Source of the DNA: a virus
DNA: 54,236 bases
IMG/VR virus record: IMGVR_UViG_3300021962_000138
Coordinates: 1-54,236 of that record
Direction: 5' to 3' (one strand)
Shown: in pieces, positions 1-54,236 of the stretch
How positions within the stretch are numbered: position 1 is the first letter of the stretch
Layout: the number at the start of each line of letters is the position of its first letter
The notes under the pieces: generated by a model
Databases searched by the model: none
Seen by the model: the letters and a program-made list of their open reading frames with translations, nothing else
Told to the model about the DNA's origin: nothing
Program-made: the position numbers and the translations under genes

Positions 1-458
1 ATGTAGAAAGAAAGAATCTACCATATCAAAATTTTACAGAAGAAGATATTGGAGAAAATAAAGCATCGGTTATGGGTAATAGATACCGTAGTATCATCGG
101 TGGTTCTCAATATCCCATTTTGACTGAAAAACAAATGCAAGGATATGATTTGGTTATATCTTGTGTAGATAATTTAGGTCTTAGAAAAACCCTCTACAAT
201 TCAAATGTTAAATGGTTAGACTTAAGGGCTCAAGGTAGAAATGCGGCCTTTGTGTCCTTTTTAGCAAATCCCGAAATTTATGATACTCTCTTAGCAGGAG
301 ATAATACTAGGTCATTCTCTTGTCAAGGTGATGAATGGGATGGCTCTAATGTAGGTGTTCATTTTATGCAAGTTACTATTGCAGGAATGGGTGCTGAATG
401 GATTCAAAGATGGTTTAACGGTGAAGAAATTAGTGATTTTAAGATGGTGAATGTATGA
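1..458 (+). CDS. E1/ThiF-like adenylyltransferase, 5' truncated
   Basis: The reading frame is open from base 3, so this gene continues off the left edge. Only the C-terminal ~151 residues are visible. Directly before the first internal ATG (base 72) the frame encodes NLPYQ and then DIGENKA, the signature of ThiF/MoeB/HesA E1 enzymes (usually NLxRQ...DIGxxKA). A later SCVDN matches the E1 metal/adenylate-binding strand, and FSCQGDE holds a candidate catalytic Cys. E1 enzymes adenylate the C-terminus of a ubiquitin-like or sulfur-carrier protein. The usual Arg of NLxRQ is Tyr here, and no CxxC zinc pair is seen in this part. It is followed, with overlaps, by a Cys-rich protein and a JAMM-like protease gene, which suggests a shared pathway. 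The family call is firm; the substrate is unknown. Confidence 0.8.
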   Translation, partial: VERKNLPYQNFTEEDIGENKASVMGNRYRSIIGGSQYPILTEKQMQGYDLVISCVDNLGLRKTLYNSNVKWLDLRAQGRNAAFVSFLANPEIYDTLLAGDNTRSFSCQGDEWDGSNVGVHFMQVTIAGMGAEWIQRWFNGEEISDFKMVNV

Positions 459-655
459 ATTTTACAGAAGATAAATTAGGAGAAATTATTGATTTTGAAT
501 TTTCTAAAGGAGAAAGAATAGTAAAGGTATTCTGTTCAATATGTTCGGCAGAATGTATTGCTCCTATTATTAAAGCAGGGGCTTTTTTAGGAGCCCATGA
601 AATGTTTCATGCGTGGGAATTTAAAATGATGTTAGAACAGGATATGATAGCATGA
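455..655 (+). CDS. small Cys/His-rich protein between E1 and JAMM genes
   Basis: A 66-residue protein of unknown family. It starts at an ATGA overlap with the E1-like gene and ends in an ATGA overlap with the JAMM gene, so the three are translationally coupled. The middle carries CSICSAEC followed by two His (GAHEMFH), a plausible single zinc site. It does not end in Gly-Gly and shows no ubiquitin-like pattern, so I do not call it the substrate of the E1. An adaptor role is only a guess from position. Confidence 0.6.
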   Translation: MNFTEDKLGEIIDFEFSKGERIVKVFCSICSAECIAPIIKAGAFLGAHEMFHAWEFKMMLEQDMIA

Positions 656-1176
656 GCGAAATAAATTATAATAATACAGATAATTATGACTATTTAGAAG
701 AAGAAGAAAGAAGAAAACTTGACGAATTGGTTTCCCTCCACATCGAAAACAATTGGGAGGGAAATTGGGAAGATAAAAAGTTCTTAGAAGCAATTTGGTA
801 TTCTTCTGTTCAAATTTTACCTTCGCTTGAAGTTCAAGTAGTGGTTGATGCAAATGATAAACTATTCATTTCTACGGGTTCTTCGGCATTGGTTTGGTTT
901 TCTACAATTCCCAAAGGGATGAGAATTCCTATCAAGTGTTGGATTCATACTCATCCATTTGGTATTGCCTATTTTAGCGGTGTTGATTGGAAAACAATCA
1001 ATACATGGAAACCCGTTATGCAGAATGCTATCGTTTTAGGAGATAACGAATTTGGTAAATGGAATCAAGAAGAACCTAATGTGTTACATCATTTCTCTTT
1101 AGGTTTAAACCCTAAATTTACAAAACAATATCAAACTTCTTTGGAAAGGTCTATTTTTTCTTCGGAGGAAGAATGA
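652..1176 (+). CDS. JAMM/MPN-type metalloprotease-like protein
   Basis: A 174-residue protein. HTHPFG (H99, H101) followed by S109 and D112 gives the JAMM pattern HxHPx6SxxD, which binds zinc in deubiquitinase-type and phage tail-assembly JAB proteases. A Glu upstream in a beta strand (near residue 60) could be the remaining catalytic residue. JAMM enzymes cleave isopeptide or C-terminal bonds next to ubiquitin-like proteins. Together with the E1-like gene two positions upstream, this suggests a virus-encoded conjugation/deconjugation or sulfur-carrier processing pair, perhaps acting on the host SAMP system (inference). The gene starts at an ATGA overlap. Residues 1-50 are acidic and not recognised. 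Confidence 0.78.
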   Translation: MSEINYNNTDNYDYLEEEERRKLDELVSLHIENNWEGNWEDKKFLEAIWYSSVQILPSLEVQVVVDANDKLFISTGSSALVWFSTIPKGMRIPIKCWIHTHPFGIAYFSGVDWKTINTWKPVMQNAIVLGDNEFGKWNQEEPNVLHHFSLGLNPKFTKQYQTSLERSIFSSEEE

Positions 1177-1283
1177 TGTGTGGAGATATACCAACAGAAT
1201 GTGTTACAGAAGATTGTAAAAATTATGCTAGATTAGATGTTTATTGTTTTGTCTGTAATAAGAAACATTCAACGGGGGTGTAA
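1173..1283 (+). CDS. mini zinc-finger protein
   Basis: A 36-codon frame beginning with ATGATG that overlaps the JAMM stop codon (ATGA). It encodes five Cys (including a CFVC pair) and a His near the end, as in a miniature treble-clef or zinc ribbon. Start-stop coupling and the Cys spacing support a real gene. Function is unknown. Confidence 0.5.
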   Translation: MMCGDIPTECVTEDCKNYARLDVYCFVCNKKHSTGV

Positions 1284-1288
1284 TTATT
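1274..1288 (+). promoter_or_regulatory. ribosome binding site that points to an ATT start
   Basis: A GGGGGTG box at 1274-1280 precedes the Cys-rich frame that ends at 1510. No ATG, GTG or TTG occurs in that frame between the upstream stop (1259-1261) and the conserved Cys residues. An ATT at 1286 lies 9 nt after the start of the GGTG box, the same offset seen at several genes in this window. Confidence 0.4.
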
Positions 1289-1510
1289 CCTACACAATTA
1301 TGTATTTTTTGTGAAAAAAGATATGATGTTAAGCCTTCCAATGTAGTTAGAAATGGGTTTAAACCCACTTGTTACGATTGCCGCCTATCTTTGCCTCCCG
1401 AAGAATTTCGATGCAAGGCAAAAACAACAAAAAATACTCAATGTAAATTATGGAAAAGGTTAGGCAAACACACTTGCGGAACACATAGAATGATGGAGGA
1501 TAAAATATGA
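1286..1510 (+). CDS. zinc-finger protein, probable ATT start
   Basis: A ~74-residue Cys-rich protein. A first half with CIFC and CYDC looks like a zinc ribbon. The second half has the pattern RCxAxT-(n)-QCK-(n)-TCGTH, a small C/C/C/H module common in viral proteins. The frame ends in an ATGA overlap with the next gene, which fits a translated member of the operon. The best-placed initiation codon is ATT at 1286, because no standard start codon is available upstream of the first Cys pair. A sequencing indel is the alternative explanation. Confidence 0.55.
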   Translation: MPTQLCIFCEKRYDVKPSNVVRNGFKPTCYDCRLSLPPEEFRCKAKTTKNTQCKLWKRLGKHTCGTHRMMEDKI

Positions 1511-1986
1511 AATTTAATTTTAAAGAAGACTACATGGAAAAAAATCTACTAAGAACAATAAATGTAACATTAGCACTTAAGGGTGAATATATTCATCCAT
1601 CAATGAAACTAACTGCTTACCATGAAAACATAACAAATACAGGAATAGGTTTAGATGGAAACCTATTACTGAAATGTTTAGATTGTGGTTGTAGTGATGA
1701 AGATGAAAACTATAAAGAATACTGTTCTACTATTGTTAGACATATTCGATGTAAAGACGAAGACTGTAATAATTGGGCTCATCCCGATAAATTATATTGT
1801 AATGCTCACTTGATAGAAGTGAAAGAATGTATGCTTTGTGGGGATAATACCCAAAACATACTTGAACAGGTATGCAATAAAAACGAATGCTATGAAGCAT
1901 TTATGAGAATAAAATATGGTGAAAATTATGAAGAAGATAGAAGAGCAAGAACAAAACCCAAACTTAGAACAAATTTTAGATATTAA
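1507..1986 (+). CDS. Cys-rich protein with several putative zinc sites
   Basis: A 159-residue protein starting at an ATGA overlap. After ~55 residues without Cys, the rest carries many paired Cys/His: CLDCGC, RCKDEDC, YCNAH, CMLCG and C-(5)-C. This suggests two or three zinc-binding modules. The C-terminal ~20 residues are basic (RRARTKPK), consistent with nucleic-acid binding. The family is not recognised. It belongs to a run of Cys-rich small proteins that starts after the JAMM gene. Confidence 0.6.
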   Translation: MKFNFKEDYMEKNLLRTINVTLALKGEYIHPSMKLTAYHENITNTGIGLDGNLLLKCLDCGCSDEDENYKEYCSTIVRHIRCKDEDCNNWAHPDKLYCNAHLIEVKECMLCGDNTQNILEQVCNKNECYEAFMRIKYGENYEEDRRARTKPKLRTNFRY

Positions 1987-2131
1987 AGAAGAAATGGAAT
2001 ATATAGTAGCAGGATTAAATAATCTTGAAGAAGATATGGCTAATCTTGATACCTTGAAAAAAGCAATCCGTGAAATTCAAGAATTTCTTATAGAAAACCA
2101 TGATGCTTTCCTTATCCACAGGGTAGTTTAA
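1928..2131 (+). CDS. small coiled-coil protein
   Basis: A 67-residue acidic, Leu/Glu-rich helical protein, probably one coiled coil. An ATG at 1916 is in frame, but the ATG at 1928 lies 10 nt after the start of a GGTG box (1918), matching the spacing at other genes, so I prefer it. The gene overlaps the preceding Cys-rich gene by ~59 nt in another frame. Function is unknown. Confidence 0.5.
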   Translation: MKKIEEQEQNPNLEQILDIKEEMEYIVAGLNNLEEDMANLDTLKKAIREIQEFLIENHDAFLIHRVV

Positions 2132-2156
2132 ATGGGTCTTTATTAATAAGAATTAC

Positions 2157-2381
2157 ATGAAAGCCGTAGGCCAATGGGTTGTTATGCAAAAGGTAGAAAA
2201 TGAGAGTTTAGGAGGCATTATCAGTAGTTCCGAAAATGTAGGGCTTGTTCTTGATTGTGCCGTTGATGAATCTATTATAGGAAAAAAGGTTTGCTTTGAT
2301 TCTCAAAGTGGTAGATTTCATCTTGACTATCTTTTTGTTGAGTATGATAAAATCTATGGACTTATGGAGGAAGAAGCATGA
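2157..2381 (+). CDS. groES: GroES-like co-chaperonin
   Basis: A 74-residue protein (bacterial GroES has ~97). It has a VVMQK strand near the start, a GGII motif in the position of the mobile loop (GGIVL in GroES), a GKKVCF strand, and an ending resembling the GroES dome/base strand (YDKIYGLME). It directly precedes and overlaps (ATGA) the GroEL-like gene, the usual groES-groEL order. As the lid it would close the GroEL ring over a folding client, here likely viral capsid or replication proteins (inference). The shortening is mainly in the roof region. Sequence similarity alone is weak; position raises confidence. Confidence 0.72.
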   Translation: MKAVGQWVVMQKVENESLGGIISSSENVGLVLDCAVDESIIGKKVCFDSQSGRFHLDYLFVEYDKIYGLMEEEA

Positions 2382-3880
2382 TTATCTTTAATGATGAAGT
2401 AAAACAAAAACTCCTTCAAGGTATTGATTTAGTTGCTGATTCTGTTTCTATTACTTTAGGGCCACAATCAAAAACTGCAATTTTACAAGGCAATCCCCCA
2501 ATTGTTATAAATGATGGAGTAACAATTGCTAAACATATTTCTCATACTGACCCTTATGTTCAAATGGGAATACAATTGGTGCAAAATCTAACGAATAAAG
2601 CACAAAGCAAAGCAGGTGATGGAACAACAACGGCTTGCATCTTAGCAAGAGCCATGTGTCATAATATTGCTAAATTAAATATTGCTAACTTTCATCAATT
2701 TCGACAGGAAATAGATACTCTTAGAGATGCTATGATTGAACAATTAGATAAGTTAGCAATAGAAGTAGATGATGAGTCTATTGAAAGTGTAGCAAAAATT
2801 TCATCAAATAACGATGAAGCATTGGGTAGTTTAATCGCTCAAGTATTCCGCCATGTAGGTAGGGATGGGGTTATTACAGTTCAAGAAGGACATGGATTAA
2901 CAACAACCTATGAATTAAAGGACGGACTAGAAATTGACAATGGTTTTATTTCTCATCTTTTTGCGAATCAAGATAATGGGTCTTGTGTTTTGAACAATCC
3001 TTTAATTGTAACCACTAATAAAATCATTAGAAACTTTCAAGACCTTTTGCCTATATTGGAATATGCTTCTACAAACGGACATTCGATTTTCTTAATCTGT
3101 AAAGATTTACAAGGTTCAGCACTAAGTAATGTATTAGCAAATGTCATTCAAAATAGAATTGAGATTTGTGTAATACAAGGGCCGAATCATGGAGATGTTC
3201 AACTTGATGAATTGAAAGATATAGTTTCAGTAGTTGGTGGTAAAGTCTTTACAGAAGAAGCAAAAGATAATTTACAAATTTTTACAAAAGAAGATTTCGG
3301 TAAATGTGATAGAGTAGTAATAGACCAACTTTCTACCACTATAATTGGTGGAGAAGGCGACACAACTGATAGAATACAAGCCATAAATAATCTTTACAAT
3401 GAGGCGAACAATGATTGGATTAGGGATAGATTAGCAAAAAGACTTAGCCGATTAAAAGGCGGAGTTGCGGTCATTCATGTCGGAGGAGGTTCTAGTATAG
3501 AACTAAGAGAAACAAAAGAACGCTTAGATGATGCGTTGAATTCAACAAAAGCCGCACTTCAAGAAGGAGTTATAGTTGGAGGAGGATTAGGTTTGCTTCA
3601 AGCAGTTTCAAATATTGAAGGTGCTAAGTCGTGGTTTGTAGATTCTTTAATGACTCCAATAAATGTGTTGTTAGAGAATGGCTCTATGTCCGATGCAGAA
3701 TGGGATAATATTAACATTAAAGATAATGTAGGATATAATGCCTCAAAGGGCTATTGTGAAAATTTGCTTGAAGCGAAAATCATTGACCCCGTTAAAGTAA
3801 CAAAGAGTAGTTTAACTGCGGCTATGTCAATTGCTTCTATGTTCCTAACTACAGAAGTAGCAGTATTAAGAGGAGAATAA
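2378..3880 (+). CDS. groEL: group I chaperonin (GroEL/Hsp60-like)
   Basis: A 500-residue protein, slightly shorter than bacterial GroEL (~548). It has TLGPQ near residue 27, the nucleotide-binding AGDGTTTA (79-86), VGRDGVITVQEG in the intermediate/apical region, and a late block LKGGVAVIHVGG...ERLDDAL...EGVIVGGG. That block contains the catalytic Asp of the RVxDAL motif. These are group I (bacterial-type) signatures, not thermosome ones. The C-terminal Gly-Gly-Met tail is absent. It is coupled to the GroES-like gene. It would fold virus proteins in the host cytoplasm. The group I type in an archaeal virus is notable. Confidence 0.93.
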   Translation: MIIFNDEVKQKLLQGIDLVADSVSITLGPQSKTAILQGNPPIVINDGVTIAKHISHTDPYVQMGIQLVQNLTNKAQSKAGDGTTTACILARAMCHNIAKLNIANFHQFRQEIDTLRDAMIEQLDKLAIEVDDESIESVAKISSNNDEALGSLIAQVFRHVGRDGVITVQEGHGLTTTYELKDGLEIDNGFISHLFANQDNGSCVLNNPLIVTTNKIIRNFQDLLPILEYASTNGHSIFLICKDLQGSALSNVLANVIQNRIEICVIQGPNHGDVQLDELKDIVSVVGGKVFTEEAKDNLQIFTKEDFGKCDRVVIDQLSTTIIGGEGDTTDRIQAINNLYNEANNDWIRDRLAKRLSRLKGGVAVIHVGGGSSIELRETKERLDDALNSTKAALQEGVIVGGGLGLLQAVSNIEGAKSWFVDSLMTPINVLLENGSMSDAEWDNINIKDNVGYNASKGYCENLLEAKIIDPVKVTKSSLTAAMSIASMFLTTEVAVLRGE

Positions 3881-3882
3881 AC

Positions 3883-4050
3883 ATGAAAAGATGGGATATT
3901 AAAATGCTAACTTCATTTGGTCAAGAGTCATATATCGTTATGGATTCTAAACAGAAAGAAAACTCTTATCAAACTAAAAATTACCTTATTGCTTTGACGG
4001 TTTGTAATGCGTTAAATAGAATTGCTGATTCATTGAATGAGGAGGAATAA
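3883..4050 (+). CDS. small hypothetical protein
   Basis: A 55-residue protein starting just after the chaperonin, with GGAG about 8 nt before the ATG. It is a mixed alpha/beta sequence with no Cys and no membrane segment. The family is not recognised. Coupling to the chaperonin gene suggests co-expression only. Confidence 0.55.
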   Translation: MKRWDIKMLTSFGQESYIVMDSKQKENSYQTKNYLIALTVCNALNRIADSLNEEE

Positions 4051-4083
4051 ATATGATTATTTTTTGTATGGATTGTGAAAATA

Positions 4084-4176
4084 ATGGAATGTTCTATTTG
4101 TCATAGGTCAGTTTTAAAAGAACATTTAATTGATAATGATTTCTGTAAAGATTGTTGGGAGTTGATTTCTAATTGA
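4084..4176 (+). CDS. mini zinc ribbon
   Basis: A 30-residue frame with CSIC and, 17 residues later, CKDC: two CxxC knuckles as in the smallest zinc ribbons. It ends in a TTGA overlap with the next gene. An overlapping 17-codon frame at 4053-4106 is less convincing. Confidence 0.5.
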   Translation: MECSICHRSVLKEHLIDNDFCKDCWELISN

Positions 4177-4577
4177 CACAAAAAAGAGCAATTACTGTTT
4201 CTTTACCCGCACCACATAATGCGGAAATTCAATGCCCTATTTGTGAAAAAAACGGTTGTAAGGTTTGTGAATTTAGTGGTAAAATAACCTTTCAAGTTGC
4301 TCCACAAATACCTATTCAAAGAGGACACATTATCAAATATGTAGTAGATAATATACACGATGTTGCTTCCGAAATTACTAGAATGTATGGTTTGACTCCC
4401 GAAATAAACACCAAAGAAATTATTGAAATCAATGGTGGTCAATGGGAAATCGTGCAAATTTCATCTTTAGGTGGGGCTTGTTGGGTAGCCAATAGATTAG
4501 ATGTTTTAGATACCCCCCATTATTTTATTTCAAGAAAAGAACTTGAAAAATTTAAGCAGGGGTGGTTAATTGACTGA
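4173..4577 (+). CDS. zinc-knuckle protein of unknown function
   Basis: A 134-residue protein with a TTG start that overlaps the preceding stop codon. CPIC-(5)-CKVC at residues ~21-31 forms a compact zinc knuckle, resembling the CxxC pairs of DnaJ-type or zinc-ribbon modules. The remaining ~100 residues are a mixed alpha/beta domain that I do not recognise. The next gene overlaps it by 8 nt. Confidence 0.6.
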   Translation: MTQKRAITVSLPAPHNAEIQCPICEKNGCKVCEFSGKITFQVAPQIPIQRGHIIKYVVDNIHDVASEITRMYGLTPEINTKEIIEINGGQWEIVQISSLGGACWVANRLDVLDTPHYFISRKELEKFKQGWLID

Positions 4578-4779
4578 CAATTTAGAATTCAAAGGCCGAG
4601 TAGTGCGTGATGAAAACTCGGAAATTAAACTACATTCGGGCAAATATTGGGGAATACAAGTCATAGATATTCGTTGGTATAATGAAGATAAACCTTCAAG
4701 AAAAGGAATAAGATTAAATGTTAAAGAAGCAAAACTAGTGAAAGAACTATTAGAAAAAATATTAGAGGAAGAAATATGA
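4570..4779 (+). CDS. PC4-like single-stranded DNA-binding protein (tentative)
   Basis: A 69-residue protein with a TTG start 9 nt after the start of a GGTG box. The stretch IDIRWY-(n)-KPSRKGIRL followed by a C-terminal amphipathic helix matches the PC4/YdbC pattern (beta strand VxIRxyy, loop with PxxKGIxL, then a helix). PC4-fold proteins form dimers that bind single-stranded DNA and assist transcription or replication. The neighbours include a DNA ligase and clamp loader, which fits. The match is by pattern over a short protein, so it is moderate. Confidence 0.5.
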   Translation: MTDNLEFKGRVVRDENSEIKLHSGKYWGIQVIDIRWYNEDKPSRKGIRLNVKEAKLVKELLEKILEEEI

Positions 4780-5150
4780 AAATATGGGAATTATCAGCGA
4801 ACTCAAAAAACCACGATAAATTTGTTAAGTGGGCTGAAACGATAGAAAAGAAACTACCTAAGAATTTGAAAGAACCATTTAGAGAATCTTGGCCTCTTAT
4901 TCAAAATGCCGACTCTATGGTTCGTGGGGCATTTATTGTTCATTGGTCTTTGATTATTCAAGACCCAATAAGTGAAGTAGCAATACCTATTGTTATTGGC
5001 TCTTTATCATATATGCAACAAGCGGCTGAATCAGTTGGCCGTCTTGACTTAAGCCAAACACTTCAAGCCATGATGCAAAACATTCCTAGAATCCGCCATG
5101 AAATAACCATGACAAATGTTACATTGGAGGAATCAAATGAAGAAGAATGA
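4776..5150 (+). CDS. hypothetical helical protein
   Basis: A 124-residue protein starting at an ATGA overlap. It appears all-helical, with a moderately hydrophobic centre (residues ~50-80) that is too polar for a clear membrane span. The C-terminus is acidic. The family is not recognised. It lies between the PC4-like gene and the ligase. Confidence 0.55.
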   Translation: MKIWELSANSKNHDKFVKWAETIEKKLPKNLKEPFRESWPLIQNADSMVRGAFIVHWSLIIQDPISEVAIPIVIGSLSYMQQAAESVGRLDLSQTLQAMMQNIPRIRHEITMTNVTLEESNEEE

Positions 5151-5286
5151 ATGGGTTAGTTTAGCAAACTACCTTTGGAAAATATCAGAAATAAAACACC
5201 CCCGTTCTCCTCTTATCAAAGAAATGATAAGAAAATTAAATGCAAATATGGAAGTGATAATAGATGAATTTAATGAAGATGAGTAG
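5137..5286 (+). CDS. small hypothetical protein upstream of ligase
   Basis: A 49-residue protein with GGAGG 6 nt before the ATG. It overlaps both the preceding gene (14 nt) and the ligase gene (23 nt), a tight packing typical of this virus. It is helical with an acidic C-terminus. The family is unknown. Confidence 0.55.
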   Translation: MKKNEWVSLANYLWKISEIKHPRSPLIKEMIRKLNANMEVIIDEFNEDE

Positions 5287-6796
5287 GCTATTAGAGGCTA
5301 CTGAATTCGATAACCCCAAATCAAAAATAAACAGGATTTCAAGAACCTTAAAAGAAGAAGATAACGATACAAGAATCAAAGTATTAAGAGTTCTTTCTTT
5401 AGATTTAAAACAGAATAACATTGGTTTAGTAAAGGGAAAGAAATGGCTTGCCGAAGCATTCGGTATCTTTGAAGATGAATTAGATATGGTTTATACTTCC
5501 GTTGAAGATATTGGAGAAACGGCTAAAATTTTAGATAGCACAGAAAACTCCATTGAATATTCTTTGAATAATCTAATTCATTTGTTAGAATTAGATTGTT
5601 CAAATCATTCTATTGCATTTCCTACCATTAAAGAAACTCTTCTTTCTATGTCGGATTTAGAAAGAAAATGGTTTGTAAAGTATTGGTTAAGGTTGCCGAA
5701 AAACGGACTCAATGAAGCAACCATGATTAAAATTTTAGCAAAGATTTTCTCTAAATCAATTACTGATGTGAAAAATCATTGGAATCATTTTACAATCGAA
5801 GAATTAGTGAATGCCTATTCCAATAATAGAGAACTTGTTCCTTCACTTAATCATGGTCGTTTCATAAAGCCAATGCTTGCTAAAGAAGTAGAACCGTCTA
5901 AGTGGAAAGAAACCTCTATTGTGGATTTCAAGTATGATGGAAACAGATACCAAATACACAAAGAAAACGAATCAGTTATTATTTTCAATAGGAAAGGTTC
6001 CATAGTTAATTATCAATTCCCCGATGTAGTAGAAAGAATATTACATCAATATGATGATGGTATTTATGATGGTGAAATTTATCCAATAAATTCTCAAGGC
6101 CACCCCATAGAACACAAACACATGGGAACGAGAGTTCATTCTAAAAATTGGGAAGATGCTAAAAAGGTAGAAGTGAAATGGGTAGTGTTCGATTGCCTTA
6201 AAATCAAAGGCAAGAACATAATGCACCTTCCATATGAAGAAAGAATACAGGAGTTTTCTCACTTACCATATCAAGCCCAAAGACAAGTAGGAGGAGATTT
6301 TATGTCCTTCTACAATAGAGCAATAAGCGAAGGTTTTGAAGGAGTTATTGTAAAAGATAATGAAAGCCCATACCTCGCAGGTTCTAGAAGCATAGCATGG
6401 GCTAAATACAAGCCTCCACGAATAGAATTAGATGTTGTTATTGTAGGAGCAAGATATGGAGAGGGTTCAAATGTCAATGTATTCTCTTCTTTTGATATTG
6501 CCGTAAAAGAAAGTTTTGATACCGCCAATGGTTTCAAAGTGATAGGGAGCGTGGGAACAGGATTTAGCCAACAAGACTTATCCTTCTTAACAAGAGAATT
6601 AAGAAGATTTACTCAAGGCGTTACAAAAAATACCTATCATTTTCTACCGAGAGTTATTTTAACGGTCAATGCTGACTTAGTAACAAGAAATGCAGAAGGG
6701 GATTTGGCTTTGCGATTTCCTAGAATGATAAGAATTAGAGAAGATAAAATAGTAAGTGAAATAAATACACTTGAAGATGTTGAATTATTCAGTTAG
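5264..6796 (+). CDS. lig: ATP-dependent DNA ligase
   Basis: A 510-residue protein. The nucleotidyltransferase motif I KYDGNR (Lys ~223, the AMP acceptor) follows an N-terminal helical DNA-binding domain. Motif III lies in DGEIYP, IIIa in VVFDCL, IV in EGVIVK and V in AWAKYK. Motif VI RFPRMIRIREDK lies near the C-terminus in an OB fold. All catalytic motifs are intact. It seals nicks using ATP, joining Okazaki fragments in viral replication. An AGTG box 11 nt upstream supports the ATG at 5264; an ATG at 5279 is possible. The window also encodes a second, unusual ligase-like protein (47324-49816). Confidence 0.95.
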   Translation: MNLMKMSRLLEATEFDNPKSKINRISRTLKEEDNDTRIKVLRVLSLDLKQNNIGLVKGKKWLAEAFGIFEDELDMVYTSVEDIGETAKILDSTENSIEYSLNNLIHLLELDCSNHSIAFPTIKETLLSMSDLERKWFVKYWLRLPKNGLNEATMIKILAKIFSKSITDVKNHWNHFTIEELVNAYSNNRELVPSLNHGRFIKPMLAKEVEPSKWKETSIVDFKYDGNRYQIHKENESVIIFNRKGSIVNYQFPDVVERILHQYDDGIYDGEIYPINSQGHPIEHKHMGTRVHSKNWEDAKKVEVKWVVFDCLKIKGKNIMHLPYEERIQEFSHLPYQAQRQVGGDFMSFYNRAISEGFEGVIVKDNESPYLAGSRSIAWAKYKPPRIELDVVIVGARYGEGSNVNVFSSFDIAVKESFDTANGFKVIGSVGTGFSQQDLSFLTRELRRFTQGVTKNTYHFLPRVILTVNADLVTRNAEGDLALRFPRMIRIREDKIVSEINTLEDVELFS

Positions 6797-6804
6797 GTGA
6801 AACT

Positions 6805-7101
6805 ATGAAAGAGGTAGCAAAATTCTTTGCTTCTTTTCCTAAAGTATCATCCATACTCTTTTCTTTGTCGGAACCTCTATCCGATGAAGAAGAATTTGTA
6901 TTAACAGAATACAATACAATAATGCTCTTCCAAAAGAAAATACTTTCTCCATGTCTTTTTCTTTTTACGGATGATAGCATTACTGTTCATATAGGAACAA
7001 TCAATGAAAAAATAGTTGTTTTAATCCAAAACAATATTTCTTTCTTTCTTAAAGATATAGATATGCCTTTTTCTTTGGTGGGGGTTTCTAGTCATGTATA
7101 G
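6805..7101 (+). CDS. hypothetical protein
   Basis: A 98-residue protein right after the ligase. It is rich in hydrophobic beta-strand-like stretches, with no clear motif. The family is not recognised. It overlaps the LAGLIDADG-like gene by 8 nt. Confidence 0.55.
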   Translation: MKEVAKFFASFPKVSSILFSLSEPLSDEEEFVLTEYNTIMLFQKKILSPCLFLFTDDSITVHIGTINEKIVVLIQNNISFFLKDIDMPFSLVGVSSHV

Positions 7102-7468
7102 TAAAGAAATGCTTATAGGTATTTTCTTAGCCAAAGGAAATTTCGTTTCTGTAGTATCGAGAAATGACTCAACAAAAATAGGCTATAAAGTTCTTCTTTT
7201 TATCTATCTTAGAGGCAATCTTGATTTCTTAAAAGCGGTAAAGCGTTCTCTACATACAGTAGGTATAGAATCTAAACTAGAAAAGAATAGACTGAAAATT
7301 AGTTCGGATAGAATTTATAAGATATTAGATATGATTCCCGAATATACAATAGCGAATAAAAATACTCTTGATGAGTTTAGACAAATAGCAGACCTTATTA
7401 AAAATAAAAAACACCTAACTCTAAAGGGCTTAGAAATAATAATGAAAATGAAAGGGGCAATAGAATGA
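7094..7468 (+). CDS. LAGLIDADG-derived protein, catalytic residue lost
   Basis: A 124-residue protein matching a single LAGLIDADG domain. The opening helix LIGIFLAKGNF aligns with L-x-G-(x)-DAEGSF. The middle has the beta-strand saddle and the segment with FLKAVKRSL, and the C-terminus HLTLKGLEII matches the usual HLTxxGLxxI helix. The catalytic acidic residue of the first helix is Lys here. A single-motif enzyme would need that residue, so it is probably not a nuclease. It may be a DNA-binding protein (inference). GGGGG lies ~9 nt before the ATG. It is not inside another gene, unlike an active homing endonuclease. Confidence 0.65.
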   Translation: MYSKEMLIGIFLAKGNFVSVVSRNDSTKIGYKVLLFIYLRGNLDFLKAVKRSLHTVGIESKLEKNRLKISSDRIYKILDMIPEYTIANKNTLDEFRQIADLIKNKKHLTLKGLEIIMKMKGAIE

Positions 7469-7728
7469 ATAAAAAAGAAAAAAATAAAATAATTATTTCT
7501 ACGATAGACGAAATAATGGAATCTCATTCTACTAATGAAATTGTATTAGAAGATTTATCACATGATGTTTTTTCAAAAATTAAAAATTTACCATACATAA
7601 TTAGTGTCTTCCATACAGAAAAAGAATGGAGAAGAAAGATTTCTTTTTATTGCTCATCCCGTTTGAAAGCAAACGGTTGGACTAAAGTAGGAAAAAGAAA
7701 ACAAAGCCCAATATATAGGAGGTTTTGA
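7465..7728 (+). CDS. small basic protein, possible winged helix
   Basis: An 87-residue protein starting at an ATGA overlap. It has helices followed by a basic C-terminal half (SRLKANGWTKVGKRKQSP) that could form a wing. DNA binding is inferred from charge and from the replication neighbours. The family is not recognised. Confidence 0.5.
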   Translation: MNKKEKNKIIISTIDEIMESHSTNEIVLEDLSHDVFSKIKNLPYIISVFHTEKEWRRKISFYCSSRLKANGWTKVGKRKQSPIYRRF

Positions 7729-7729
7729 A

Positions 7730-8572
7730 TTGGGATTAACAAATATGAATAAAAATAGACCCATTCTTTTAACAGGAAAACATGGAACAGGCAAAACAAC
7801 ACAAGCAAGGGAAAAACTACCAAATGCAGTAATATATTATGCAAACGAAATAGATATTCCCGATGTATTTTCTATTCCGAGAAATATAGGTATTATCATA
7901 GAGGACATACATTATAATCCAAACAAGCAAGAAATTCTAGAAGTGCTTAGAACATATAGAGGAGAAATAATTATTACTTCTCTTAATGAAAAAGATGTTC
8001 CATTAGAAATAAAAACAATGTGTCAAATTAAAAGAGTAGGTTCTAAGCAACACATTTTAGATTCAATTAAGAATATCGCTCCTAGAAGTGAAAAGCCCGA
8101 AACATTAGAAATGGATATGTATTCCTTAGTCATAGAATATTTGAAGAATTCCGATAGGGATAAAATAAAAGACATTCTTCTTTTAAATAAACCCGCAGAT
8201 ATATTTCTCATAAGTATGCTTATGGAAAATCTTAATCCGAATAAGTTAGTATTCATTGATAGTGTAGTCAAAAGAAGATGGAAAACTTCTTATTTTTATG
8301 AAATGTTAGCCTATGCTCATACAGGTAAAACATACATGAGGCCTCAATTTCCTAAGAAAAGAACATATTCTAAAATACCTAATTTGTGTAGAAGATTAGG
8401 TTTGGAGAAAAATGAATTTAGACTTTTCAAACAATTGATAGAAGATGAAGATTTTCGTAAATTCGCTCAATCGAAATTAAACAATGAAGAATGTAGATTG
8501 ATGGGATTAGGCGAAAAAAGAAAAAGAAAGAAAATAGAAAATAAAAATAGAAAATTAATGGAATGGTTATAA
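7730..8572 (+). CDS. AAA+-type ATPase, candidate clamp-loader partner
   Basis: A 280-residue protein with a TTG start after a good AGGAGG box (an ATG at 7745 is the alternative). Walker A is GKHGTGKTT near residues 16-24. Walker B is IIIEDIHY, followed by a sensor-1-like IIITSLNE. The C-terminal 140 residues are helical and end in a strongly basic tail. It lies immediately upstream of, and overlaps, the RFC small subunit gene, so it could act as the large-subunit equivalent of the clamp loader. Cellular RFC large subunits are longer and carry an RFC box, so this is inference. A helicase-loader-type ATPase is the alternative. Confidence 0.65.
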   Translation: MGLTNMNKNRPILLTGKHGTGKTTQAREKLPNAVIYYANEIDIPDVFSIPRNIGIIIEDIHYNPNKQEILEVLRTYRGEIIITSLNEKDVPLEIKTMCQIKRVGSKQHILDSIKNIAPRSEKPETLEMDMYSLVIEYLKNSDRDKIKDILLLNKPADIFLISMLMENLNPNKLVFIDSVVKRRWKTSYFYEMLAYAHTGKTYMRPQFPKKRTYSKIPNLCRRLGLEKNEFRLFKQLIEDEDFRKFAQSKLNNEECRLMGLGEKRKRKKIENKNRKLMEWL

Positions 8573-9480
8573 TGTTATGGACGGAAAAATATAGGCCGAA
8601 TAAAATTCAAGATGTAATAGGACAAGAACATTTTGTAATTGATGCTCAAAATTGGATTGAAATAAATGAAATGCCTAACCTATTACTTTATGGTAATTCG
8701 GGTATAGGCAAAACTGCGGGAGCAATTGCTCTTAGTAAATCTCTTCTTAAAGAACACTTCAAAGAAAACTTCTTTGAAATTAACGCTTCCGATGATAGAA
8801 GATTAGAAACTGTTAGAACTACAATTAAAGAAATTGCTCAAAGCGGTAAAATGGGTAATGTTCCATTTAAAATAATTCTATTAGATGAAATGGATGGAAT
8901 GACAACCGATTCGCAAAATGCCCTCAAAAGAATAATGGAAAGGTATGAATCTAATGTTCGTTTTATTATTACTTGTAATGATAAGACAAGAATCATTTTT
9001 GCTCTCCAAAGCCGATGTGCTAATTATCACTTCAAGCCCCTACCCTTTGACTTAGTTTCAAATGTTATTCAAAGGGTATTATCGAAGGAAGGTCATAGCC
9101 TAGATATTGAAGAAGTGGAGCAGTTTATATACCACTTCAACGGTGATATTCGTAGAACACTTACCGAATTACAGGCTTGCGTTGTATCGGGAACACGATT
9201 AAAAATACAAATGGAGAGGACATTAAAAGACTATGAAAATATTGTGAATGACATTATAAATAAAAATACAGAAAAAGCAATTGATAGGCTACATGATTCT
9301 ATTTACAACGGCCTTTCAATACAGGAAATCTGTATTGGAATACATGATTATGTCATTCAATGCGAAATGGAGGCAGAAAGAAAATTGAAATTCCTGCGAG
9401 TAGTTGGTGAGGGGGAATATAGAGCCACGACTATGACCCCTAAACTCCTCGCTTCATGGATAGTGGCCCAACTAATATAG
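8572..9480 (+). CDS. rfcS: replication factor C small subunit (clamp loader)
   Basis: A 302-residue protein that opens with WTEKYRP, the RFC signature. Walker A is GNSGIGKT, Walker B is LLDEMDGM, sensor 1 is ITCND, and the SRC motif carries the arginine finger. The C-terminal helical domain is near the usual length (~320). RFC opens the PCNA ring and loads it on primed DNA using ATP. The start at 8572 (TAATG overlap) places the WTEKYRP motif at the N-terminus as in the family; the upstream in-frame ATG adds only three residues. PCNA is encoded 2.5 kb downstream. Confidence 0.95.
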   Translation: MLWTEKYRPNKIQDVIGQEHFVIDAQNWIEINEMPNLLLYGNSGIGKTAGAIALSKSLLKEHFKENFFEINASDDRRLETVRTTIKEIAQSGKMGNVPFKIILLDEMDGMTTDSQNALKRIMERYESNVRFIITCNDKTRIIFALQSRCANYHFKPLPFDLVSNVIQRVLSKEGHSLDIEEVEQFIYHFNGDIRRTLTELQACVVSGTRLKIQMERTLKDYENIVNDIINKNTEKAIDRLHDSIYNGLSIQEICIGIHDYVIQCEMEAERKLKFLRVVGEGEYRATTMTPKLLASWIVAQLI

Positions 9481-9492
9481 GAGGTAAAAAAA

Positions 9493-10695
9493 ATGCAAAA
9501 CGAAATACAAAAAGCGGCTGAAAAACTTGGCCTTTCTCTTGAGGAAGCACAAGTTAAGTATGAGGAAATATGCAAGGAGAACAATACAGAAGAGGGTAGC
9601 CCTCTTTCTATCGCCCTATGGCGTTCTTATGCAGGACAACGAATACGAGCCATGAACACAAGCAGTAACGACAGACAAACAAGCGGAGATTTGGTAAAAC
9701 AAGCCTTTGGCTTCTTCTTTTCTCTAGAAGAACCTAGAGATTTGAACGATTATGCCCGAAGAGTTGCCCTTGAAGAATACAAAAGAGATTCTTTTGGAGC
9801 ATATCAAAGTGGTAAAGTTGCTTTAGCCGAAGAAAAAGAAGGCGGATTTAATATTTCTCGCTACTCCGAAGGAACTTTAGAAGAAAAGATTGTGAAAAAT
9901 CTACCTTCTTGTTCTGTTTTCATTGAAGACGGAACAATTGTTATTCCTTTGGATTCTACTAAGAATTACCAAAACGGAGGAGAAAACGCTAACTTTGGAA
10001 AACCACTAAAAGAAACTATGCGTAGAACAGGTTTGTTTTTGGGTAAAGTTGGGGATGATACAGAATACCGATTCTACAATTTCTCTTACAAGAATCAAGG
10101 AGGAGTTGAATTTTCTCCTTCTACTTTTGAATGGCTACACATGGCGGTTATTCTTGATAATAACCGTGAAGGTTTCATTTATGGATTCACCGATAAGACA
10201 CTAGGTAGTCTTAGAATGAATACTGATTTAGACCCCGAAGGCGATACATACAGGAATGTTTCAAGTGTTGATATGCTTCAACTGTTGATTAACGCAGTTC
10301 CTAACAATGTTACTCCTTTGACAATGCTTGATGCCAAACACATTGAACTAAGAGATAGAGTAGCAAGTGAACGGTTTGTAATTACTGATGGAACGGTAAT
10401 CAACATGAACATGACCCCTACGGCTAACGGTAATCGAATCATTAACCTTAGTGATTTGAATGCGGAAGTTGATTATGAAGGTGATGGGATGACAACTTGT
10501 TGGATTCCCGAAGGAATAGATATTGATTTCGGGATTGGTTCTTCTGTTGTAGTTGTTGGGCGTTCTTCTCAAAGAGAAACAGAAGACGGCTATGAACCCG
10601 CTACAATCAATGTTAGTGGCCTCCTTGTTACTGAAAAGGTCGGCCATGTTGTTGATATTGAACAAGCGGAGGAAGAGAACTTAGATTGGTTCTAA
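9493..10695 (+). CDS. probable single-stranded DNA-binding protein (RPA-like)
   Basis: A 400-residue protein with a strong GGAGG 8 nt before the ATG. Residues 1-110 are helical and polar. The rest is beta-rich, and the last ~120 residues (from VNMNMT to VTEKVGHV) have the strand pattern and VVVVGRSS-type turn of an OB fold. The C-terminus is acidic and ends in Trp-Phe, as in many SSB/RPA-type tails that recruit partners. It lies between the clamp loader and the RadA-like gene. The strong ribosome binding site suggests high expression, fitting a DNA-coating protein. The OB-fold call is by pattern, so moderate. Confidence 0.5.
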   Translation: MQNEIQKAAEKLGLSLEEAQVKYEEICKENNTEEGSPLSIALWRSYAGQRIRAMNTSSNDRQTSGDLVKQAFGFFFSLEEPRDLNDYARRVALEEYKRDSFGAYQSGKVALAEEKEGGFNISRYSEGTLEEKIVKNLPSCSVFIEDGTIVIPLDSTKNYQNGGENANFGKPLKETMRRTGLFLGKVGDDTEYRFYNFSYKNQGGVEFSPSTFEWLHMAVILDNNREGFIYGFTDKTLGSLRMNTDLDPEGDTYRNVSSVDMLQLLINAVPNNVTPLTMLDAKHIELRDRVASERFVITDGTVINMNMTPTANGNRIINLSDLNAEVDYEGDGMTTCWIPEGIDIDFGIGSSVVVVGRSSQRETEDGYEPATINVSGLLVTEKVGHVVDIEQAEEENLDWF

Positions 10696-10699
10696 TCCA

Positions 10700-10720
10700 A
10701 AAGGGGAATTCAACCTCTTT
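10700..10720 (+). other. hairpin just after the SSB-like gene
   Basis: AAAGGGG (10700-10706) pairs with CCTCTTT (10714-10720) with one G-T wobble and a 7-nt loop. It starts 5 nt after the stop codon and has no long T-run. It may stabilise or attenuate the highly expressed upstream transcript. The 99-nt gap that follows also holds a short open frame (10685-10786) with CKC but no standard start codon. Confidence 0.4.
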
Positions 10721-10794
10721 CCATGCAAGTGTAAGTATGAACTTGTGGATAAAATTGATGCTCAAATGGGTGCAAAGCCCTATTAGGTGATACT

Positions 10795-11007
10795 ATGGAA
10801 ATAAAATATAATGCAATAGAAACAGATAGAGCATATGTTAGATATAATAATATTCAACATATCTCATGGGCGAAAGCAACATCGGGAAATTTTGAAGTTA
10901 AAATTCACACTTCTAATAATAATCCGATTATACAACTCTTTACAAAAGAAGAATTTGATAATTTTTTAAATTCTTATAAAGATTTTTTTAAGAGGGTGAA
11001 TAAATGA
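10795..11007 (+). CDS. small protein, paralogue of the next gene
   Basis: A 70-residue protein 9 nt after the start of a GGTG box. Strand-helix layout: N-terminal IxYDxxx-type strand, an NFEVKIHT strand, then a C-terminal helix. The next gene has the same length and layout (NNFHIKLHI in place of NFEVKIHT), so the two are probably diverged duplicates. Function is unknown. Confidence 0.6.
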   Translation: MEIKYNAIETDRAYVRYNNIQHISWAKATSGNFEVKIHTSNNNPIIQLFTKEEFDNFLNSYKDFFKRVNK

Positions 11008-11210
11008 TTATTTACGATGATAACTACCTTACTTATGATGATAAGTGGGTCGTGAATTTGGCTAAAGTTGAATTCATTACCATGAAACAAAATTGGGAGA
11101 ATAATAACTTCCATATTAAACTCCACATTGGTTCAAAAGAAGTTAGAATGGAATTAGATTCTAATTCTACCGTTGATGAACTAATAAAAAGATGGAAACA
11201 AACAAGGTGA
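11004..11210 (+). CDS. small protein, paralogue of the previous gene
   Basis: A 68-residue protein starting at an ATGA overlap with its likely paralogue. It shares the central NFHIKLHI strand and the C-terminal helix. The pair precedes the RadA/Sak4-like gene. The family is not recognised. Confidence 0.6.
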   Translation: MIIYDDNYLTYDDKWVVNLAKVEFITMKQNWENNNFHIKLHIGSKEVRMELDSNSTVDELIKRWKQTR

Positions 11211-11215
11211 AAATA

Positions 11216-12016
11216 ATGATAAGCAAAATGCAAAATAAAGAAGATGCTACCGCAATCAATCTAAATGCGGTTAGGCAATTAATTGAACAACAAAAGAAAG
11301 AAAATAAGGAAAGCGAAACTAAAATTCTATTAGGAATAGAAGGAGATGCAAAGACAGGAAAATCGGGTCTTTGTATGGATTCTAACTTGAAAACTTTCTA
11401 TTTAGATGTAGATGATGGAGCAGTTCCTACATGGAAAACAAACCATAATTCAACTGATAGAATTTTGATTCTTAATCCCGAAATTAAGAATGAACAAAAT
11501 GAAACTATGCCTTACCAAACTCAAGGAATGATTCGTTCATTTATTGCTTTGGTTCAAGAAGAAATAGATAAAGGAGAAGAAGTCCTTTTCATTTGGGATG
11601 GTGTAGATACATGGTTAGATTATTGCACCCTCTATATGACGGGCATGGAAAATTCTAGAATGAGGCCGATGAAAGTTGATAAACAACAAGAATGGTATCA
11701 ACGAAATCAACCGTTTAGAGAAGTGCTAAAGGAAGCCATTTCATTGAATTGTCATAGAATTTTTATTACTCATACAAAGCCTCCTTTTAGAGATGAACCC
11801 CCTCAACCTATATGGAATAGACTCGATTCACAACTTCATTCTATTCTACAAACTTATGTGAGGTTTTCTCCAAAGGGAACAGAATATGTTGTTAGAGTAA
11901 AAAGTTCTAAATTTCATCCCGAATTAGTGGGCGATACTTCGGTATTTCTTACCATAGGAAATGATAAAAAAGTAATATGGAATGGGTATGCTCCATTAAA
12001 GGAGTTTTCAATATGA
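11216..12016 (+). CDS. RecA/RadA-fold ATPase (Sak4-like)
   Basis: A 266-residue protein. Walker A is GDAKTGKSG near residue 45. A short acidic strand (YLDVDDG) follows, as in Sak4/RadA-type phage ATPases, and Walker B is VLFIWDGVD. The protein lacks the N-terminal HhH domain of cellular RadA, consistent with the compact Sak4 family that works with SSB in recombination. The ATG at 11216 lies 10 nt after the start of a GGTG box, so I prefer it to an upstream in-frame ATG. It overlaps PCNA by an ATGA. Role: strand annealing or replication-coupled recombination (inference). Confidence 0.75.
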   Translation: MISKMQNKEDATAINLNAVRQLIEQQKKENKESETKILLGIEGDAKTGKSGLCMDSNLKTFYLDVDDGAVPTWKTNHNSTDRILILNPEIKNEQNETMPYQTQGMIRSFIALVQEEIDKGEEVLFIWDGVDTWLDYCTLYMTGMENSRMRPMKVDKQQEWYQRNQPFREVLKEAISLNCHRIFITHTKPPFRDEPPQPIWNRLDSQLHSILQTYVRFSPKGTEYVVRVKSSKFHPELVGDTSVFLTIGNDKKVIWNGYAPLKEFSI

Positions 12017-12759
12017 CATTTACAATTGATAGTTCGGCTTTAAAGGAAGGCATTGAAACCGTTTTACTTTCGGGTAAATACGGTGAAAAAAACTCATCAT
12101 TAAATGATGAAATTGTTCTTTATGGAACAGATACACATTTACAGTTATGGAATGGCGATGCTTCACTTATTTGTTCCATAGATATTCCTTATGTTGTAGA
12201 AATAGCCCCTAAGAATTGTATCATTTCTTCAAATGATATTTTGCCCTTCCTTAAGAAAATGAAAGGAGAACTCATTATCAATATTGAAGATAATTTGAGT
12301 ATTACTCAAGACAATACACAAATTACTGTTCCCTTACTCGTTGCTCATCCTAATAGGAATGCTATTGAGAAGATTATGAGTTCTTGTATTCTTTCTTATT
12401 CTTTTGAAGAAGAGATTCCTCTTTTCTTAAATACCTCATTTGAAAGTGCATTAGAACTTACTAGTGATTCTTTGATTGAGGCTCTTACTTTAAGCGAAGT
12501 AGTAGGAACAGGTATCTTTAATTTTAATATAAATGAAGAAAACAATCTAATCATTTCTTCTAGAACAAATACGAAAACATATTCTAAGGAATTAATTCCT
12601 CTCAAATTTAAAGGAGAAAGAGCAACCGTAGATTTCACTTCTCCAATTCATAAGTTCTTTAAAAATACAGAAACAATAACGGTGTTTCTTAAAGATGATT
12701 TCCCACTTTATTTTATTAGTGATGATAGAAGAATTTTAAGAGCCCCTAGATTAGAGTAG
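12013..12759 (+). CDS. pcn: PCNA-like sliding clamp
   Basis: A 248-residue protein, the usual PCNA length. It has the PCNA strand-helix pattern in two halves, an interdomain segment, and a C-terminus PLYFISDD-(n)-LRAPRLE equivalent to the PLxLxF...LAPRxE ending of archaeal PCNA. Trimers encircle DNA and tether polymerase, ligase and nuclease. An upstream in-frame ATG is possible, but the ATGA overlap at 12013 gives the normal N-terminus. It directly precedes the polymerase. Confidence 0.88.
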   Translation: MTFTIDSSALKEGIETVLLSGKYGEKNSSLNDEIVLYGTDTHLQLWNGDASLICSIDIPYVVEIAPKNCIISSNDILPFLKKMKGELIINIEDNLSITQDNTQITVPLLVAHPNRNAIEKIMSSCILSYSFEEEIPLFLNTSFESALELTSDSLIEALTLSEVVGTGIFNFNINEENNLIISSRTNTKTYSKELIPLKFKGERATVDFTSPIHKFFKNTETITVFLKDDFPLYFISDDRRILRAPRLE

Positions 12760-12764
12760 ATTAT

Positions 12765-14510
12765 ATGATATTAAGTAACAATGAAAATAAAATATATATT
12801 AGATGGCGAGAAAACAATACAGTCAAAGAGAAATTGGTTGATTATAAACCATATTTCTTTGTAAAGGATTCTTACATAGAACCTAAATCCTACAAAATTA
12901 AAACAGGAGGAATTAATCTTGTTCGTGATTATACTTATGAAAAAGGCGATTTCGTTAATCTTAACAATGAGAAATTGAAGAAAGTATTCTATGACAGGCC
13001 TTCGGATTTGAACATAGCAAAACTTTCCTTTCAACATGAAAGATTAGGGGATATGACATACGAAGCCGATGTTCCCCCTACTGTTAGATATGCCATTGAT
13101 AATTTAGAAAGTATGCCCGAATACAGAATGCGTAAATGGTATTGGGATATGGAATGGCAACAAGGTGGAGAATACCATGATTGCATTACTACTATTGTAG
13201 CGTATGATAATTACGATGAAAAGTATTACCAATGGGTTTGGTTCCCTAATAATCTAAGAAATAGTGTTTCTAAAACTTTTAAAGAAACAAGGTTATTTTT
13301 CAATAATGAAAAAGATATGCTTGAAAACTTCATGAGAACAATGACTATAAAAGACCCCGATATGTTAATTGCATGGTTTGGTCTTAAGTTTGACCTACCC
13401 AAACTCTTAGAAAGATGTATTGCTTTAGATATTGATGCAACTATAATATCCCCAATTGGCCATATTGAAGGATTTGATTTTGGAAGTAAAAAATTTACAA
13501 GGTCGCAAGGCTATTCTCCTATTTCCCAAGCAATTAAAGGAAGGCTAACTCTCAATTTAGATATGGCCTTTGAGCGACAATGGAATGATGCACAAAAAGG
13601 CACTTTGCCTTCTTTAGCACTAGATTATGTGTCGGATATAGTATTGGGCGAAAAGAAAATGGTAAGCGAAAAGTTTGAAGATATGAATGAGTTTTATAGA
13701 AAAGCATGGCTTGAAGAAACAGAAACATATCTAGAATACGCTCTAAAAGATGTAGAGTTAATTGTTAGAATTGATGAAGAAAACTATTGTAGTGAATCTA
13801 TTCTAGCACTTCAAAGACTTCTAGTTGCTCCTTTCGATTCTTGTTTCTTTGCTTCTCATATGGCCTCTATTTATTTTATGAGAAATGCAGGATGGAAAGC
13901 CATAACTTCTAAGAATGAAGACTACAAAGAATGTTCTTCTTGTGGTTTTCAAAATCAAAATTCTAAAGATTTGAAGTCTTGTAAAAAATGTGGAGAAAGC
14001 CTATCTTATTCGGGTGCTATGATTTATCATCCATTAGATGAAAAAACAAATGGCTTACATTTTAATGTTGCGGCATTTGATTTTGCGGGTCTTTATCCTT
14101 CAATGATTATTGCTCGTAATATTTCATTTGAAACCAAAAGCGAAACCCCTACCGAATTCGGTGCTGATTTGAACACCCCACAGAATCTAAAACCTCTACC
14201 GAATGACTATGAAAAAGATATGAAATATTTCAAGACGGATAAATTAGGCCTACTACCAAAGGCTCTTTTGGAATTGAAGTCATTGAGAAATGAATATAAG
14301 AGTAACATGAAGAAGGCTCAATCGCAAGAAGAATATGCTAAGTGGTATAATAATCAAATGGCGGTAAAAAGACTATCTGCTTCTTTCTATGGGGTTCTAG
14401 CGAAAAAAGGGTATGGTTGGGGTGATGTTGAGTTAGCCTCTTCTATTACTGCTAGTGCAAGAGAATCAATTAGATTTGTAGCAAATAAAGTCAAGGAGAT
14501 GGAAGCATGA
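12765..14510 (+). CDS. polB1: family B DNA polymerase, N-terminal part (exonuclease and palm motifs A, B)
   Basis: A 581-residue protein. Exo I is YWDMEW (D128, E130), Exo II is AWFGLKFDLP near residue 205, and Exo III is YALKDVEL near residue 330, so proofreading looks intact. Palm motif A is DFAGLYPSMI near 445 and motif B is KRLSASFYG near 545. A CSSCG...CKKCG zinc-ribbon insertion lies just before motif A. The protein stops shortly after motif B and lacks motif C, which is carried by a separate gene at 14976. The two chains must assemble for activity. Three mini-genes lie between the halves. Confidence 0.95.
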   Translation: MILSNNENKIYIRWRENNTVKEKLVDYKPYFFVKDSYIEPKSYKIKTGGINLVRDYTYEKGDFVNLNNEKLKKVFYDRPSDLNIAKLSFQHERLGDMTYEADVPPTVRYAIDNLESMPEYRMRKWYWDMEWQQGGEYHDCITTIVAYDNYDEKYYQWVWFPNNLRNSVSKTFKETRLFFNNEKDMLENFMRTMTIKDPDMLIAWFGLKFDLPKLLERCIALDIDATIISPIGHIEGFDFGSKKFTRSQGYSPISQAIKGRLTLNLDMAFERQWNDAQKGTLPSLALDYVSDIVLGEKKMVSEKFEDMNEFYRKAWLEETETYLEYALKDVELIVRIDEENYCSESILALQRLLVAPFDSCFFASHMASIYFMRNAGWKAITSKNEDYKECSSCGFQNQNSKDLKSCKKCGESLSYSGAMIYHPLDEKTNGLHFNVAAFDFAGLYPSMIIARNISFETKSETPTEFGADLNTPQNLKPLPNDYEKDMKYFKTDKLGLLPKALLELKSLRNEYKSNMKKAQSQEEYAKWYNNQMAVKRLSASFYGVLAKKGYGWGDVELASSITASARESIRFVANKVKEMEA

Positions 14511-14647
14511 AAAATATAATTTGTCCTGTATGTTATAAAAAAGAATTTAAGGTCTATGTAGATGTAGTAAAAAAAGTAATGATGATTAAGTGTCTTAATA
14601 AAAAATGTGAAAGAAAAGTATCATTTAGTATGAAATTGGAGGTATGA
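14507..14647 (+). CDS. mini zinc-ribbon protein between polymerase halves
   Basis: A 46-residue protein starting at an ATGA overlap with the polymerase N-half. It has CPVC near the start and a second Cys pair spaced by five (CLNKKC), with Lys-rich connecting strands: a minimal zinc ribbon. Function is unknown. Confidence 0.6.
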   Translation: MKNIICPVCYKKEFKVYVDVVKKVMMIKCLNKKCERKVSFSMKLEV

Positions 14648-14808
14648 ATATGTTTGATTTAGATAAATTAGTAGATGCACAAACAGAAACAACATTGGTA
14701 TTGTATGAACTTTTAGATAATATAAAAAGAAGTAATAAGATTTTGATGATGGTAAATATTGTAAATATTTTTACTATTATTACTATTTTTACTTTGTTCT
14801 TATTTTGA
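14644..14808 (+). CDS. mini membrane protein between polymerase halves
   Basis: A 54-residue protein starting at an ATGA overlap. The N-terminal ~32 residues are polar/helical and the C-terminal ~20 are strongly hydrophobic (Ile/Phe/Thr), a single C-terminal membrane segment. Function is unknown. Confidence 0.55.
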   Translation: MNMFDLDKLVDAQTETTLVLYELLDNIKRSNKILMMVNIVNIFTIITIFTLFLF

Positions 14809-14817
14809 GGGGTTAAT

Positions 14818-14979
14818 ATGGATTACGAATTATTATTTATAATATATGTAATTGGTTCACTACCTATTCTTATCCATAAAATTGTAGGAGATTTTAAAAT
14901 TCTCACCAAAGAATTTAAAGAAATTATGAAAGAGAAACAACAAAATGAACCGAAGGGATTTTGGAGGGGCTTAAAATGA
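14818..14979 (+). CDS. mini membrane protein between polymerase halves
   Basis: A 53-residue protein after GAGGGG. An N-terminal hydrophobic helix (residues ~5-21) is followed by a charged Lys-rich tail, a single-span protein with a cytoplasmic basic tail. It ends in an ATGA overlap with the polymerase C-half. Function is unknown. Confidence 0.55.
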   Translation: MDYELLFIIYVIGSLPILIHKIVGDFKILTKEFKEIMKEKQQNEPKGFWRGLK

Positions 14980-15890
14980 AAGTAGTATATGGTCATACAG
15001 ATTCTATCTATGTTACAATTGATTCAATTGAAAAAGCCCAAGAAACAGTAGAACATCTTACGAAAGAAGTTCAATCCATATTCCCTAATCTTCTAAACTT
15101 AGAAGAACACCCCGTAGTTTTAGAATTTGAGAAATTTTATTCTTCTTTAGGAGTAGGAACAGTCAAAAATAGAAATGCAGGATTGGTTTCATGGAAAGAT
15201 GGTCAATTTCTAAAAGAAAAAGAATTCACTATGACAGGATTTACCGCAAAGCGTATTTCGGAAACCCCATTAGGTAAAGAAATACAATCTAAAGTCCTAA
15301 ATATGTGGGTTGAAGGAAAAACAAAAGAAGAAATAGATTCTTTTTGTAGAAGTGAATACAATAGGGTTTTGAAAGGTCATGCTTCAATCAAAGAATTGGC
15401 TAAAAGAAGCAGACTAAAAGAAGATAGACTAAAAACAAAATGTCGTTGTGGTAAGAAATCCGATTTATTTGAAATGATGGAGAAATGGATTGAAAGTCAT
15501 AAAGCAATCGAAAACCCCGAACCTTTTTGCTCTAAATGTGGACTATCTTTTGATAATTTTACAACGCTTCAAGGTAAAAAGCCCTCAATCAAAGAAGGTA
15601 TCGCAGGGGTGCTTTATTCTAAGTATGAGTTGGGATATGAATTTAACGACACGATACTTTTTTGTAGAATATTACCTCAATCCCGCAGTTTTATTCATGC
15701 AATTACGGGTAAAAGAGAAACTGCTAATTATGTTTCTGCTAATACTCTAAAAGAATTAAATAGATTTATTCCCGATTGGTCTTTTTATGCCGAAGAAGTA
15801 ATTAAGAAGGCTAAACCCGTCTACGATGCTATGGGTTGGGATATGAAAAGCATCAAAAACACACAAGCAAGTTTAAGTGAATGGTGGTAA
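14976..15890 (+). CDS. polB2: family B DNA polymerase, C-terminal part (motif C and thumb)
   Basis: A 304-residue protein. The start at 14976 has GGAGGGG upstream and an ATGA overlap, and gives a chain that begins exactly at palm motif C, VVYGHTDSIYV, with the catalytic Asp within the first ~10 residues. The rest is the palm end and thumb, with KRNAG-like and KEFTMTGFTAKR segments typical of PolB. A zinc-ribbon insertion CRCG...CSKCG lies near the middle. It must pair with the product at 12765 to form an active polymerase. No intein sequence remains at either edge. Confidence 0.93.
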   Translation: MKVVYGHTDSIYVTIDSIEKAQETVEHLTKEVQSIFPNLLNLEEHPVVLEFEKFYSSLGVGTVKNRNAGLVSWKDGQFLKEKEFTMTGFTAKRISETPLGKEIQSKVLNMWVEGKTKEEIDSFCRSEYNRVLKGHASIKELAKRSRLKEDRLKTKCRCGKKSDLFEMMEKWIESHKAIENPEPFCSKCGLSFDNFTTLQGKKPSIKEGIAGVLYSKYELGYEFNDTILFCRILPQSRSFIHAITGKRETANYVSANTLKELNRFIPDWSFYAEEVIKKAKPVYDAMGWDMKSIKNTQASLSEWW

Positions 15891-15892
15891 AA

Positions 15893-16789
15893 ATGAATGA
15901 ATACGATGTAGAAATAAAAAACATGAGAGAATACACATATCAATGGAATCCCGAAAATTATAGCGACCCTACAAAACCCATTTTGAAGATTAGTAAATCT
16001 TCATTAGGTTGTTATTTATGGTGTCCTTTAAAATACCAATACCAATATATTGAGAAAAGGCCCCAAGATACAACAGAAGCCATGCTTAAAGGAACTATCA
16101 TGCACAACGCTAGAGAAAAATTCTTTGAGGATTTTGATATTAACAAAGCGGAGAGTATGCCGAGAGACGAAGTAATAGATTATTGTAGTAGTCTTTTTGA
16201 AATTGATGATTACTTTGAAGATAATCTTACTGTTGCTATGTTTGAAGCAAATCGTTTTCTAGAATGTAGAGAAGAAAATAGGCTTGAGGAATTTTTACCC
16301 GTTCTTAACGAGAAAAAATTAGATTGCGAAATCACAATACTTTCCGATATTAACCCTAAATTTCCTCTTTCTAGGAATTATGTTGTTCGGCTTCAAGGAA
16401 TTATTGACCGTGTATTCTTAGAAAACGGTGGCTATATTCCAATGGAGTTTAAAACAGGAGGTTGGAAAGATACTAAGGCTACTTCGATGAGAAAAGAAAT
16501 GGCGTTTTATCAATTGATGATAGAAAATTCTACTCCAACAGTATTAAGAAATGCAGGACTAGAACCCAATACTCCCGTTACTCATTGGGCATGGTTCTAT
16601 CCAATAGCAAATCATTTTCATTGTGAGCCAATTAAAAAGAGTTCTAAAACTTCAGTAATAAAATCTATTGCGAAACTTATTCATGCTTATGAAAATAATC
16701 AATTTCCTGCGGATTTCTTTTTTAAGAAATGTAAGGGTTGCAGTTATTTTCCTATTTGTGATGGTGCTATCAATGATTCATGGGTGTAA
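15893..16789 (+). CDS. Cas4/RecB-like PD-(D/E)XK nuclease
   Basis: A ~298-residue protein. Motifs in order: a Cys pair in a CYLWC segment near the N-terminus, GTIMHNA (motif with His), GIIDRVF (Asp), MEFKTG (Glu-x-Lys) and a QLM/Tyr helix. C-terminal Cys residues (CKGCSYFPIC) complete a likely 4Fe-4S cluster as in Cas4/AddB. Such enzymes are 5'-3' exonucleases on single-stranded DNA. No cas genes are nearby, so the role is replication or recombination. GGTG 10 nt upstream fixes the start at 15893. Confidence 0.85.
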   Translation: MNEYDVEIKNMREYTYQWNPENYSDPTKPILKISKSSLGCYLWCPLKYQYQYIEKRPQDTTEAMLKGTIMHNAREKFFEDFDINKAESMPRDEVIDYCSSLFEIDDYFEDNLTVAMFEANRFLECREENRLEEFLPVLNEKKLDCEITILSDINPKFPLSRNYVVRLQGIIDRVFLENGGYIPMEFKTGGWKDTKATSMRKEMAFYQLMIENSTPTVLRNAGLEPNTPVTHWAWFYPIANHFHCEPIKKSSKTSVIKSIAKLIHAYENNQFPADFFFKKCKGCSYFPICDGAINDSWV

Positions 16790-16791
16790 AT

Positions 16792-17157
16792 ATGAAAGAT
16801 TTAATCGAAGCAAAAGTTCTTTCTAAGAATTGGTCTTTTAGTGAAATATCTAATTTAGGAGAAACCATAGAAATTCTTTCTAAAGATATTTTTAGTGAAA
16901 TAAATGTTCTAGAAAGATTTGAGTTAATAAGAGAAATAAAAATAAATGATAATTTTGTTGGTATGTCTTTTGAAGACGCTTTTAGAGAAACTGTTATGAT
17001 TCATCTTAAAGGTGAAATAGCAGGAGTCATAAGAGAAATGTTAGATAAAGCAACCGTCAATTTTGGAGGTAATAAAAATGAAATTTCCGAGAGAAGTGTG
17101 GGCGGGGAGCCATCTAAAAAACGCACCACAGATGAAAAGAAAAATAGTCAAAAATAA
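16792..17157 (+). CDS. hypothetical protein overlapping the primase start
   Basis: A 121-residue helical protein with a GGTG box 10 nt before the ATG. The last ~25 residues, in the 80-nt overlap with the primase gene, are Lys/Glu/Ser-rich and look disordered, as expected where the other frame is constrained. The family is not recognised. It sits between a nuclease and the primase. Confidence 0.55.
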   Translation: MKDLIEAKVLSKNWSFSEISNLGETIEILSKDIFSEINVLERFELIREIKINDNFVGMSFEDAFRETVMIHLKGEIAGVIREMLDKATVNFGGNKNEISERSVGGEPSKKRTTDEKKNSQK

Positions 17158-18118
17158 ATCCGAATATGCTAGTTTTGTTAAGAACCAAAACAACAGAACT
17201 AATGTCTATACTACGGTATATGACTTTGGGTATTTTTCGGAAACCGCTAAAGTTGATTCATCAGTTATTCTTGATAGAGTCTTTTTAGATTTTGATGCTC
17301 ACGATGATAATTTGGAAAAAGCATTTGAAGATACAAAAAATGTTTCTTCATATTTGAGGTCGAAGGACTATGAACACACTATGTTTTTTTCGGGCAAGGG
17401 GTTTCACATTTTTGTCTTTGGCGAAAGAACATTTGACATTCGACAAATCCATGCTTTTCACAAAGAAATCAAAACCTTACTCCCTCAAGAAAATACTCTT
17501 GACGATAGAGTAGGCCAACCTACAAGATTGAGAAGAGTTCCTAATACCGTAAATATGTCAAGTGCCGATGAAAACGGCCAACCGTATTATTGTATTCCTA
17601 TCTTTGAAAATGACTTGAAAATGGGTCTTCAAAAAATCAAAATATTGGCCTCCGAGCCTAGACTAATTGCACGAAAAACGATAGGAAATTCAAAGGTAAA
17701 ATGGCCAATTTTGAACATTATTGATGAGGTTCAAGAAGAAGCCAAAGTTATCAATGTTGAAGGGAATTTACCAATTCTACCTTGCTTGTATTCGGCCATT
17801 ATGGTAGAGAATCCTTCTCATATGGCGAGAGCATATCTAGTTGCATGGTATCGGGATTTGCTATCACAGAAAACAAATTTGATTACCAATACTCAAAAAC
17901 AAGAAGTCCTCAATACAATAGTGGATGAAATTGAAAAATTAGTTTCGGGTGAAGTTTGGTTAGATTGGGATAAAGAAACAACAAGAAAACACGCACGATT
18001 TACAGTCAATGGTAATTATAATGCTCCAAACTGTAAATCAAAATTGATTCCCGAAGGATATTGTGTAGGTAGGTGTTGGCGATACCCCGATTATTTGGAT
18101 GGTGTAAAAAATGATTGA
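17078..18118 (+). CDS. archaeo-eukaryotic primase, PriS-PriL fusion type
   Basis: A 346-residue protein with GGAGG 8 nt before the ATG. The N-terminal catalytic part has FLDFD (D71, D73), SGKGFH (105-110) and RLRRVPN (near 155), the three AEP catalytic motifs. The C-terminal part (from ~240) has LPC, a helix with HMARA/LVAW, then NC, YC and RCW. This gives four Cys spaced as in the 4Fe-4S domain of PriL. One chain thus combines catalytic and Fe-S regulatory domains, as in primases of archaeal plasmids and viruses. It makes primers for the PolB complex. Confidence 0.85.
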   Translation: MKFPREVWAGSHLKNAPQMKRKIVKNKSEYASFVKNQNNRTNVYTTVYDFGYFSETAKVDSSVILDRVFLDFDAHDDNLEKAFEDTKNVSSYLRSKDYEHTMFFSGKGFHIFVFGERTFDIRQIHAFHKEIKTLLPQENTLDDRVGQPTRLRRVPNTVNMSSADENGQPYYCIPIFENDLKMGLQKIKILASEPRLIARKTIGNSKVKWPILNIIDEVQEEAKVINVEGNLPILPCLYSAIMVENPSHMARAYLVAWYRDLLSQKTNLITNTQKQEVLNTIVDEIEKLVSGEVWLDWDKETTRKHARFTVNGNYNAPNCKSKLIPEGYCVGRCWRYPDYLDGVKND

Positions 18119-18287
18119 ATATATATCGCTTGTTTTAATAATTTTCAGTTTCTTTATGAACCTAATCCTCTTCGGTGGAATATCAGCATTACATGATATG
18201 ATTAAAATTCTATTATTACAACAAGTAGAAAATCCCGAAATTGAAAATAAAAATGACTATACTAAATGGGATGATGGTCAATGTTAA
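18111..18287 (+). CDS. mini membrane protein
   Basis: A 58-residue protein overlapping the primase stop. An N-terminal hydrophobic segment (residues ~3-25) is followed by a polar acidic tail. It resembles the mini membrane proteins at 14644, 14818 and 21315 in layout. Function is unknown. Confidence 0.55.
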   Translation: MIEYISLVLIIFSFFMNLILFGGISALHDMIKILLLQQVENPEIENKNDYTKWDDGQC

Positions 18288-18976
18288 TTATTGATAGTAG
18301 AGAAACACATGGCTCTAAATTAGTGGGGCTTGTAGAACAAGAAGCCCATAGATTAGCCATACCTTTTGAAAAAAGATGGCTAGAAGTTGGCGACTATGTA
18401 TTTGCCGATGTTTGTTTTGAAGCAAAATCATCCTTTGATTTTTTGAGTTCTGTAATAAGTAAAAGAATTTGGACTCAAATAGATAACATGGATAGGCACT
18501 ATAAAACCAATATTGTTATTATCTATGGTAAAATAGAAGAAGCAATAGAAATATTCAAAGAACATTCTAAGAGTAAAATTCCCGAACCTGCTAGAACTAT
18601 ATCTCTTACAAATAAATTTCTAGGAGCAATAGGTAAAATGATTTTAGATACAGATGTAAAACCCATTTGGGTATCTACTGAAAACGAAGCGAGTAAAATA
18701 ATTACTACTGTTTGTAAAATGCAACCAATAAATAGAGAAGTTATTCGCCCCGAAATATTCAAGAGAATAAGCACCGATGATTTGAGAATAGATGTTCTAA
18801 CTTCTATCAAAGGTGTATCTCTTAAAAAGGCCCAAAGTTTGCTAAAGCGATTCGGAAGTATTGCTGAAATTGGTCTATCTTCACAAGAAGAATTAGCAAA
18901 AATAGATGGTATCGGAAAAACCATAGCATCAAGAATACTTGATACTTTAATGTCCGAAAAGAAGGTGAAAATATGA
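18281..18976 (+). CDS. XPF/ERCC4-Hef-type structure-specific nuclease
   Basis: A 231-residue protein. The ERCC4 nuclease core has IIDSRE (D5, E8), VGDY and EAKSSFD, which corresponds to the GDxnERKxxxD motif with the Arg changed to Ala. It is followed by two helix-hairpin-helix units (SIKGVSLKKA, KIDGIGKTIA), the standard DNA-binding tail. There is no helicase domain, as in short archaeal XPF proteins. Such enzymes cut flaps and branched or stalled forks and bind PCNA. It lies between primase and the DUF3987-like ATPase. The changed Arg is a point to check. Confidence 0.9.
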   Translation: MLIIDSRETHGSKLVGLVEQEAHRLAIPFEKRWLEVGDYVFADVCFEAKSSFDFLSSVISKRIWTQIDNMDRHYKTNIVIIYGKIEEAIEIFKEHSKSKIPEPARTISLTNKFLGAIGKMILDTDVKPIWVSTENEASKIITTVCKMQPINREVIRPEIFKRISTDDLRIDVLTSIKGVSLKKAQSLLKRFGSIAEIGLSSQEELAKIDGIGKTIASRILDTLMSEKKVKI

Positions 18977-20475
18977 ATGAAGATATAGATTTATTTGAAG
19001 AAGATAAAAAAATAATCGGGTCAAAATTGCCCGAATTTGTAAATGAATGGATGATTGAGGCAACAAAGTTTTCTCAATATAATGAAGTTCCTGCCGCAAT
19101 ATCTTGTTTGGTGTTGATAGGTCAAGCAGTAAAAGACTTTGTTAAAATACCTAGAGGAAAAAGCATTGATGATTCAAGGCTACATTGGATTTGGATTCAA
19201 GATTCGGGAACAGGAAAGACCGCAATTATGGATTTCGTCATACCCGTTTCAAATATTCTTTGGGAAAAAATCAACGAATTAAACAACTATCGTCCAAATT
19301 ATATGATAGAAAATTTACAAAAGGAAGCCAATGAAGGTAATGAAATAGGAGAAGATTTGTTGGTCTTGCCTCTTGAAAGATATGACAATTTCGATGTAGT
19401 GGAATATACAGATGCCGCACTTTTAGGATATAATGAACCTTATACTGATGATGAAGGATTCACAAGATATAGACAATACAAAGGAGAAATAGATGGAAAC
19501 GGTTTGGCTCGTTGGGATGAATTCACAAATTCGGGAGTATTCAAACAAAGCCAACACAAAGAAAGTATTGTTACTTATCTCAATACTCTTTGTAATAGTT
19601 TAGGAGGTTCTTCATGGAAAATCACAAAGAAACTGAAAGAAGGGCCACTTTTAATATGTCTTTCTCAAAGGTCTATTTTGGCTACAACTTTCCCTCCCGA
19701 AAATTTAGAACATACAATTGTTGCTACGGGTTTATTTCAAAGGGCATTAATGACAGTTCGCCATGTTCCCGAAGAAATACAAGATAAAATTAGGGATAGT
19801 ATTGTTGATGCTTACGGAACAACAGAAGAAATTGACTTACCGATTGAGCGATTTGCTAGAGGTTTATTCAAAATCTATGAAACAACAAAAGAGCAATATG
19901 AAAATACTGCATCATTTACAGAAGATGGAAAACCCGACCCAACAAAAACAATAACTTTCTCTAAAGAATTTAACGATACTTTGCGGATGAGAAAGAATGA
20001 CATGAATGGTTGGTCGGACGCTACAGAAGGCAAAGTTAGAGAAATAGCCAAAAATTTTCAAACTAGATGGTTGGGTCTTTTGGGTAAAATCTCCGTCCTT
20101 TGTTGTATTGCCGAAGCAAATTCTATTCAAGACAGGGAAAAAAGGTTCATTGTGAATGGGAGAAATGTAAATCAAGCCGCTTTTATTGTTCGGAACTGTT
20201 ATAAATCATTGATAGAGTGGTTAGAACAAAGCCTAAAGGTGAGCCAAAAGGCCGCACTTAATCAAAATGATAACACAGTCGCATTCTTAAAATGCTATGA
20301 GAAACTAGACAAAGATGAGGAGGGGTATGTTTCTAAGACAATCCTATTAAGTGAAGTCATTAGAACAACAACTATCAAACAGGCTCAAGCCTATAATGTA
20401 TTTAGAAAGATAGCAAAACATTGGGAAGAGAAAAAAATAAACAAAACAGTATTTGTAAGACTAAAGAGGGAATGA
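18973..20475 (+). CDS. DUF3987-like primase-helicase ATPase, candidate replicative helicase
   Basis: A 500-residue protein with GGTG 9 nt upstream. Walker A is DSGTGKTA near residue 77. A ~65-residue acidic stretch follows, with a WDEF box-like motif near 187 and an LLICLSQRS strand (possible sensor). The general layout matches DUF3987 proteins, which replace replicative helicases in several mobile elements. No MCM or DnaB gene is seen in the window, so this is the best helicase candidate (inference). The C-terminal ~80 residues look like a winged helix. Confidence 0.6.
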   Translation: MNEDIDLFEEDKKIIGSKLPEFVNEWMIEATKFSQYNEVPAAISCLVLIGQAVKDFVKIPRGKSIDDSRLHWIWIQDSGTGKTAIMDFVIPVSNILWEKINELNNYRPNYMIENLQKEANEGNEIGEDLLVLPLERYDNFDVVEYTDAALLGYNEPYTDDEGFTRYRQYKGEIDGNGLARWDEFTNSGVFKQSQHKESIVTYLNTLCNSLGGSSWKITKKLKEGPLLICLSQRSILATTFPPENLEHTIVATGLFQRALMTVRHVPEEIQDKIRDSIVDAYGTTEEIDLPIERFARGLFKIYETTKEQYENTASFTEDGKPDPTKTITFSKEFNDTLRMRKNDMNGWSDATEGKVREIAKNFQTRWLGLLGKISVLCCIAEANSIQDREKRFIVNGRNVNQAAFIVRNCYKSLIEWLEQSLKVSQKAALNQNDNTVAFLKCYEKLDKDEEGYVSKTILLSEVIRTTTIKQAQAYNVFRKIAKHWEEKKINKTVFVRLKRE

Positions 20476-20476
20476 A

Positions 20477-20716
20477 ATGAAATGGGAAAATCACTTTATA
20501 ATTTTTGATGTAACGAAAGGGCCAAAGGTAATTATCGAAGCCTTGAACACTTATGGAGAAGAGGGTTGGGAATGTTGCTCAATGCTTTCAGTAGCAAACA
20601 CAAACATTGTCGCTTTTTTAAAGCGTAGAACTGATAAAGATGCACCAACGGTTGATGAATTGACAAAGCAAATCACACAAGCATGGGAAACTCCCAAAGA
20701 AAATAATAAGAAGTGA
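20477..20716 (+). CDS. DUF4177-like small protein
   Basis: A 79-residue protein. The pattern LNxYGEEGWE followed by a strand and AFLKRR matches DUF4177 proteins (LNxxGxxGWELV...xxxKR). Function of the family is unknown. It is coupled to the DUF3987-like gene upstream and the exonuclease downstream. Confidence 0.6.
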   Translation: MKWENHFIIFDVTKGPKVIIEALNTYGEEGWECCSMLSVANTNIVAFLKRRTDKDAPTVDELTKQITQAWETPKENNKK

Positions 20717-20721
20717 TTATT

Positions 20722-21315
20722 ATGTCGGTCTTAGCACTTGACATAGAAACAAAAAATATGTCAAACGAAATTGGCGGTTTTGCTAATACTCATATGTTTC
20801 AAGTTTCTACTGTTACTACATGGGATGGTGATATTGCTAAAATTTATGTTGATGAACCACTAGAAAAAATATCAAAATCTAACCATATTATCAAATCCCT
20901 TAAAGAATTAAAGTATGACTTAGATGAACACTTTCAAAAAGGGGGCTCTTTGTTAGGACACAATATTTTGGCTTTTGATATGGCCGTCTTAAAAAATGCT
21001 ATGGATATTTATTGCATTAACAAATACATAAGTGAAAATCGCTATATTGATACTAGTAAAGAGTTAGTAAAGAGTCATGGAGAAAGATTTAGGCTTGAGA
21101 ATTTAGTCCATCATACTCTTAATGAATCTAAATTGATGGATGGTGCAGATGCTCCTAAGTTATGGAAACAAGGAGAATATGATAGAGTAGTAGAATACTG
21201 CTTAAAAGATACACAACTCGTTTATGATTTGTGGAAATACGGTCAAGAGAATGGTTTGGTAAAAGCATTCTCAATAGAAAAGGAAGAATATGTAGAATTG
21301 GAGGTTGATTGGTAA
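20722..21315 (+). CDS. DEDD-family 3'-5' exonuclease (DnaQ-like)
   Basis: A 197-residue protein starting at MSVLALDIET. Motif Exo I is DIET (D7, E9), Exo II is GHNILAFD, and Exo III is YCLKDTQL (Tyr-x3-Asp), the DEDDy arrangement. It degrades or proofreads DNA ends. The split polymerase already has its own exonuclease motifs, so this is an extra enzyme, perhaps for DNA repair or host DNA breakdown. Upstream in-frame GTG is possible but the ATG at 20722 gives the normal family N-terminus. Confidence 0.88.
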   Translation: MSVLALDIETKNMSNEIGGFANTHMFQVSTVTTWDGDIAKIYVDEPLEKISKSNHIIKSLKELKYDLDEHFQKGGSLLGHNILAFDMAVLKNAMDIYCINKYISENRYIDTSKELVKSHGERFRLENLVHHTLNESKLMDGADAPKLWKQGEYDRVVEYCLKDTQLVYDLWKYGQENGLVKAFSIEKEEYVELEVDW

Positions 21316-21467
21316 TGACAGGTTGGGAATGGTTTTGGCTAATTATCTTTCTAGTAACAATTACTCTTCTATTCTTTGCCGCTTTTGGTGGGTCAAATTT
21401 GACCGAACAAAGTGTTGAAGAATATATGGGTAGATTGATGAAAGAAAGTAATGCTGAAAGAAAATGA
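21315..21467 (+). CDS. mini membrane protein
   Basis: A 50-residue protein overlapping the exonuclease stop by 1 nt (TAATG). Residues ~3-25 are hydrophobic with Trp at the edge, a single membrane segment, followed by a charged tail. Function is unknown. Confidence 0.55.
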   Translation: MTGWEWFWLIIFLVTITLLFFAAFGGSNLTEQSVEEYMGRLMKESNAERK

Positions 21468-21595
21468 CACTAAGACAAGAATGTAAGTATTGTAATGCTT
21501 TAACCGTAGCATTACGAATACAAGGATATTACATTGGTTCTAATACCAAAGTTAAACTTTGGGAATGTAGAAAGTGTGGCGGTATTTGGAAATAA
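21464..21595 (+). CDS. mini zinc-ribbon protein, last gene of the plus-strand block
   Basis: A 43-residue protein starting at an ATGA overlap. Two CxxC knuckles (CKYC and CRKC), separated by ~23 residues, form a canonical small zinc ribbon. It ends 5 nt before the convergent terminator. Function is unknown. Confidence 0.6.
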   Translation: MTLRQECKYCNALTVALRIQGYYIGSNTKVKLWECRKCGGIWK

Positions 21596-21599
21596 AAAA

Positions 21600-21644
21600 G
21601 GGGAGGTCGAATTCTTAGGGAGTTCGGCCTCCCCGAATTTTTTT
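21600..21644. terminator. bidirectional transcription terminator
   Basis: GGGGAGGTCGAATTC (21600-21614) pairs with GAGTTCGGCCTCCCC (21620-21634) around a 5-nt loop, with two G-T/A-C positions. T7 (21638-21644) follows on the plus strand, and a run of A (21594-21599) precedes it, giving a T-run on the minus strand. It lies exactly between convergent gene blocks, so it can end transcription from both sides. The 86-nt gap 21596-21681 holds no gene. Confidence 0.85.
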
Positions 21645-21657
21645 ATTTAAGGACTAA

Positions 21658-21673
21658 GTAAGTAAATACTTAC
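21658..21673. repeat. short perfect palindrome in the convergent junction
   Basis: GTAAGTA (21658-21664) and TACTTAC (21667-21673) are inverted copies around 2 nt. It lies between the terminator and the last codon of the minus-strand block. It could be a protein-binding site or a second termination element. Confidence 0.4.
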
Positions 21674-21681
21674 CTAACGCT

Positions 21682-22671
21682 TTATTTTCTTCTAAACTCA
21701 ATAACGGGGCAAGTATTTACTGTAACCGATACCCCGTCATATCCATCAACACCATTTATGTATTGAGGACTTGGAGTATTTGCTATTTCCGAATTCTTCG
21801 TTACTCCCCAAAGAGTAATTGCATATAATTTAGTTCCATCATCATTCCATGAAATACCACTTAACCATGCCGTAGCATCACTTGAAGATTGAGAAGGTGA
21901 AGTGTTTCTATTACCAAAATAACTTCTTAAATCAATTGTTTTAACTAAAGTCCATGTGCTTGCAGTATTAAATGCACTTGACAAAGTATATTCATGGATA
22001 TAGCCCGAATGTTGAGAAAGCCATATTCTTGTTCCATCACTATTGAAAAGAATATCACTAAGAGCAGTAAAAGAAAGTGTTTTAGAAGTTCCTTCTGTAT
22101 CACCACTTGAAGTTTCCCATGCAGTAGAAGTCGTGAATTGTCGCAACTGATTAGCATAGCCAAGAAAATATTTAGTTCCATCATTATTCCATGAAACTGC
22201 CCGAATACCCGTTGTAGAAAGATTTTTACTACCTGTTAAACTAAGTGTGCTTAAGTCAAAAGGTGTTGATAATTCAGCACTTTGCACACCTCCCCCGTTG
22301 AAATCTGTTATTATCATATTAGTTCCTGTGGGGTCAAGGTCAAAACCATCACAACTGTTGAATGTAACATCACTAAACCCAATTGTAAAAGATTCTGTTG
22401 GGTGTTTTATCCCCGTAGTGTTCAAAATATCCAACTTAGCAAAATATATGTTATCTGTATCATAATCATTAGCATTACCACGATTAGAGATATACATATC
22501 ATCTCCTATAACTCTTAATCCTGTAAGCCAAGTCATAGTATTGCTAATAACTTCAAAGTTTCGACCAAAGGGTTGATTTCCATTTGTTATGTGAAATGTT
22601 TCTATATTGGTTAAATTATATTTTTTATCATTGTCATATTTTTGACAACAACCCGAAGCACCCGCCAACAT
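21682..22671 (-). CDS. beta-propeller-like tail tip / receptor-binding protein
   Basis: A 329-residue protein, last gene of the virion block. At least four ~40-residue repeats are visible, each with a DGT or TGT turn flanked by strands (DPTGTNM, NNDGTKY, NSDGTRI, NDDGTKL) and often followed by a phrase like EYTLSSAF. This is the pattern of propeller-type repeats in phage receptor-binding proteins. A short N-terminal CC pair may attach to the fibre. GGTG upstream supports the start MLAGAS rather than the longer frame. It likely binds the host surface (inference). Confidence 0.65.
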   Translation of the reverse strand: MLAGASGCCQKYDNDKKYNLTNIETFHITNGNQPFGRNFEVISNTMTWLTGLRVIGDDMYISNRGNANDYDTDNIYFAKLDILNTTGIKHPTESFTIGFSDVTFNSCDGFDLDPTGTNMIITDFNGGGVQSAELSTPFDLSTLSLTGSKNLSTTGIRAVSWNNDGTKYFLGYANQLRQFTTSTAWETSSGDTEGTSKTLSFTALSDILFNSDGTRIWLSQHSGYIHEYTLSSAFNTASTWTLVKTIDLRSYFGNRNTSPSQSSSDATAWLSGISWNDDGTKLYAITLWGVTKNSEIANTPSPQYINGVDGYDGVSVTVNTCPVIEFRRK

Positions 22672-22676
22672 TTTAA

Positions 22677-24731
22677 TCACCCAATTACAAACCATGTATT
22701 AGAGGCTACACAAATAATCGTAACTGCCGCACCATCGGAAACAGAAGTAGTTCCAATAAGTGTATCTCCTGCGTCTTTAGAAATAGTAATAGAACTACCA
22801 CTATTATTCATTAGAACATAATATTCCCCAACATAAGAATCATTAGGAACTGTAAATGTAGCAGTTTCTCCACTTGCTCTATAAAAATAATTTCCCGATT
22901 CTGCGGCAGAAGAAGAAGGAGAATCATTTCCTGTTTCGATAATAACTCTATCTTGAATTGCTTCTCTATGTTGAGTAACAGAAGATTCAGTAATATTTGC
23001 ATCGGGAACATTAGCCCAAGTTACAGAAGCCGTTAAATCATTGACTTCCGCCCCTCCTGTATCAGTATCTAAAATATACCATCCTGTTACTAATGGAGAA
23101 ACTGCATCAGTTAGGGCTTGTAAAGTAATACTTTCATATGTATCTAATGAAATAATATTTGGTGAAGAAATTCTTGAATCTGTTATTTGGCCATTATCAA
23201 TAACATCACCAGCAAAAGGACTAATAATTAAAGGAGTTGTATTTACATTTTTAATGTTTAATACTATTCCGTCATTTGTTGCGGCAGAAGGTAAAGTAAT
23301 TGTGTTTGAAGGTTCATTAACATAATGAACATATTCATCAATTGTTGGATTAGCAGGGCTAAAATTAGCAGTTGTAGAACCAACTTTAGAAAGATTCATT
23401 ATTCCTGTATTAGTAAAACCCCCTACTATAATACTATTCGCAGTATTATTTCCTCTAGTTGTTACAGAATCTAAAGTAGAAATACTTGCTATATCAACTG
23501 TTGAACCTGCTCCATTATCAATAATAGAAATATCATTTCCTGCATTTATCTGCCTAGCGTTAGTAATAGACGAAGCATTAGTGGTAACAAAACCATCATT
23601 AGTTACATTGTTTTCTCTACCCGAACCTTGAACAAGAATTTTAGCCGTTCCCGAAGAACCCGCAGTAAATGAACTAAGATGAATTATTCTTCCTATATTT
23701 TGCACAATATCTGTTGTAGCAGTAGGGCGAACATTTGTCATTTTACCTATATTTGCAGAAAGATAAATAATATCTCCTTCGGAGTATGAACCCGCATCAA
23801 ATAATGTTGCAGAAATATCTCCACTTAGCCCATTAACAATTACTTTACCATTCCCACCCGCAGAAATAGTAGAATAAACTAGGCCGATTGCAGGGTGTTT
23901 ATTAGAAGAATTTGTTGCGTCTGCTTTATCAACAGTTATTTTTCCCGAACCAAACCCTGTTGGATAAACGGGTGTTCCTGTATCAAGTCCTGCTCCCCCT
24001 CCATCTGTTATACTTTTTACTATTGTTGTTTCGGAATAGCCATTAGGAGTTTCAAAATTACCATTAGATACTACTACATCTCCTGTTGTAATATCTATTT
24101 TTCCTGTTCCCGCAGGAGTAAATTTGATGTCTGTATTAGACGCTCCCGTAAAAGTTACATCTGTTCCATCACTAGTAATAGACATTTGTTCCGAATAAAC
24201 AGTAGGAGTTCCTTGACCAATGCTTAAACTATTTTCTGTTTTATCTGTTGTTAAAAATTGAATAAATCTTGAAGTGGTTGTTTCTCCATAGGATAAACGA
24301 ATAACTGCAATAGGAATATCCCCGCTTGATAAATTTGGAACAACATCTTTTGTATCTCTATGTCCATTATCTCTAATTGCTAGAGCATTTCCACTTGTAA
24401 CTACTAAAAGATAATAGGCACTACCACTAGAAGTAGGCTCATCGAATGTCGAAGGGGTTCCTTGAGTAAAATTAACGCCCGTAACAGTAGCCATTAACTT
24501 TCCATCCCGTAATACTTGACCATTAGCAACGGCAAATTGTGTATTTCCGCTAGAATCACTTTGCGTAATATCAAAATTATTACCGTCAAGTATAGCATAA
24601 CTGCCTTTGCTAGCCATATTTAACGCATGAAATAATGCACTATGAGGGTGGTCTGTTCCATCTCTTAATCCGCTTAAAGTTGGGTCAGTTCCTAATCTGC
24701 TAAATCCTCCATCGTTATTACTTGCCGTCAT
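22677..24731 (-). CDS. tail fibre protein
   Basis: A 684-residue beta-rich, Ser/Thr/Gly/Asn-rich protein with few charges. The N-terminal ~100 residues include HPHSALFHALN, and the C-terminus ends in a strand pair with SNTWFVIG, an ending common in phage fibre proteins. It lies between the small baseplate-like protein and the propeller-like tip. GGAGG 9 nt upstream supports the ATG at 24731 over the TTG at 24740. Low Cys, repeated strand-turn units and size suggest a trimeric fibre (inference). Confidence 0.7.
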   Translation of the reverse strand: MTASNNDGGFSRLGTDPTLSGLRDGTDHPHSALFHALNMASKGSYAILDGNNFDITQSDSSGNTQFAVANGQVLRDGKLMATVTGVNFTQGTPSTFDEPTSSGSAYYLLVVTSGNALAIRDNGHRDTKDVVPNLSSGDIPIAVIRLSYGETTTSRFIQFLTTDKTENSLSIGQGTPTVYSEQMSITSDGTDVTFTGASNTDIKFTPAGTGKIDITTGDVVVSNGNFETPNGYSETTIVKSITDGGGAGLDTGTPVYPTGFGSGKITVDKADATNSSNKHPAIGLVYSTISAGGNGKVIVNGLSGDISATLFDAGSYSEGDIIYLSANIGKMTNVRPTATTDIVQNIGRIIHLSSFTAGSSGTAKILVQGSGRENNVTNDGFVTTNASSITNARQINAGNDISIIDNGAGSTVDIASISTLDSVTTRGNNTANSIIVGGFTNTGIMNLSKVGSTTANFSPANPTIDEYVHYVNEPSNTITLPSAATNDGIVLNIKNVNTTPLIISPFAGDVIDNGQITDSRISSPNIISLDTYESITLQALTDAVSPLVTGWYILDTDTGGAEVNDLTASVTWANVPDANITESSVTQHREAIQDRVIIETGNDSPSSSAAESGNYFYRASGETATFTVPNDSYVGEYYVLMNNSGSSITISKDAGDTLIGTTSVSDGAAVTIICVASNTWFVIG

Positions 24732-24732
24732 A

Positions 24733-25104
24733 TTACTCAACCTCCAATACTACATAAAAATCCAAATCACCCGATGAAAAGGGGCCTATACCATCAAAAT
24801 TTAAACGGGTTAGCATTTTGTCATAATCGGAAATAGGATTACCAAAAGAATCAGTATATGCTTGATTGAAAATACCAATTTCTCGAATAACTAGACCCGA
24901 TATAGAAGCACCTGTAATAGTAAATTTTAGTTCGATTACATTTACATCGGATAAAGAATTTGTCGTTGAAGAAACATTTACAACGGGAACATCAAGATTG
25001 GTAGAAGTAGGACTAGAACTATTACCTCCCAAACCTACTCTAGCCTTTGTGAAAGTTTTTTTGATAAAATCAACTACTGCTTCTCTTCCGCTATCAACTA
25101 TCAT
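24733..25104 (-). CDS. small baseplate / fibre-attachment protein
   Basis: A 123-residue protein overlapping the giant hub gene by an ATGA. It has VxFI helix, GLGGN, then beta strands with IREIGIFN and a C-terminal strand YVVLEVE. This layout (a strand with xREIGxF) is common in small tail-fibre attachment proteins that precede fibres. The exact family is not recognised. Confidence 0.6.
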   Translation of the reverse strand: MIVDSGREAVVDFIKKTFTKARVGLGGNSSSPTSTNLDVPVVNVSSTTNSLSDVNVIELKFTITGASISGLVIREIGIFNQAYTDSFGNPISDYDKMLTRLNFDGIGPFSSGDLDFYVVLEVE

Positions 25105-28100
25105 AACTCTTGTTCCACCTGTATTGTTTCTGTTGTTGTTCCACCTGTGCCGAATCCCATAGGAATAGAGAACCCTATTGTTCCCACGAAACCAATAGTA
25201 AATGAACCTGCCCCTGTTGTAGTTCTACTCTTGACAAGTAATTTTCTTTCTCGGATATTAAATTTAGTCAAGAAAGTATTTTCTTCTACATTTTCTAAAT
25301 TATTAGGTCTAATTGCGGCTTTGGTTTGCTTTGCGTCTATTAAAATTTCAGCCAATCTATCTTCTAAACCTTTTGAAAATCTACCCAATTCTAATCTCAT
25401 AAAACCATCTAAGGAATGTTCAATTTGTAAAATTAAATATTTATCCATTTGAACATTTTCTCTTTTTAATTCTAAATAGATAATATCTCCTGCTTGTATT
25501 TGTGATAAATTACGGTGTCCGATTTCTAAAATAATTTTTTGATTAAGAGAAGAATGTAATCGTAATAATTCTATTGCTTTTTTATCGGCTTCATTTTGAG
25601 TAAGAATATTATTATTTTGTATTTCTAAAGTTTTTTTGCCTTGTTTTTTTATTGAATTCAAATCCCTTTTTTTAGAAATATGAGTTCTTCCATAAACAAT
25701 AACTTCATTATAATAATCAAATAAAACATCCGATTTTTCAAAATCTCTTATTTGATATTTATTTGTCATATCACTAATTTTTATTCGGGGATTCAATCTA
25801 TCACTATCTTTATCTAAAATTTTAAATTTAGAATCTTCATAAATTAAAGCCTTATCTTTTCTTTCAAGCAAATAATTCACCGCAGAAAATAAATCTGTGC
25901 TTTTAAAGTTAGGTGTAGCAAATACGGGATATTCTTCTGCATCTTGGGTAAATTCTAAATCATTTTTTTCCATTAGGCTATTTACTAAATAGTCTGTTTC
26001 CTTACCTATCGAAACAACTGAACCAATAAGGGCTCTTTTAGGCGTTCCTTGTATTGTTTTGTTTGTTGTAATTGTAAATGGTTCGGATAAAGAAACAACA
26101 CCATGTAGTTCTTTCATTTCGTCAAATGTAATAACAGAACCTTCTTTACCATTAAAAGCATAATTTCCTATAAAATTTAATTGCATTGATGTTTTAAAAG
26201 AGGTATTTCCATCCGAAAGACAAACCACAAACGGTTTATCCCATTCCGCATTTGTAAAATCTCTTAAAACATATGAAGCCGCAGTATGTGTTCTAGGAAC
26301 AAGTTCAGCCCTACCAATACCACTAAGAGTTTGACAATCTAAATCCACTAAAACATACATAGAAAGAATGGCTTCGTTATGTCCGTGATTTTTTTCATGG
26401 GGAAGAGTAGCAGGGCTTCTTGTGGAACCTGTATAAAATCTAGTTCCCGAACCCTTTTGGTGATAGTCATTAATAGAATCATATGTTTCATCTTCAAACA
26501 CCTTTTTTGTATATTCGGAAGATAGCGTATTCAATTTAATATTTTTAGGAGTAAATTCATAAAAAGCAGTTTCATTAGGTTGCATTATTCTATAAAATTG
26601 ATTTGTTAATTGTTTATCTGTAACTATAATATGAGTTCTAGTCGAATTAGAGGTATCTATTTCATGGGAAATAACATAGGAAATAATATCGGGAACCATA
26701 TTATTTATGCCGTTAGCAGAATGATGAGTAGAACTAGAAAGAACCAAAGAAGAGTTATCTATTTGAATACCTGTTTCAAATTCTCTACCGCTTTCGGAAA
26801 CCAAATAAGTTCCTGTTAAATCAGATATAAAATCTAAATATTCGTCAGTTATAGAATATTTATAGATGGTAGTATTATTTATTGAAGTTATAGTGTCTTC
26901 AATTACATTTGAACCTGTTTCTCCTACATCAATTCTTAATCTTATTTTATTAACATACAATATTCCACTAGCAAGGTCTGTTCCCGTAGTTGTTGTTGCA
27001 GTTAAAGAACTTGCATATTGTAAAAAATTAGTTTCAGTAGATTTGAATAATAAAAGGGTTTGTGAAGAAACAAATTTTCTTAAAGCAATATTATACATCG
27101 GAGAAGAGTTAGTTCCCTTTGATATTTCGGAAGTAGAATTTTCAATATTAAAAACATCTAAAGCAGTAAAATGCAAAACATTATCCATAAAACTACTTGA
27201 ATAAACAGATGATGAATAATCAAAGGTATCGAATTTTTTCAACAATAATGAAGAATGATGAACTAAAGAACCTAAAGTGCTACCGCTTCCAAAAAAAGCA
27301 ATCACACTACCTGTATGTTTTATTGAAAAAGGTAGAGTTAAATTTCCTTTGAGGGCTACTCCTGTTGGTTGAAGGGCGGCCCCATGATAAGTCGTCCATT
27401 CCGAAGAATCAAAAGAATTATTAAAAAATGCACTTTTTAAAGGATGAATATTTTCATCAAAAGTTACAAAACTTTCTGTTTCTCCATGTCCTCTTATTCC
27501 TACTTGTTTTTCTTCTGCTTTGTATAATACTCCTGTATATTCTGCTCCATTGTTGGTAGGAATAGGATTAGCAGTTAAAGAAATAATAGAAACGAGACTA
27601 TGAATTCCATTTACAACACCTATTAAATTGCCTTCACTATCAACTAATAAATCCCCATCACTAAGGGTTACATTTCCACTTAATGTTATTTGGCTAGAAC
27701 CATAACTGCTAACTGTTTCAATTAAAGAAGTAATATTATGATACTTATAATTAAAATTTTGAATTGTTTCTTTTTTAGAAGGGATTTTTTCGGGGTTGAT
27801 TTGATTCATAAAACAATCAAATGTAACTTCTGTCAATCTCATTATTCCTGTTCTTACTAATTGACTAATATCTTTATCTACTTCACTAATAGGAGCAGAA
27901 TCATAATCACTATCTAGATATTTTTTGGCCTTTCCTCCTCCTAAATGAGAAGATTGAATATCGGAATAATCATCTAAAGAAGGTTGATTTAATAATAATA
28001 AATTGTAATTTTTTAAATCATCTGTTGAAGAAACTAAACTCATTAAACTGTCGCTTCTTCTACTTGAATAAGGTAATCTATCTGCATTAGCAAATAAAAA

Positions 28101-31100
28101 TAATCTTTCGGCTTTAGGGTCATAATGTTGCATCATGTCTTTTGCTAAATATCGAGAAGTCGAACTTGTAGGGTCGCTATCTACATAAATAGTATCTTTA
28201 GTGTGGCCACTTTCATAAATATTATAATCAAAATAAAGAGAACCTAATGGAGTTTCTCTTCCTCTAGCCTCTATTGGTAAATGCAAATGTGATAATTCTT
28301 CATATCTATCATGGACTATACCACTATTTGTAGAAATGTTACCTCCTATTTTGTATGCAGAAGCATAATATTTTAATTTATTAGGCAATTTATTGTAATA
28401 ATTTACTCCTAATTTGCTTGAAAAAGTTGTGATAGAAGAAGTAGAAATATTAAAATTGCCTTGTTCAATGTGATTTAATTTATATAATGGGTTGCCGAAT
28501 TTTTCAATTGAACTTGTATAATTTTGAAATGAAGGAGCAGTATAAAGTGTAGGCCTACCATCTATGGAACTACCGTAACCATCGTTTGCGTAGAATAAAG
28601 AATTAACTAAAGCCACAAATTTACCACCATGTAAATGTTCCCCATTTACAAAATATAAGTTGCTAGTCTTTTTAGGAGAATATAAACTAAAATAAGAAGG
28701 ATTAACAGAATCAGTAACAAGATAACTTACTTGTTTAAAAGTTTCATAAACAACTGCTCTATCAAGATAAACTCTCCAATTTGTAGAAAGGCTAGGTTTT
28801 ACCATTTGTGTGCAATAACCAACAAATAAATTATCTACATAGACGGCTCTCCCTTCGGGAATATTCGCTGTTTTACTGCTTAATTCTATGTATCTTCTAT
28901 TATCGGATAAAAAACTAGGAGGATTAGTAGAAGTTCCTATTAAATCATAATTAGCAATATCATATTGGTCGGCATCATTATAATCTAATCTCCCTAAAGT
29001 TATTGGAACATAAGGGGCTAACTCAATCGTAGTTTTTCCATCTGTTTTCGATACATTCAAAACTGTAAAATCTATAAGAGTATTTACTGTTTCAAAATTT
29101 TGTCTTGTTGTTTTTCCTAAATATGATTGAAACGATTCGCTTTTTCCTATTTTTTGAGGACTATAAATATGATAACCTAAAGCCCTAAAATCTGCACTTT
29201 CCGAAGTGCCAACCAAAGAACTACCATCGGAAACCTTTATTCCGCTTTCAAAAACTAACCCTTTGTCTGCCGAAGAACTCAAAGAAGTAGGAAAAACATC
29301 TAATTTATTATTCGATGATAGGGCTTTATTTAGCATATAGGCTCTTTGATTAGAAAGTCCATCTTTGTAGATTTGAAGTCCTGTGCTTATTGATAATGGA
29401 TATTTTTCTTCTAATGTTATTGCTTTGAGGCCACTATCATAAGTTCTAACAGTTCCAATCAATGAAAAATTATTACCATTGGTATTGTGTCTTACATACA
29501 ATTTATCGCCAACGCTCGGAGCAGAAGAAACAGTATTGAGAGTTAGTCCTATACTTGAATGGGTTAATGCACTTGATATTGTTCCTGTTAAAATTAATTT
29601 ATTTAATGGACTATCACTAGAATAAATAATATCTTGGGATTCTAATGTGTTCTCATTTATGATTGGAGAAATCATTTTAGAAAAAGTATTTCTTCCATAT
29701 ATTTTAAATAAATTTTGCCCCCTTTCTTTAACAATATCTAATTGTTCTATTTCTCCTTCAAATCTTTCTATTTCTATTGCATATTGTCCTTCATAATAAT
29801 CTAAATTAGATAATGTAGAATCATGAATATCTGTATTAAATGATAAAGATAATGTTTTTTGGGTGCTATTTATAGAAGTTATGTTTGCTTCCAATTGATT
29901 AAAAGGAGGACTATTGAAAATAACTTTTAAGTTATATTGTCTATCTTCTAATAATGGATAAGCAGTTATTAAATTATTTTTAGAAGGACTCCATGCTCTT
30001 CTTTTTAGTCTGTCATTTGCTGATAAAGTGTAAGAATTTGTTGTAAAAGAAGATTCTGTTTCTAATCTATTTTCACTTTCAAAAGTAATAGTTTGTTGAT
30101 TAGAACTAAATACACCTATTGCATTTACAATCAATATTCTTTCTCCGACCATAACTTCATCGTATTGAGAAATAAGGTCTGTCAAGTCATAATCAGTATC
30201 AAAAAGATATTGATTTCCACTAACATTTGAATTTACTAATGCCTTTAATGGTAAAAATTCATTAAAATTTCCAATATAAACTAAATGTCTTGCTCTTAAT
30301 ATATCAAATTCTTTTATTTTAGAACCCATTATTCTTGCAGTATCAACTATTTTTGTTTCGCAATAGCCTCCTCTTTGACCATGCGATTCAAATATTTTTA
30401 AATCTAAAACTAAATTATTACTATTATTTTTTTCGGGAGAATAGTCATAATGAATATATCTTTTATGTCCTAAAGCAACATAATTAACGCCCATAGTTGT
30501 TCCTATATAGTCGGAAACCCCCGAATTTGAACTTCTACAATTTATAAAACAAGTGCTATAATCAGTATAATTATTTGTCAAAACTGCAAAATCTTCATTA
30601 GAAGATGGTGAGTTTCTTGGGTCGTCTAATTCTCTAAGTTTATCTACTAAATTTGCTTTCATTGTGTATTTAGAATAATCAGTAATCCTTAAATTAAAAT
30701 CTTGCATTGTAATAAATGTAGTATTTTGGCCCAAAGAAATAGTTGCGGAAGAAAGATTATCAACTTCATAGGATAAATAATATTTAGTATTGTGGTCTAA
30801 TTCGTTCTTTTTATCAAGTCTATCATTATAAAAATAAAAAGAAGGTTTAGCAATATTAAATCCTTTATTTATTGCGTAGGAACTATTAGCAACTGAACCT
30901 GCCCGAACTCCAATAGTTACTGCAACTATTGTATTTTCTGTTTTAAGAGGCCCTTTAAAAACCATAAATTTAGTATCTTTAGGTATTTGGTTTCCTAATC
31001 TAGATTCAAATTCAAAAGAATCCCCCTCTACATCGTCTTGTGTGAATTGAGTAATTTTAGCAACATGGTGTTCTAAAGTAGAATCGGAATAAATTAAAAC

Positions 31101-31457
31101 GAAGTAATCATAAGTAGAATCAATAGTAACAAATGAACCCGAACCACTTGATTTAAACCGAATACCTGTTTGATATTCTTCATCCCAACATTTAATTTTA
31201 TATCCTTCTGTTGTTATTAAATTAGAATATTCTGTTCCCGCAGTATCGCTTCCTTGTAATTGTTGAACGAAATTTTCAGTATGTGTATCATCAATAGAAA
31301 CATATGCAAAAGTGCGATAATCAGTAGTGTAAGAAACAGTATCGTAAATAATTGGGTTTGTAGGACAATCAAAATTAATATTATTTAAGGAATTTCCATG
31401 ACCAATAATAGGTGTAGTATTTGGTGCAACACCCCTACGCATAACATAAATAGCCAT
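25101..31457 (-). CDS. giant tail hub / central tail-tip protein
   Basis: A 2118-residue protein, the largest in the window. The last ~400 residues hold a region typical of gp27/late-control-D-type hubs: AVNYLLERKD, KILDKDSD, a VIVYGRT strand, then AIELLRLHSSLNQ, QAGDIIYLELK and LILQIEHSLDG. The first ~1700 residues are long Ser/Thr/Asn-rich beta segments that look like stacked fibre or carbohydrate-binding domains. The very C-terminus is Gly-rich. Its position after the tape measure and before the fibres matches a tail-tip protein. Most of the N-terminal extension is not recognised. Confidence 0.7.
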   Translation of the reverse strand: MAIYVMRRGVAPNTTPIIGHGNSLNNINFDCPTNPIIYDTVSYTTDYRTFAYVSIDDTHTENFVQQLQGSDTAGTEYSNLITTEGYKIKCWDEEYQTGIRFKSSGSGSFVTIDSTYDYFVLIYSDSTLEHHVAKITQFTQDDVEGDSFEFESRLGNQIPKDTKFMVFKGPLKTENTIVAVTIGVRAGSVANSSYAINKGFNIAKPSFYFYNDRLDKKNELDHNTKYYLSYEVDNLSSATISLGQNTTFITMQDFNLRITDYSKYTMKANLVDKLRELDDPRNSPSSNEDFAVLTNNYTDYSTCFINCRSSNSGVSDYIGTTMGVNYVALGHKRYIHYDYSPEKNNSNNLVLDLKIFESHGQRGGYCETKIVDTARIMGSKIKEFDILRARHLVYIGNFNEFLPLKALVNSNVSGNQYLFDTDYDLTDLISQYDEVMVGERILIVNAIGVFSSNQQTITFESENRLETESSFTTNSYTLSANDRLKRRAWSPSKNNLITAYPLLEDRQYNLKVIFNSPPFNQLEANITSINSTQKTLSLSFNTDIHDSTLSNLDYYEGQYAIEIERFEGEIEQLDIVKERGQNLFKIYGRNTFSKMISPIINENTLESQDIIYSSDSPLNKLILTGTISSALTHSSIGLTLNTVSSAPSVGDKLYVRHNTNGNNFSLIGTVRTYDSGLKAITLEEKYPLSISTGLQIYKDGLSNQRAYMLNKALSSNNKLDVFPTSLSSSADKGLVFESGIKVSDGSSLVGTSESADFRALGYHIYSPQKIGKSESFQSYLGKTTRQNFETVNTLIDFTVLNVSKTDGKTTIELAPYVPITLGRLDYNDADQYDIANYDLIGTSTNPPSFLSDNRRYIELSSKTANIPEGRAVYVDNLFVGYCTQMVKPSLSTNWRVYLDRAVVYETFKQVSYLVTDSVNPSYFSLYSPKKTSNLYFVNGEHLHGGKFVALVNSLFYANDGYGSSIDGRPTLYTAPSFQNYTSSIEKFGNPLYKLNHIEQGNFNISTSSITTFSSKLGVNYYNKLPNKLKYYASAYKIGGNISTNSGIVHDRYEELSHLHLPIEARGRETPLGSLYFDYNIYESGHTKDTIYVDSDPTSSTSRYLAKDMMQHYDPKAERLFLFANADRLPYSSRRSDSLMSLVSSTDDLKNYNLLLLNQPSLDDYSDIQSSHLGGGKAKKYLDSDYDSAPISEVDKDISQLVRTGIMRLTEVTFDCFMNQINPEKIPSKKETIQNFNYKYHNITSLIETVSSYGSSQITLSGNVTLSDGDLLVDSEGNLIGVVNGIHSLVSIISLTANPIPTNNGAEYTGVLYKAEEKQVGIRGHGETESFVTFDENIHPLKSAFFNNSFDSSEWTTYHGAALQPTGVALKGNLTLPFSIKHTGSVIAFFGSGSTLGSLVHHSSLLLKKFDTFDYSSSVYSSSFMDNVLHFTALDVFNIENSTSEISKGTNSSPMYNIALRKFVSSQTLLLFKSTETNFLQYASSLTATTTTGTDLASGILYVNKIRLRIDVGETGSNVIEDTITSINNTTIYKYSITDEYLDFISDLTGTYLVSESGREFETGIQIDNSSLVLSSSTHHSANGINNMVPDIISYVISHEIDTSNSTRTHIIVTDKQLTNQFYRIMQPNETAFYEFTPKNIKLNTLSSEYTKKVFEDETYDSINDYHQKGSGTRFYTGSTRSPATLPHEKNHGHNEAILSMYVLVDLDCQTLSGIGRAELVPRTHTAASYVLRDFTNAEWDKPFVVCLSDGNTSFKTSMQLNFIGNYAFNGKEGSVITFDEMKELHGVVSLSEPFTITTNKTIQGTPKRALIGSVVSIGKETDYLVNSLMEKNDLEFTQDAEEYPVFATPNFKSTDLFSAVNYLLERKDKALIYEDSKFKILDKDSDRLNPRIKISDMTNKYQIRDFEKSDVLFDYYNEVIVYGRTHISKKRDLNSIKKQGKKTLEIQNNNILTQNEADKKAIELLRLHSSLNQKIILEIGHRNLSQIQAGDIIYLELKRENVQMDKYLILQIEHSLDGFMRLELGRFSKGLEDRLAEILIDAKQTKAAIRPNNLENVEENTFLTKFNIRERKLLVKSRTTTGAGSFTIGFVGTIGFSIPMGFGTGGTTTETIQVEQEL

Positions 31458-32617
31458 TATTCATCAACCTCTTCAAATCGAAAATACAATAGGGTATTAT
31501 CAAAGATTGGAGTTAGGGTTTCTATATTGAATTGTTTTGTTTCATATCCTAAAAAAGCAAATTCATGGAATATCCCCATAAATTGTTCATTTGTTGTTGC
31601 TGAATACTTGCCTGTGGCATCTGTTCCATTTGCCCCCAAAAAGAAATCCTCTTTATCAAAAGAAAAATTTCCCGTTTGAGTATGATGAGTAAAAGTTATT
31701 TCTCTACCATTAAAATACAATGTCATTTTTTTAGACAAATTATTGTATGTAGCGGCAATATGAAATGAATCATAAACATAAATTGGGTTTCTTCTTGTAT
31801 ATGTCAAAAGTAAAGTTGAGGTCAAATCACCCGAATAAGAAGTATCTAAATTTACTGTATCATTTGTTGTTGAGGTTGTGGATAAAGAAACCACTTTCCC
31901 TATTTCTGTGTAAGTAAAACCATCTTGAATAAAAATAGATTGCCCTACAAAAAAATCCGAAGAAATATTTGAACCATATACAACTTGAGTTCCCGAATTA
32001 GAAGTAGGCGTATTATTATGGGCCGCTTCATAGAGAACCTTTCCTTTGGAATTAAAACCAAATAATTTAGAAGCCGTTTGGTCTGCATTTAAGGAAGACC
32101 AATTTATTGTTTTACCATATGAAGAAGAAATCAAAGTATCACTATTTAATGTTACATCAACACCATTTATATTTACTATAAATTGTATTTTATATTCAGC
32201 AGGTCTATTTACTAAGAGGGGAGCAGTATTTACCAAATATAATTTAACTTTACTACTATAAAAAAGACACATTTTATGTCCGTTCCGATTGTTAGGAGAA
32301 AGATACCTACCATTTTGATATGTTTCTATTGTTGTTGTATTAGAATAACTTATGCCTGTAAGCATTCTTTTATCGCCCTTTGTTATTCCAATATTACCAT
32401 CATATTCCACATATCCTTGTATATCATAAGGAGTAACTATTGTTTCTATGGTAAAAGAATCATCATGGTTCCAAATACCATAAATGGTATCATCACTAGA
32501 TTCTCTTAATCCATCAGCACCTACGGGTATATTATCCGAATAATCTATTTTAACATAGGCATTACATAAAACGGGAAAAACCAACCCTCTTTGTTTTCCC
32601 GTTAAAATTCTATACAA
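31457..32617 (-). CDS. tail protein with LamG/ConA-like lectin domain
   Basis: A 386-residue protein. The C-terminal ~100 residues match the LamG/concanavalin-like signature: HIAATYNN, MTLYFNGREI, FFLGANG and a segment with GIFHEFAFLG, then a short helix and strand. This fold binds sugars, so it may contact host surface glycans. The N-terminal ~260 residues are beta-rich and not recognised. It lies between the tape measure/adaptor genes and the giant hub. Confidence 0.7.
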   Translation of the reverse strand: MYRILTGKQRGLVFPVLCNAYVKIDYSDNIPVGADGLRESSDDTIYGIWNHDDSFTIETIVTPYDIQGYVEYDGNIGITKGDKRMLTGISYSNTTTIETYQNGRYLSPNNRNGHKMCLFYSSKVKLYLVNTAPLLVNRPAEYKIQFIVNINGVDVTLNSDTLISSSYGKTINWSSLNADQTASKLFGFNSKGKVLYEAAHNNTPTSNSGTQVVYGSNISSDFFVGQSIFIQDGFTYTEIGKVVSLSTTSTTNDTVNLDTSYSGDLTSTLLLTYTRRNPIYVYDSFHIAATYNNLSKKMTLYFNGREITFTHHTQTGNFSFDKEDFFLGANGTDATGKYSATTNEQFMGIFHEFAFLGYETKQFNIETLTPIFDNTLLYFRFEEVDE

Positions 32618-32619
32618 AA

Positions 32620-33300
32620 TTATCCCTCCAAACTTTCTATTAAATCGGTAATCTTACCTGCTCCCGAAGGGAAAACTTCAGCCACTTCAAATTGTAAATC
32701 AAAAGAAATATCTATGGTTGTCGAATCTATGGTTGTATTAAAACTTCTAATAAATCCGATAAGACCCTGTGAATATTGATTTTCGGGAAAGGTAGAGGGC
32801 TTATATACTCTAGTATTATCTAATTCGTTTGGCCCACCCCTTGCAGAATAAGTGAATGGTATAGTTGTAGCACTTCTTTGAATGTAATCATTACCTACTT
32901 TAGAATCATATAAAATTATCAATTCACTTATTGCTTGATGTTCAGCCCAACCTGTTGAATCTACTGCTGAATGAATAAGTTGTGCTATTTCTATCGCAGT
33001 AAATGTATTTGATTTTTGATTACTTACATCACTTGTAAAATTTTTAACAATTGTATCTTCTAAAATAAAACCATTTACAGTAATGTTTTTACTCGCCATA
33101 CCTAAATCTAAAGCGACAGTTAATGACTCTCCTCTAAAAAATCCTGATGCTGGAACATCAACAGAAGGTATTGTTTTAGAAGTAGCAATCGTAATGCTAG
33201 TTGCCTTTAAAGGAATAATGTTTTCTATAAGTTTATTATTTTCTGTGTTTCCTGCATTAAATTTCAAAAAAACTGCGTGTGTTCCATCTCCAAAAACCAT
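32620..33300 (-). CDS. tail protein, probable distal-tail adaptor
   Basis: A 226-residue beta-rich protein between the tape measure and the lectin/hub genes, the position of distal tail proteins in siphoviruses. It has a strand-rich N-terminus and a C-terminal FEVAEVFPSG turn. No catalytic or binding motif is visible. The role is inferred from order alone. Confidence 0.5.
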   Translation of the reverse strand: MVFGDGTHAVFLKFNAGNTENNKLIENIIPLKATSITIATSKTIPSVDVPASGFFRGESLTVALDLGMASKNITVNGFILEDTIVKNFTSDVSNQKSNTFTAIEIAQLIHSAVDSTGWAEHQAISELIILYDSKVGNDYIQRSATTIPFTYSARGGPNELDNTRVYKPSTFPENQYSQGLIGFIRSFNTTIDSTTIDISFDLQFEVAEVFPSGAGKITDLIESLEG

Positions 33301-33302
33301 AC

Positions 33303-34832
33303 CTAAGCCCCCGTTCTAGAACTTGTAGTTCTATTTATTTCTCTATTTATCATTTGGCCAACCTTTTGTGCTATTTGTCTTAATTCGGAATCGGAAGCCC
33401 CTATTCTTCCTTGAACATTTACTGTAATGTTATTTGTTATTCCTCCCGAACTAATCGCCTTAGCATCTTTATTTGATATAACATTAGCACCTTGTTTTCC
33501 AACTAATATTTCGGGGCCTCTTTCACCAACAACAGTTAAAGGAGTATTTATTCTACCACCTTCGGCTTTAAATCCTAACAATTTCTTAAAACTAATAAAA
33601 ATTGCAATAAGTCCTAGTATTGTAAGCAATATTATTCCTAGTGTTAAAACAATAGAAAGAAGACTATTAGCCGTAATCATATTCCAAAAAGCATTTATTC
33701 CCGCAATAGCATTTGATACTTTTTGATAGCCAGCCATTAAGAAAGTGTATATTGCTATTGATTTTTGTATAACAAATACTGCGGCCATTGTTACTGAAAT
33801 TATAAGAATAACCGCTATAATGTTTTTTATATTGTCTTGAAGTAAAGTAATAAAAGGAGTTAAAGGAGCAAAAGTTAATTTTAAAAATGTAAGTGATGCT
33901 TCTAAAAGAACCCATAATAACCCAACACCGATTTCTAAAAGTCCTAAAAATAATGTTCCTAATCCTTCTAAAAAAGAACCCTTTGTAAAGGCATCTTTTA
34001 TTGTTGTAAAACCCTTCATTATTAACTCAACAGGGCCTTTTAGTTTTTCTTTTAAACTTTCAAATGCACTTTTTATTTTTTCTAAAGTATCTTTTTGAGC
34101 AAAAATAGTTCTTCCTATTCTAAACAACAAAAATGCACCCAAAACAAACAAAGAAAAAACCAACATTATTTTACCAATTGAAGTCAAAGTGAATCTAAGA
34201 ACTTTAGAGAAGGGTTTAAGAATTAATTTACCATAAGGAATCCCAACTGTTGTTGCTACCAAACTAAAAAGTTTAGTTGTTCTATCTCTAATTCCTGTTG
34301 CAGATTTTAATTGTCCAAATTTATCTCCTAAAATAGAACCGTATTGTTTAAGTTGGTCTTTTGCACTACCCTGCATCCCAAAACCAAATGTTTTTCCTAC
34401 TTTGGACTGTGCTAATTTAGTGGTTGCACCTTCTTTTAGTTGTTTTAACATTGGACTCATTTTTTGTATAAAACCAAAAGACATAACTAAATTTTTTACA
34501 TTATCAACGGTATCGTTTATACCATCACTAAATTTACCTATGGCTTTAGAAGACAATTCCATAGCATTTTTAATTTTAAAACCGAATGGAACAAAAAGAT
34601 AACCTAATTTAATAACTACTCCTAATTTACCTTTTGATTCTTCTAAGGCTTTACCAAATTTTGTAAATATACTTCTTGTTTTTTGTGTTGTATTTTGAAC
34701 ATTTTTTTGTGCAGTTTGGACTTGGTTTAAATTAGTAACCATATTTTGAATCGGGGAAATTGCATTATCTACTGCATCTCTTAATGTTTGAACTGCTCCT
34801 ATAAGATTGTCTATATCTTGAGCAGTAACCAT
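33303..34832 (-). CDS. tail tape measure protein
   Basis: A 509-residue protein: a polar coiled-coil N-terminus (residues ~1-60), amphipathic helices, and a hydrophobic central region with several membrane-like stretches (~225-245, ~295-330, ~335-425). The C-terminal part has VVGERGPEIL and GANVIS, a hallmark of tape measure proteins. Tape length scales with tail length, so 509 residues implies a tail of roughly 75 nm at about 1.5 Angstrom per residue (estimate). GGTG lies 9 nt upstream. It is flanked by tail chaperone and distal tail genes. Confidence 0.88.
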   Translation of the reverse strand: MVTAQDIDNLIGAVQTLRDAVDNAISPIQNMVTNLNQVQTAQKNVQNTTQKTRSIFTKFGKALEESKGKLGVVIKLGYLFVPFGFKIKNAMELSSKAIGKFSDGINDTVDNVKNLVMSFGFIQKMSPMLKQLKEGATTKLAQSKVGKTFGFGMQGSAKDQLKQYGSILGDKFGQLKSATGIRDRTTKLFSLVATTVGIPYGKLILKPFSKVLRFTLTSIGKIMLVFSLFVLGAFLLFRIGRTIFAQKDTLEKIKSAFESLKEKLKGPVELIMKGFTTIKDAFTKGSFLEGLGTLFLGLLEIGVGLLWVLLEASLTFLKLTFAPLTPFITLLQDNIKNIIAVILIISVTMAAVFVIQKSIAIYTFLMAGYQKVSNAIAGINAFWNMITANSLLSIVLTLGIILLTILGLIAIFISFKKLLGFKAEGGRINTPLTVVGERGPEILVGKQGANVISNKDAKAISSGGITNNITVNVQGRIGASDSELRQIAQKVGQMINREINRTTSSRTGA

Positions 34833-35038
34833 TACTTCACCTTCTTCATCTCTTGTTCCATTGTATCTGCTTTAAATTCTTCAATGTTTCTATGTAAGTA
34901 TAGGAAATCCATTACCATTTTTGCGGGCATTTTCATTATTTCCAACGGGCTTATTTTCATGCCTGTTGCTAAAGTATATGTAATAATGAGAAAAGAAGTT
35001 TCTAAATCGGCTTCGCCTTGCCTAACTGCTTTTCTCAT
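34832..35038 (-). CDS. tail assembly chaperone, second part (position-based)
   Basis: A 68-residue helical protein overlapping the previous stop codon by TAATG. Small helical genes between tail tube and tape measure are usually tail assembly chaperones that coat the tape measure. Here the two genes are coupled by overlap; no clear slippery site for a frameshift was seen. Function inferred from position. Confidence 0.55.
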   Translation of the reverse strand: MRKAVRQGEADLETSFLIITYTLATGMKISPLEIMKMPAKMVMDFLYLHRNIEEFKADTMEQEMKKVK

Positions 35039-35397
35039 TATTCGTTTTTTTCCTTGTCCTCCTCAATCATGTTAAGGGGATTAGGAAGAATTGCTTGTAG
35101 TTGATTTCCTACATATGCGTTGAGTCTAATGAGTTCAATTGTAGAAAGACTTGGTTCTGTTCTAACAACAAAGTTTTCTACAAGATAACGATACATAGCG
35201 TTCAAATCAATATCCATATCTTGACGCTTTGCATCTATCTTCATCAATGAAGTTAAGGCTTTTTGGACTTCTAACCATGTAGGTTCTCTTACCCATACCT
35301 TAAGGCATTCATTACTGTTCGGGGCTACCTTTAATTCGTAGCATTGTTCTTCTGTTTTCGCAAATAATATGCTTTTATCTTTTACTGTATTCATCAT
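35038..35397 (-). CDS. tail assembly chaperone, first part (position-based)
   Basis: A ~119-residue protein. A strand-rich N-terminal part with VWVREPTWLEV is followed by helices (YLVENFVV, IELIRLNAYVG), the layout of many tail assembly chaperones. An in-frame start 11 codons upstream is less likely, since GGTG lies 9 nt before the ATG at 35397. It precedes the second small gene and the tape measure. Confidence 0.6.
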   Translation of the reverse strand: MMNTVKDKSILFAKTEEQCYELKVAPNSNECLKVWVREPTWLEVQKALTSLMKIDAKRQDMDIDLNAMYRYLVENFVVRTEPSLSTIELIRLNAYVGNQLQAILPNPLNMIEEDKEKNE

Positions 35398-35446
35398 TTT
35401 TCCACCTTCATAAAACCAACAAACAAACAATGTTGGTGGAATCTAA

Positions 35447-35554
35447 TTATTGAGAAGATTTAGATTTTCTCCCCCTTTTTTTAGGTGCTTCATTCTTCTT
35501 TTGTTTCTCAACAAAAAGTTTTCTTTTATCACTAGGAGAAATACCTTCGGGCAT
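35447..35554 (-). CDS. small basic protein
   Basis: A 35-residue Lys/Arg-rich protein (KKRGRKSK near the C-terminus) with a GGTG box 9 nt before the ATG. It sits between the tail tube and chaperone genes. It is probably a real but tiny gene; role unknown. Confidence 0.5.
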   Translation of the reverse strand: MPEGISPSDKRKLFVEKQKKNEAPKKRGRKSKSSQ

Positions 35555-35558
35555 ATTT

Positions 35559-37508
35559 TCACCCCTGCAAAATCCAATGGGTTGTAACTGTGCAACTGTT
35601 TAAACTTAAAGGAACAATTGTAGCCTCTACTGTAATTGCTCCCTTATCTTCGGGTATAGTCCATGTATTTGTAGTAACCATATAATCATCAAACTTTAAT
35701 CTAATTTGTTCTCCATTTGATTTATCAAATATTAAATCAATAAGAGTTCCCGAAGTTAGATTCTCATTTTTGAGTTCATTGAAAAGTCTATCATCAGTTA
35801 CCAAAGCAGTAAGTGAAATTTCATATTCTCTTTGAGAAGGAATTGCTTCTTGTATTCCTTTATTACCAATCCCAACAAATCTTTTTGGTTGTAAAGTATT
35901 ATTCATAGTCAAAGTCAAATTAGTAATTCTAAGAAATTGCTCTCCAAAAATACTAATTGAGCCACTTGAGAAAAAGAAAGGTTGTCTAAATTCATCAATA
36001 GAAGAATAATTTTTAAATGAAGTTTCGTCTGTTACTCCATTTCTAGCCTCATATAATTCAGTTTTTTCTAAGTTGTGTATTTTTTTAGGAATACACTCTA
36101 AGTTTATTTTTACTTCTTCGTTCTCATTTGCCGTCATAGTAAGAGTATTGACTCGATTACCCGTAGCAATCAAAACAAAATTAGTGTCTTCATTGTCATT
36201 AGCGTTATTTGTTCGGTATGTATTCGATGAAGGTAATTTTGACATGACTTGTTCTAAAGCAAAAGAAGGCATATCATCTCCATCTTGTTCTGTAAAAGTG
36301 TAAGTGATTGCATTGGAAATAGAAGAAGTTCCACTAGGTTCAGTTAGTTGGTCTAAATCTCCAAAAGCATCTTGCCCTCTAAGAACGGGAGGAGTCATAA
36401 CATTATCAATAGAACGATAAAAAAGTGGGCCTGTATCTGTAAAAGTAGTATTTTCTAAATAGTATTTATTTTCACTAGCAGTATTTCCTACAAAATCACT
36501 AGTAGGATTGGTTGAAGCACTTAAAGTTGCACTAATAGAACTACACTTTCCAAAGAAATAATAGAGCCATGCTCCATGATTCGCAACGAAATTCAAACTA
36601 CCATTTCCTGCCGTTTCTATTCCTTTGTATTGATAAGTCATATTCCTTGTTCCACCAACAAACAAGTTTTGCCTCTTTGTTTCTACTTCTAATTGAGGGA
36701 AGGTTAAAGACTCAACTATTCCTAACCAATTGTCTGCATTTAATCTTTTAACTTCTACATTAGCAGTAGTGCTACCTACGGTAGTTGTATTTATGGTAAT
36801 ATTTGTAGTATCATTTGTAGCAGGGGTTTGACCTACTGCTCCGCCATAAGTATTTGTTATTGTTAAAACATTTCCACTACCACTATAAGTAAAATGTATT
36901 GTTGATTGAGTATGAGAATCCAATGCGTTAATTATAGCATTAACAACATCTGCTCCACTATCTAAATCCGCATCGCTAATATCTACTTCAACCGTAGCAG
37001 TAGCCCCGCCATAAGTTGAAGTTTGATTCAACCCTATTACAAAAGAAGTTGATGGGGTTCCATCGGCAGTAGGAACTTGACCAAAAGAAAAATCATCATC
37101 ATCATAATCGGATAAAGTATTGCTTTCAAACTCAACAGTTATTACTTGAGCAACATAAGTATTACCCGAACCTGTTGTTTTTTCCGCAGGACATGGAGCC
37201 CCATATCCTTTAATTCTATAATAGTCATCAGTAACATTTAAAGAAATAGTTTGTGCAGGTTGAAATTTAATAGTTGTAGCAGTATTTTCTATAATTCTGT
37301 GTGTAGTTGTAAGACTACCATTATCATAAAATTCTAAAATACACCCTACATACAAATTATTAACAAGACTAAAATTGTTTGTGAAATCCGTATGAATTGT
37401 TAATGTATCTTTATTCCCATTTAATGAATTGGGTTTAATATACAAATCTATTTCGGGAACGAATGTTACTGATGCTCCACTTCCTAAAAATATACTACTT
37501 TCTGTCAT
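35559..37508 (-). CDS. major tail tube protein
   Basis: A 649-residue protein. The C-terminal half carries tube-protein features: LTMNNTLQPKRFVG, a strand YEISLTALVTDD, LIDLIFDK and a late IPEDKGAI strand, matching phage tube proteins that polymerise around the tape measure. The N-terminal ~220 residues look like added beta domains exposed on the tube surface. It lies upstream of the tail chaperones in transcription order, the usual place. Tube proteins are often ~200-450 residues, so this one is expanded. Confidence 0.78.
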   Translation of the reverse strand: MTESSIFLGSGASVTFVPEIDLYIKPNSLNGNKDTLTIHTDFTNNFSLVNNLYVGCILEFYDNGSLTTTHRIIENTATTIKFQPAQTISLNVTDDYYRIKGYGAPCPAEKTTGSGNTYVAQVITVEFESNTLSDYDDDDFSFGQVPTADGTPSTSFVIGLNQTSTYGGATATVEVDISDADLDSGADVVNAIINALDSHTQSTIHFTYSGSGNVLTITNTYGGAVGQTPATNDTTNITINTTTVGSTTANVEVKRLNADNWLGIVESLTFPQLEVETKRQNLFVGGTRNMTYQYKGIETAGNGSLNFVANHGAWLYYFFGKCSSISATLSASTNPTSDFVGNTASENKYYLENTTFTDTGPLFYRSIDNVMTPPVLRGQDAFGDLDQLTEPSGTSSISNAITYTFTEQDGDDMPSFALEQVMSKLPSSNTYRTNNANDNEDTNFVLIATGNRVNTLTMTANENEEVKINLECIPKKIHNLEKTELYEARNGVTDETSFKNYSSIDEFRQPFFFSSGSISIFGEQFLRITNLTLTMNNTLQPKRFVGIGNKGIQEAIPSQREYEISLTALVTDDRLFNELKNENLTSGTLIDLIFDKSNGEQIRLKFDDYMVTTNTWTIPEDKGAITVEATIVPLSLNSCTVTTHWILQG

Positions 37509-37532
37509 AATTGCACTTCCTTACAAACAAAC

Positions 37533-38042
37533 TTACGGAACGGTTTGTGCAAATCTTTTCGCTTCTAAATTGATTTTATAGCCAAAAAGACGCTTTGCTC
37601 TATCATTACTTTCGCTCCGTGAACCTAAAAATAACTGATTAAAGCACGAACCGTCTGTGGCTTCATATCCCCTCCGTTTGCTCTCAATTGCATGACGCAC
37701 TATCAAGTATAAAGCCCTTAGCCTATCTTTGCCAAAATTTGCGTCTGTTCCTGCTCTCTCATCGTGAATAGTTCTAATATGAAGTGTAAAACCATACACT
37801 TCATCTCTAATATCATAAAATGGAGTAGGATAAGTGATACTATTTGAATCCTCAAAAACAATAATTACATCTTTAGAAGAAAGGTCATATCTAACTCCTT
37901 TATTCTTATCCATATTTCTTACATCTAATAAGTTTGGTTTTCCTATATGGTCTGCCGTAATTGTTCCTGCATTTTGTAAAGCAGTAGCAGAAGTCGTCCA
38001 TTGACTATCAAGTAAATCAATAACCATACTTACTTCATCCAT
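37533..38042 (-). CDS. tail terminator / neck protein (position-based)
   Basis: A ~169-residue protein beginning MDEVSM. It has a central strand DVIIVFEDS and a helix-rich part (RLRALYLIVRHAIESKRRGY) typical of small neck or tail terminator proteins. The ATG at 38042 overlaps the previous gene by 8 nt. Its place between connector and tube genes supports the call. Confidence 0.55.
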   Translation of the reverse strand: MDEVSMVIDLLDSQWTTSATALQNAGTITADHIGKPNLLDVRNMDKNKGVRYDLSSKDVIIVFEDSNSITYPTPFYDIRDEVYGFTLHIRTIHDERAGTDANFGKDRLRALYLIVRHAIESKRRGYEATDGSCFNQLFLGSRSESNDRAKRLFGYKINLEAKRFAQTVP

Positions 38043-38235
38043 TTTTAAACAACTCCTTAACAACTTGTTTCTCTAAATATTTAAATAATTCTTCTTCTAT
38101 TTGTTTTAGTATTTCCTCATTTGAAAAAGTAATATCATATCCTAATATTCTTGAAGCATCGAGCATAAGTAAATTTCTTTCTTCGTATTTCTTGGCTAAA
38201 TCTGTAAGTTTAGATTCGATTTCTTTCATATTCAT
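38035..38235 (-). CDS. small helical neck protein
   Basis: A 66-residue protein with two predicted helices rich in Glu/Lys. It overlaps both neighbours. It is probably a head-tail connection accessory; the family is not recognised. Confidence 0.5.
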   Translation of the reverse strand: MNMKEIESKLTDLAKKYEERNLLMLDASRILGYDITFSNEEILKQIEEELFKYLEKQVVKELFKNG

Positions 38236-38236
38236 G

Positions 38237-39355
38237 TCAATCAATCAAATAAATAATATCCTTTTTGCCGTTTATTAACTCCATAGCCTCTTTTCTAAGA
38301 ATATCATATTTCTCTTTTGTGGAAATATTAGCACCTGTTTCGGCAATAAGAATAGTTTGGTCGTCATGTCTTAATATTTCTGCCGCAACTAATTTTGTGG
38401 CGGCTTCATGTATAGCAGAAGGAACCCTAGTATCGCCAACAATATAGGTAGTAAATACTGAATTCTTTTCATGGTAAGGATAACGCTTTAGGAAAAATAT
38501 TCTACCATCATTACCTAAAGTCCAAAAATCACCTAAACGCCTCATCTCTTGTTTATCTGTAAAATTAGTAACAATACTATTTGAATCCTGTCCTGCTTGG
38601 TCTGTTAATGTAATTGTGCAATCCGAACCATCTTCGCCTTCCAATAAACTAGAAATATGAACAATTTTACCGTCTTCCGAATCAGCATAAGCATAAAAAA
38701 AATCGGAAATATTGTAGCCATTTGTTGTAGAAGTCAAAATCTTTTCACTTGTAGCACCCGTAAATTGTGAAGTTTTAGCAGGATATGTTTCATTGATTAA
38801 AGAAATAATTTCTTGTGCAGTAGTTTTTGCCCCAAAAGAAGAATTAAATGAAGCAGAAGATAGTGGAGAATCTACATGACCATTGTATTTTAATACCCAT
38901 GTATCGCCTGAATTCGGCAATTGTAAAGTAATAGTATTTATTTTATTATAGCCGCTAGTATCTAACTGAATACTTGCTTGAGCAGAAGCCAATTCTCTAT
39001 AATTGTTGCCTTCCCATACTCGCAAACTTACAATTTTTCTAACTTTCATTTGGTTAAGTTGAATAAATCCAACATTACCACCATAATAAGAATGAATAGG
39101 GTGTCGAGTAAAATAAAAATCATTGACTTCGTGCATGATAATTGGTCTAAATGAACGGTTAATAGCATCATCAATAATGCCCTCTACTCTTTTAATTATT
39201 GAACCCACTTGGCCTTCTGTTGGATTTGTTAAATCGGTAAATTCGGGAATTTGTAGAAGGTCTGCTACTGCTACAACATCGGTATAATACCCATAGCCAT
39301 TAGCATAATCTACATTGATATTTGTATAATCGCTTGGGGAGGAAATTATAGGCAT
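38237..39355 (-). CDS. head-tail connector (adaptor) protein
   Basis: A 372-residue protein. The N-terminal helix VADLLQIPEF, then TEGQVGSIIKRVEGIIDDAIN, followed by FRP and a beta region, matches connector/adaptor proteins of the HK97 gp6 type, which bind under the portal. A ~150-residue beta insertion in the middle (to residue ~270) is an addition. The C-terminal helices (HEAATKLVAAEILRHDD) end the adaptor core. It lies between head and tail genes. Confidence 0.7.
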   Translation of the reverse strand: MPIISSPSDYTNINVDYANGYGYYTDVVAVADLLQIPEFTDLTNPTEGQVGSIIKRVEGIIDDAINRSFRPIIMHEVNDFYFTRHPIHSYYGGNVGFIQLNQMKVRKIVSLRVWEGNNYRELASAQASIQLDTSGYNKINTITLQLPNSGDTWVLKYNGHVDSPLSSASFNSSFGAKTTAQEIISLINETYPAKTSQFTGATSEKILTSTTNGYNISDFFYAYADSEDGKIVHISSLLEGEDGSDCTITLTDQAGQDSNSIVTNFTDKQEMRRLGDFWTLGNDGRIFFLKRYPYHEKNSVFTTYIVGDTRVPSAIHEAATKLVAAEILRHDDQTILIAETGANISTKEKYDILRKEAMELINGKKDIIYLID

Positions 39356-40668
39356 TAGATATTCCTCTCAAGTATTTGTTTTAATTCAGTATAGTTTTCG
39401 CTGATACCCAAATAGAAGTCAAACAGTTCTTCTCTTAATTTTCTTAATTCATTGTCTTTACTAAGACTTAATGATATTGCATTTTCAATATTTTCCTTTT
39501 TGTCATTTTCTTTATCTGTCATTTTTCTTTTTAAATCGGCAATATCTATTTGTATTCTTTTTTGAACTTCGGGTTCTTCTTCTGTTGCATCTAATTCTTT
39601 TTCTTTTGTTTTTATTTTTGATTCTAACTCTTCTATTTCTTTATTGTATTTCTTACTTGCTTCTTCTGTCAATTCTTCAAATTTAATAGTATAATTAGAA
39701 TCTTCGGAAGTAAAGGCGGCAGGTAATCTTTCAAGTCTGCTTTCTCTCATAGGATTTCTTGTATAACGAATGTTTCCATTATTTGTTATTGTAACTAATG
39801 AATTTTCATAATCTACGACACGCCTTCCTTGTTTATCCTTTCCAATTAGTGCTAAATATATTTCAACATTATACGCATTCCTTAAATTAAATACATTCGT
39901 TCTAGCCGTAAGATAGTCTATAAGTCCTTCCACAAACCCATCTTTTATTGCTTGTTCTAAACTATCAAATAGTATTCTACGACCTAAACTTACTGCAAAT
40001 TCTTTTAAATCTATTATTGTTTCCTTTGGAGAATGACCTTCCAAAGAAGCATTATCAATAATTTCTTTAACAATATCTAAGGTATCAAATTCTATAAAAA
40101 TTCCATTTTCTTCTATTTTTACTGCTCCTTCTTTCTTAAGCAACTTTGTAAGAATATCTTCTAATTTACTACGGATAACATCTCTTACTTTTAAAGAAGG
40201 AGTTTCATCTTCTCTTCCTAATGTTAATGATTCCATTTCAGCAGAATATTCTCCCATTGAAACTTCATTAGAAATTGCATATTCGTTCAATTCTCCAACT
40301 TTTAAACTAGGAGTAAATGTAATAAATTCATTTAATATTATCTTACCATCTTCAATTTCAGCATCAAAATCTATTTGCTTTGAATAGTCTTTGAGCAATT
40401 GAGTAATTTCCAAACTTTCTAATTGTTTCAATTGAGCCAAAACAGTATCATAGAAAACACTAGCATTTTGTTTTGTTTCTTGTAATTGGTTTTGTTCCAA
40501 AAAATCTTCTTTATCCATAATATTTTCAAGAAGATTTTCTGCGGCTTCATGAGGTCTAGTATCATTAAAGTTAAAATTATCCCTTAATAAATACATTTTG
40601 AGAATATCGAGGCCCGATTTTTCCCAATCAACAATTTTACCCTCTTCAATAGAGATATTAAAGGCCAT
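39355..40668 (-). CDS. coiled-coil virion protein
   Basis: A 437-residue acidic protein with GGAGG 8 nt before the ATG. Residues ~325-415 form a strong coiled coil of Glu/Lys heptads. The middle part has alpha/beta units (FIEFDTLDIVKEIID). The family is not recognised. It sits in the connector region, so a head- or neck-associated role is likely (inference). Confidence 0.55.
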   Translation of the reverse strand: MAFNISIEEGKIVDWEKSGLDILKMYLLRDNFNFNDTRPHEAAENLLENIMDKEDFLEQNQLQETKQNASVFYDTVLAQLKQLESLEITQLLKDYSKQIDFDAEIEDGKIILNEFITFTPSLKVGELNEYAISNEVSMGEYSAEMESLTLGREDETPSLKVRDVIRSKLEDILTKLLKKEGAVKIEENGIFIEFDTLDIVKEIIDNASLEGHSPKETIIDLKEFAVSLGRRILFDSLEQAIKDGFVEGLIDYLTARTNVFNLRNAYNVEIYLALIGKDKQGRRVVDYENSLVTITNNGNIRYTRNPMRESRLERLPAAFTSEDSNYTIKFEELTEEASKKYNKEIEELESKIKTKEKELDATEEEPEVQKRIQIDIADLKRKMTDKENDKKENIENAISLSLSKDNELRKLREELFDFYLGISENYTELKQILERNI

Positions 40669-40681
40669 ATTAACGGCCTCC

Positions 40682-41335
40682 TTACATTAACCATTTAGCC
40701 CAAGCAGCGCCTTTTTGGATTGCAGAACCTAAACCTAAGCCGCTACTTGGCGGCTGATATGTCATTTGTCCTGTTTGTTGGTCTATCCAATATGGTCTTC
40801 CGTAATTATCTTGGCCCGAAGGAGGGATAGGATAGCCACTACCGTTATTCATAGCATAAGCCCCTTGACCATATATTTGTTGTGCTTGACCGTATGTTCC
40901 GTTTGCTTGTTGAACACCTTGCATTCCTATTGCATTATTAAACCCTTGAGATTCTAAATATTGTTGTTTAGCCATTTTTCTTTGTGCAATAACTTCCGAA
41001 TCAATAGCACTATTCAACAAATTTTGAATGTCTAGAGTAATGTTCTCTTGAGTAATTTTTTCGTATTCTCTTAGTGAATCGGGATGAACTTTTATTGTTC
41101 CTGTTGTAGAATCTTGAACAAAAGATAACTTTACTAACATTTGAGAAGTTACTCTTTCAACAGTATCTTCTATGAGTTTTTCTAATGTTGTTAAAAATTT
41201 CATTCCATGATATTGAAAAAACTCTTCAACATGGTTTTCTTGTAAAGAAAGTAAATTATTTACAGTCTTAAAATTAGATTCATTTTGACCCGATATTGCA
41301 GTTACAATATCGGTATTGCTTGGGCCAAATACCAT
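40682..41335 (-). CDS. Gln/Gly-rich virion protein
   Basis: A 217-residue protein. Residues 1-125 are helical. Residues ~130-205 are Gln/Gly/Tyr/Pro-rich and low complexity (repeats such as GQAQQIYGQGAY), possibly a flexible or aggregation-prone virion segment. It starts by a TAATG overlap. The family is not recognised. Confidence 0.55.
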   Translation of the reverse strand: MVFGPSNTDIVTAISGQNESNFKTVNNLLSLQENHVEEFFQYHGMKFLTTLEKLIEDTVERVTSQMLVKLSFVQDSTTGTIKVHPDSLREYEKITQENITLDIQNLLNSAIDSEVIAQRKMAKQQYLESQGFNNAIGMQGVQQANGTYGQAQQIYGQGAYAMNNGSGYPIPPSGQDNYGRPYWIDQQTGQMTYQPPSSGLGLGSAIQKGAAWAKWLM

Positions 41336-41967
41336 TATTCTTCACCTTTTCCTTCAATCAAAAAGTCCATTCGTTCTAATGCAGTTCTTATTTCTTTAGA
41401 AAGTCGCATAACCTCTTGAGGAGGAGTTTCTTCTAAGTTTTTCATAGGCGGTTTTACTATCCAACCCCCTGCTATTAAACTCGCTATGTCCTCCTTTGAT
41501 AAAGTGGTTAGTGGCCCTTTAGATAAAACTTGCGGAATTCGGGGTTTAGGAATAAATGCTTTAAAATCTAATCCGTGTTCTTCTGCAAGAATTTGTTGTT
41601 GTAGCATTTCTCTTTGTTTAAAAATAGAAGCGTGTTTAGGACAATATGTGCCTTTCATTGGCTTGCCTTTATCCACTAATGCTAAGGGAAGAGGAGGCCG
41701 CATATAATCTCCCGAATCCCAAACATAATGTGTTCCACAAACTACGCAACGGTCTTTAATATTGAATTTAAAACCATACTGTATGAATATGAATTTTTTC
41801 TTTTCTGCTAGCAAAACCTTAGTAATTTCTTTGAGTTTTTTCTTTGGTTTAATACTTCTAAAAGTGTATTCTTCCACAGGCCCACTTGCTCTAGCCATCG
41901 CTAAAGGCGGCAAAAATGGGTTTGGTGCGTTTGTTGATGCTCCTATTAAATTCGGTTGTTGAAACAT
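41335..41967 (-). CDS. zinc-binding virion protein
   Basis: A 210-residue protein with RCVVCGTH near residue 73 and YCPKHA about 35 residues later, a C2-CH type zinc module, in a block of basic residues. The C-terminal ~90 residues are helical. It lies between connector-region genes and the ART-like gene. The family is not recognised. Confidence 0.6.
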   Translation of the reverse strand: MFQQPNLIGASTNAPNPFLPPLAMARASGPVEEYTFRSIKPKKKLKEITKVLLAEKKKFIFIQYGFKFNIKDRCVVCGTHYVWDSGDYMRPPLPLALVDKGKPMKGTYCPKHASIFKQREMLQQQILAEEHGLDFKAFIPKPRIPQVLSKGPLTTLSKEDIASLIAGGWIVKPPMKNLEETPPQEVMRLSKEIRTALERMDFLIEGKGEE

Positions 41968-41978
41968 TTTATCTTCTC

Positions 41979-42521
41979 CTATGTTTTATCTAAATATTTT
42001 TTCCATTCTTCAATCGTCATAAAGACTAATTTATCGGGTGAAATTGGTTTATTTGAAATATACCATTGTGTGCCTACTTGATATATTGGTGATTCTGCTC
42101 TATCCCAATCAATATTTTCTCCTCTAATGCCTATCATATTTCCATCAATGGTAACAATTTCTTCTTTTATCGCAGGATTAGGTAATAGATTTCCTTTTTC
42201 ATCAAATAACGAATTGTAATCTACTTTAACTTCTTTTCTTTTCTTCTGTCCGTATTCTAAAGGTAAGCCTTGTTCTTTCCCTGCCGCCCAAATCAATTTT
42301 GTTTTTTTGTTTTTTGGAGATACCATCAAATCTGCATGGTGGGGTTTTCCATATCCTGTTTCGTGTTGAATGTATTCGCCTTTAGGTAATAGTCCTTCTT
42401 GCATAATTTTTTCTTTCGGTGCTTTACTACCATGAAAATGAGTTATTTTTCCATGAGGATTTTCGGGATAATCTACAAAATTATACAGTTTAGTTTGTAT
42501 TTTTAATATATCAAACCACAT
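41979..42521 (-). CDS. ADP-ribosyltransferase-fold-like protein (tentative)
   Basis: A 180-residue protein. HFHGS at residues 28-32, followed by KEKIMQEGLLPKG, resembles the first motif of ART-fold proteins (Y/H-H-G-T/S then a helix and GLxP). LMVSPKNKKTKLIWAA fits the second (YLS-type strand followed by a helix with A-x-x-WA). A C-terminal DKLVFMTIEEWKKYL fits the usual last strand/helix. The catalytic Glu is not located. If real, it could modify host proteins or RNA. It directly follows the Arf-like GTPase gene in transcription order. Confidence 0.4.
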   Translation of the reverse strand: MWFDILKIQTKLYNFVDYPENPHGKITHFHGSKAPKEKIMQEGLLPKGEYIQHETGYGKPHHADLMVSPKNKKTKLIWAAGKEQGLPLEYGQKKRKEVKVDYNSLFDEKGNLLPNPAIKEEIVTIDGNMIGIRGENIDWDRAESPIYQVGTQWYISNKPISPDKLVFMTIEEWKKYLDKT

Positions 42522-42526
42522 AATAA

Positions 42527-43195
42527 TCAGTAGTCCTTTATCATTGTCATAATTCCTCTATACACCATTTCGGGTTGTGATTTTGCCGACACTATATACT
42601 TAAAACAAGGTATTCCTTTTTCGTTTAGTTTTTGCATTCCGTATTTGAAAGGTTCAAAGATAGGGTGCTTATCAATTTCGCCTTCATGCTTGTGTTTCTC
42701 TCCCCATATATCATGTTTGTTAGCCCAAATACCCACCGCTAAAGGATAATCTTCATTCTTTTTCTTTTTTCCGTTAGGCCAAACGCTTGCACATATTCCA
42801 TCTACTAAAAATTTCCATGCTAATTGGTGGTCTAAATTAGCGGGGCTATCTAAATGTCTATGGTCTATCATAAAAATAATATATTTTACATTTCTTTTTT
42901 GTATATCATCAATCCATGCTCGCCAATACATTGACTCTCCGCCAACATCAGCACTTCGTATAGTGTTTGCATTACCATCAATTTTGATTATTTTTCTAGA
43001 AGCCCTTTCGAGTCCAACCGTTCTATGTTTGATTTGAGGCACTTCTCCTCTTGTTCTCATTTGATGGCTAAGTGTAGTTTTACCTACCATAGTTGAACCA
43101 TAAACACCAAAATTGATTGCATGAACTCTTTTATAAAAGGAATAAACTGCTTCCGTAAGGACTACCGCAAATCCCGTAAGTAACGAAATATCCAT
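42527..43195 (-). CDS. Arf/Ras-type small GTPase with N-terminal membrane segment
   Basis: A 222-residue protein with all five GTPase motifs. G1 is GVYGSTMVGKT (30-40), G2 is a Thr in RTVG (T59), G3 is DVGGE (83-87), G4 is NKHD (159-162) and G5 is SAK (203-205). The G3 followed by a Trp-rich helix is Arf/Sar-like. Residues ~3-21 are hydrophobic and could anchor it. Such GTPases are switches that recruit partners to membranes. It is expressed with membrane proteins and virion genes, so it may act in assembly or egress (inference). The ATG is only 1 nt after GGAGG, whereas an in-frame ATT two codons on is 7 nt away. Confidence 0.85.
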   Translation of the reverse strand: MDISLLTGFAVVLTEAVYSFYKRVHAINFGVYGSTMVGKTTLSHQMRTRGEVPQIKHRTVGLERASRKIIKIDGNANTIRSADVGGESMYWRAWIDDIQKRNVKYIIFMIDHRHLDSPANLDHQLAWKFLVDGICASVWPNGKKKKNEDYPLAVGIWANKHDIWGEKHKHEGEIDKHPIFEPFKYGMQKLNEKGIPCFKYIVSAKSQPEMVYRGIMTMIKDY

Positions 43196-43200
43196 TCCTC

Positions 43201-43404
43201 CTAATGAAACAGACCTACAACTTTACTAATTAACCAACCCATGATATTTATGTCAAAAACGCCTAAAATATTACCAATTAGAAAGGAACCTATAACAAAA
43301 CAAGAACCCCAAAACCACATTCTCATTTGCATCAACCAAATGTCAGCAGAATGAGCGCGTTGTAAATCATAGGCTATTGTGGTTTCATCGAAGCCTAAAA
43401 CCAT
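43201..43404 (-). CDS. small membrane protein
   Basis: A 67-residue protein with one or two hydrophobic segments (residues ~30-48 and the C-terminal ~15). It overlaps no gene but is only 5 nt from the GTPase. A holin-like or membrane-remodelling role is possible but not shown. Confidence 0.6.
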   Translation of the reverse strand: MVLGFDETTIAYDLQRAHSADIWLMQMRMWFWGSCFVIGSFLIGNILGVFDINIMGWLISKVVGLFH

Positions 43405-43412
43405 TAAAACAC

Positions 43413-43802
43413 CTATTGTAGTGTTGTTAGGAATTCTGCTCCAATACCATCTTCGTCATATTGTGCTATTCTAGGAGCAGTATTGTATTCTTGTTTAAAA
43501 GATTTAATTGAGTCTTTCATACGCTTTCTTTGTTCTTCTTCTTTTTGTTTGAGTTCCCAATAGGCACTAATTCTACGGTCTAATAGCCATGATTCTATCC
43601 AATCATTTAGGAGTAAATCATTCAATGCTTTCATAACAAGAATGCCTCCTACGGTAATTAAACCAAAAAGAATACCATGTTCTAATGCTCCATATGGAAA
43701 ATCTATTCCATAATTTGCATACATGAATACATTTGTTCCGCTAATCGTTCCAACAAATAAGATTGTCATAATCAATCTTGTATCTTTATCTAAAGCCGCC
43801 AT
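43413..43802 (-). CDS. two-span membrane protein with coiled-coil tail
   Basis: A 129-residue protein. Two membrane segments (residues ~10-30 and ~42-60) are followed by a charged coiled-coil tail (KQKEEEQRKRMKDS). This is the topology of some holins and other small viral membrane proteins. It lies upstream of the small membrane protein and the GTPase in transcription order. Function is inferred from topology. Confidence 0.6.
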   Translation of the reverse strand: MAALDKDTRLIMTILFVGTISGTNVFMYANYGIDFPYGALEHGILFGLITVGGILVMKALNDLLLNDWIESWLLDRRISAYWELKQKEEEQRKRMKDSIKSFKQEYNTAPRIAQYDEDGIGAEFLTTLQ

Positions 43803-43811
43803 AAAAAGACC

Positions 43812-44135
43812 TCAATTAAATTCTACCGAATAGGCAAAGTGAGAACTAGGAGAAGGACTAACAGGAGCCGTTACTTCTGCATAAAGTCCTTCTCTAGCCA
43901 ATACTCCGTGCATATCCGCTTCTACATTTTGTGCGGAAGTATTTCCATTAAAGACAAAACGGCAAAGTTCTGTATTTCCTGTAAATGTTGCATCGTTAGA
44001 ATCATATATTTTTAGAATATATTCATCGGGGCCATCTGCTTTACAAGTAATATGAATACTTTTCAAATTACAAGCATTTCCACAAATTAAAGCACTAGTT
44101 GTTAATACACCACTTGACCTTGAAGCATCGGGCAT
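43812..44135 (-). CDS. small beta-rich virion protein (decoration-like)
   Basis: A 107-residue Ser/Thr-rich protein made of short strands (HITCKADG, LKIYDS, LCRFVFNG). It has three Cys. GGTG lies 9 nt upstream. It could be a capsid decoration or surface protein; the family is not recognised. Confidence 0.5.
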   Translation of the reverse strand: MPDASRSSGVLTTSALICGNACNLKSIHITCKADGPDEYILKIYDSNDATFTGNTELCRFVFNGNTSAQNVEADMHGVLAREGLYAEVTAPVSPSPSSHFAYSVEFN

Positions 44136-44169
44136 TACATCACCTATACAATCCTAAGAATATACCTTT

Positions 44170-44189
44170 AATGAAACTTTTGTTTCATT
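44170..44189 (-). other. hairpin between virion genes
   Basis: AATGAAAC (44170-44177) and GTTTCATT (44182-44189) form a perfect 8-bp stem around a 4-nt loop, overlapping the stop codon of the next gene upstream. No T-run follows on the minus strand. It may set relative expression of capsid-side and membrane-side genes. The 49-nt gap 44136-44184 has no other content. Confidence 0.45.
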
Positions 44190-44511
44190 CTTCGGTTTTC
44201 TTAGGTGTTGTTTTCTTTGTAGGAACTTTTTTAATTTCCTTTGTTGGTAAAAGAATTGAAACAATGGTTTCGATATTCTCTTCACAACCCAAAGAAGTAG
44301 CCAACATATTAATTTCTCTTTCGGGAAGAGCCATAAGAGGCTCCCTATCTGCTTCTGTAAAGGTAATGTTTAACTTTGGACTTGAAAGGTAGTGAGAAGC
44401 AGTAAAGGTTGAAATTTCTGTTTCTTCTTTACTAACTTCAAACCACCCTTCTTGTCCTTTAAGTTTCATTGAATCTTCTAGAACAATTTCTGTTAATTGA
44501 ATTGTGGCCAA
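44185..44511 (-). CDS. small virion protein with Lys-rich tail
   Basis: A 108-residue protein with a TTG start 7 nt after GGAGG. A beta-rich N-terminal part (IQLTEIVLEDS) is followed by helices and a Lys/Thr-rich C-terminal tail (KKVPTKKTTPKK) that may contact DNA or capsid. The family is not recognised. Confidence 0.55.
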   Translation of the reverse strand: MATIQLTEIVLEDSMKLKGQEGWFEVSKEETEISTFTASHYLSSPKLNITFTEADREPLMALPEREINMLATSLGCEENIETIVSILLPTKEIKKVPTKKTTPKKTEE

Positions 44512-44523
44512 TTAAGACCCTCC

Positions 44524-44790
44524 TCAATTACCGTATGCAACCCAAATGCCGTCAGTATCGGCAGTAGTAACAATTGTTACATTACCACTAGCCAAAGGAA
44601 ATGTTTCATTTACTGCGGGTGCATTTGTATCAACGGCTGAACCTCTAACTTGAAGATGAATAAAATCTACACGGTTAAGACCTGTTTCAATATCTCCTCC
44701 TGTATCGGAACCGCCATTGGTAAATGTTCCATAAGCAACTCTTTTATTACCGAACACCGTAGTTTCGGTGATTGTTGATGAAAAAGCCAT
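44524..44790 (-). CDS. capsid decoration-like protein
   Basis: An 88-residue beta-rich protein directly after the capsid gene in transcription order. It opens MAFSSTITETTVFGNKR, and strands with GGDIETGL and the VAYGN end resemble small marine-virus head decoration proteins. The role as cement or decoration protein follows from position and composition. Confidence 0.55.
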   Translation of the reverse strand: MAFSSTITETTVFGNKRVAYGTFTNGGSDTGGDIETGLNRVDFIHLQVRGSAVDTNAPAVNETFPLASGNVTIVTTADTDGIWVAYGN

Positions 44791-44801
44791 CTTTAATCAC
44801 C

Positions 44802-46136
44802 TCAAGCGATGTTAGTAATCTTTGCTTGTCCTCTAAAGAAGGAACAACCTGTTTCAGCAATTGTTCGATACAATGCTTGATTTCCTAGACGGCCTACACC
44901 GAATGGGTTTCCGTTGCTAATACCATCTTCAAAGTATTGAGTTGGTTTCAAAACTTGAAGCCACAAGTGGTCTGTATCAAGGAATAGCATATCGCTAATT
45001 CCACTATCTGCTGAATTTCGTGTTCCTGTCATTTCCTTAACAGGAATAAGAGGAATGTCGTAGTATGTTGCTACACGGAATCCAACTTCTTGACCCTTTA
45101 CACCACGAACACCATTAACAGTAGGAATAACTTCCTTTCTATCCATGAATCTTTCTTGTGCTTGGAGCAAATCAGCAATTGCTTGAATGGTGTCATATCC
45201 TGTTAGGATAACCTTTGGTGAACCACCTGCTTCTCGGAGTTGTCGAATAACCGAGTTGATAAGAGTCAAGGTTAGAGGTCGAACTGATGATGCGGCATAT
45301 GATGAGTTGAAATCAACAATTGCATCAAGATAAGAAGCCGCAGTAAATCGCTCTTCACCGTAGATTTTACCGAGATTGTTAGTAGCAGAAGTTGTATCTG
45401 TTGCGAGAACTCCGCCATCAAGAGCAAGAAGTTCTGCTCGGCTTGTAACAATCTTAAGGAGTGAAGTATAGTTTCGCTCAATATCTGCTAGTGCGCTTGA
45501 TTCACCATAGAATTCAAGTGGCATAACCAACATTTTGTTTTGTGCTTCTGCGTGTGCTTTACCCATATCTTCTCGGATAATTGCTCGAATATCGCCTAGT
45601 CCATCATCAATTTGAGCCATTTCCATAGCGAGTTCGGAAATATCAAATTGGTGTGCAATTGTCTTAGGCGACATGAAAAGTTGTGCGTAAGTAGGAGCCA
45701 TAGAACTAAGTCCATCTGCCGTAGTAGAAAGTCCTGCGTTTTCGGGAACACCACCAATCTCGTCTGCTTGTGGGTCATCGGAACCGATACCGCCTCCGCT
45801 TCCATCGGATTGTAGAGTCAATGTGTTTCCACTACCACCAAAAGGACGACTCTTAAGAATACGCCATCCACTTGAATTGTATGGCCTCTTAGAAAGCATA
45901 GCCAAAGCATTAACCTCTCGGTTAAGCATTGACCATACTTTTTGTCCGTAAAGAACATTGTAAAGTCCTGTTGTTCCTGTAATTCCTGTTACTCCGCTTG
46001 CGGAAGCATCTGTAATATCGTGTGCAGTATGTAGTCCTTGAACTACACCTGCTTGCTTAAGGAGAGAATTTCCTCCAAAGGCAGGTAGGCCGTATGTTGA
46101 TGCTTCCAAATCTCTAATTGTGTTAATATATCCCAT
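44802..46136 (-). CDS. major capsid protein (HK97 fold)
   Basis: A 444-residue protein starting at MGYINT, 9 nt after a GGTG box (the longer frame upstream lacks such support). It has an N-terminal helix (delta-like domain) and a Gly/Ser-rich loop consistent with an E-loop (residues ~100-150). Further features are a spine helix, a strand VILTGYDTIQA and a late P-domain region. Order protease-capsid-decoration and size fit HK97-type shells. Codons look more GC-rich than neighbours, as in highly expressed genes. Confidence 0.85.
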   Translation of the reverse strand: MGYINTIRDLEASTYGLPAFGGNSLLKQAGVVQGLHTAHDITDASASGVTGITGTTGLYNVLYGQKVWSMLNREVNALAMLSKRPYNSSGWRILKSRPFGGSGNTLTLQSDGSGGGIGSDDPQADEIGGVPENAGLSTTADGLSSMAPTYAQLFMSPKTIAHQFDISELAMEMAQIDDGLGDIRAIIREDMGKAHAEAQNKMLVMPLEFYGESSALADIERNYTSLLKIVTSRAELLALDGGVLATDTTSATNNLGKIYGEERFTAASYLDAIVDFNSSYAASSVRPLTLTLINSVIRQLREAGGSPKVILTGYDTIQAIADLLQAQERFMDRKEVIPTVNGVRGVKGQEVGFRVATYYDIPLIPVKEMTGTRNSADSGISDMLFLDTDHLWLQVLKPTQYFEDGISNGNPFGVGRLGNQALYRTIAETGCSFFRGQAKITNIA

Positions 46137-46146
46137 GTTTTTCACC

Positions 46147-46824
46147 TCAATATTCTCCGCTAACCGCTTTATGAATATCGCTCCATGACATATCGGAAAT
46201 TTCATCTAGTGAAAAGACCTTTACTGTAGAAGCAACTTCTTGGGCTTTGCGAATTTCATTCTTTTCTTCTGTAAGCGACTTTCGGAGTTCGCTAAATTGT
46301 GTCTTAAGATTTGTAATTTCTGCTTGTGCATTGTATTCTGCTTTAGCAACCAAATCATTACGAGAAGCAACTTCTTGCTTAAATCGTGTTTCAAATTGCT
46401 TTTCTAATCGGCCATAAGCCAATTTTTCAAGTTGTTCTTGTCGAAATTGCTCATAGGCTTTCTCGATGTTTTCGTTTGAAAGGTTGAGCGAAGTAAATTC
46501 ATTGTTACTGAATGCTTTAGTAACATTGTGTTCCTTAAAAGCCTGTGAATCGCCTGTTGGTCGGCCACCACTAACTACAACATTATCAGCAGGTTCGCCA
46601 TCTTCAATTGAACCTGCGTCAAGGGTTGGAGTTGGGCCTTTCATTTCACTATCATCGGCTTTATCATATCCCATCATTTCTTCTTCGCCATCAGTTGTGT
46701 CCATCATTTCTTCCGATGGATGGCCACTACCATAGCCTTTTTCTTCTTCTTCTTCTTTACGAAGTTGATTTACTTCCTTTAGAAGCATATCAAGTTCGCT
46801 TAATGCTTTTTCTAGTTTTGTCAT
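46147..46824 (-). CDS. probable nested scaffold protein (internal start)
   Basis: An in-frame ATG at 46824 inside the protease gene begins a ~225-residue acidic coiled-coil protein (MTKLEKALSEL...). An AGTG box lies 10 nt before it (AGTGAAAAATATG), the same spacing as real gene starts here. Lambda and similar phages make a scaffold from such nested starts. This would give a separate scaffold and a protease-scaffold fusion. Confidence 0.45.
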   Translation of the reverse strand: MTKLEKALSELDMLLKEVNQLRKEEEEEKGYGSGHPSEEMMDTTDGEEEMMGYDKADDSEMKGPTPTLDAGSIEDGEPADNVVVSGGRPTGDSQAFKEHNVTKAFSNNEFTSLNLSNENIEKAYEQFRQEQLEKLAYGRLEKQFETRFKQEVASRNDLVAKAEYNAQAEITNLKTQFSELRKSLTEEKNEIRKAQEVASTVKVFSLDEISDMSWSDIHKAVSGEY

Positions 46825-47343
46825 ATTTTTCACTTCCTGTTTTAAGATGTCAAATTTCGCTTCGGGGTTAATTCCTTTTTCGCATATGGTAACTTCGTGT
46901 AATTCAAGTTTGCTAATCTCATTGTATTCGCCTAACTCTTCATTACGCTTTTTTACTTTTTGTAACGCCTGTCCTCCAATGCTAAAACTTCTTAACGAAC
47001 CTTTGCGAATGCCTCTATTTATTTCCTTTGCTTTTTCTATATCATCTCGGAGTTTAATTACAACAAAGAAGCCCACATCATCTACTTCTGTTTTCCATAA
47101 CCTCCCCGATTTATCCCTGTATGAATCTACTACTTCTCCGACTTGAACATTAGAATGATTTGTCATTACATTACGAAATCTATCTTTTTCCATAAATTTC
47201 TTTACTGCTCCCTCCAATGCTTTTAATGTAATCAAGTCGTTTTGCTTATCTACCATTTCTATTGAAGCATATCCACCAATCATTAAATCTTCATTTGCCT
47301 TTAGTATCATAAAGTCATTGTTTTTATGAAGCATTAGTGTCAT
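46147..47343 (-). CDS. prohead protease with C-terminal scaffold region
   Basis: A ~398-residue protein. The N-terminal ~170 residues match HK97/S78-type or XkdF-like proteases: IGGYAS, TNHS with the catalytic His, GEVV, SFSIGG with the catalytic Ser, and LELHEVTICEKG with the acidic residue. The rest is acidic and coiled coil (residues ~175-375), as in a fused scaffold, and ends with SDMSWSDI. It would cleave scaffold and capsid in the maturing procapsid. It overlaps the ligase-like gene by 20 nt. The start is uncertain among several nearby Met codons. Confidence 0.82.
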   Translation of the reverse strand: MTLMLHKNNDFMILKANEDLMIGGYASIEMVDKQNDLITLKALEGAVKKFMEKDRFRNVMTNHSNVQVGEVVDSYRDKSGRLWKTEVDDVGFFVVIKLRDDIEKAKEINRGIRKGSLRSFSIGGQALQKVKKRNEELGEYNEISKLELHEVTICEKGINPEAKFDILKQEVKNMTKLEKALSELDMLLKEVNQLRKEEEEEKGYGSGHPSEEMMDTTDGEEEMMGYDKADDSEMKGPTPTLDAGSIEDGEPADNVVVSGGRPTGDSQAFKEHNVTKAFSNNEFTSLNLSNENIEKAYEQFRQEQLEKLAYGRLEKQFETRFKQEVASRNDLVAKAEYNAQAEITNLKTQFSELRKSLTEEKNEIRKAQEVASTVKVFSLDEISDMSWSDIHKAVSGEY

Positions 47344-49816
47344 CGGCTTCAACTTCCTTTGTTCTATCTTGACTATTTAAGTGCTTCGCTTTATTTTGTA
47401 ATTTAAGGTCTTTGAACTTGTCATTATAAATATTCCAAATACCTTCATCTGTGCTTTTATCAACGGGTTTTTGTTCATAGCCCGTCCATGCTATCCACAT
47501 TTTTTCTCCTTTTGTTTCTACAACTCTAAAATGAAGTTTAGTTTCAAACTTATTTCCTTTTAGAATGTATTCATGATAGCCATGTCTTTGAACACCTAAT
47601 TGAACTTCTCCTTCATCAAGTAATTTAGTTCTATCTATATTTGTAGATATTTCAGCAGGATATTTTACGGCTTTTCCAAAGAAAGCAAAAATATCATCAT
47701 CAGTAGCAATATCAATATTCCAATTTAGAATTTCTTCTTTATGCTCTACTGCAAAAGAAAGATTGCCGTCCTTTCTAAGATAGACTTTAAATTGAGAAGA
47801 TTCTTTAACAATTTTATCATGTTCTGCAATTACAATATTATTTTTAACTGTAAGACCATCTCTTAAATTAATCCATTCTCCTAGTTCTTTTTTATTAGAT
47901 TCTAGTAGAGTTTCATAATCATTAGCATATTCTTTTAAAAGAAAATTATGAACATCTATAACTGTTTGGGGTTTATTTTTATTTTTGATGAAGTTAATTA
48001 TTGCTACTGTAAGTTTTCCTTGCATCGTTTTGAGAGTTTCTTCTGCTTCTTCTTTCCAAAAATCTAAATCTTGTAGGGCATTCTTAGACATTAGATTGTT
48101 TTCTTGAAAACCATAAATAGTAAATCCGTCCATACTTTTAGCAATAATAGTAGCAGTTCCGTGAATATTATCTGTAATCGTTATACCTTTTTTAAGAGCC
48201 TCAACATTATATTTTAGAGAAGGCTTAGTATCTTTAGCCAACATCTCTAATGTAACTATTTTATCGGGTTCTTCGACTTCGGGTATTTCTATGACCTTAG
48301 CAGAATAAAGTGTATATTTTCCCCCACTTTCTTTTACTTCATCTACTTTGACTCTAATGATTTGGCCAACATCAACAACGGTTTTTGTGTTGAGGGCTTT
48401 ACCAACATTCATGTAAAATTTACCGTTTATTTCAGTTCCGCCCTCTTCTTCATCAATTGGCCCTGCCCCTAAAGTATAGGAATACATACCCGATTTTGTG
48501 CCTTTCTTATCAAGAACAATCAAATCTAAATCTACAAATTTCTTCCATTTTACCCATTTAGGATTTTTCTTTGTTCCTATGAAATATGTGGATTCTATAT
48601 CCTTGATAACAACTCCTTCGGAAGTAGGCATTTCCATAATTTCTTCTGCGTATTCCTTTACATCTTTTAGATTATCTGCAATCCTAGTATCTTTTTTAGA
48701 AGGAAAGAATAAATCTTCCGAAGATTTTGTAGAGTAATTATTGAATAGAATATTGATTCTTTTTCTCAATGGTTCATCTGTTAGTTTTTGATTTTCATGC
48801 CTCAAAATATCAAAAACATGGGCTTTGAGTCTAGACTCTTTGTAGGAATTTTTGAAAATATGGGCTATTGTATCGGCCCTATGAAGTGCTTTATCACCAT
48901 CAAACAGTATCAATTCAGCATCAAGAATACAATCCCCGTATTCCTTTTTCTCTAATTCTTTGACTTGTTCTTTACACTTCTCGGTAATGTCTTTTTCATT
49001 ATATGAATAGATTGAAACCTTGCCGTCTATTTTGTGTAATTGGATTCTCATTCCGTCATATTTTTCTTGAACTACATATTCTCCGCTAAACCCTTTGAGT
49101 TCATTCATATCTTCAATGTCAAAAATTCGATACATTGGTTTATTTGGAACTAAGAAATGAACATTCGCTTTTTGTTCTTTTTGAATTTCTACAAGTTCTT
49201 CAAATTCTTCTTCTTCATGTTTTGAGAAATAAAATAATTCTAGAATGTTAAGTGCTTCCTCTACTTTCTTTTCTACTTGTTTTGTATCTTTATCATCACC
49301 ATAATGTTCAATAATATAGAGGCTAATATCTTCTTCTTGTAAATCAAGACCTTGAAGCCCGACAGTTAAAGTATCTTCTTCCATATCTTTGATTGAATAT
49401 ATATCTTTAGGTAGGGCTTTATCATCGGAGCGAAGAGCATAATGAACAAATTTAACCATTGTTTCGGGCGAAGATAAAAGAGCCTCTAATACATCTCCCT
49501 TAAATTTGTCAGCGAATGGGTCTTCTACTTTTTCGGAATCATATCTCATAAGTTTAATTGCTTCATAAATATCTTTAGCAACATTCGATTCGGGGTTTTT
49601 AGCATCTTTATCTTCTATTTTTTCTTCTCCAACATAATTTTCTAATTCGTCTTTTATTTCCGAAGAAAAGGCTCGATTGATTTCTTCAATGATATTTCGC
49701 CAACGCCCCCCATATTCTTTGGGGTCTTCTTTTGCTGAAAGATATGCTACTCTTGTTTTCTCAAAGAGTCGAAGGATTACATTAGAAGCGTTATCTTTTT
49801 CGATAAGATACGCCAT
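47324..49816 (-). CDS. ATP-dependent ligase-like protein fused to a degenerate LigD phosphoesterase-like domain
   Basis: An 830-residue protein in the virion block. Residues ~1-225 are acidic helices of unknown type. The adenylation domain has motif I EKYDGMR (Lys252), III LDAELILFDGD, IIIa HVFDIL, IV SEGVVIK and V KWVKWKK. An OB-like part follows, but it lacks the basic RxPRxxRxRxDK motif VI seen in the other ligase. The last ~150 residues resemble the LigD 3'-phosphoesterase: an F-K-V-x strand, a LNWNID turn and YILKGNKFETKLHFR...MWIAW. The catalytic LHxDxR is LSFAVE, so that domain looks inactive. The virion location suggests packaging with the genome (inference). Confidence 0.82.
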   Translation of the reverse strand: MAYLIEKDNASNVILRLFEKTRVAYLSAKEDPKEYGGRWRNIIEEINRAFSSEIKDELENYVGEEKIEDKDAKNPESNVAKDIYEAIKLMRYDSEKVEDPFADKFKGDVLEALLSSPETMVKFVHYALRSDDKALPKDIYSIKDMEEDTLTVGLQGLDLQEEDISLYIIEHYGDDKDTKQVEKKVEEALNILELFYFSKHEEEEFEELVEIQKEQKANVHFLVPNKPMYRIFDIEDMNELKGFSGEYVVQEKYDGMRIQLHKIDGKVSIYSYNEKDITEKCKEQVKELEKKEYGDCILDAELILFDGDKALHRADTIAHIFKNSYKESRLKAHVFDILRHENQKLTDEPLRKRINILFNNYSTKSSEDLFFPSKKDTRIADNLKDVKEYAEEIMEMPTSEGVVIKDIESTYFIGTKKNPKWVKWKKFVDLDLIVLDKKGTKSGMYSYTLGAGPIDEEEGGTEINGKFYMNVGKALNTKTVVDVGQIIRVKVDEVKESGGKYTLYSAKVIEIPEVEEPDKIVTLEMLAKDTKPSLKYNVEALKKGITITDNIHGTATIIAKSMDGFTIYGFQENNLMSKNALQDLDFWKEEAEETLKTMQGKLTVAIINFIKNKNKPQTVIDVHNFLLKEYANDYETLLESNKKELGEWINLRDGLTVKNNIVIAEHDKIVKESSQFKVYLRKDGNLSFAVEHKEEILNWNIDIATDDDIFAFFGKAVKYPAEISTNIDRTKLLDEGEVQLGVQRHGYHEYILKGNKFETKLHFRVVETKGEKMWIAWTGYEQKPVDKSTDEGIWNIYNDKFKDLKLQNKAKHLNSQDRTKEVEADDTNAS

Positions 49817-49827
49817 TTTTCATCACT

Positions 49828-50220
49828 TTATTCATAGCCTAAATCTCGCATAATTGCATCTACAATTCTCGTAAATTCCATTAAATGTTTATCGTAGTCC
49901 AATATTTTTTTATCTACTAAAGGGTTAATCAAAGAATAAACATTATCAAATGCACTATTTAATTGATTTTTTAGTTTTGAGTTCAATTCTTGCTTTTTCA
50001 CACTTTCACCTGCTAAACCATATCCCGAATGTGTATTTTTATTGTTTTCAATTTTAGTATTGTCATTTTCAGCCTTTGGTCTTTTGACTTTGACTTCTTC
50101 CATATCATCATCATAAGGCAAATTTACTTCGTTTTCTTGTTGAATAAGTTGTTTTACTAAACGAAGTTGTTCTACTGTCTGTCTAATTATTGCTTCTTCT
50201 TTGGTAACTTTTTCGGGCAT
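49828..50220 (-). CDS. small virion-block helical protein
   Basis: A 130-residue acidic/basic helical protein starting MPEKVT, about 8 nt after GGAGG. It has a Lys/Asn-rich linker in the middle and helices at both ends. The family is not recognised. It lies between the ligase-like gene and a protein with the MSW motif. Confidence 0.55.
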   Translation of the reverse strand: MPEKVTKEEAIIRQTVEQLRLVKQLIQQENEVNLPYDDDMEEVKVKRPKAENDNTKIENNKNTHSGYGLAGESVKKQELNSKLKNQLNSAFDNVYSLINPLVDKKILDYDKHLMEFTRIVDAIMRDLGYE

Positions 50221-50221
50221 T

Positions 50222-50455
50222 TTATCTTCCTCCATTTACAAATTTATCAATGTCTTCCCAACTCATTTTATGGATTGCATCGGAATCGGGAACTCCCATG
50301 TTTGTCATTGAAGGTGTTGGTGTTTCAGTAACTACAAATCCCGACTTCATCAATAAGTTGTCTTTATGATAAACGGCTCTTTCTAGTTCTTTTATTCTAT
50401 CAGTTAGTGCTTTTAGAATTTCTAAAAGTTCAGTATCTTGTTCTACATCATTCAT
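50222..50455 (-). CDS. small protein with C-terminal MSWEDI motif
   Basis: A 77-residue protein: an N-terminal coiled coil (residues ~5-30), a flexible Pro/Thr linker and a C-terminal IHKMSWEDIDKFVNGG. The same ending (DMSWSDIHKAVSG) closes the prohead protease/scaffold. This suggests a common binding peptide for a capsid or portal partner. The gene overlaps the next gene upstream by an ATGA-type overlap. Confidence 0.6.
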   Translation of the reverse strand: MNDVEQDTELLEILKALTDRIKELERAVYHKDNLLMKSGFVVTETPTPSMTNMGVPDSDAIHKMSWEDIDKFVNGGR

Positions 50456-51890
50456 CTCTTAAATCCCCCTTTCTTTTTGGAAATACTACTTCTCTTAATT
50501 GACGATATAGTAACTCATACTCTTTACGAAGTCTGCTACTTAACGCTACCATATCAATATTCCTCTCGTCAATAGATTCAAACCTTTTTTTCATTTTATT
50601 GTCAGATTTTATTAAATCTAATTCTTTGAGCATATCAATTAGTTCACCTAATCGAGTAAAGTCTTGACCAAAATATTCTGTTGGCTCAACTGATTGTAAG
50701 GTTTTCTTGAGTCTTTTTCTTTCTTTATCATCTAAAGTGTCTAGAATTGGGCTGAATTCTTTTTCGATTTCTTGTTTTTTAATGAATGTTTCTAAATATT
50801 CATTTACATATTCTTCTAATTCCTTTATGTTAGAATTTAATTCGGACTCATACAGTTCGGCATTTTCTTCTTTTAGTCTATCATTCAAATTCATTAAATC
50901 TTCATCGGAAATAGTATCTTCTACATTATCTAAACTAGAAACATATTCTTCAATTATTCTATCTAAATCATCAAGTTCAAAAGCCATTGAATAAGGGTCA
51001 TCTAGTGTGCTACTAAAAAGAGTAGCCATATCTTCTACAAATCTACCTCTATATCCTGCTATGTTTTCTTCTTTATTCAAACGATAAAATAATACAGTTA
51101 CTATTTTTGTAGGTCTATTTATTTCTAATAAGCGAGATAAAATATCCTCTTCGTAATTTGCCCTAAGAAATATTTCGTTATCTTCATCATTCAAAGTCGA
51201 ATTCAAAATCTTATTTATTCTTCTTCCTAAGTTTTTCAGTTCTCTAAACTGTTCTTGTTCTTTATAGGGTTGAGTTGTAATGATAAGTTTTCCCTTATCT
51301 TGAATAAAATACATTACATCATTAGAGTCTTTTTCTATTCTTTCTAGAAAATTTCCTAATCCATCAATTTTTTTAGCCCAATCTAAATTAGAAGAAAAAG
51401 GGCCATTTTGGAATTTTTCAAGACTAGTTTCAATATTTTTTATAATTTTAATATATGATTCTTGTATTTTTTTATCTTTAAATTCTCCTCTTACGATACC
51501 TTCAAAGATTTTAGAGGCTTCTACTATTGTTGTAGGAGGTTTTATTTTTGTTATTCTTTTCAATTCTAACGCAGTTTCATATATTGAAACTAAAAGTGTA
51601 TTTAAAAATGAAGTGTCTATGTCTTTAGATAAAGATTTTAGATACTTTTTAATTTTGTTAAGGCTATCATCAACAGATTTAGATTCCTCTTCATTTAGAT
51701 AGTCGTTTTTATATTCATCTGTATTAGCAACATATCTATTCACTTCTTTAATATATTGTTCAAGCCCATCCCCTTTCTCACTATCAAATCTACGCATAGC
51801 ATCTTCAACAGTAATTCCTTTAGGCATTCTGCCGCTTCTATCTAAAGAGTCCTCTTCATTTTCTGCTTTAAGGATAGAAGTCCAAGACAT
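50448..51890 (-). CDS. large coiled-coil virion protein beginning MSWTSI
   Basis: A 480-residue, highly charged, helical protein with long coiled-coil segments and no recognised enzyme motif. A GGTG box 10 nt upstream fixes the start at 51890, so the protein begins MSWTSILKA, echoing the MSW motif at the ends of two neighbours. A structural or scaffold-like head role is inferred from location between portal and protease. Confidence 0.6.
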   Translation of the reverse strand: MSWTSILKAENEEDSLDRSGRMPKGITVEDAMRRFDSEKGDGLEQYIKEVNRYVANTDEYKNDYLNEEESKSVDDSLNKIKKYLKSLSKDIDTSFLNTLLVSIYETALELKRITKIKPPTTIVEASKIFEGIVRGEFKDKKIQESYIKIIKNIETSLEKFQNGPFSSNLDWAKKIDGLGNFLERIEKDSNDVMYFIQDKGKLIITTQPYKEQEQFRELKNLGRRINKILNSTLNDEDNEIFLRANYEEDILSRLLEINRPTKIVTVLFYRLNKEENIAGYRGRFVEDMATLFSSTLDDPYSMAFELDDLDRIIEEYVSSLDNVEDTISDEDLMNLNDRLKEENAELYESELNSNIKELEEYVNEYLETFIKKQEIEKEFSPILDTLDDKERKRLKKTLQSVEPTEYFGQDFTRLGELIDMLKELDLIKSDNKMKKRFESIDERNIDMVALSSRLRKEYELLYRQLREVVFPKRKGDLRDE

Positions 51891-51895
51891 AATGC

Positions 51896-52120
51896 TCACC
51901 ATTTATTTTCTGTTCGTGGTCTTTTCTTGATAGGTAATTGAATAGCATCGGGAGTATCAGCAGAACCAACTTTAGATTTATGGGTTGTATCGGGTGGAAG
52001 TCCACCTAAAGAATAATCCCTAGATGGCCTAACTTGATTATCGTTTGACATTTTTTCTGCTCTTACTTTCGCTAATTCTTTTACTAATCTTCTCTCTTTT
52101 TGTCCTATATCTTCTGTCAT
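51896..52120 (-). CDS. small Pro/Lys-rich virion protein
   Basis: A 74-residue protein starting MTEDIG; the upstream in-frame codon at 52141 lies inside the portal gene and has no good box. A basic N-terminal helix is followed by a disordered Pro-rich part ending KKRPRTENKW. It overlaps nothing but sits 1 nt from the portal stop. The family is not recognised. Confidence 0.5.
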   Translation of the reverse strand: MTEDIGQKERRLVKELAKVRAEKMSNDNQVRPSRDYSLGGLPPDTTHKSKVGSADTPDAIQLPIKKRPRTENKW

Positions 52121-52121
52121 A

Positions 52122-53765
52122 TTAACCAATTCTCCTTTCACTTCTTCTATCTACATTTTGGTTTCCCGCATCTGTCGGCAATCCCGTAAATCTCTTATCG
52201 GGGCCTACGCTCATCGAGGGTTTATTTCTTGTGGTTGCAGGATTCTCTTGAGGTTTAGAAGGCATACCTCCACCTTCTGCAAATTGTCTTTGCATTTCAT
52301 CTAAATCTCTTTGGTCTAAATTTGACCCTGCTAATGAATTACTTTCTATTGCTTTTTCAGTAGGGGCTTCTTGTGTTTCTACGGGTTCGGGCTTCTTAAA
52401 AGTAAAGTTTCCATCTTCGTCCATTTCAACTTCAAATCCAAGATTTTTAGTAGAAGCGGCAATATTAACTTCAAGTTCTCTCTTTCTCAATACTGCAATT
52501 TCATCTTCTTCTTCACTTGGAGGTAGTTTCAAATTCCAATCTGTAATACCGAATTGCTTAACCAAAAAAGGAAATACATAATTATTATACACATTTTGAG
52601 CCATTTGAACTGCTCGGTTAGTAACAAGGATTTGCATACCTTCATTATTCAATCCTCCACTTGTAGTATTGTCAGCCATAAACACTTTACTTACACCATA
52701 AAATGCTGAAATCCTATCTCTTAAATCATCTTTAACTGAAACATAATCCATTTCTTTTAGACTATCCATGAACTTAATCCATTCAACAGACCCCTTTCCA
52801 TTTTCTGCTTCTATTCCCATAACAGGAATATAATGGGGGTCTTGTTCCATTCTTTCTTTGACTCCACGCCAAAAGGCCGCCATTGAATCCATATTTCTTG
52901 TTTGAACTGCGAGAATCCCTCTCGGCATACGGCTTTTTGTATAAGACGAATTAACATAAGTTTCCATAGCAATAAGAGTCATAATATGATTGAATAAAGT
53001 AAGAATAGGGGATTGACCATAAAGCCTACTAGGATTATATTTACTAAAGTGAAGTATTTCTCCTTCAATATAATATTGCTCTTCTCCATTTGCTCTATTT
53101 ACATAATGAATGGGGAGCAAATTACCTCCACAATCTTGACAATTTTCATACGGTTCAATAGAAATATAATTTCTATGATTGATACAAGTAAAGCCCTTTG
53201 TTCCACGAATACCTACTTCATCAGCATAAATACTCATAGTAACAGGGTCGCCCCTAAATAATTCTTTGATACGGTGCATACGGATTTTACCATTACCGTC
53301 TAAATAATATTCTTTTACAAGAACAATATAAGCATCATCCATAATATTCAAATCCTCTTCTAATTCTTTTAGAACATCAATAAAGAGTTGCTCGGATTTA
53401 TTGATATATCCCTCTAGAAATTTTTCAGCATATTCTAACTGTTTGGGATTTGGTAATGCTAGATTATTAGAACCACATCTAGAACATTCAGTAACAGGTC
53501 TTTTATGTGTTTTTTGACATTCGTTACATCGGCTTTCATAGGCTTTTTCCCAAACATACCCTCTTCTAAATATCTCTTGTTTGAGTTGAGTAATACAAGT
53601 CCGAACAATAACCGATTGACTTACGACATTATAAATCATAGGGGCGGTCATCATGTAGGAGTTTTCTCTTTCTTGAATCCCTACATTATACACCCTGCGG
53701 TCATTTGGCTTAGGGGTGCTTCTACGGAATAAATTCGTAAAGGAAAATCTACTTTTTTCAGCGAT
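52122..53765 (-). CDS. portal protein, probable ATC start, with zinc-ribbon insertions
   Basis: A ~547-residue protein with portal hallmarks: a helix with SQSVIVRTCITQLKQEI, LHFSKYNPSRLYGQSPI (the conserved stem/wing turn), and a helix RDRISAFYGVSKVFM near residue 360. Two zinc ribbons interrupt the N-terminal half (CNEC...CSRCG and CINH...CQDCGG), which is unusual. The conserved-looking N-terminus (FTNLFRR...) lies upstream of the first GTG, in frame. No ATG/GTG/TTG lies there, but an ATC at 53765-53763 is 8 nt after GGAGG. The portal forms the DNA entry ring of the capsid. Confidence 0.85.
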   Translation of the reverse strand: MAEKSRFSFTNLFRRSTPKPNDRRVYNVGIQERENSYMMTAPMIYNVVSQSVIVRTCITQLKQEIFRRGYVWEKAYESRCNECQKTHKRPVTECSRCGSNNLALPNPKQLEYAEKFLEGYINKSEQLFIDVLKELEEDLNIMDDAYIVLVKEYYLDGNGKIRMHRIKELFRGDPVTMSIYADEVGIRGTKGFTCINHRNYISIEPYENCQDCGGNLLPIHYVNRANGEEQYYIEGEILHFSKYNPSRLYGQSPILTLFNHIMTLIAMETYVNSSYTKSRMPRGILAVQTRNMDSMAAFWRGVKERMEQDPHYIPVMGIEAENGKGSVEWIKFMDSLKEMDYVSVKDDLRDRISAFYGVSKVFMADNTTSGGLNNEGMQILVTNRAVQMAQNVYNNYVFPFLVKQFGITDWNLKLPPSEEEDEIAVLRKRELEVNIAASTKNLGFEVEMDEDGNFTFKKPEPVETQEAPTEKAIESNSLAGSNLDQRDLDEMQRQFAEGGGMPSKPQENPATTRNKPSMSVGPDKRFTGLPTDAGNQNVDRRSERRIG

Positions 53766-53778
53766 AGCATTCCCCTCC
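53763..53778 (-). promoter_or_regulatory. ribosome binding site pointing to an ATC start of the portal gene
   Basis: On the minus strand GGAGG (53778-53774) is followed by 8 nt and then ATC (53765-53763), in the portal frame. The ATG at 53770 is only 3 nt after GGAGG and opens a different, short frame. The same GGAGG-8 nt spacing precedes the SSB-like gene (9493) and the primase (17078). Confidence 0.5.
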
Positions 53779-53815
53779 TAGTATATCCACGAATCTTTTA
53801 CTCTTAGTTTTTCGC

Positions 53816-54229
53816 CTACCAATTGAAGTTACAAGCCCACCAACCCGCAGTTAGTTTGTTTTTCTTGTCCTTACAATTGTGCCTTGATTTGAAATTTTTT
53901 CTTCTTTCGGGGTCTTTGTGTTGAAGGAAATCTTCCATTCCTCTAAACCCAAAATTGACAATTTTAATAATGGACTTCCCTCTTTCATAGACTCTAGCCA
54001 ATACTCGATATTTGCTTTGGCTACCCTTTGGGGCTCTTTTGGGTTTATTAAAAGCAGGAAATGTTTCTCCCCGATATTTAATTTGACCACTTTTTGTTCT
54101 TTCAACATCAGCCTTTACAATAGAATGAAATGCTTCATCGGATATGCAATCATCACAACATGATTTCATAAAAATATCATCGGGTATCTCATAATGAATT
54201 TCTTCTTTTAGTATTGTTTTCCAAATCAT
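53816..54229 (-). CDS. small virion protein with C-terminal RHNC...WWAC motif
   Basis: A 137-residue protein. An early CCDDC segment may bind metal. The C-terminal part PERRKNFKSRHNC followed ~15 residues later by GWWAC matches a motif found in many tailed-virus structural proteins (F+xRHxC...WxC). The middle is basic. It directly precedes the portal in transcription order, with a 50-nt gap holding only the portal ribosome binding site. The upstream end is near the window edge; the start at 54229 is plausible. Confidence 0.65.
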   Translation of the reverse strand: MIWKTILKEEIHYEIPDDIFMKSCCDDCISDEAFHSIVKADVERTKSGQIKYRGETFPAFNKPKRAPKGSQSKYRVLARVYERGKSIIKIVNFGFRGMEDFLQHKDPERRKNFKSRHNCKDKKNKLTAGWWACNFNW

Positions 54230-54236
54230 GCTAATG

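Follow-up and report, generated by a model that had tools for sequence, protein, structure and literature searches.

LigD pairs a DNA ligase with a phosphoesterase (PE) fold and commonly, though not universally, carries a polymerase (PrimPol) domain as well. The PE fold of LigD and of the stand-alone archaeal 3'-phosphoesterase is represented by PF13298 and by PDB entries 3N9B, 3P43, 3P4H and 5DMP, and in P. aeruginosa LigD manganese is held by His42, His48 and Asp50 while a phosphate mimic is bound by Arg52, His84 and Tyr88 (PMC8656161). Archaeal replicative ATP-dependent ligases (Lig1 of Thermococcus and Archaeoglobus) have a core of nucleotidyltransferase (NTase) and OB-fold domains with motifs I-V. 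The polyvalent proteins of phages are large multi-domain enzymes that are encoded among portal, terminase and head genes and for which packaging has been proposed (Iyer et al. 2017, PMC5512222). DNA methyltransferases joined to XkdF, known from match annotations only, occur in Pseudomonas and Rhizobium phages. A functional analogy is offered by mycobacteriophage Ku (Corndog, Omega), a virus-borne protein that exploits NHEJ to circularise the genome and so puts end joining to use on the entering DNA (Pitcher et al. 2006, as cited in PMC4351075). In a group A magrovirus, a ligase gene beside a prohead protease has been mentioned (PMC7318539).

Here we describe LIG2, a viral protein whose nearest known kinds are LigD and the polyvalent proteins. 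Like LigD, it combines a ligase with a PE fold; unlike LigD, it has no polymerase domain (PrimPol gave no Pfam match in LIG2), has lost the PE catalytic residues and is encoded in a head operon, and sequence searches place its ligase core closer to the replicative ligases of archaea than to LigD. Compared with the archaeal replicative ligases, whose NTase and OB core it shares, LIG2 lacks motif VI and adds winged-helix and PE-like domains. Its family has in common with the polyvalent proteins that a multi-domain enzyme is encoded among portal and head genes, although the magrovirus-like form has few domains and ligase-LigD PE proteins were not found described in PMC5512222. The XkdF-linked methyltransferases likewise join a DNA-acting enzyme to XkdF, with a methyltransferase where the LIG2 family has ligase and PE, whereas the Ku gene lies outside the head operon and its product is not a ligase.

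LIG2 is encoded in a 54-kb IMG/VR virus record (IMGVR_UViG_3300021962_000138), analysed as a single window of 54,236 nt. The record represents a tailed virus whose hosts are probably marine archaea. Its portal is 27-28% identical to the HVTV-1 and HCTV-5 portals, a kinship with the portals of Druskaviridae, and its genes form two blocks that run in opposed directions, with the head genes opposite the block that holds a second ligase, LIG1. Opposed gene blocks are a trait reported for magroviruses (PMC10768690, PMC12999244), and on the strength of such published descriptions we treat the virus as magrovirus-like. As the initial annotation had stated, LIG2 lies between portal and protease. The head operon continues without a break from the 77-aa ORF through the 135-aa ORF to LIG2, whose end overlaps the start of the protease gene, and on to the capsid gene.

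Table 1. Features of the window that bear on LIG2, with coordinates, strand and supporting evidence.
Feature	Coordinates	Strand	Evidence
LIG1, complete DNA ligase distinct from LIG2, encoded in the opposing gene block	5264..6796	+	PF01068, PF04679, PF04675
Major capsid protein	44802..46205	-	PF17236 1.9e-6; phrog_24667 1.6e-21
Prohead protease (S78 / XkdF type)	46147..47352	-	Pfam PF04586 2.4e-11, PF14550 2.7e-6
LIG2, 830-aa ligase / PE-like protein	47324..49816	-	ORF and translation; Pfam DNA_ligase_A_M 7.8e-30
LIG2 N-terminal helical domain, residues 1-208	49193..49816	-	AF2 model; VIA alignments begin at ~215
LIG2 NTase domain, residues 225-427, motifs I, III, IIIa, IV, V	48536..49144	-	VIA and conservation
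LIG2 Lys252 codon (motif I lysine)	49061..49063	-	69/69 non-redundant relatives
LIG2 OB-fold domain, residues 428-531, without motif VI RxDK	48224..48535	-	VIA; alignment with ANMV-1
LIG2 small beta segment with invariant His552, residues 544-570, modelled at low confidence	48107..48187	-	AF2 models, conservation
LIG2 winged-helix-like segment, residues 584-668	47813..48067	-	VIA
LIG2 domain of LigD phosphoesterase fold that has lost its catalytic residues, residues 673-781	47474..47800	-	Foldseek, VIA
LIG2 LSFAVE, residues 686-691, in place of PE motif LHxDxR	47744..47761	-	Alignment of 69 sequences
LIG2 GYHEY, residues 746-750	47567..47581	-	Common to ANMV-1 and distant relatives (there PYFHEYF)
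135-aa protein (gp49828), 11 nt upstream of LIG2	49828..50235	-	ORF; adjoins LIG2 in most, not all, loci
77-aa ORF, fills gap in head operon	50222..50455	-	Translation
484-aa conserved head-module protein, function not assigned (gp50448)	50448..51902	-	Synteny across loci
Portal protein	52122..53693	-	PF04860 2.9e-11; phrog_18178 6.4e-63

To assess the ligase core, we drew on 80 relatives from one viral-contig scan and on later scans, which together gave 69 sequences at <90% identity, reaching down to ~43% identity to the query. Pfam DNA_ligase_A_M matches LIG2 residues 240-425 (E 7.8e-30), while DNA_ligase_A_C has no Pfam match in the protein. Since residues 215-538 of the AF2 model (mean pLDDT 77, pTM 0.38) align with archaeal DNA ligases at Z ~22 in VIA, the OB domain is present. 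The N-terminal 208 residues gave no VIA alignment to the ligase DNA-binding domain, and the N-terminus is ~100 aa shorter in the L088/L089 clade. The intact adenylation motifs I-V and Lys252 reported in the initial annotation hold up across the family. Motif I reads QEKYDGMR and carries Lys252, and motifs I, IIIa, IV and V are invariant across the 69 non-redundant relatives, as are Lys252, Asp254, Gly255, Arg257, Asp299, Asp336, Glu400, Lys405, Lys423 and Lys425; the motif III Glu is kept in 64/69 and is Ser in the other 5/69. The reported absence of motif VI, which is required for self-adenylation in classical DNA ligases, is likewise borne out: LIG2 has VIEIPEVEEPDK opposite RKDR of the ligase of virus ANMV-1, REDK of L122 and RSDK of L123, two distant relatives, and the LIG2 relatives in the alignment also lack it. 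Because motif VI is weak or missing in several other distant relatives too, its loss is not peculiar to the magrovirus-like lineage.

The same annotation had assigned the C-terminus to the LigD phosphoesterase fold, with LSFAVE in place of the catalytic LHxDxR, and structure prediction agrees. Residues 530-812, folded alone with 45 sequences (mean pLDDT 79.7), form a beta barrel whose first seven PDB matches in Foldseek are all LigD phosphoesterases. LigD PE barrels align with it at Z 8-12; in VIA the PE-like domain matches 3p43 at Z 11.9 (rmsd 2.5, 101/124 residues) and 3p4h at Z 11.2 (rmsd 1.9, 93/118 residues). Residues 591-668 resemble winged-helix domains, with Z ~10 to the Egalitarian N-terminal region and lower values to winged-helix regulators. 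LigD_N gave no Pfam match in LIG2 at E up to 1 and none in the whole window, and profile-profile comparison of the LIG2 C-terminus with LigD PE gave no significant score. Because profiles fail to detect the kinship, the argument for homology is drawn from the predicted fold and from the distant relatives described below. Aligning LHYDFR with LSFAVE places Arg681, Ser687, Ala689 and Glu691 of LIG2 at the positions of His42, His48, Asp50 and Arg52, and none of these four is kept in any of the 69 LIG2 sequences. Since the ligand residues are missing throughout, the PE domain of LIG2 looks catalytically dead in the magrovirus-like lineage. GYHEY and the segment behind it stay conserved, with His748 and Glu749 in 69/69, and the GYHEY region matches ANMV-1 at hhalign E 2e-6 over 38 columns.

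LIG1, which the initial annotation had listed as a separate complete ligase, is indeed complete by Pfam (A_M 1.2e-31, A_C 1.2e-10). A tree of the NTase region sets LIG1 apart from LIG2 and its distant relatives on a branch with 100/100, although the tree is midpoint-rooted only and has long branches between groups. That tree, so rooted, rules out LIG2 as a recent copy of LIG1, and because LIG1 belongs to a different lineage, LIG2 did not arise as a stray duplicate of the replicative enzyme. In 26 large records searched for LIG1, every strong full-length match was accompanied by LIG2, and most of the near-full-length relatives that were checked carry a replicative ligase. In one 88-kb record of the short-N-terminus clade (G020), LIG2 is the sole PF01068 match and, if the record is near complete, may be its only ATP-dependent ligase. 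A LIG1-anchored scan for unbiased co-occurrence returned four loci only.

As far as the contigs extend, the genes run in one conserved order: portal, gp50448, (gp49828), LIG2, protease, capsid. We anchored searches on portal and protease to lessen the bias of LIG2-led sampling, and LIG2 is at the expected place in 65/65 portal-anchored and 69/69 protease-anchored loci with enough flank, counts in which the anchors still favour close relatives. A scan of genome contigs for LIG2 matched only MAGs labelled Maricaulis and Altibacter. We take these contigs as mis-binned virus, and the inspected ones carry the same head operon; as mis-binned contigs they give no host information.

We then considered more distant proteins that combine ligase and PE. 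A search of 50,697 phage records, with the sensitivity it had, gave a single ligase-PE relative, the ligase of ANMV-1 (AJP62006; KP703175, annotated 'ATP-dependent DNA ligase'). It has the NTase and OB domains in common with LIG2 (hhalign E 7.7e-14) as well as the YHEY segment, and its gene lies directly behind a portal gene (PF06381 3.2e-22). Unlike LIG2, it has an N-terminal MNT-like nucleotidyltransferase motif and keeps the motif VI-like RKDR, and in its PE-like segment (HIHGRGKSVHGDLMF) His and Asp are kept and Arg is changed. A scan with the ANMV-1 protein alone found zero relatives, and a scan with an ANMV-1-led alignment found ~25 further metagenomic virus loci. Their proteins span ~600-1700 aa and contain an MNT-like nucleotidyltransferase motif, ligase, at least one PE-like repeat and other domains in varying combinations. 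The equivalents of Gln40, His42, His48, Asp50 and Arg52 are kept in most of these ANMV-1-type relatives, of 4574 ORFs the 22 that carry the strict PE motif Q-x-H-x-R-G-x-[STC]-x-H-x-D-x-R all belong to ANMV-1-type distant loci, and LigD_N scores above its curated cut-off in L138 and L139. Ligase and PE are split into adjoining genes in L137-L139, L141-L144 and L151. Additional domains include MBL-fold (L127, L138), D12 methyltransferase (L136) and the MNT-like motif (ANMV-1, L122, L130). Searches for PCNA, MCM and TFIIB among the distant relatives decided no host; the MCM model matched every control genome, those of bacteria too, and carries no information in this respect.

Head genes surround these distant loci as well. 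The protein ends in an XkdF prohead protease fusion in L128 (1.1e-28), L129 (7.9e-30) and L135 (8.2e-29), and in L126 an XkdF protease gene lies directly downstream. L136 has a portal upstream (1.6e-31) and an S78 protease directly downstream (9.5e-10), L122 a portal upstream (4.2e-28), L130 a portal upstream and a capsid gene downstream, and L123 and L138 a capsid gene downstream. XkdF fusions were seen in the distant relatives and not in the magrovirus-like viruses.

The initial annotation considered the architecture new. No paper describing a ligase-PE head-module family was found in the literature searched, but individual members were already on record, namely ANMV-1, the magrovirus ligase gene and BFVD entry A0A516LT18, which aligns with LIG2 over its full length at 50% identity. 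What is new here is that ANMV-1 and ~25 metagenomic virus loci share the pairing of ligase and PE, in one protein or in two genes, next to genes for portal, protease or capsid.

What might such a protein do? Domain content, gene neighbourhood and the protease fusions can be read from the sequences themselves. Because of the strict synteny and the fusions of ligase-PE proteins to XkdF prohead protease, a head-associated role gains support, and from these two lines we infer that LIG2 is located in the prohead. Release with the DNA and sealing would go a further step beyond that location. The reading we prefer, to which we give close to even chances, is that LIG2 is a prohead-associated DNA end-healing and sealing protein, cut down in the magrovirus-like virus to a ligase-like core and a degenerate PE, that stays inside the head until it reseals the genome at entry. 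Proteins of the family, in which an archaeal-type ATP-dependent ligase core is combined with 3'-phosphoesterase domains of LigD type, are encoded, and probably assembled, together with portal and prohead protease; LIG2 would stay in the head, exit with the DNA, bind nicked or broken ends and reseal the genome before early gene expression. In the ancestral form PE would clean 3' ends. In the magrovirus-like virus, where the NTase core is strictly conserved, a PE domain without its metal site would probably serve only as a DNA-end binding module. The strongest caution comes from Corndog, in which enzymes encoded between portal and protease are absent from virions (PMC4351075), so that a place between these two genes is, by itself, weak evidence for packaging. 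The loss of motif VI, the Ser at motif III in 5/69 and the restriction of fusions to distant relatives also count against repair at entry.

In every locus examined, LIG2 sits in the late operon between portal and protease. That position, like the protease fusion in relatives, fits a role in assembly as well as one in entry. LIG2 at the portal or prohead might then seal nicks or clean concatemer ends so that packaging does not stall, with little or none left in the mature head, and Corndog illustrates that such genes need not end up in virions. We regard this as unlikely, although it is the best of the alternatives: the replicative ligase, which this virus and most of its near-full-length relatives that were checked possess, could seal concatemers, and a protease-fused copy would sit inside the shell, away from the incoming DNA end.

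The degenerate sites bear on a different proposal, that in the magrovirus-like virus LIG2 has no catalytic activity and, as an internal protein of the head or one resembling a scaffold, uses its former ligase and PE surfaces to bind DNA. The PE metal site is gone in 69/69, motif VI is missing, the motif III Glu is lost in five sequences and large accessory domains are inserted at two linkers, all of which would suit such a pseudoenzyme. Yet Lys252 has stayed unchanged through large divergence, as have motifs IIIa, IV and V, a constancy that a purely structural role would not require, and we consider the proposal slightly more doubtful than an assembly role. Very improbable, finally, is a delivered counter-defence effector of polyvalent-protein type that, for example, repairs host-nuclease cuts or blocks host end-processing: relatives do carry MBL-fold, D12 methyltransferase and MNT-like domains or motifs, and polyvalent proteins of such architecture are tied to phages through portal and terminase genes (PMC5512222), but only ligase and a dead PE remain in the magrovirus-like virus, no defence target is known, and the term 'LigD' is absent from that paper, whose three listed mentions of 'ligase' concern RNA ligases or ligation.

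Returning to end healing and sealing at entry, its extension to the whole family is more tentative and falls somewhat short of even chances. There would be a widespread family of virion-borne, LigD-like end-healing and sealing machines, assembled in the prohead with the maturation protease or fused to it, which would enter along with the genome and rejoin its ends or breaks in the DNA, and of which the magrovirus-like form, with its dead PE, would be derived. If so, tailed viruses would bring in their heads their own means of repairing breaks, without dependence on the host, a point that would bear on how packaged DNA, not repairable inside the capsid, is mended on entry. A function would also be assigned to a gene that all the magrovirus-like head operons examined contain, in viruses ascribed to abundant archaea of the ocean. 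The link of ligase and phosphoesterase to the prohead protease provides a direct handle for testing, and one large lineage that has lost the PE site, set against relatives that keep it, is a natural experiment on the PE fold without catalysis.

Large accessory domains are inserted at two linkers in LIG2 proteins. We considered whether the 150-aa insertion in L038, L039, L041 and L042 is an intein, which is unlikely; a related insertion occurs at the second linker in other LIG2 proteins.

Two sets of viruses carry an insertion of about 120–165 aa in LIG2, the ligase-like protein with a C-terminal LigD phosphoesterase-like (PE) domain, and they place it in different linkers. At loci L038, L039, L041 and L042 the insertion follows the position of residue 212 of P0001, the LIG2 of the window, while at L153, L154, L156, L157, L160, L167, L171, L177 and L181 it lies in the linker between the winged helix and the PE domain. 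The insertions at both linkers are related to each other, as if an accessory domain had shifted from linker to linker.

The motif III Glu is replaced by Ser in 5 of 69 non-redundant LIG2 sequences; the LIG2 sequences of L032 and L101, which carry this change, retain the motif I lysine. In G020, the 88-kb virus record that contains L094 and belongs to a clade with a short N-terminus, LIG2 is the sole match to the DNA ligase domain PF01068 that we found.

Additional domains occur in distant relatives of LIG2, and the fusions of L127 and L138 are reminiscent of ligase-associated nucleases.

Extra domains in distant LIG2 relatives
Locus	Coordinates	Length (aa)	Observation
L127	3811-8319		Ligase preceded by fused N-terminal metallo-beta-lactamase-fold domain
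L138	3343-6876		Ligase preceded by fused N-terminal metallo-beta-lactamase-fold domain
L136	4744-9867	1708	D12 methyltransferase domain within the protein; PE domain interrupted by intein-like insert (Hint, LAGLIDADG)

LIG2 is also present on contigs L086-L090, from metagenome-assembled genomes labelled Maricaulis and Altibacter. Those contigs that were inspected also carry the head operon of the window, and L086-L090 are probably mis-binned virus contigs.

Going by their annotation, matches in Pseudomonas and Rhizobium phages (H58-H65, H76, H78) offer a parallel in which the protease is likewise joined to an enzyme that acts on DNA: features annotated as DNA methyltransferase cover the XkdF-like segments, some of them named 'DNA methyltransferase/prohead protease protein'.
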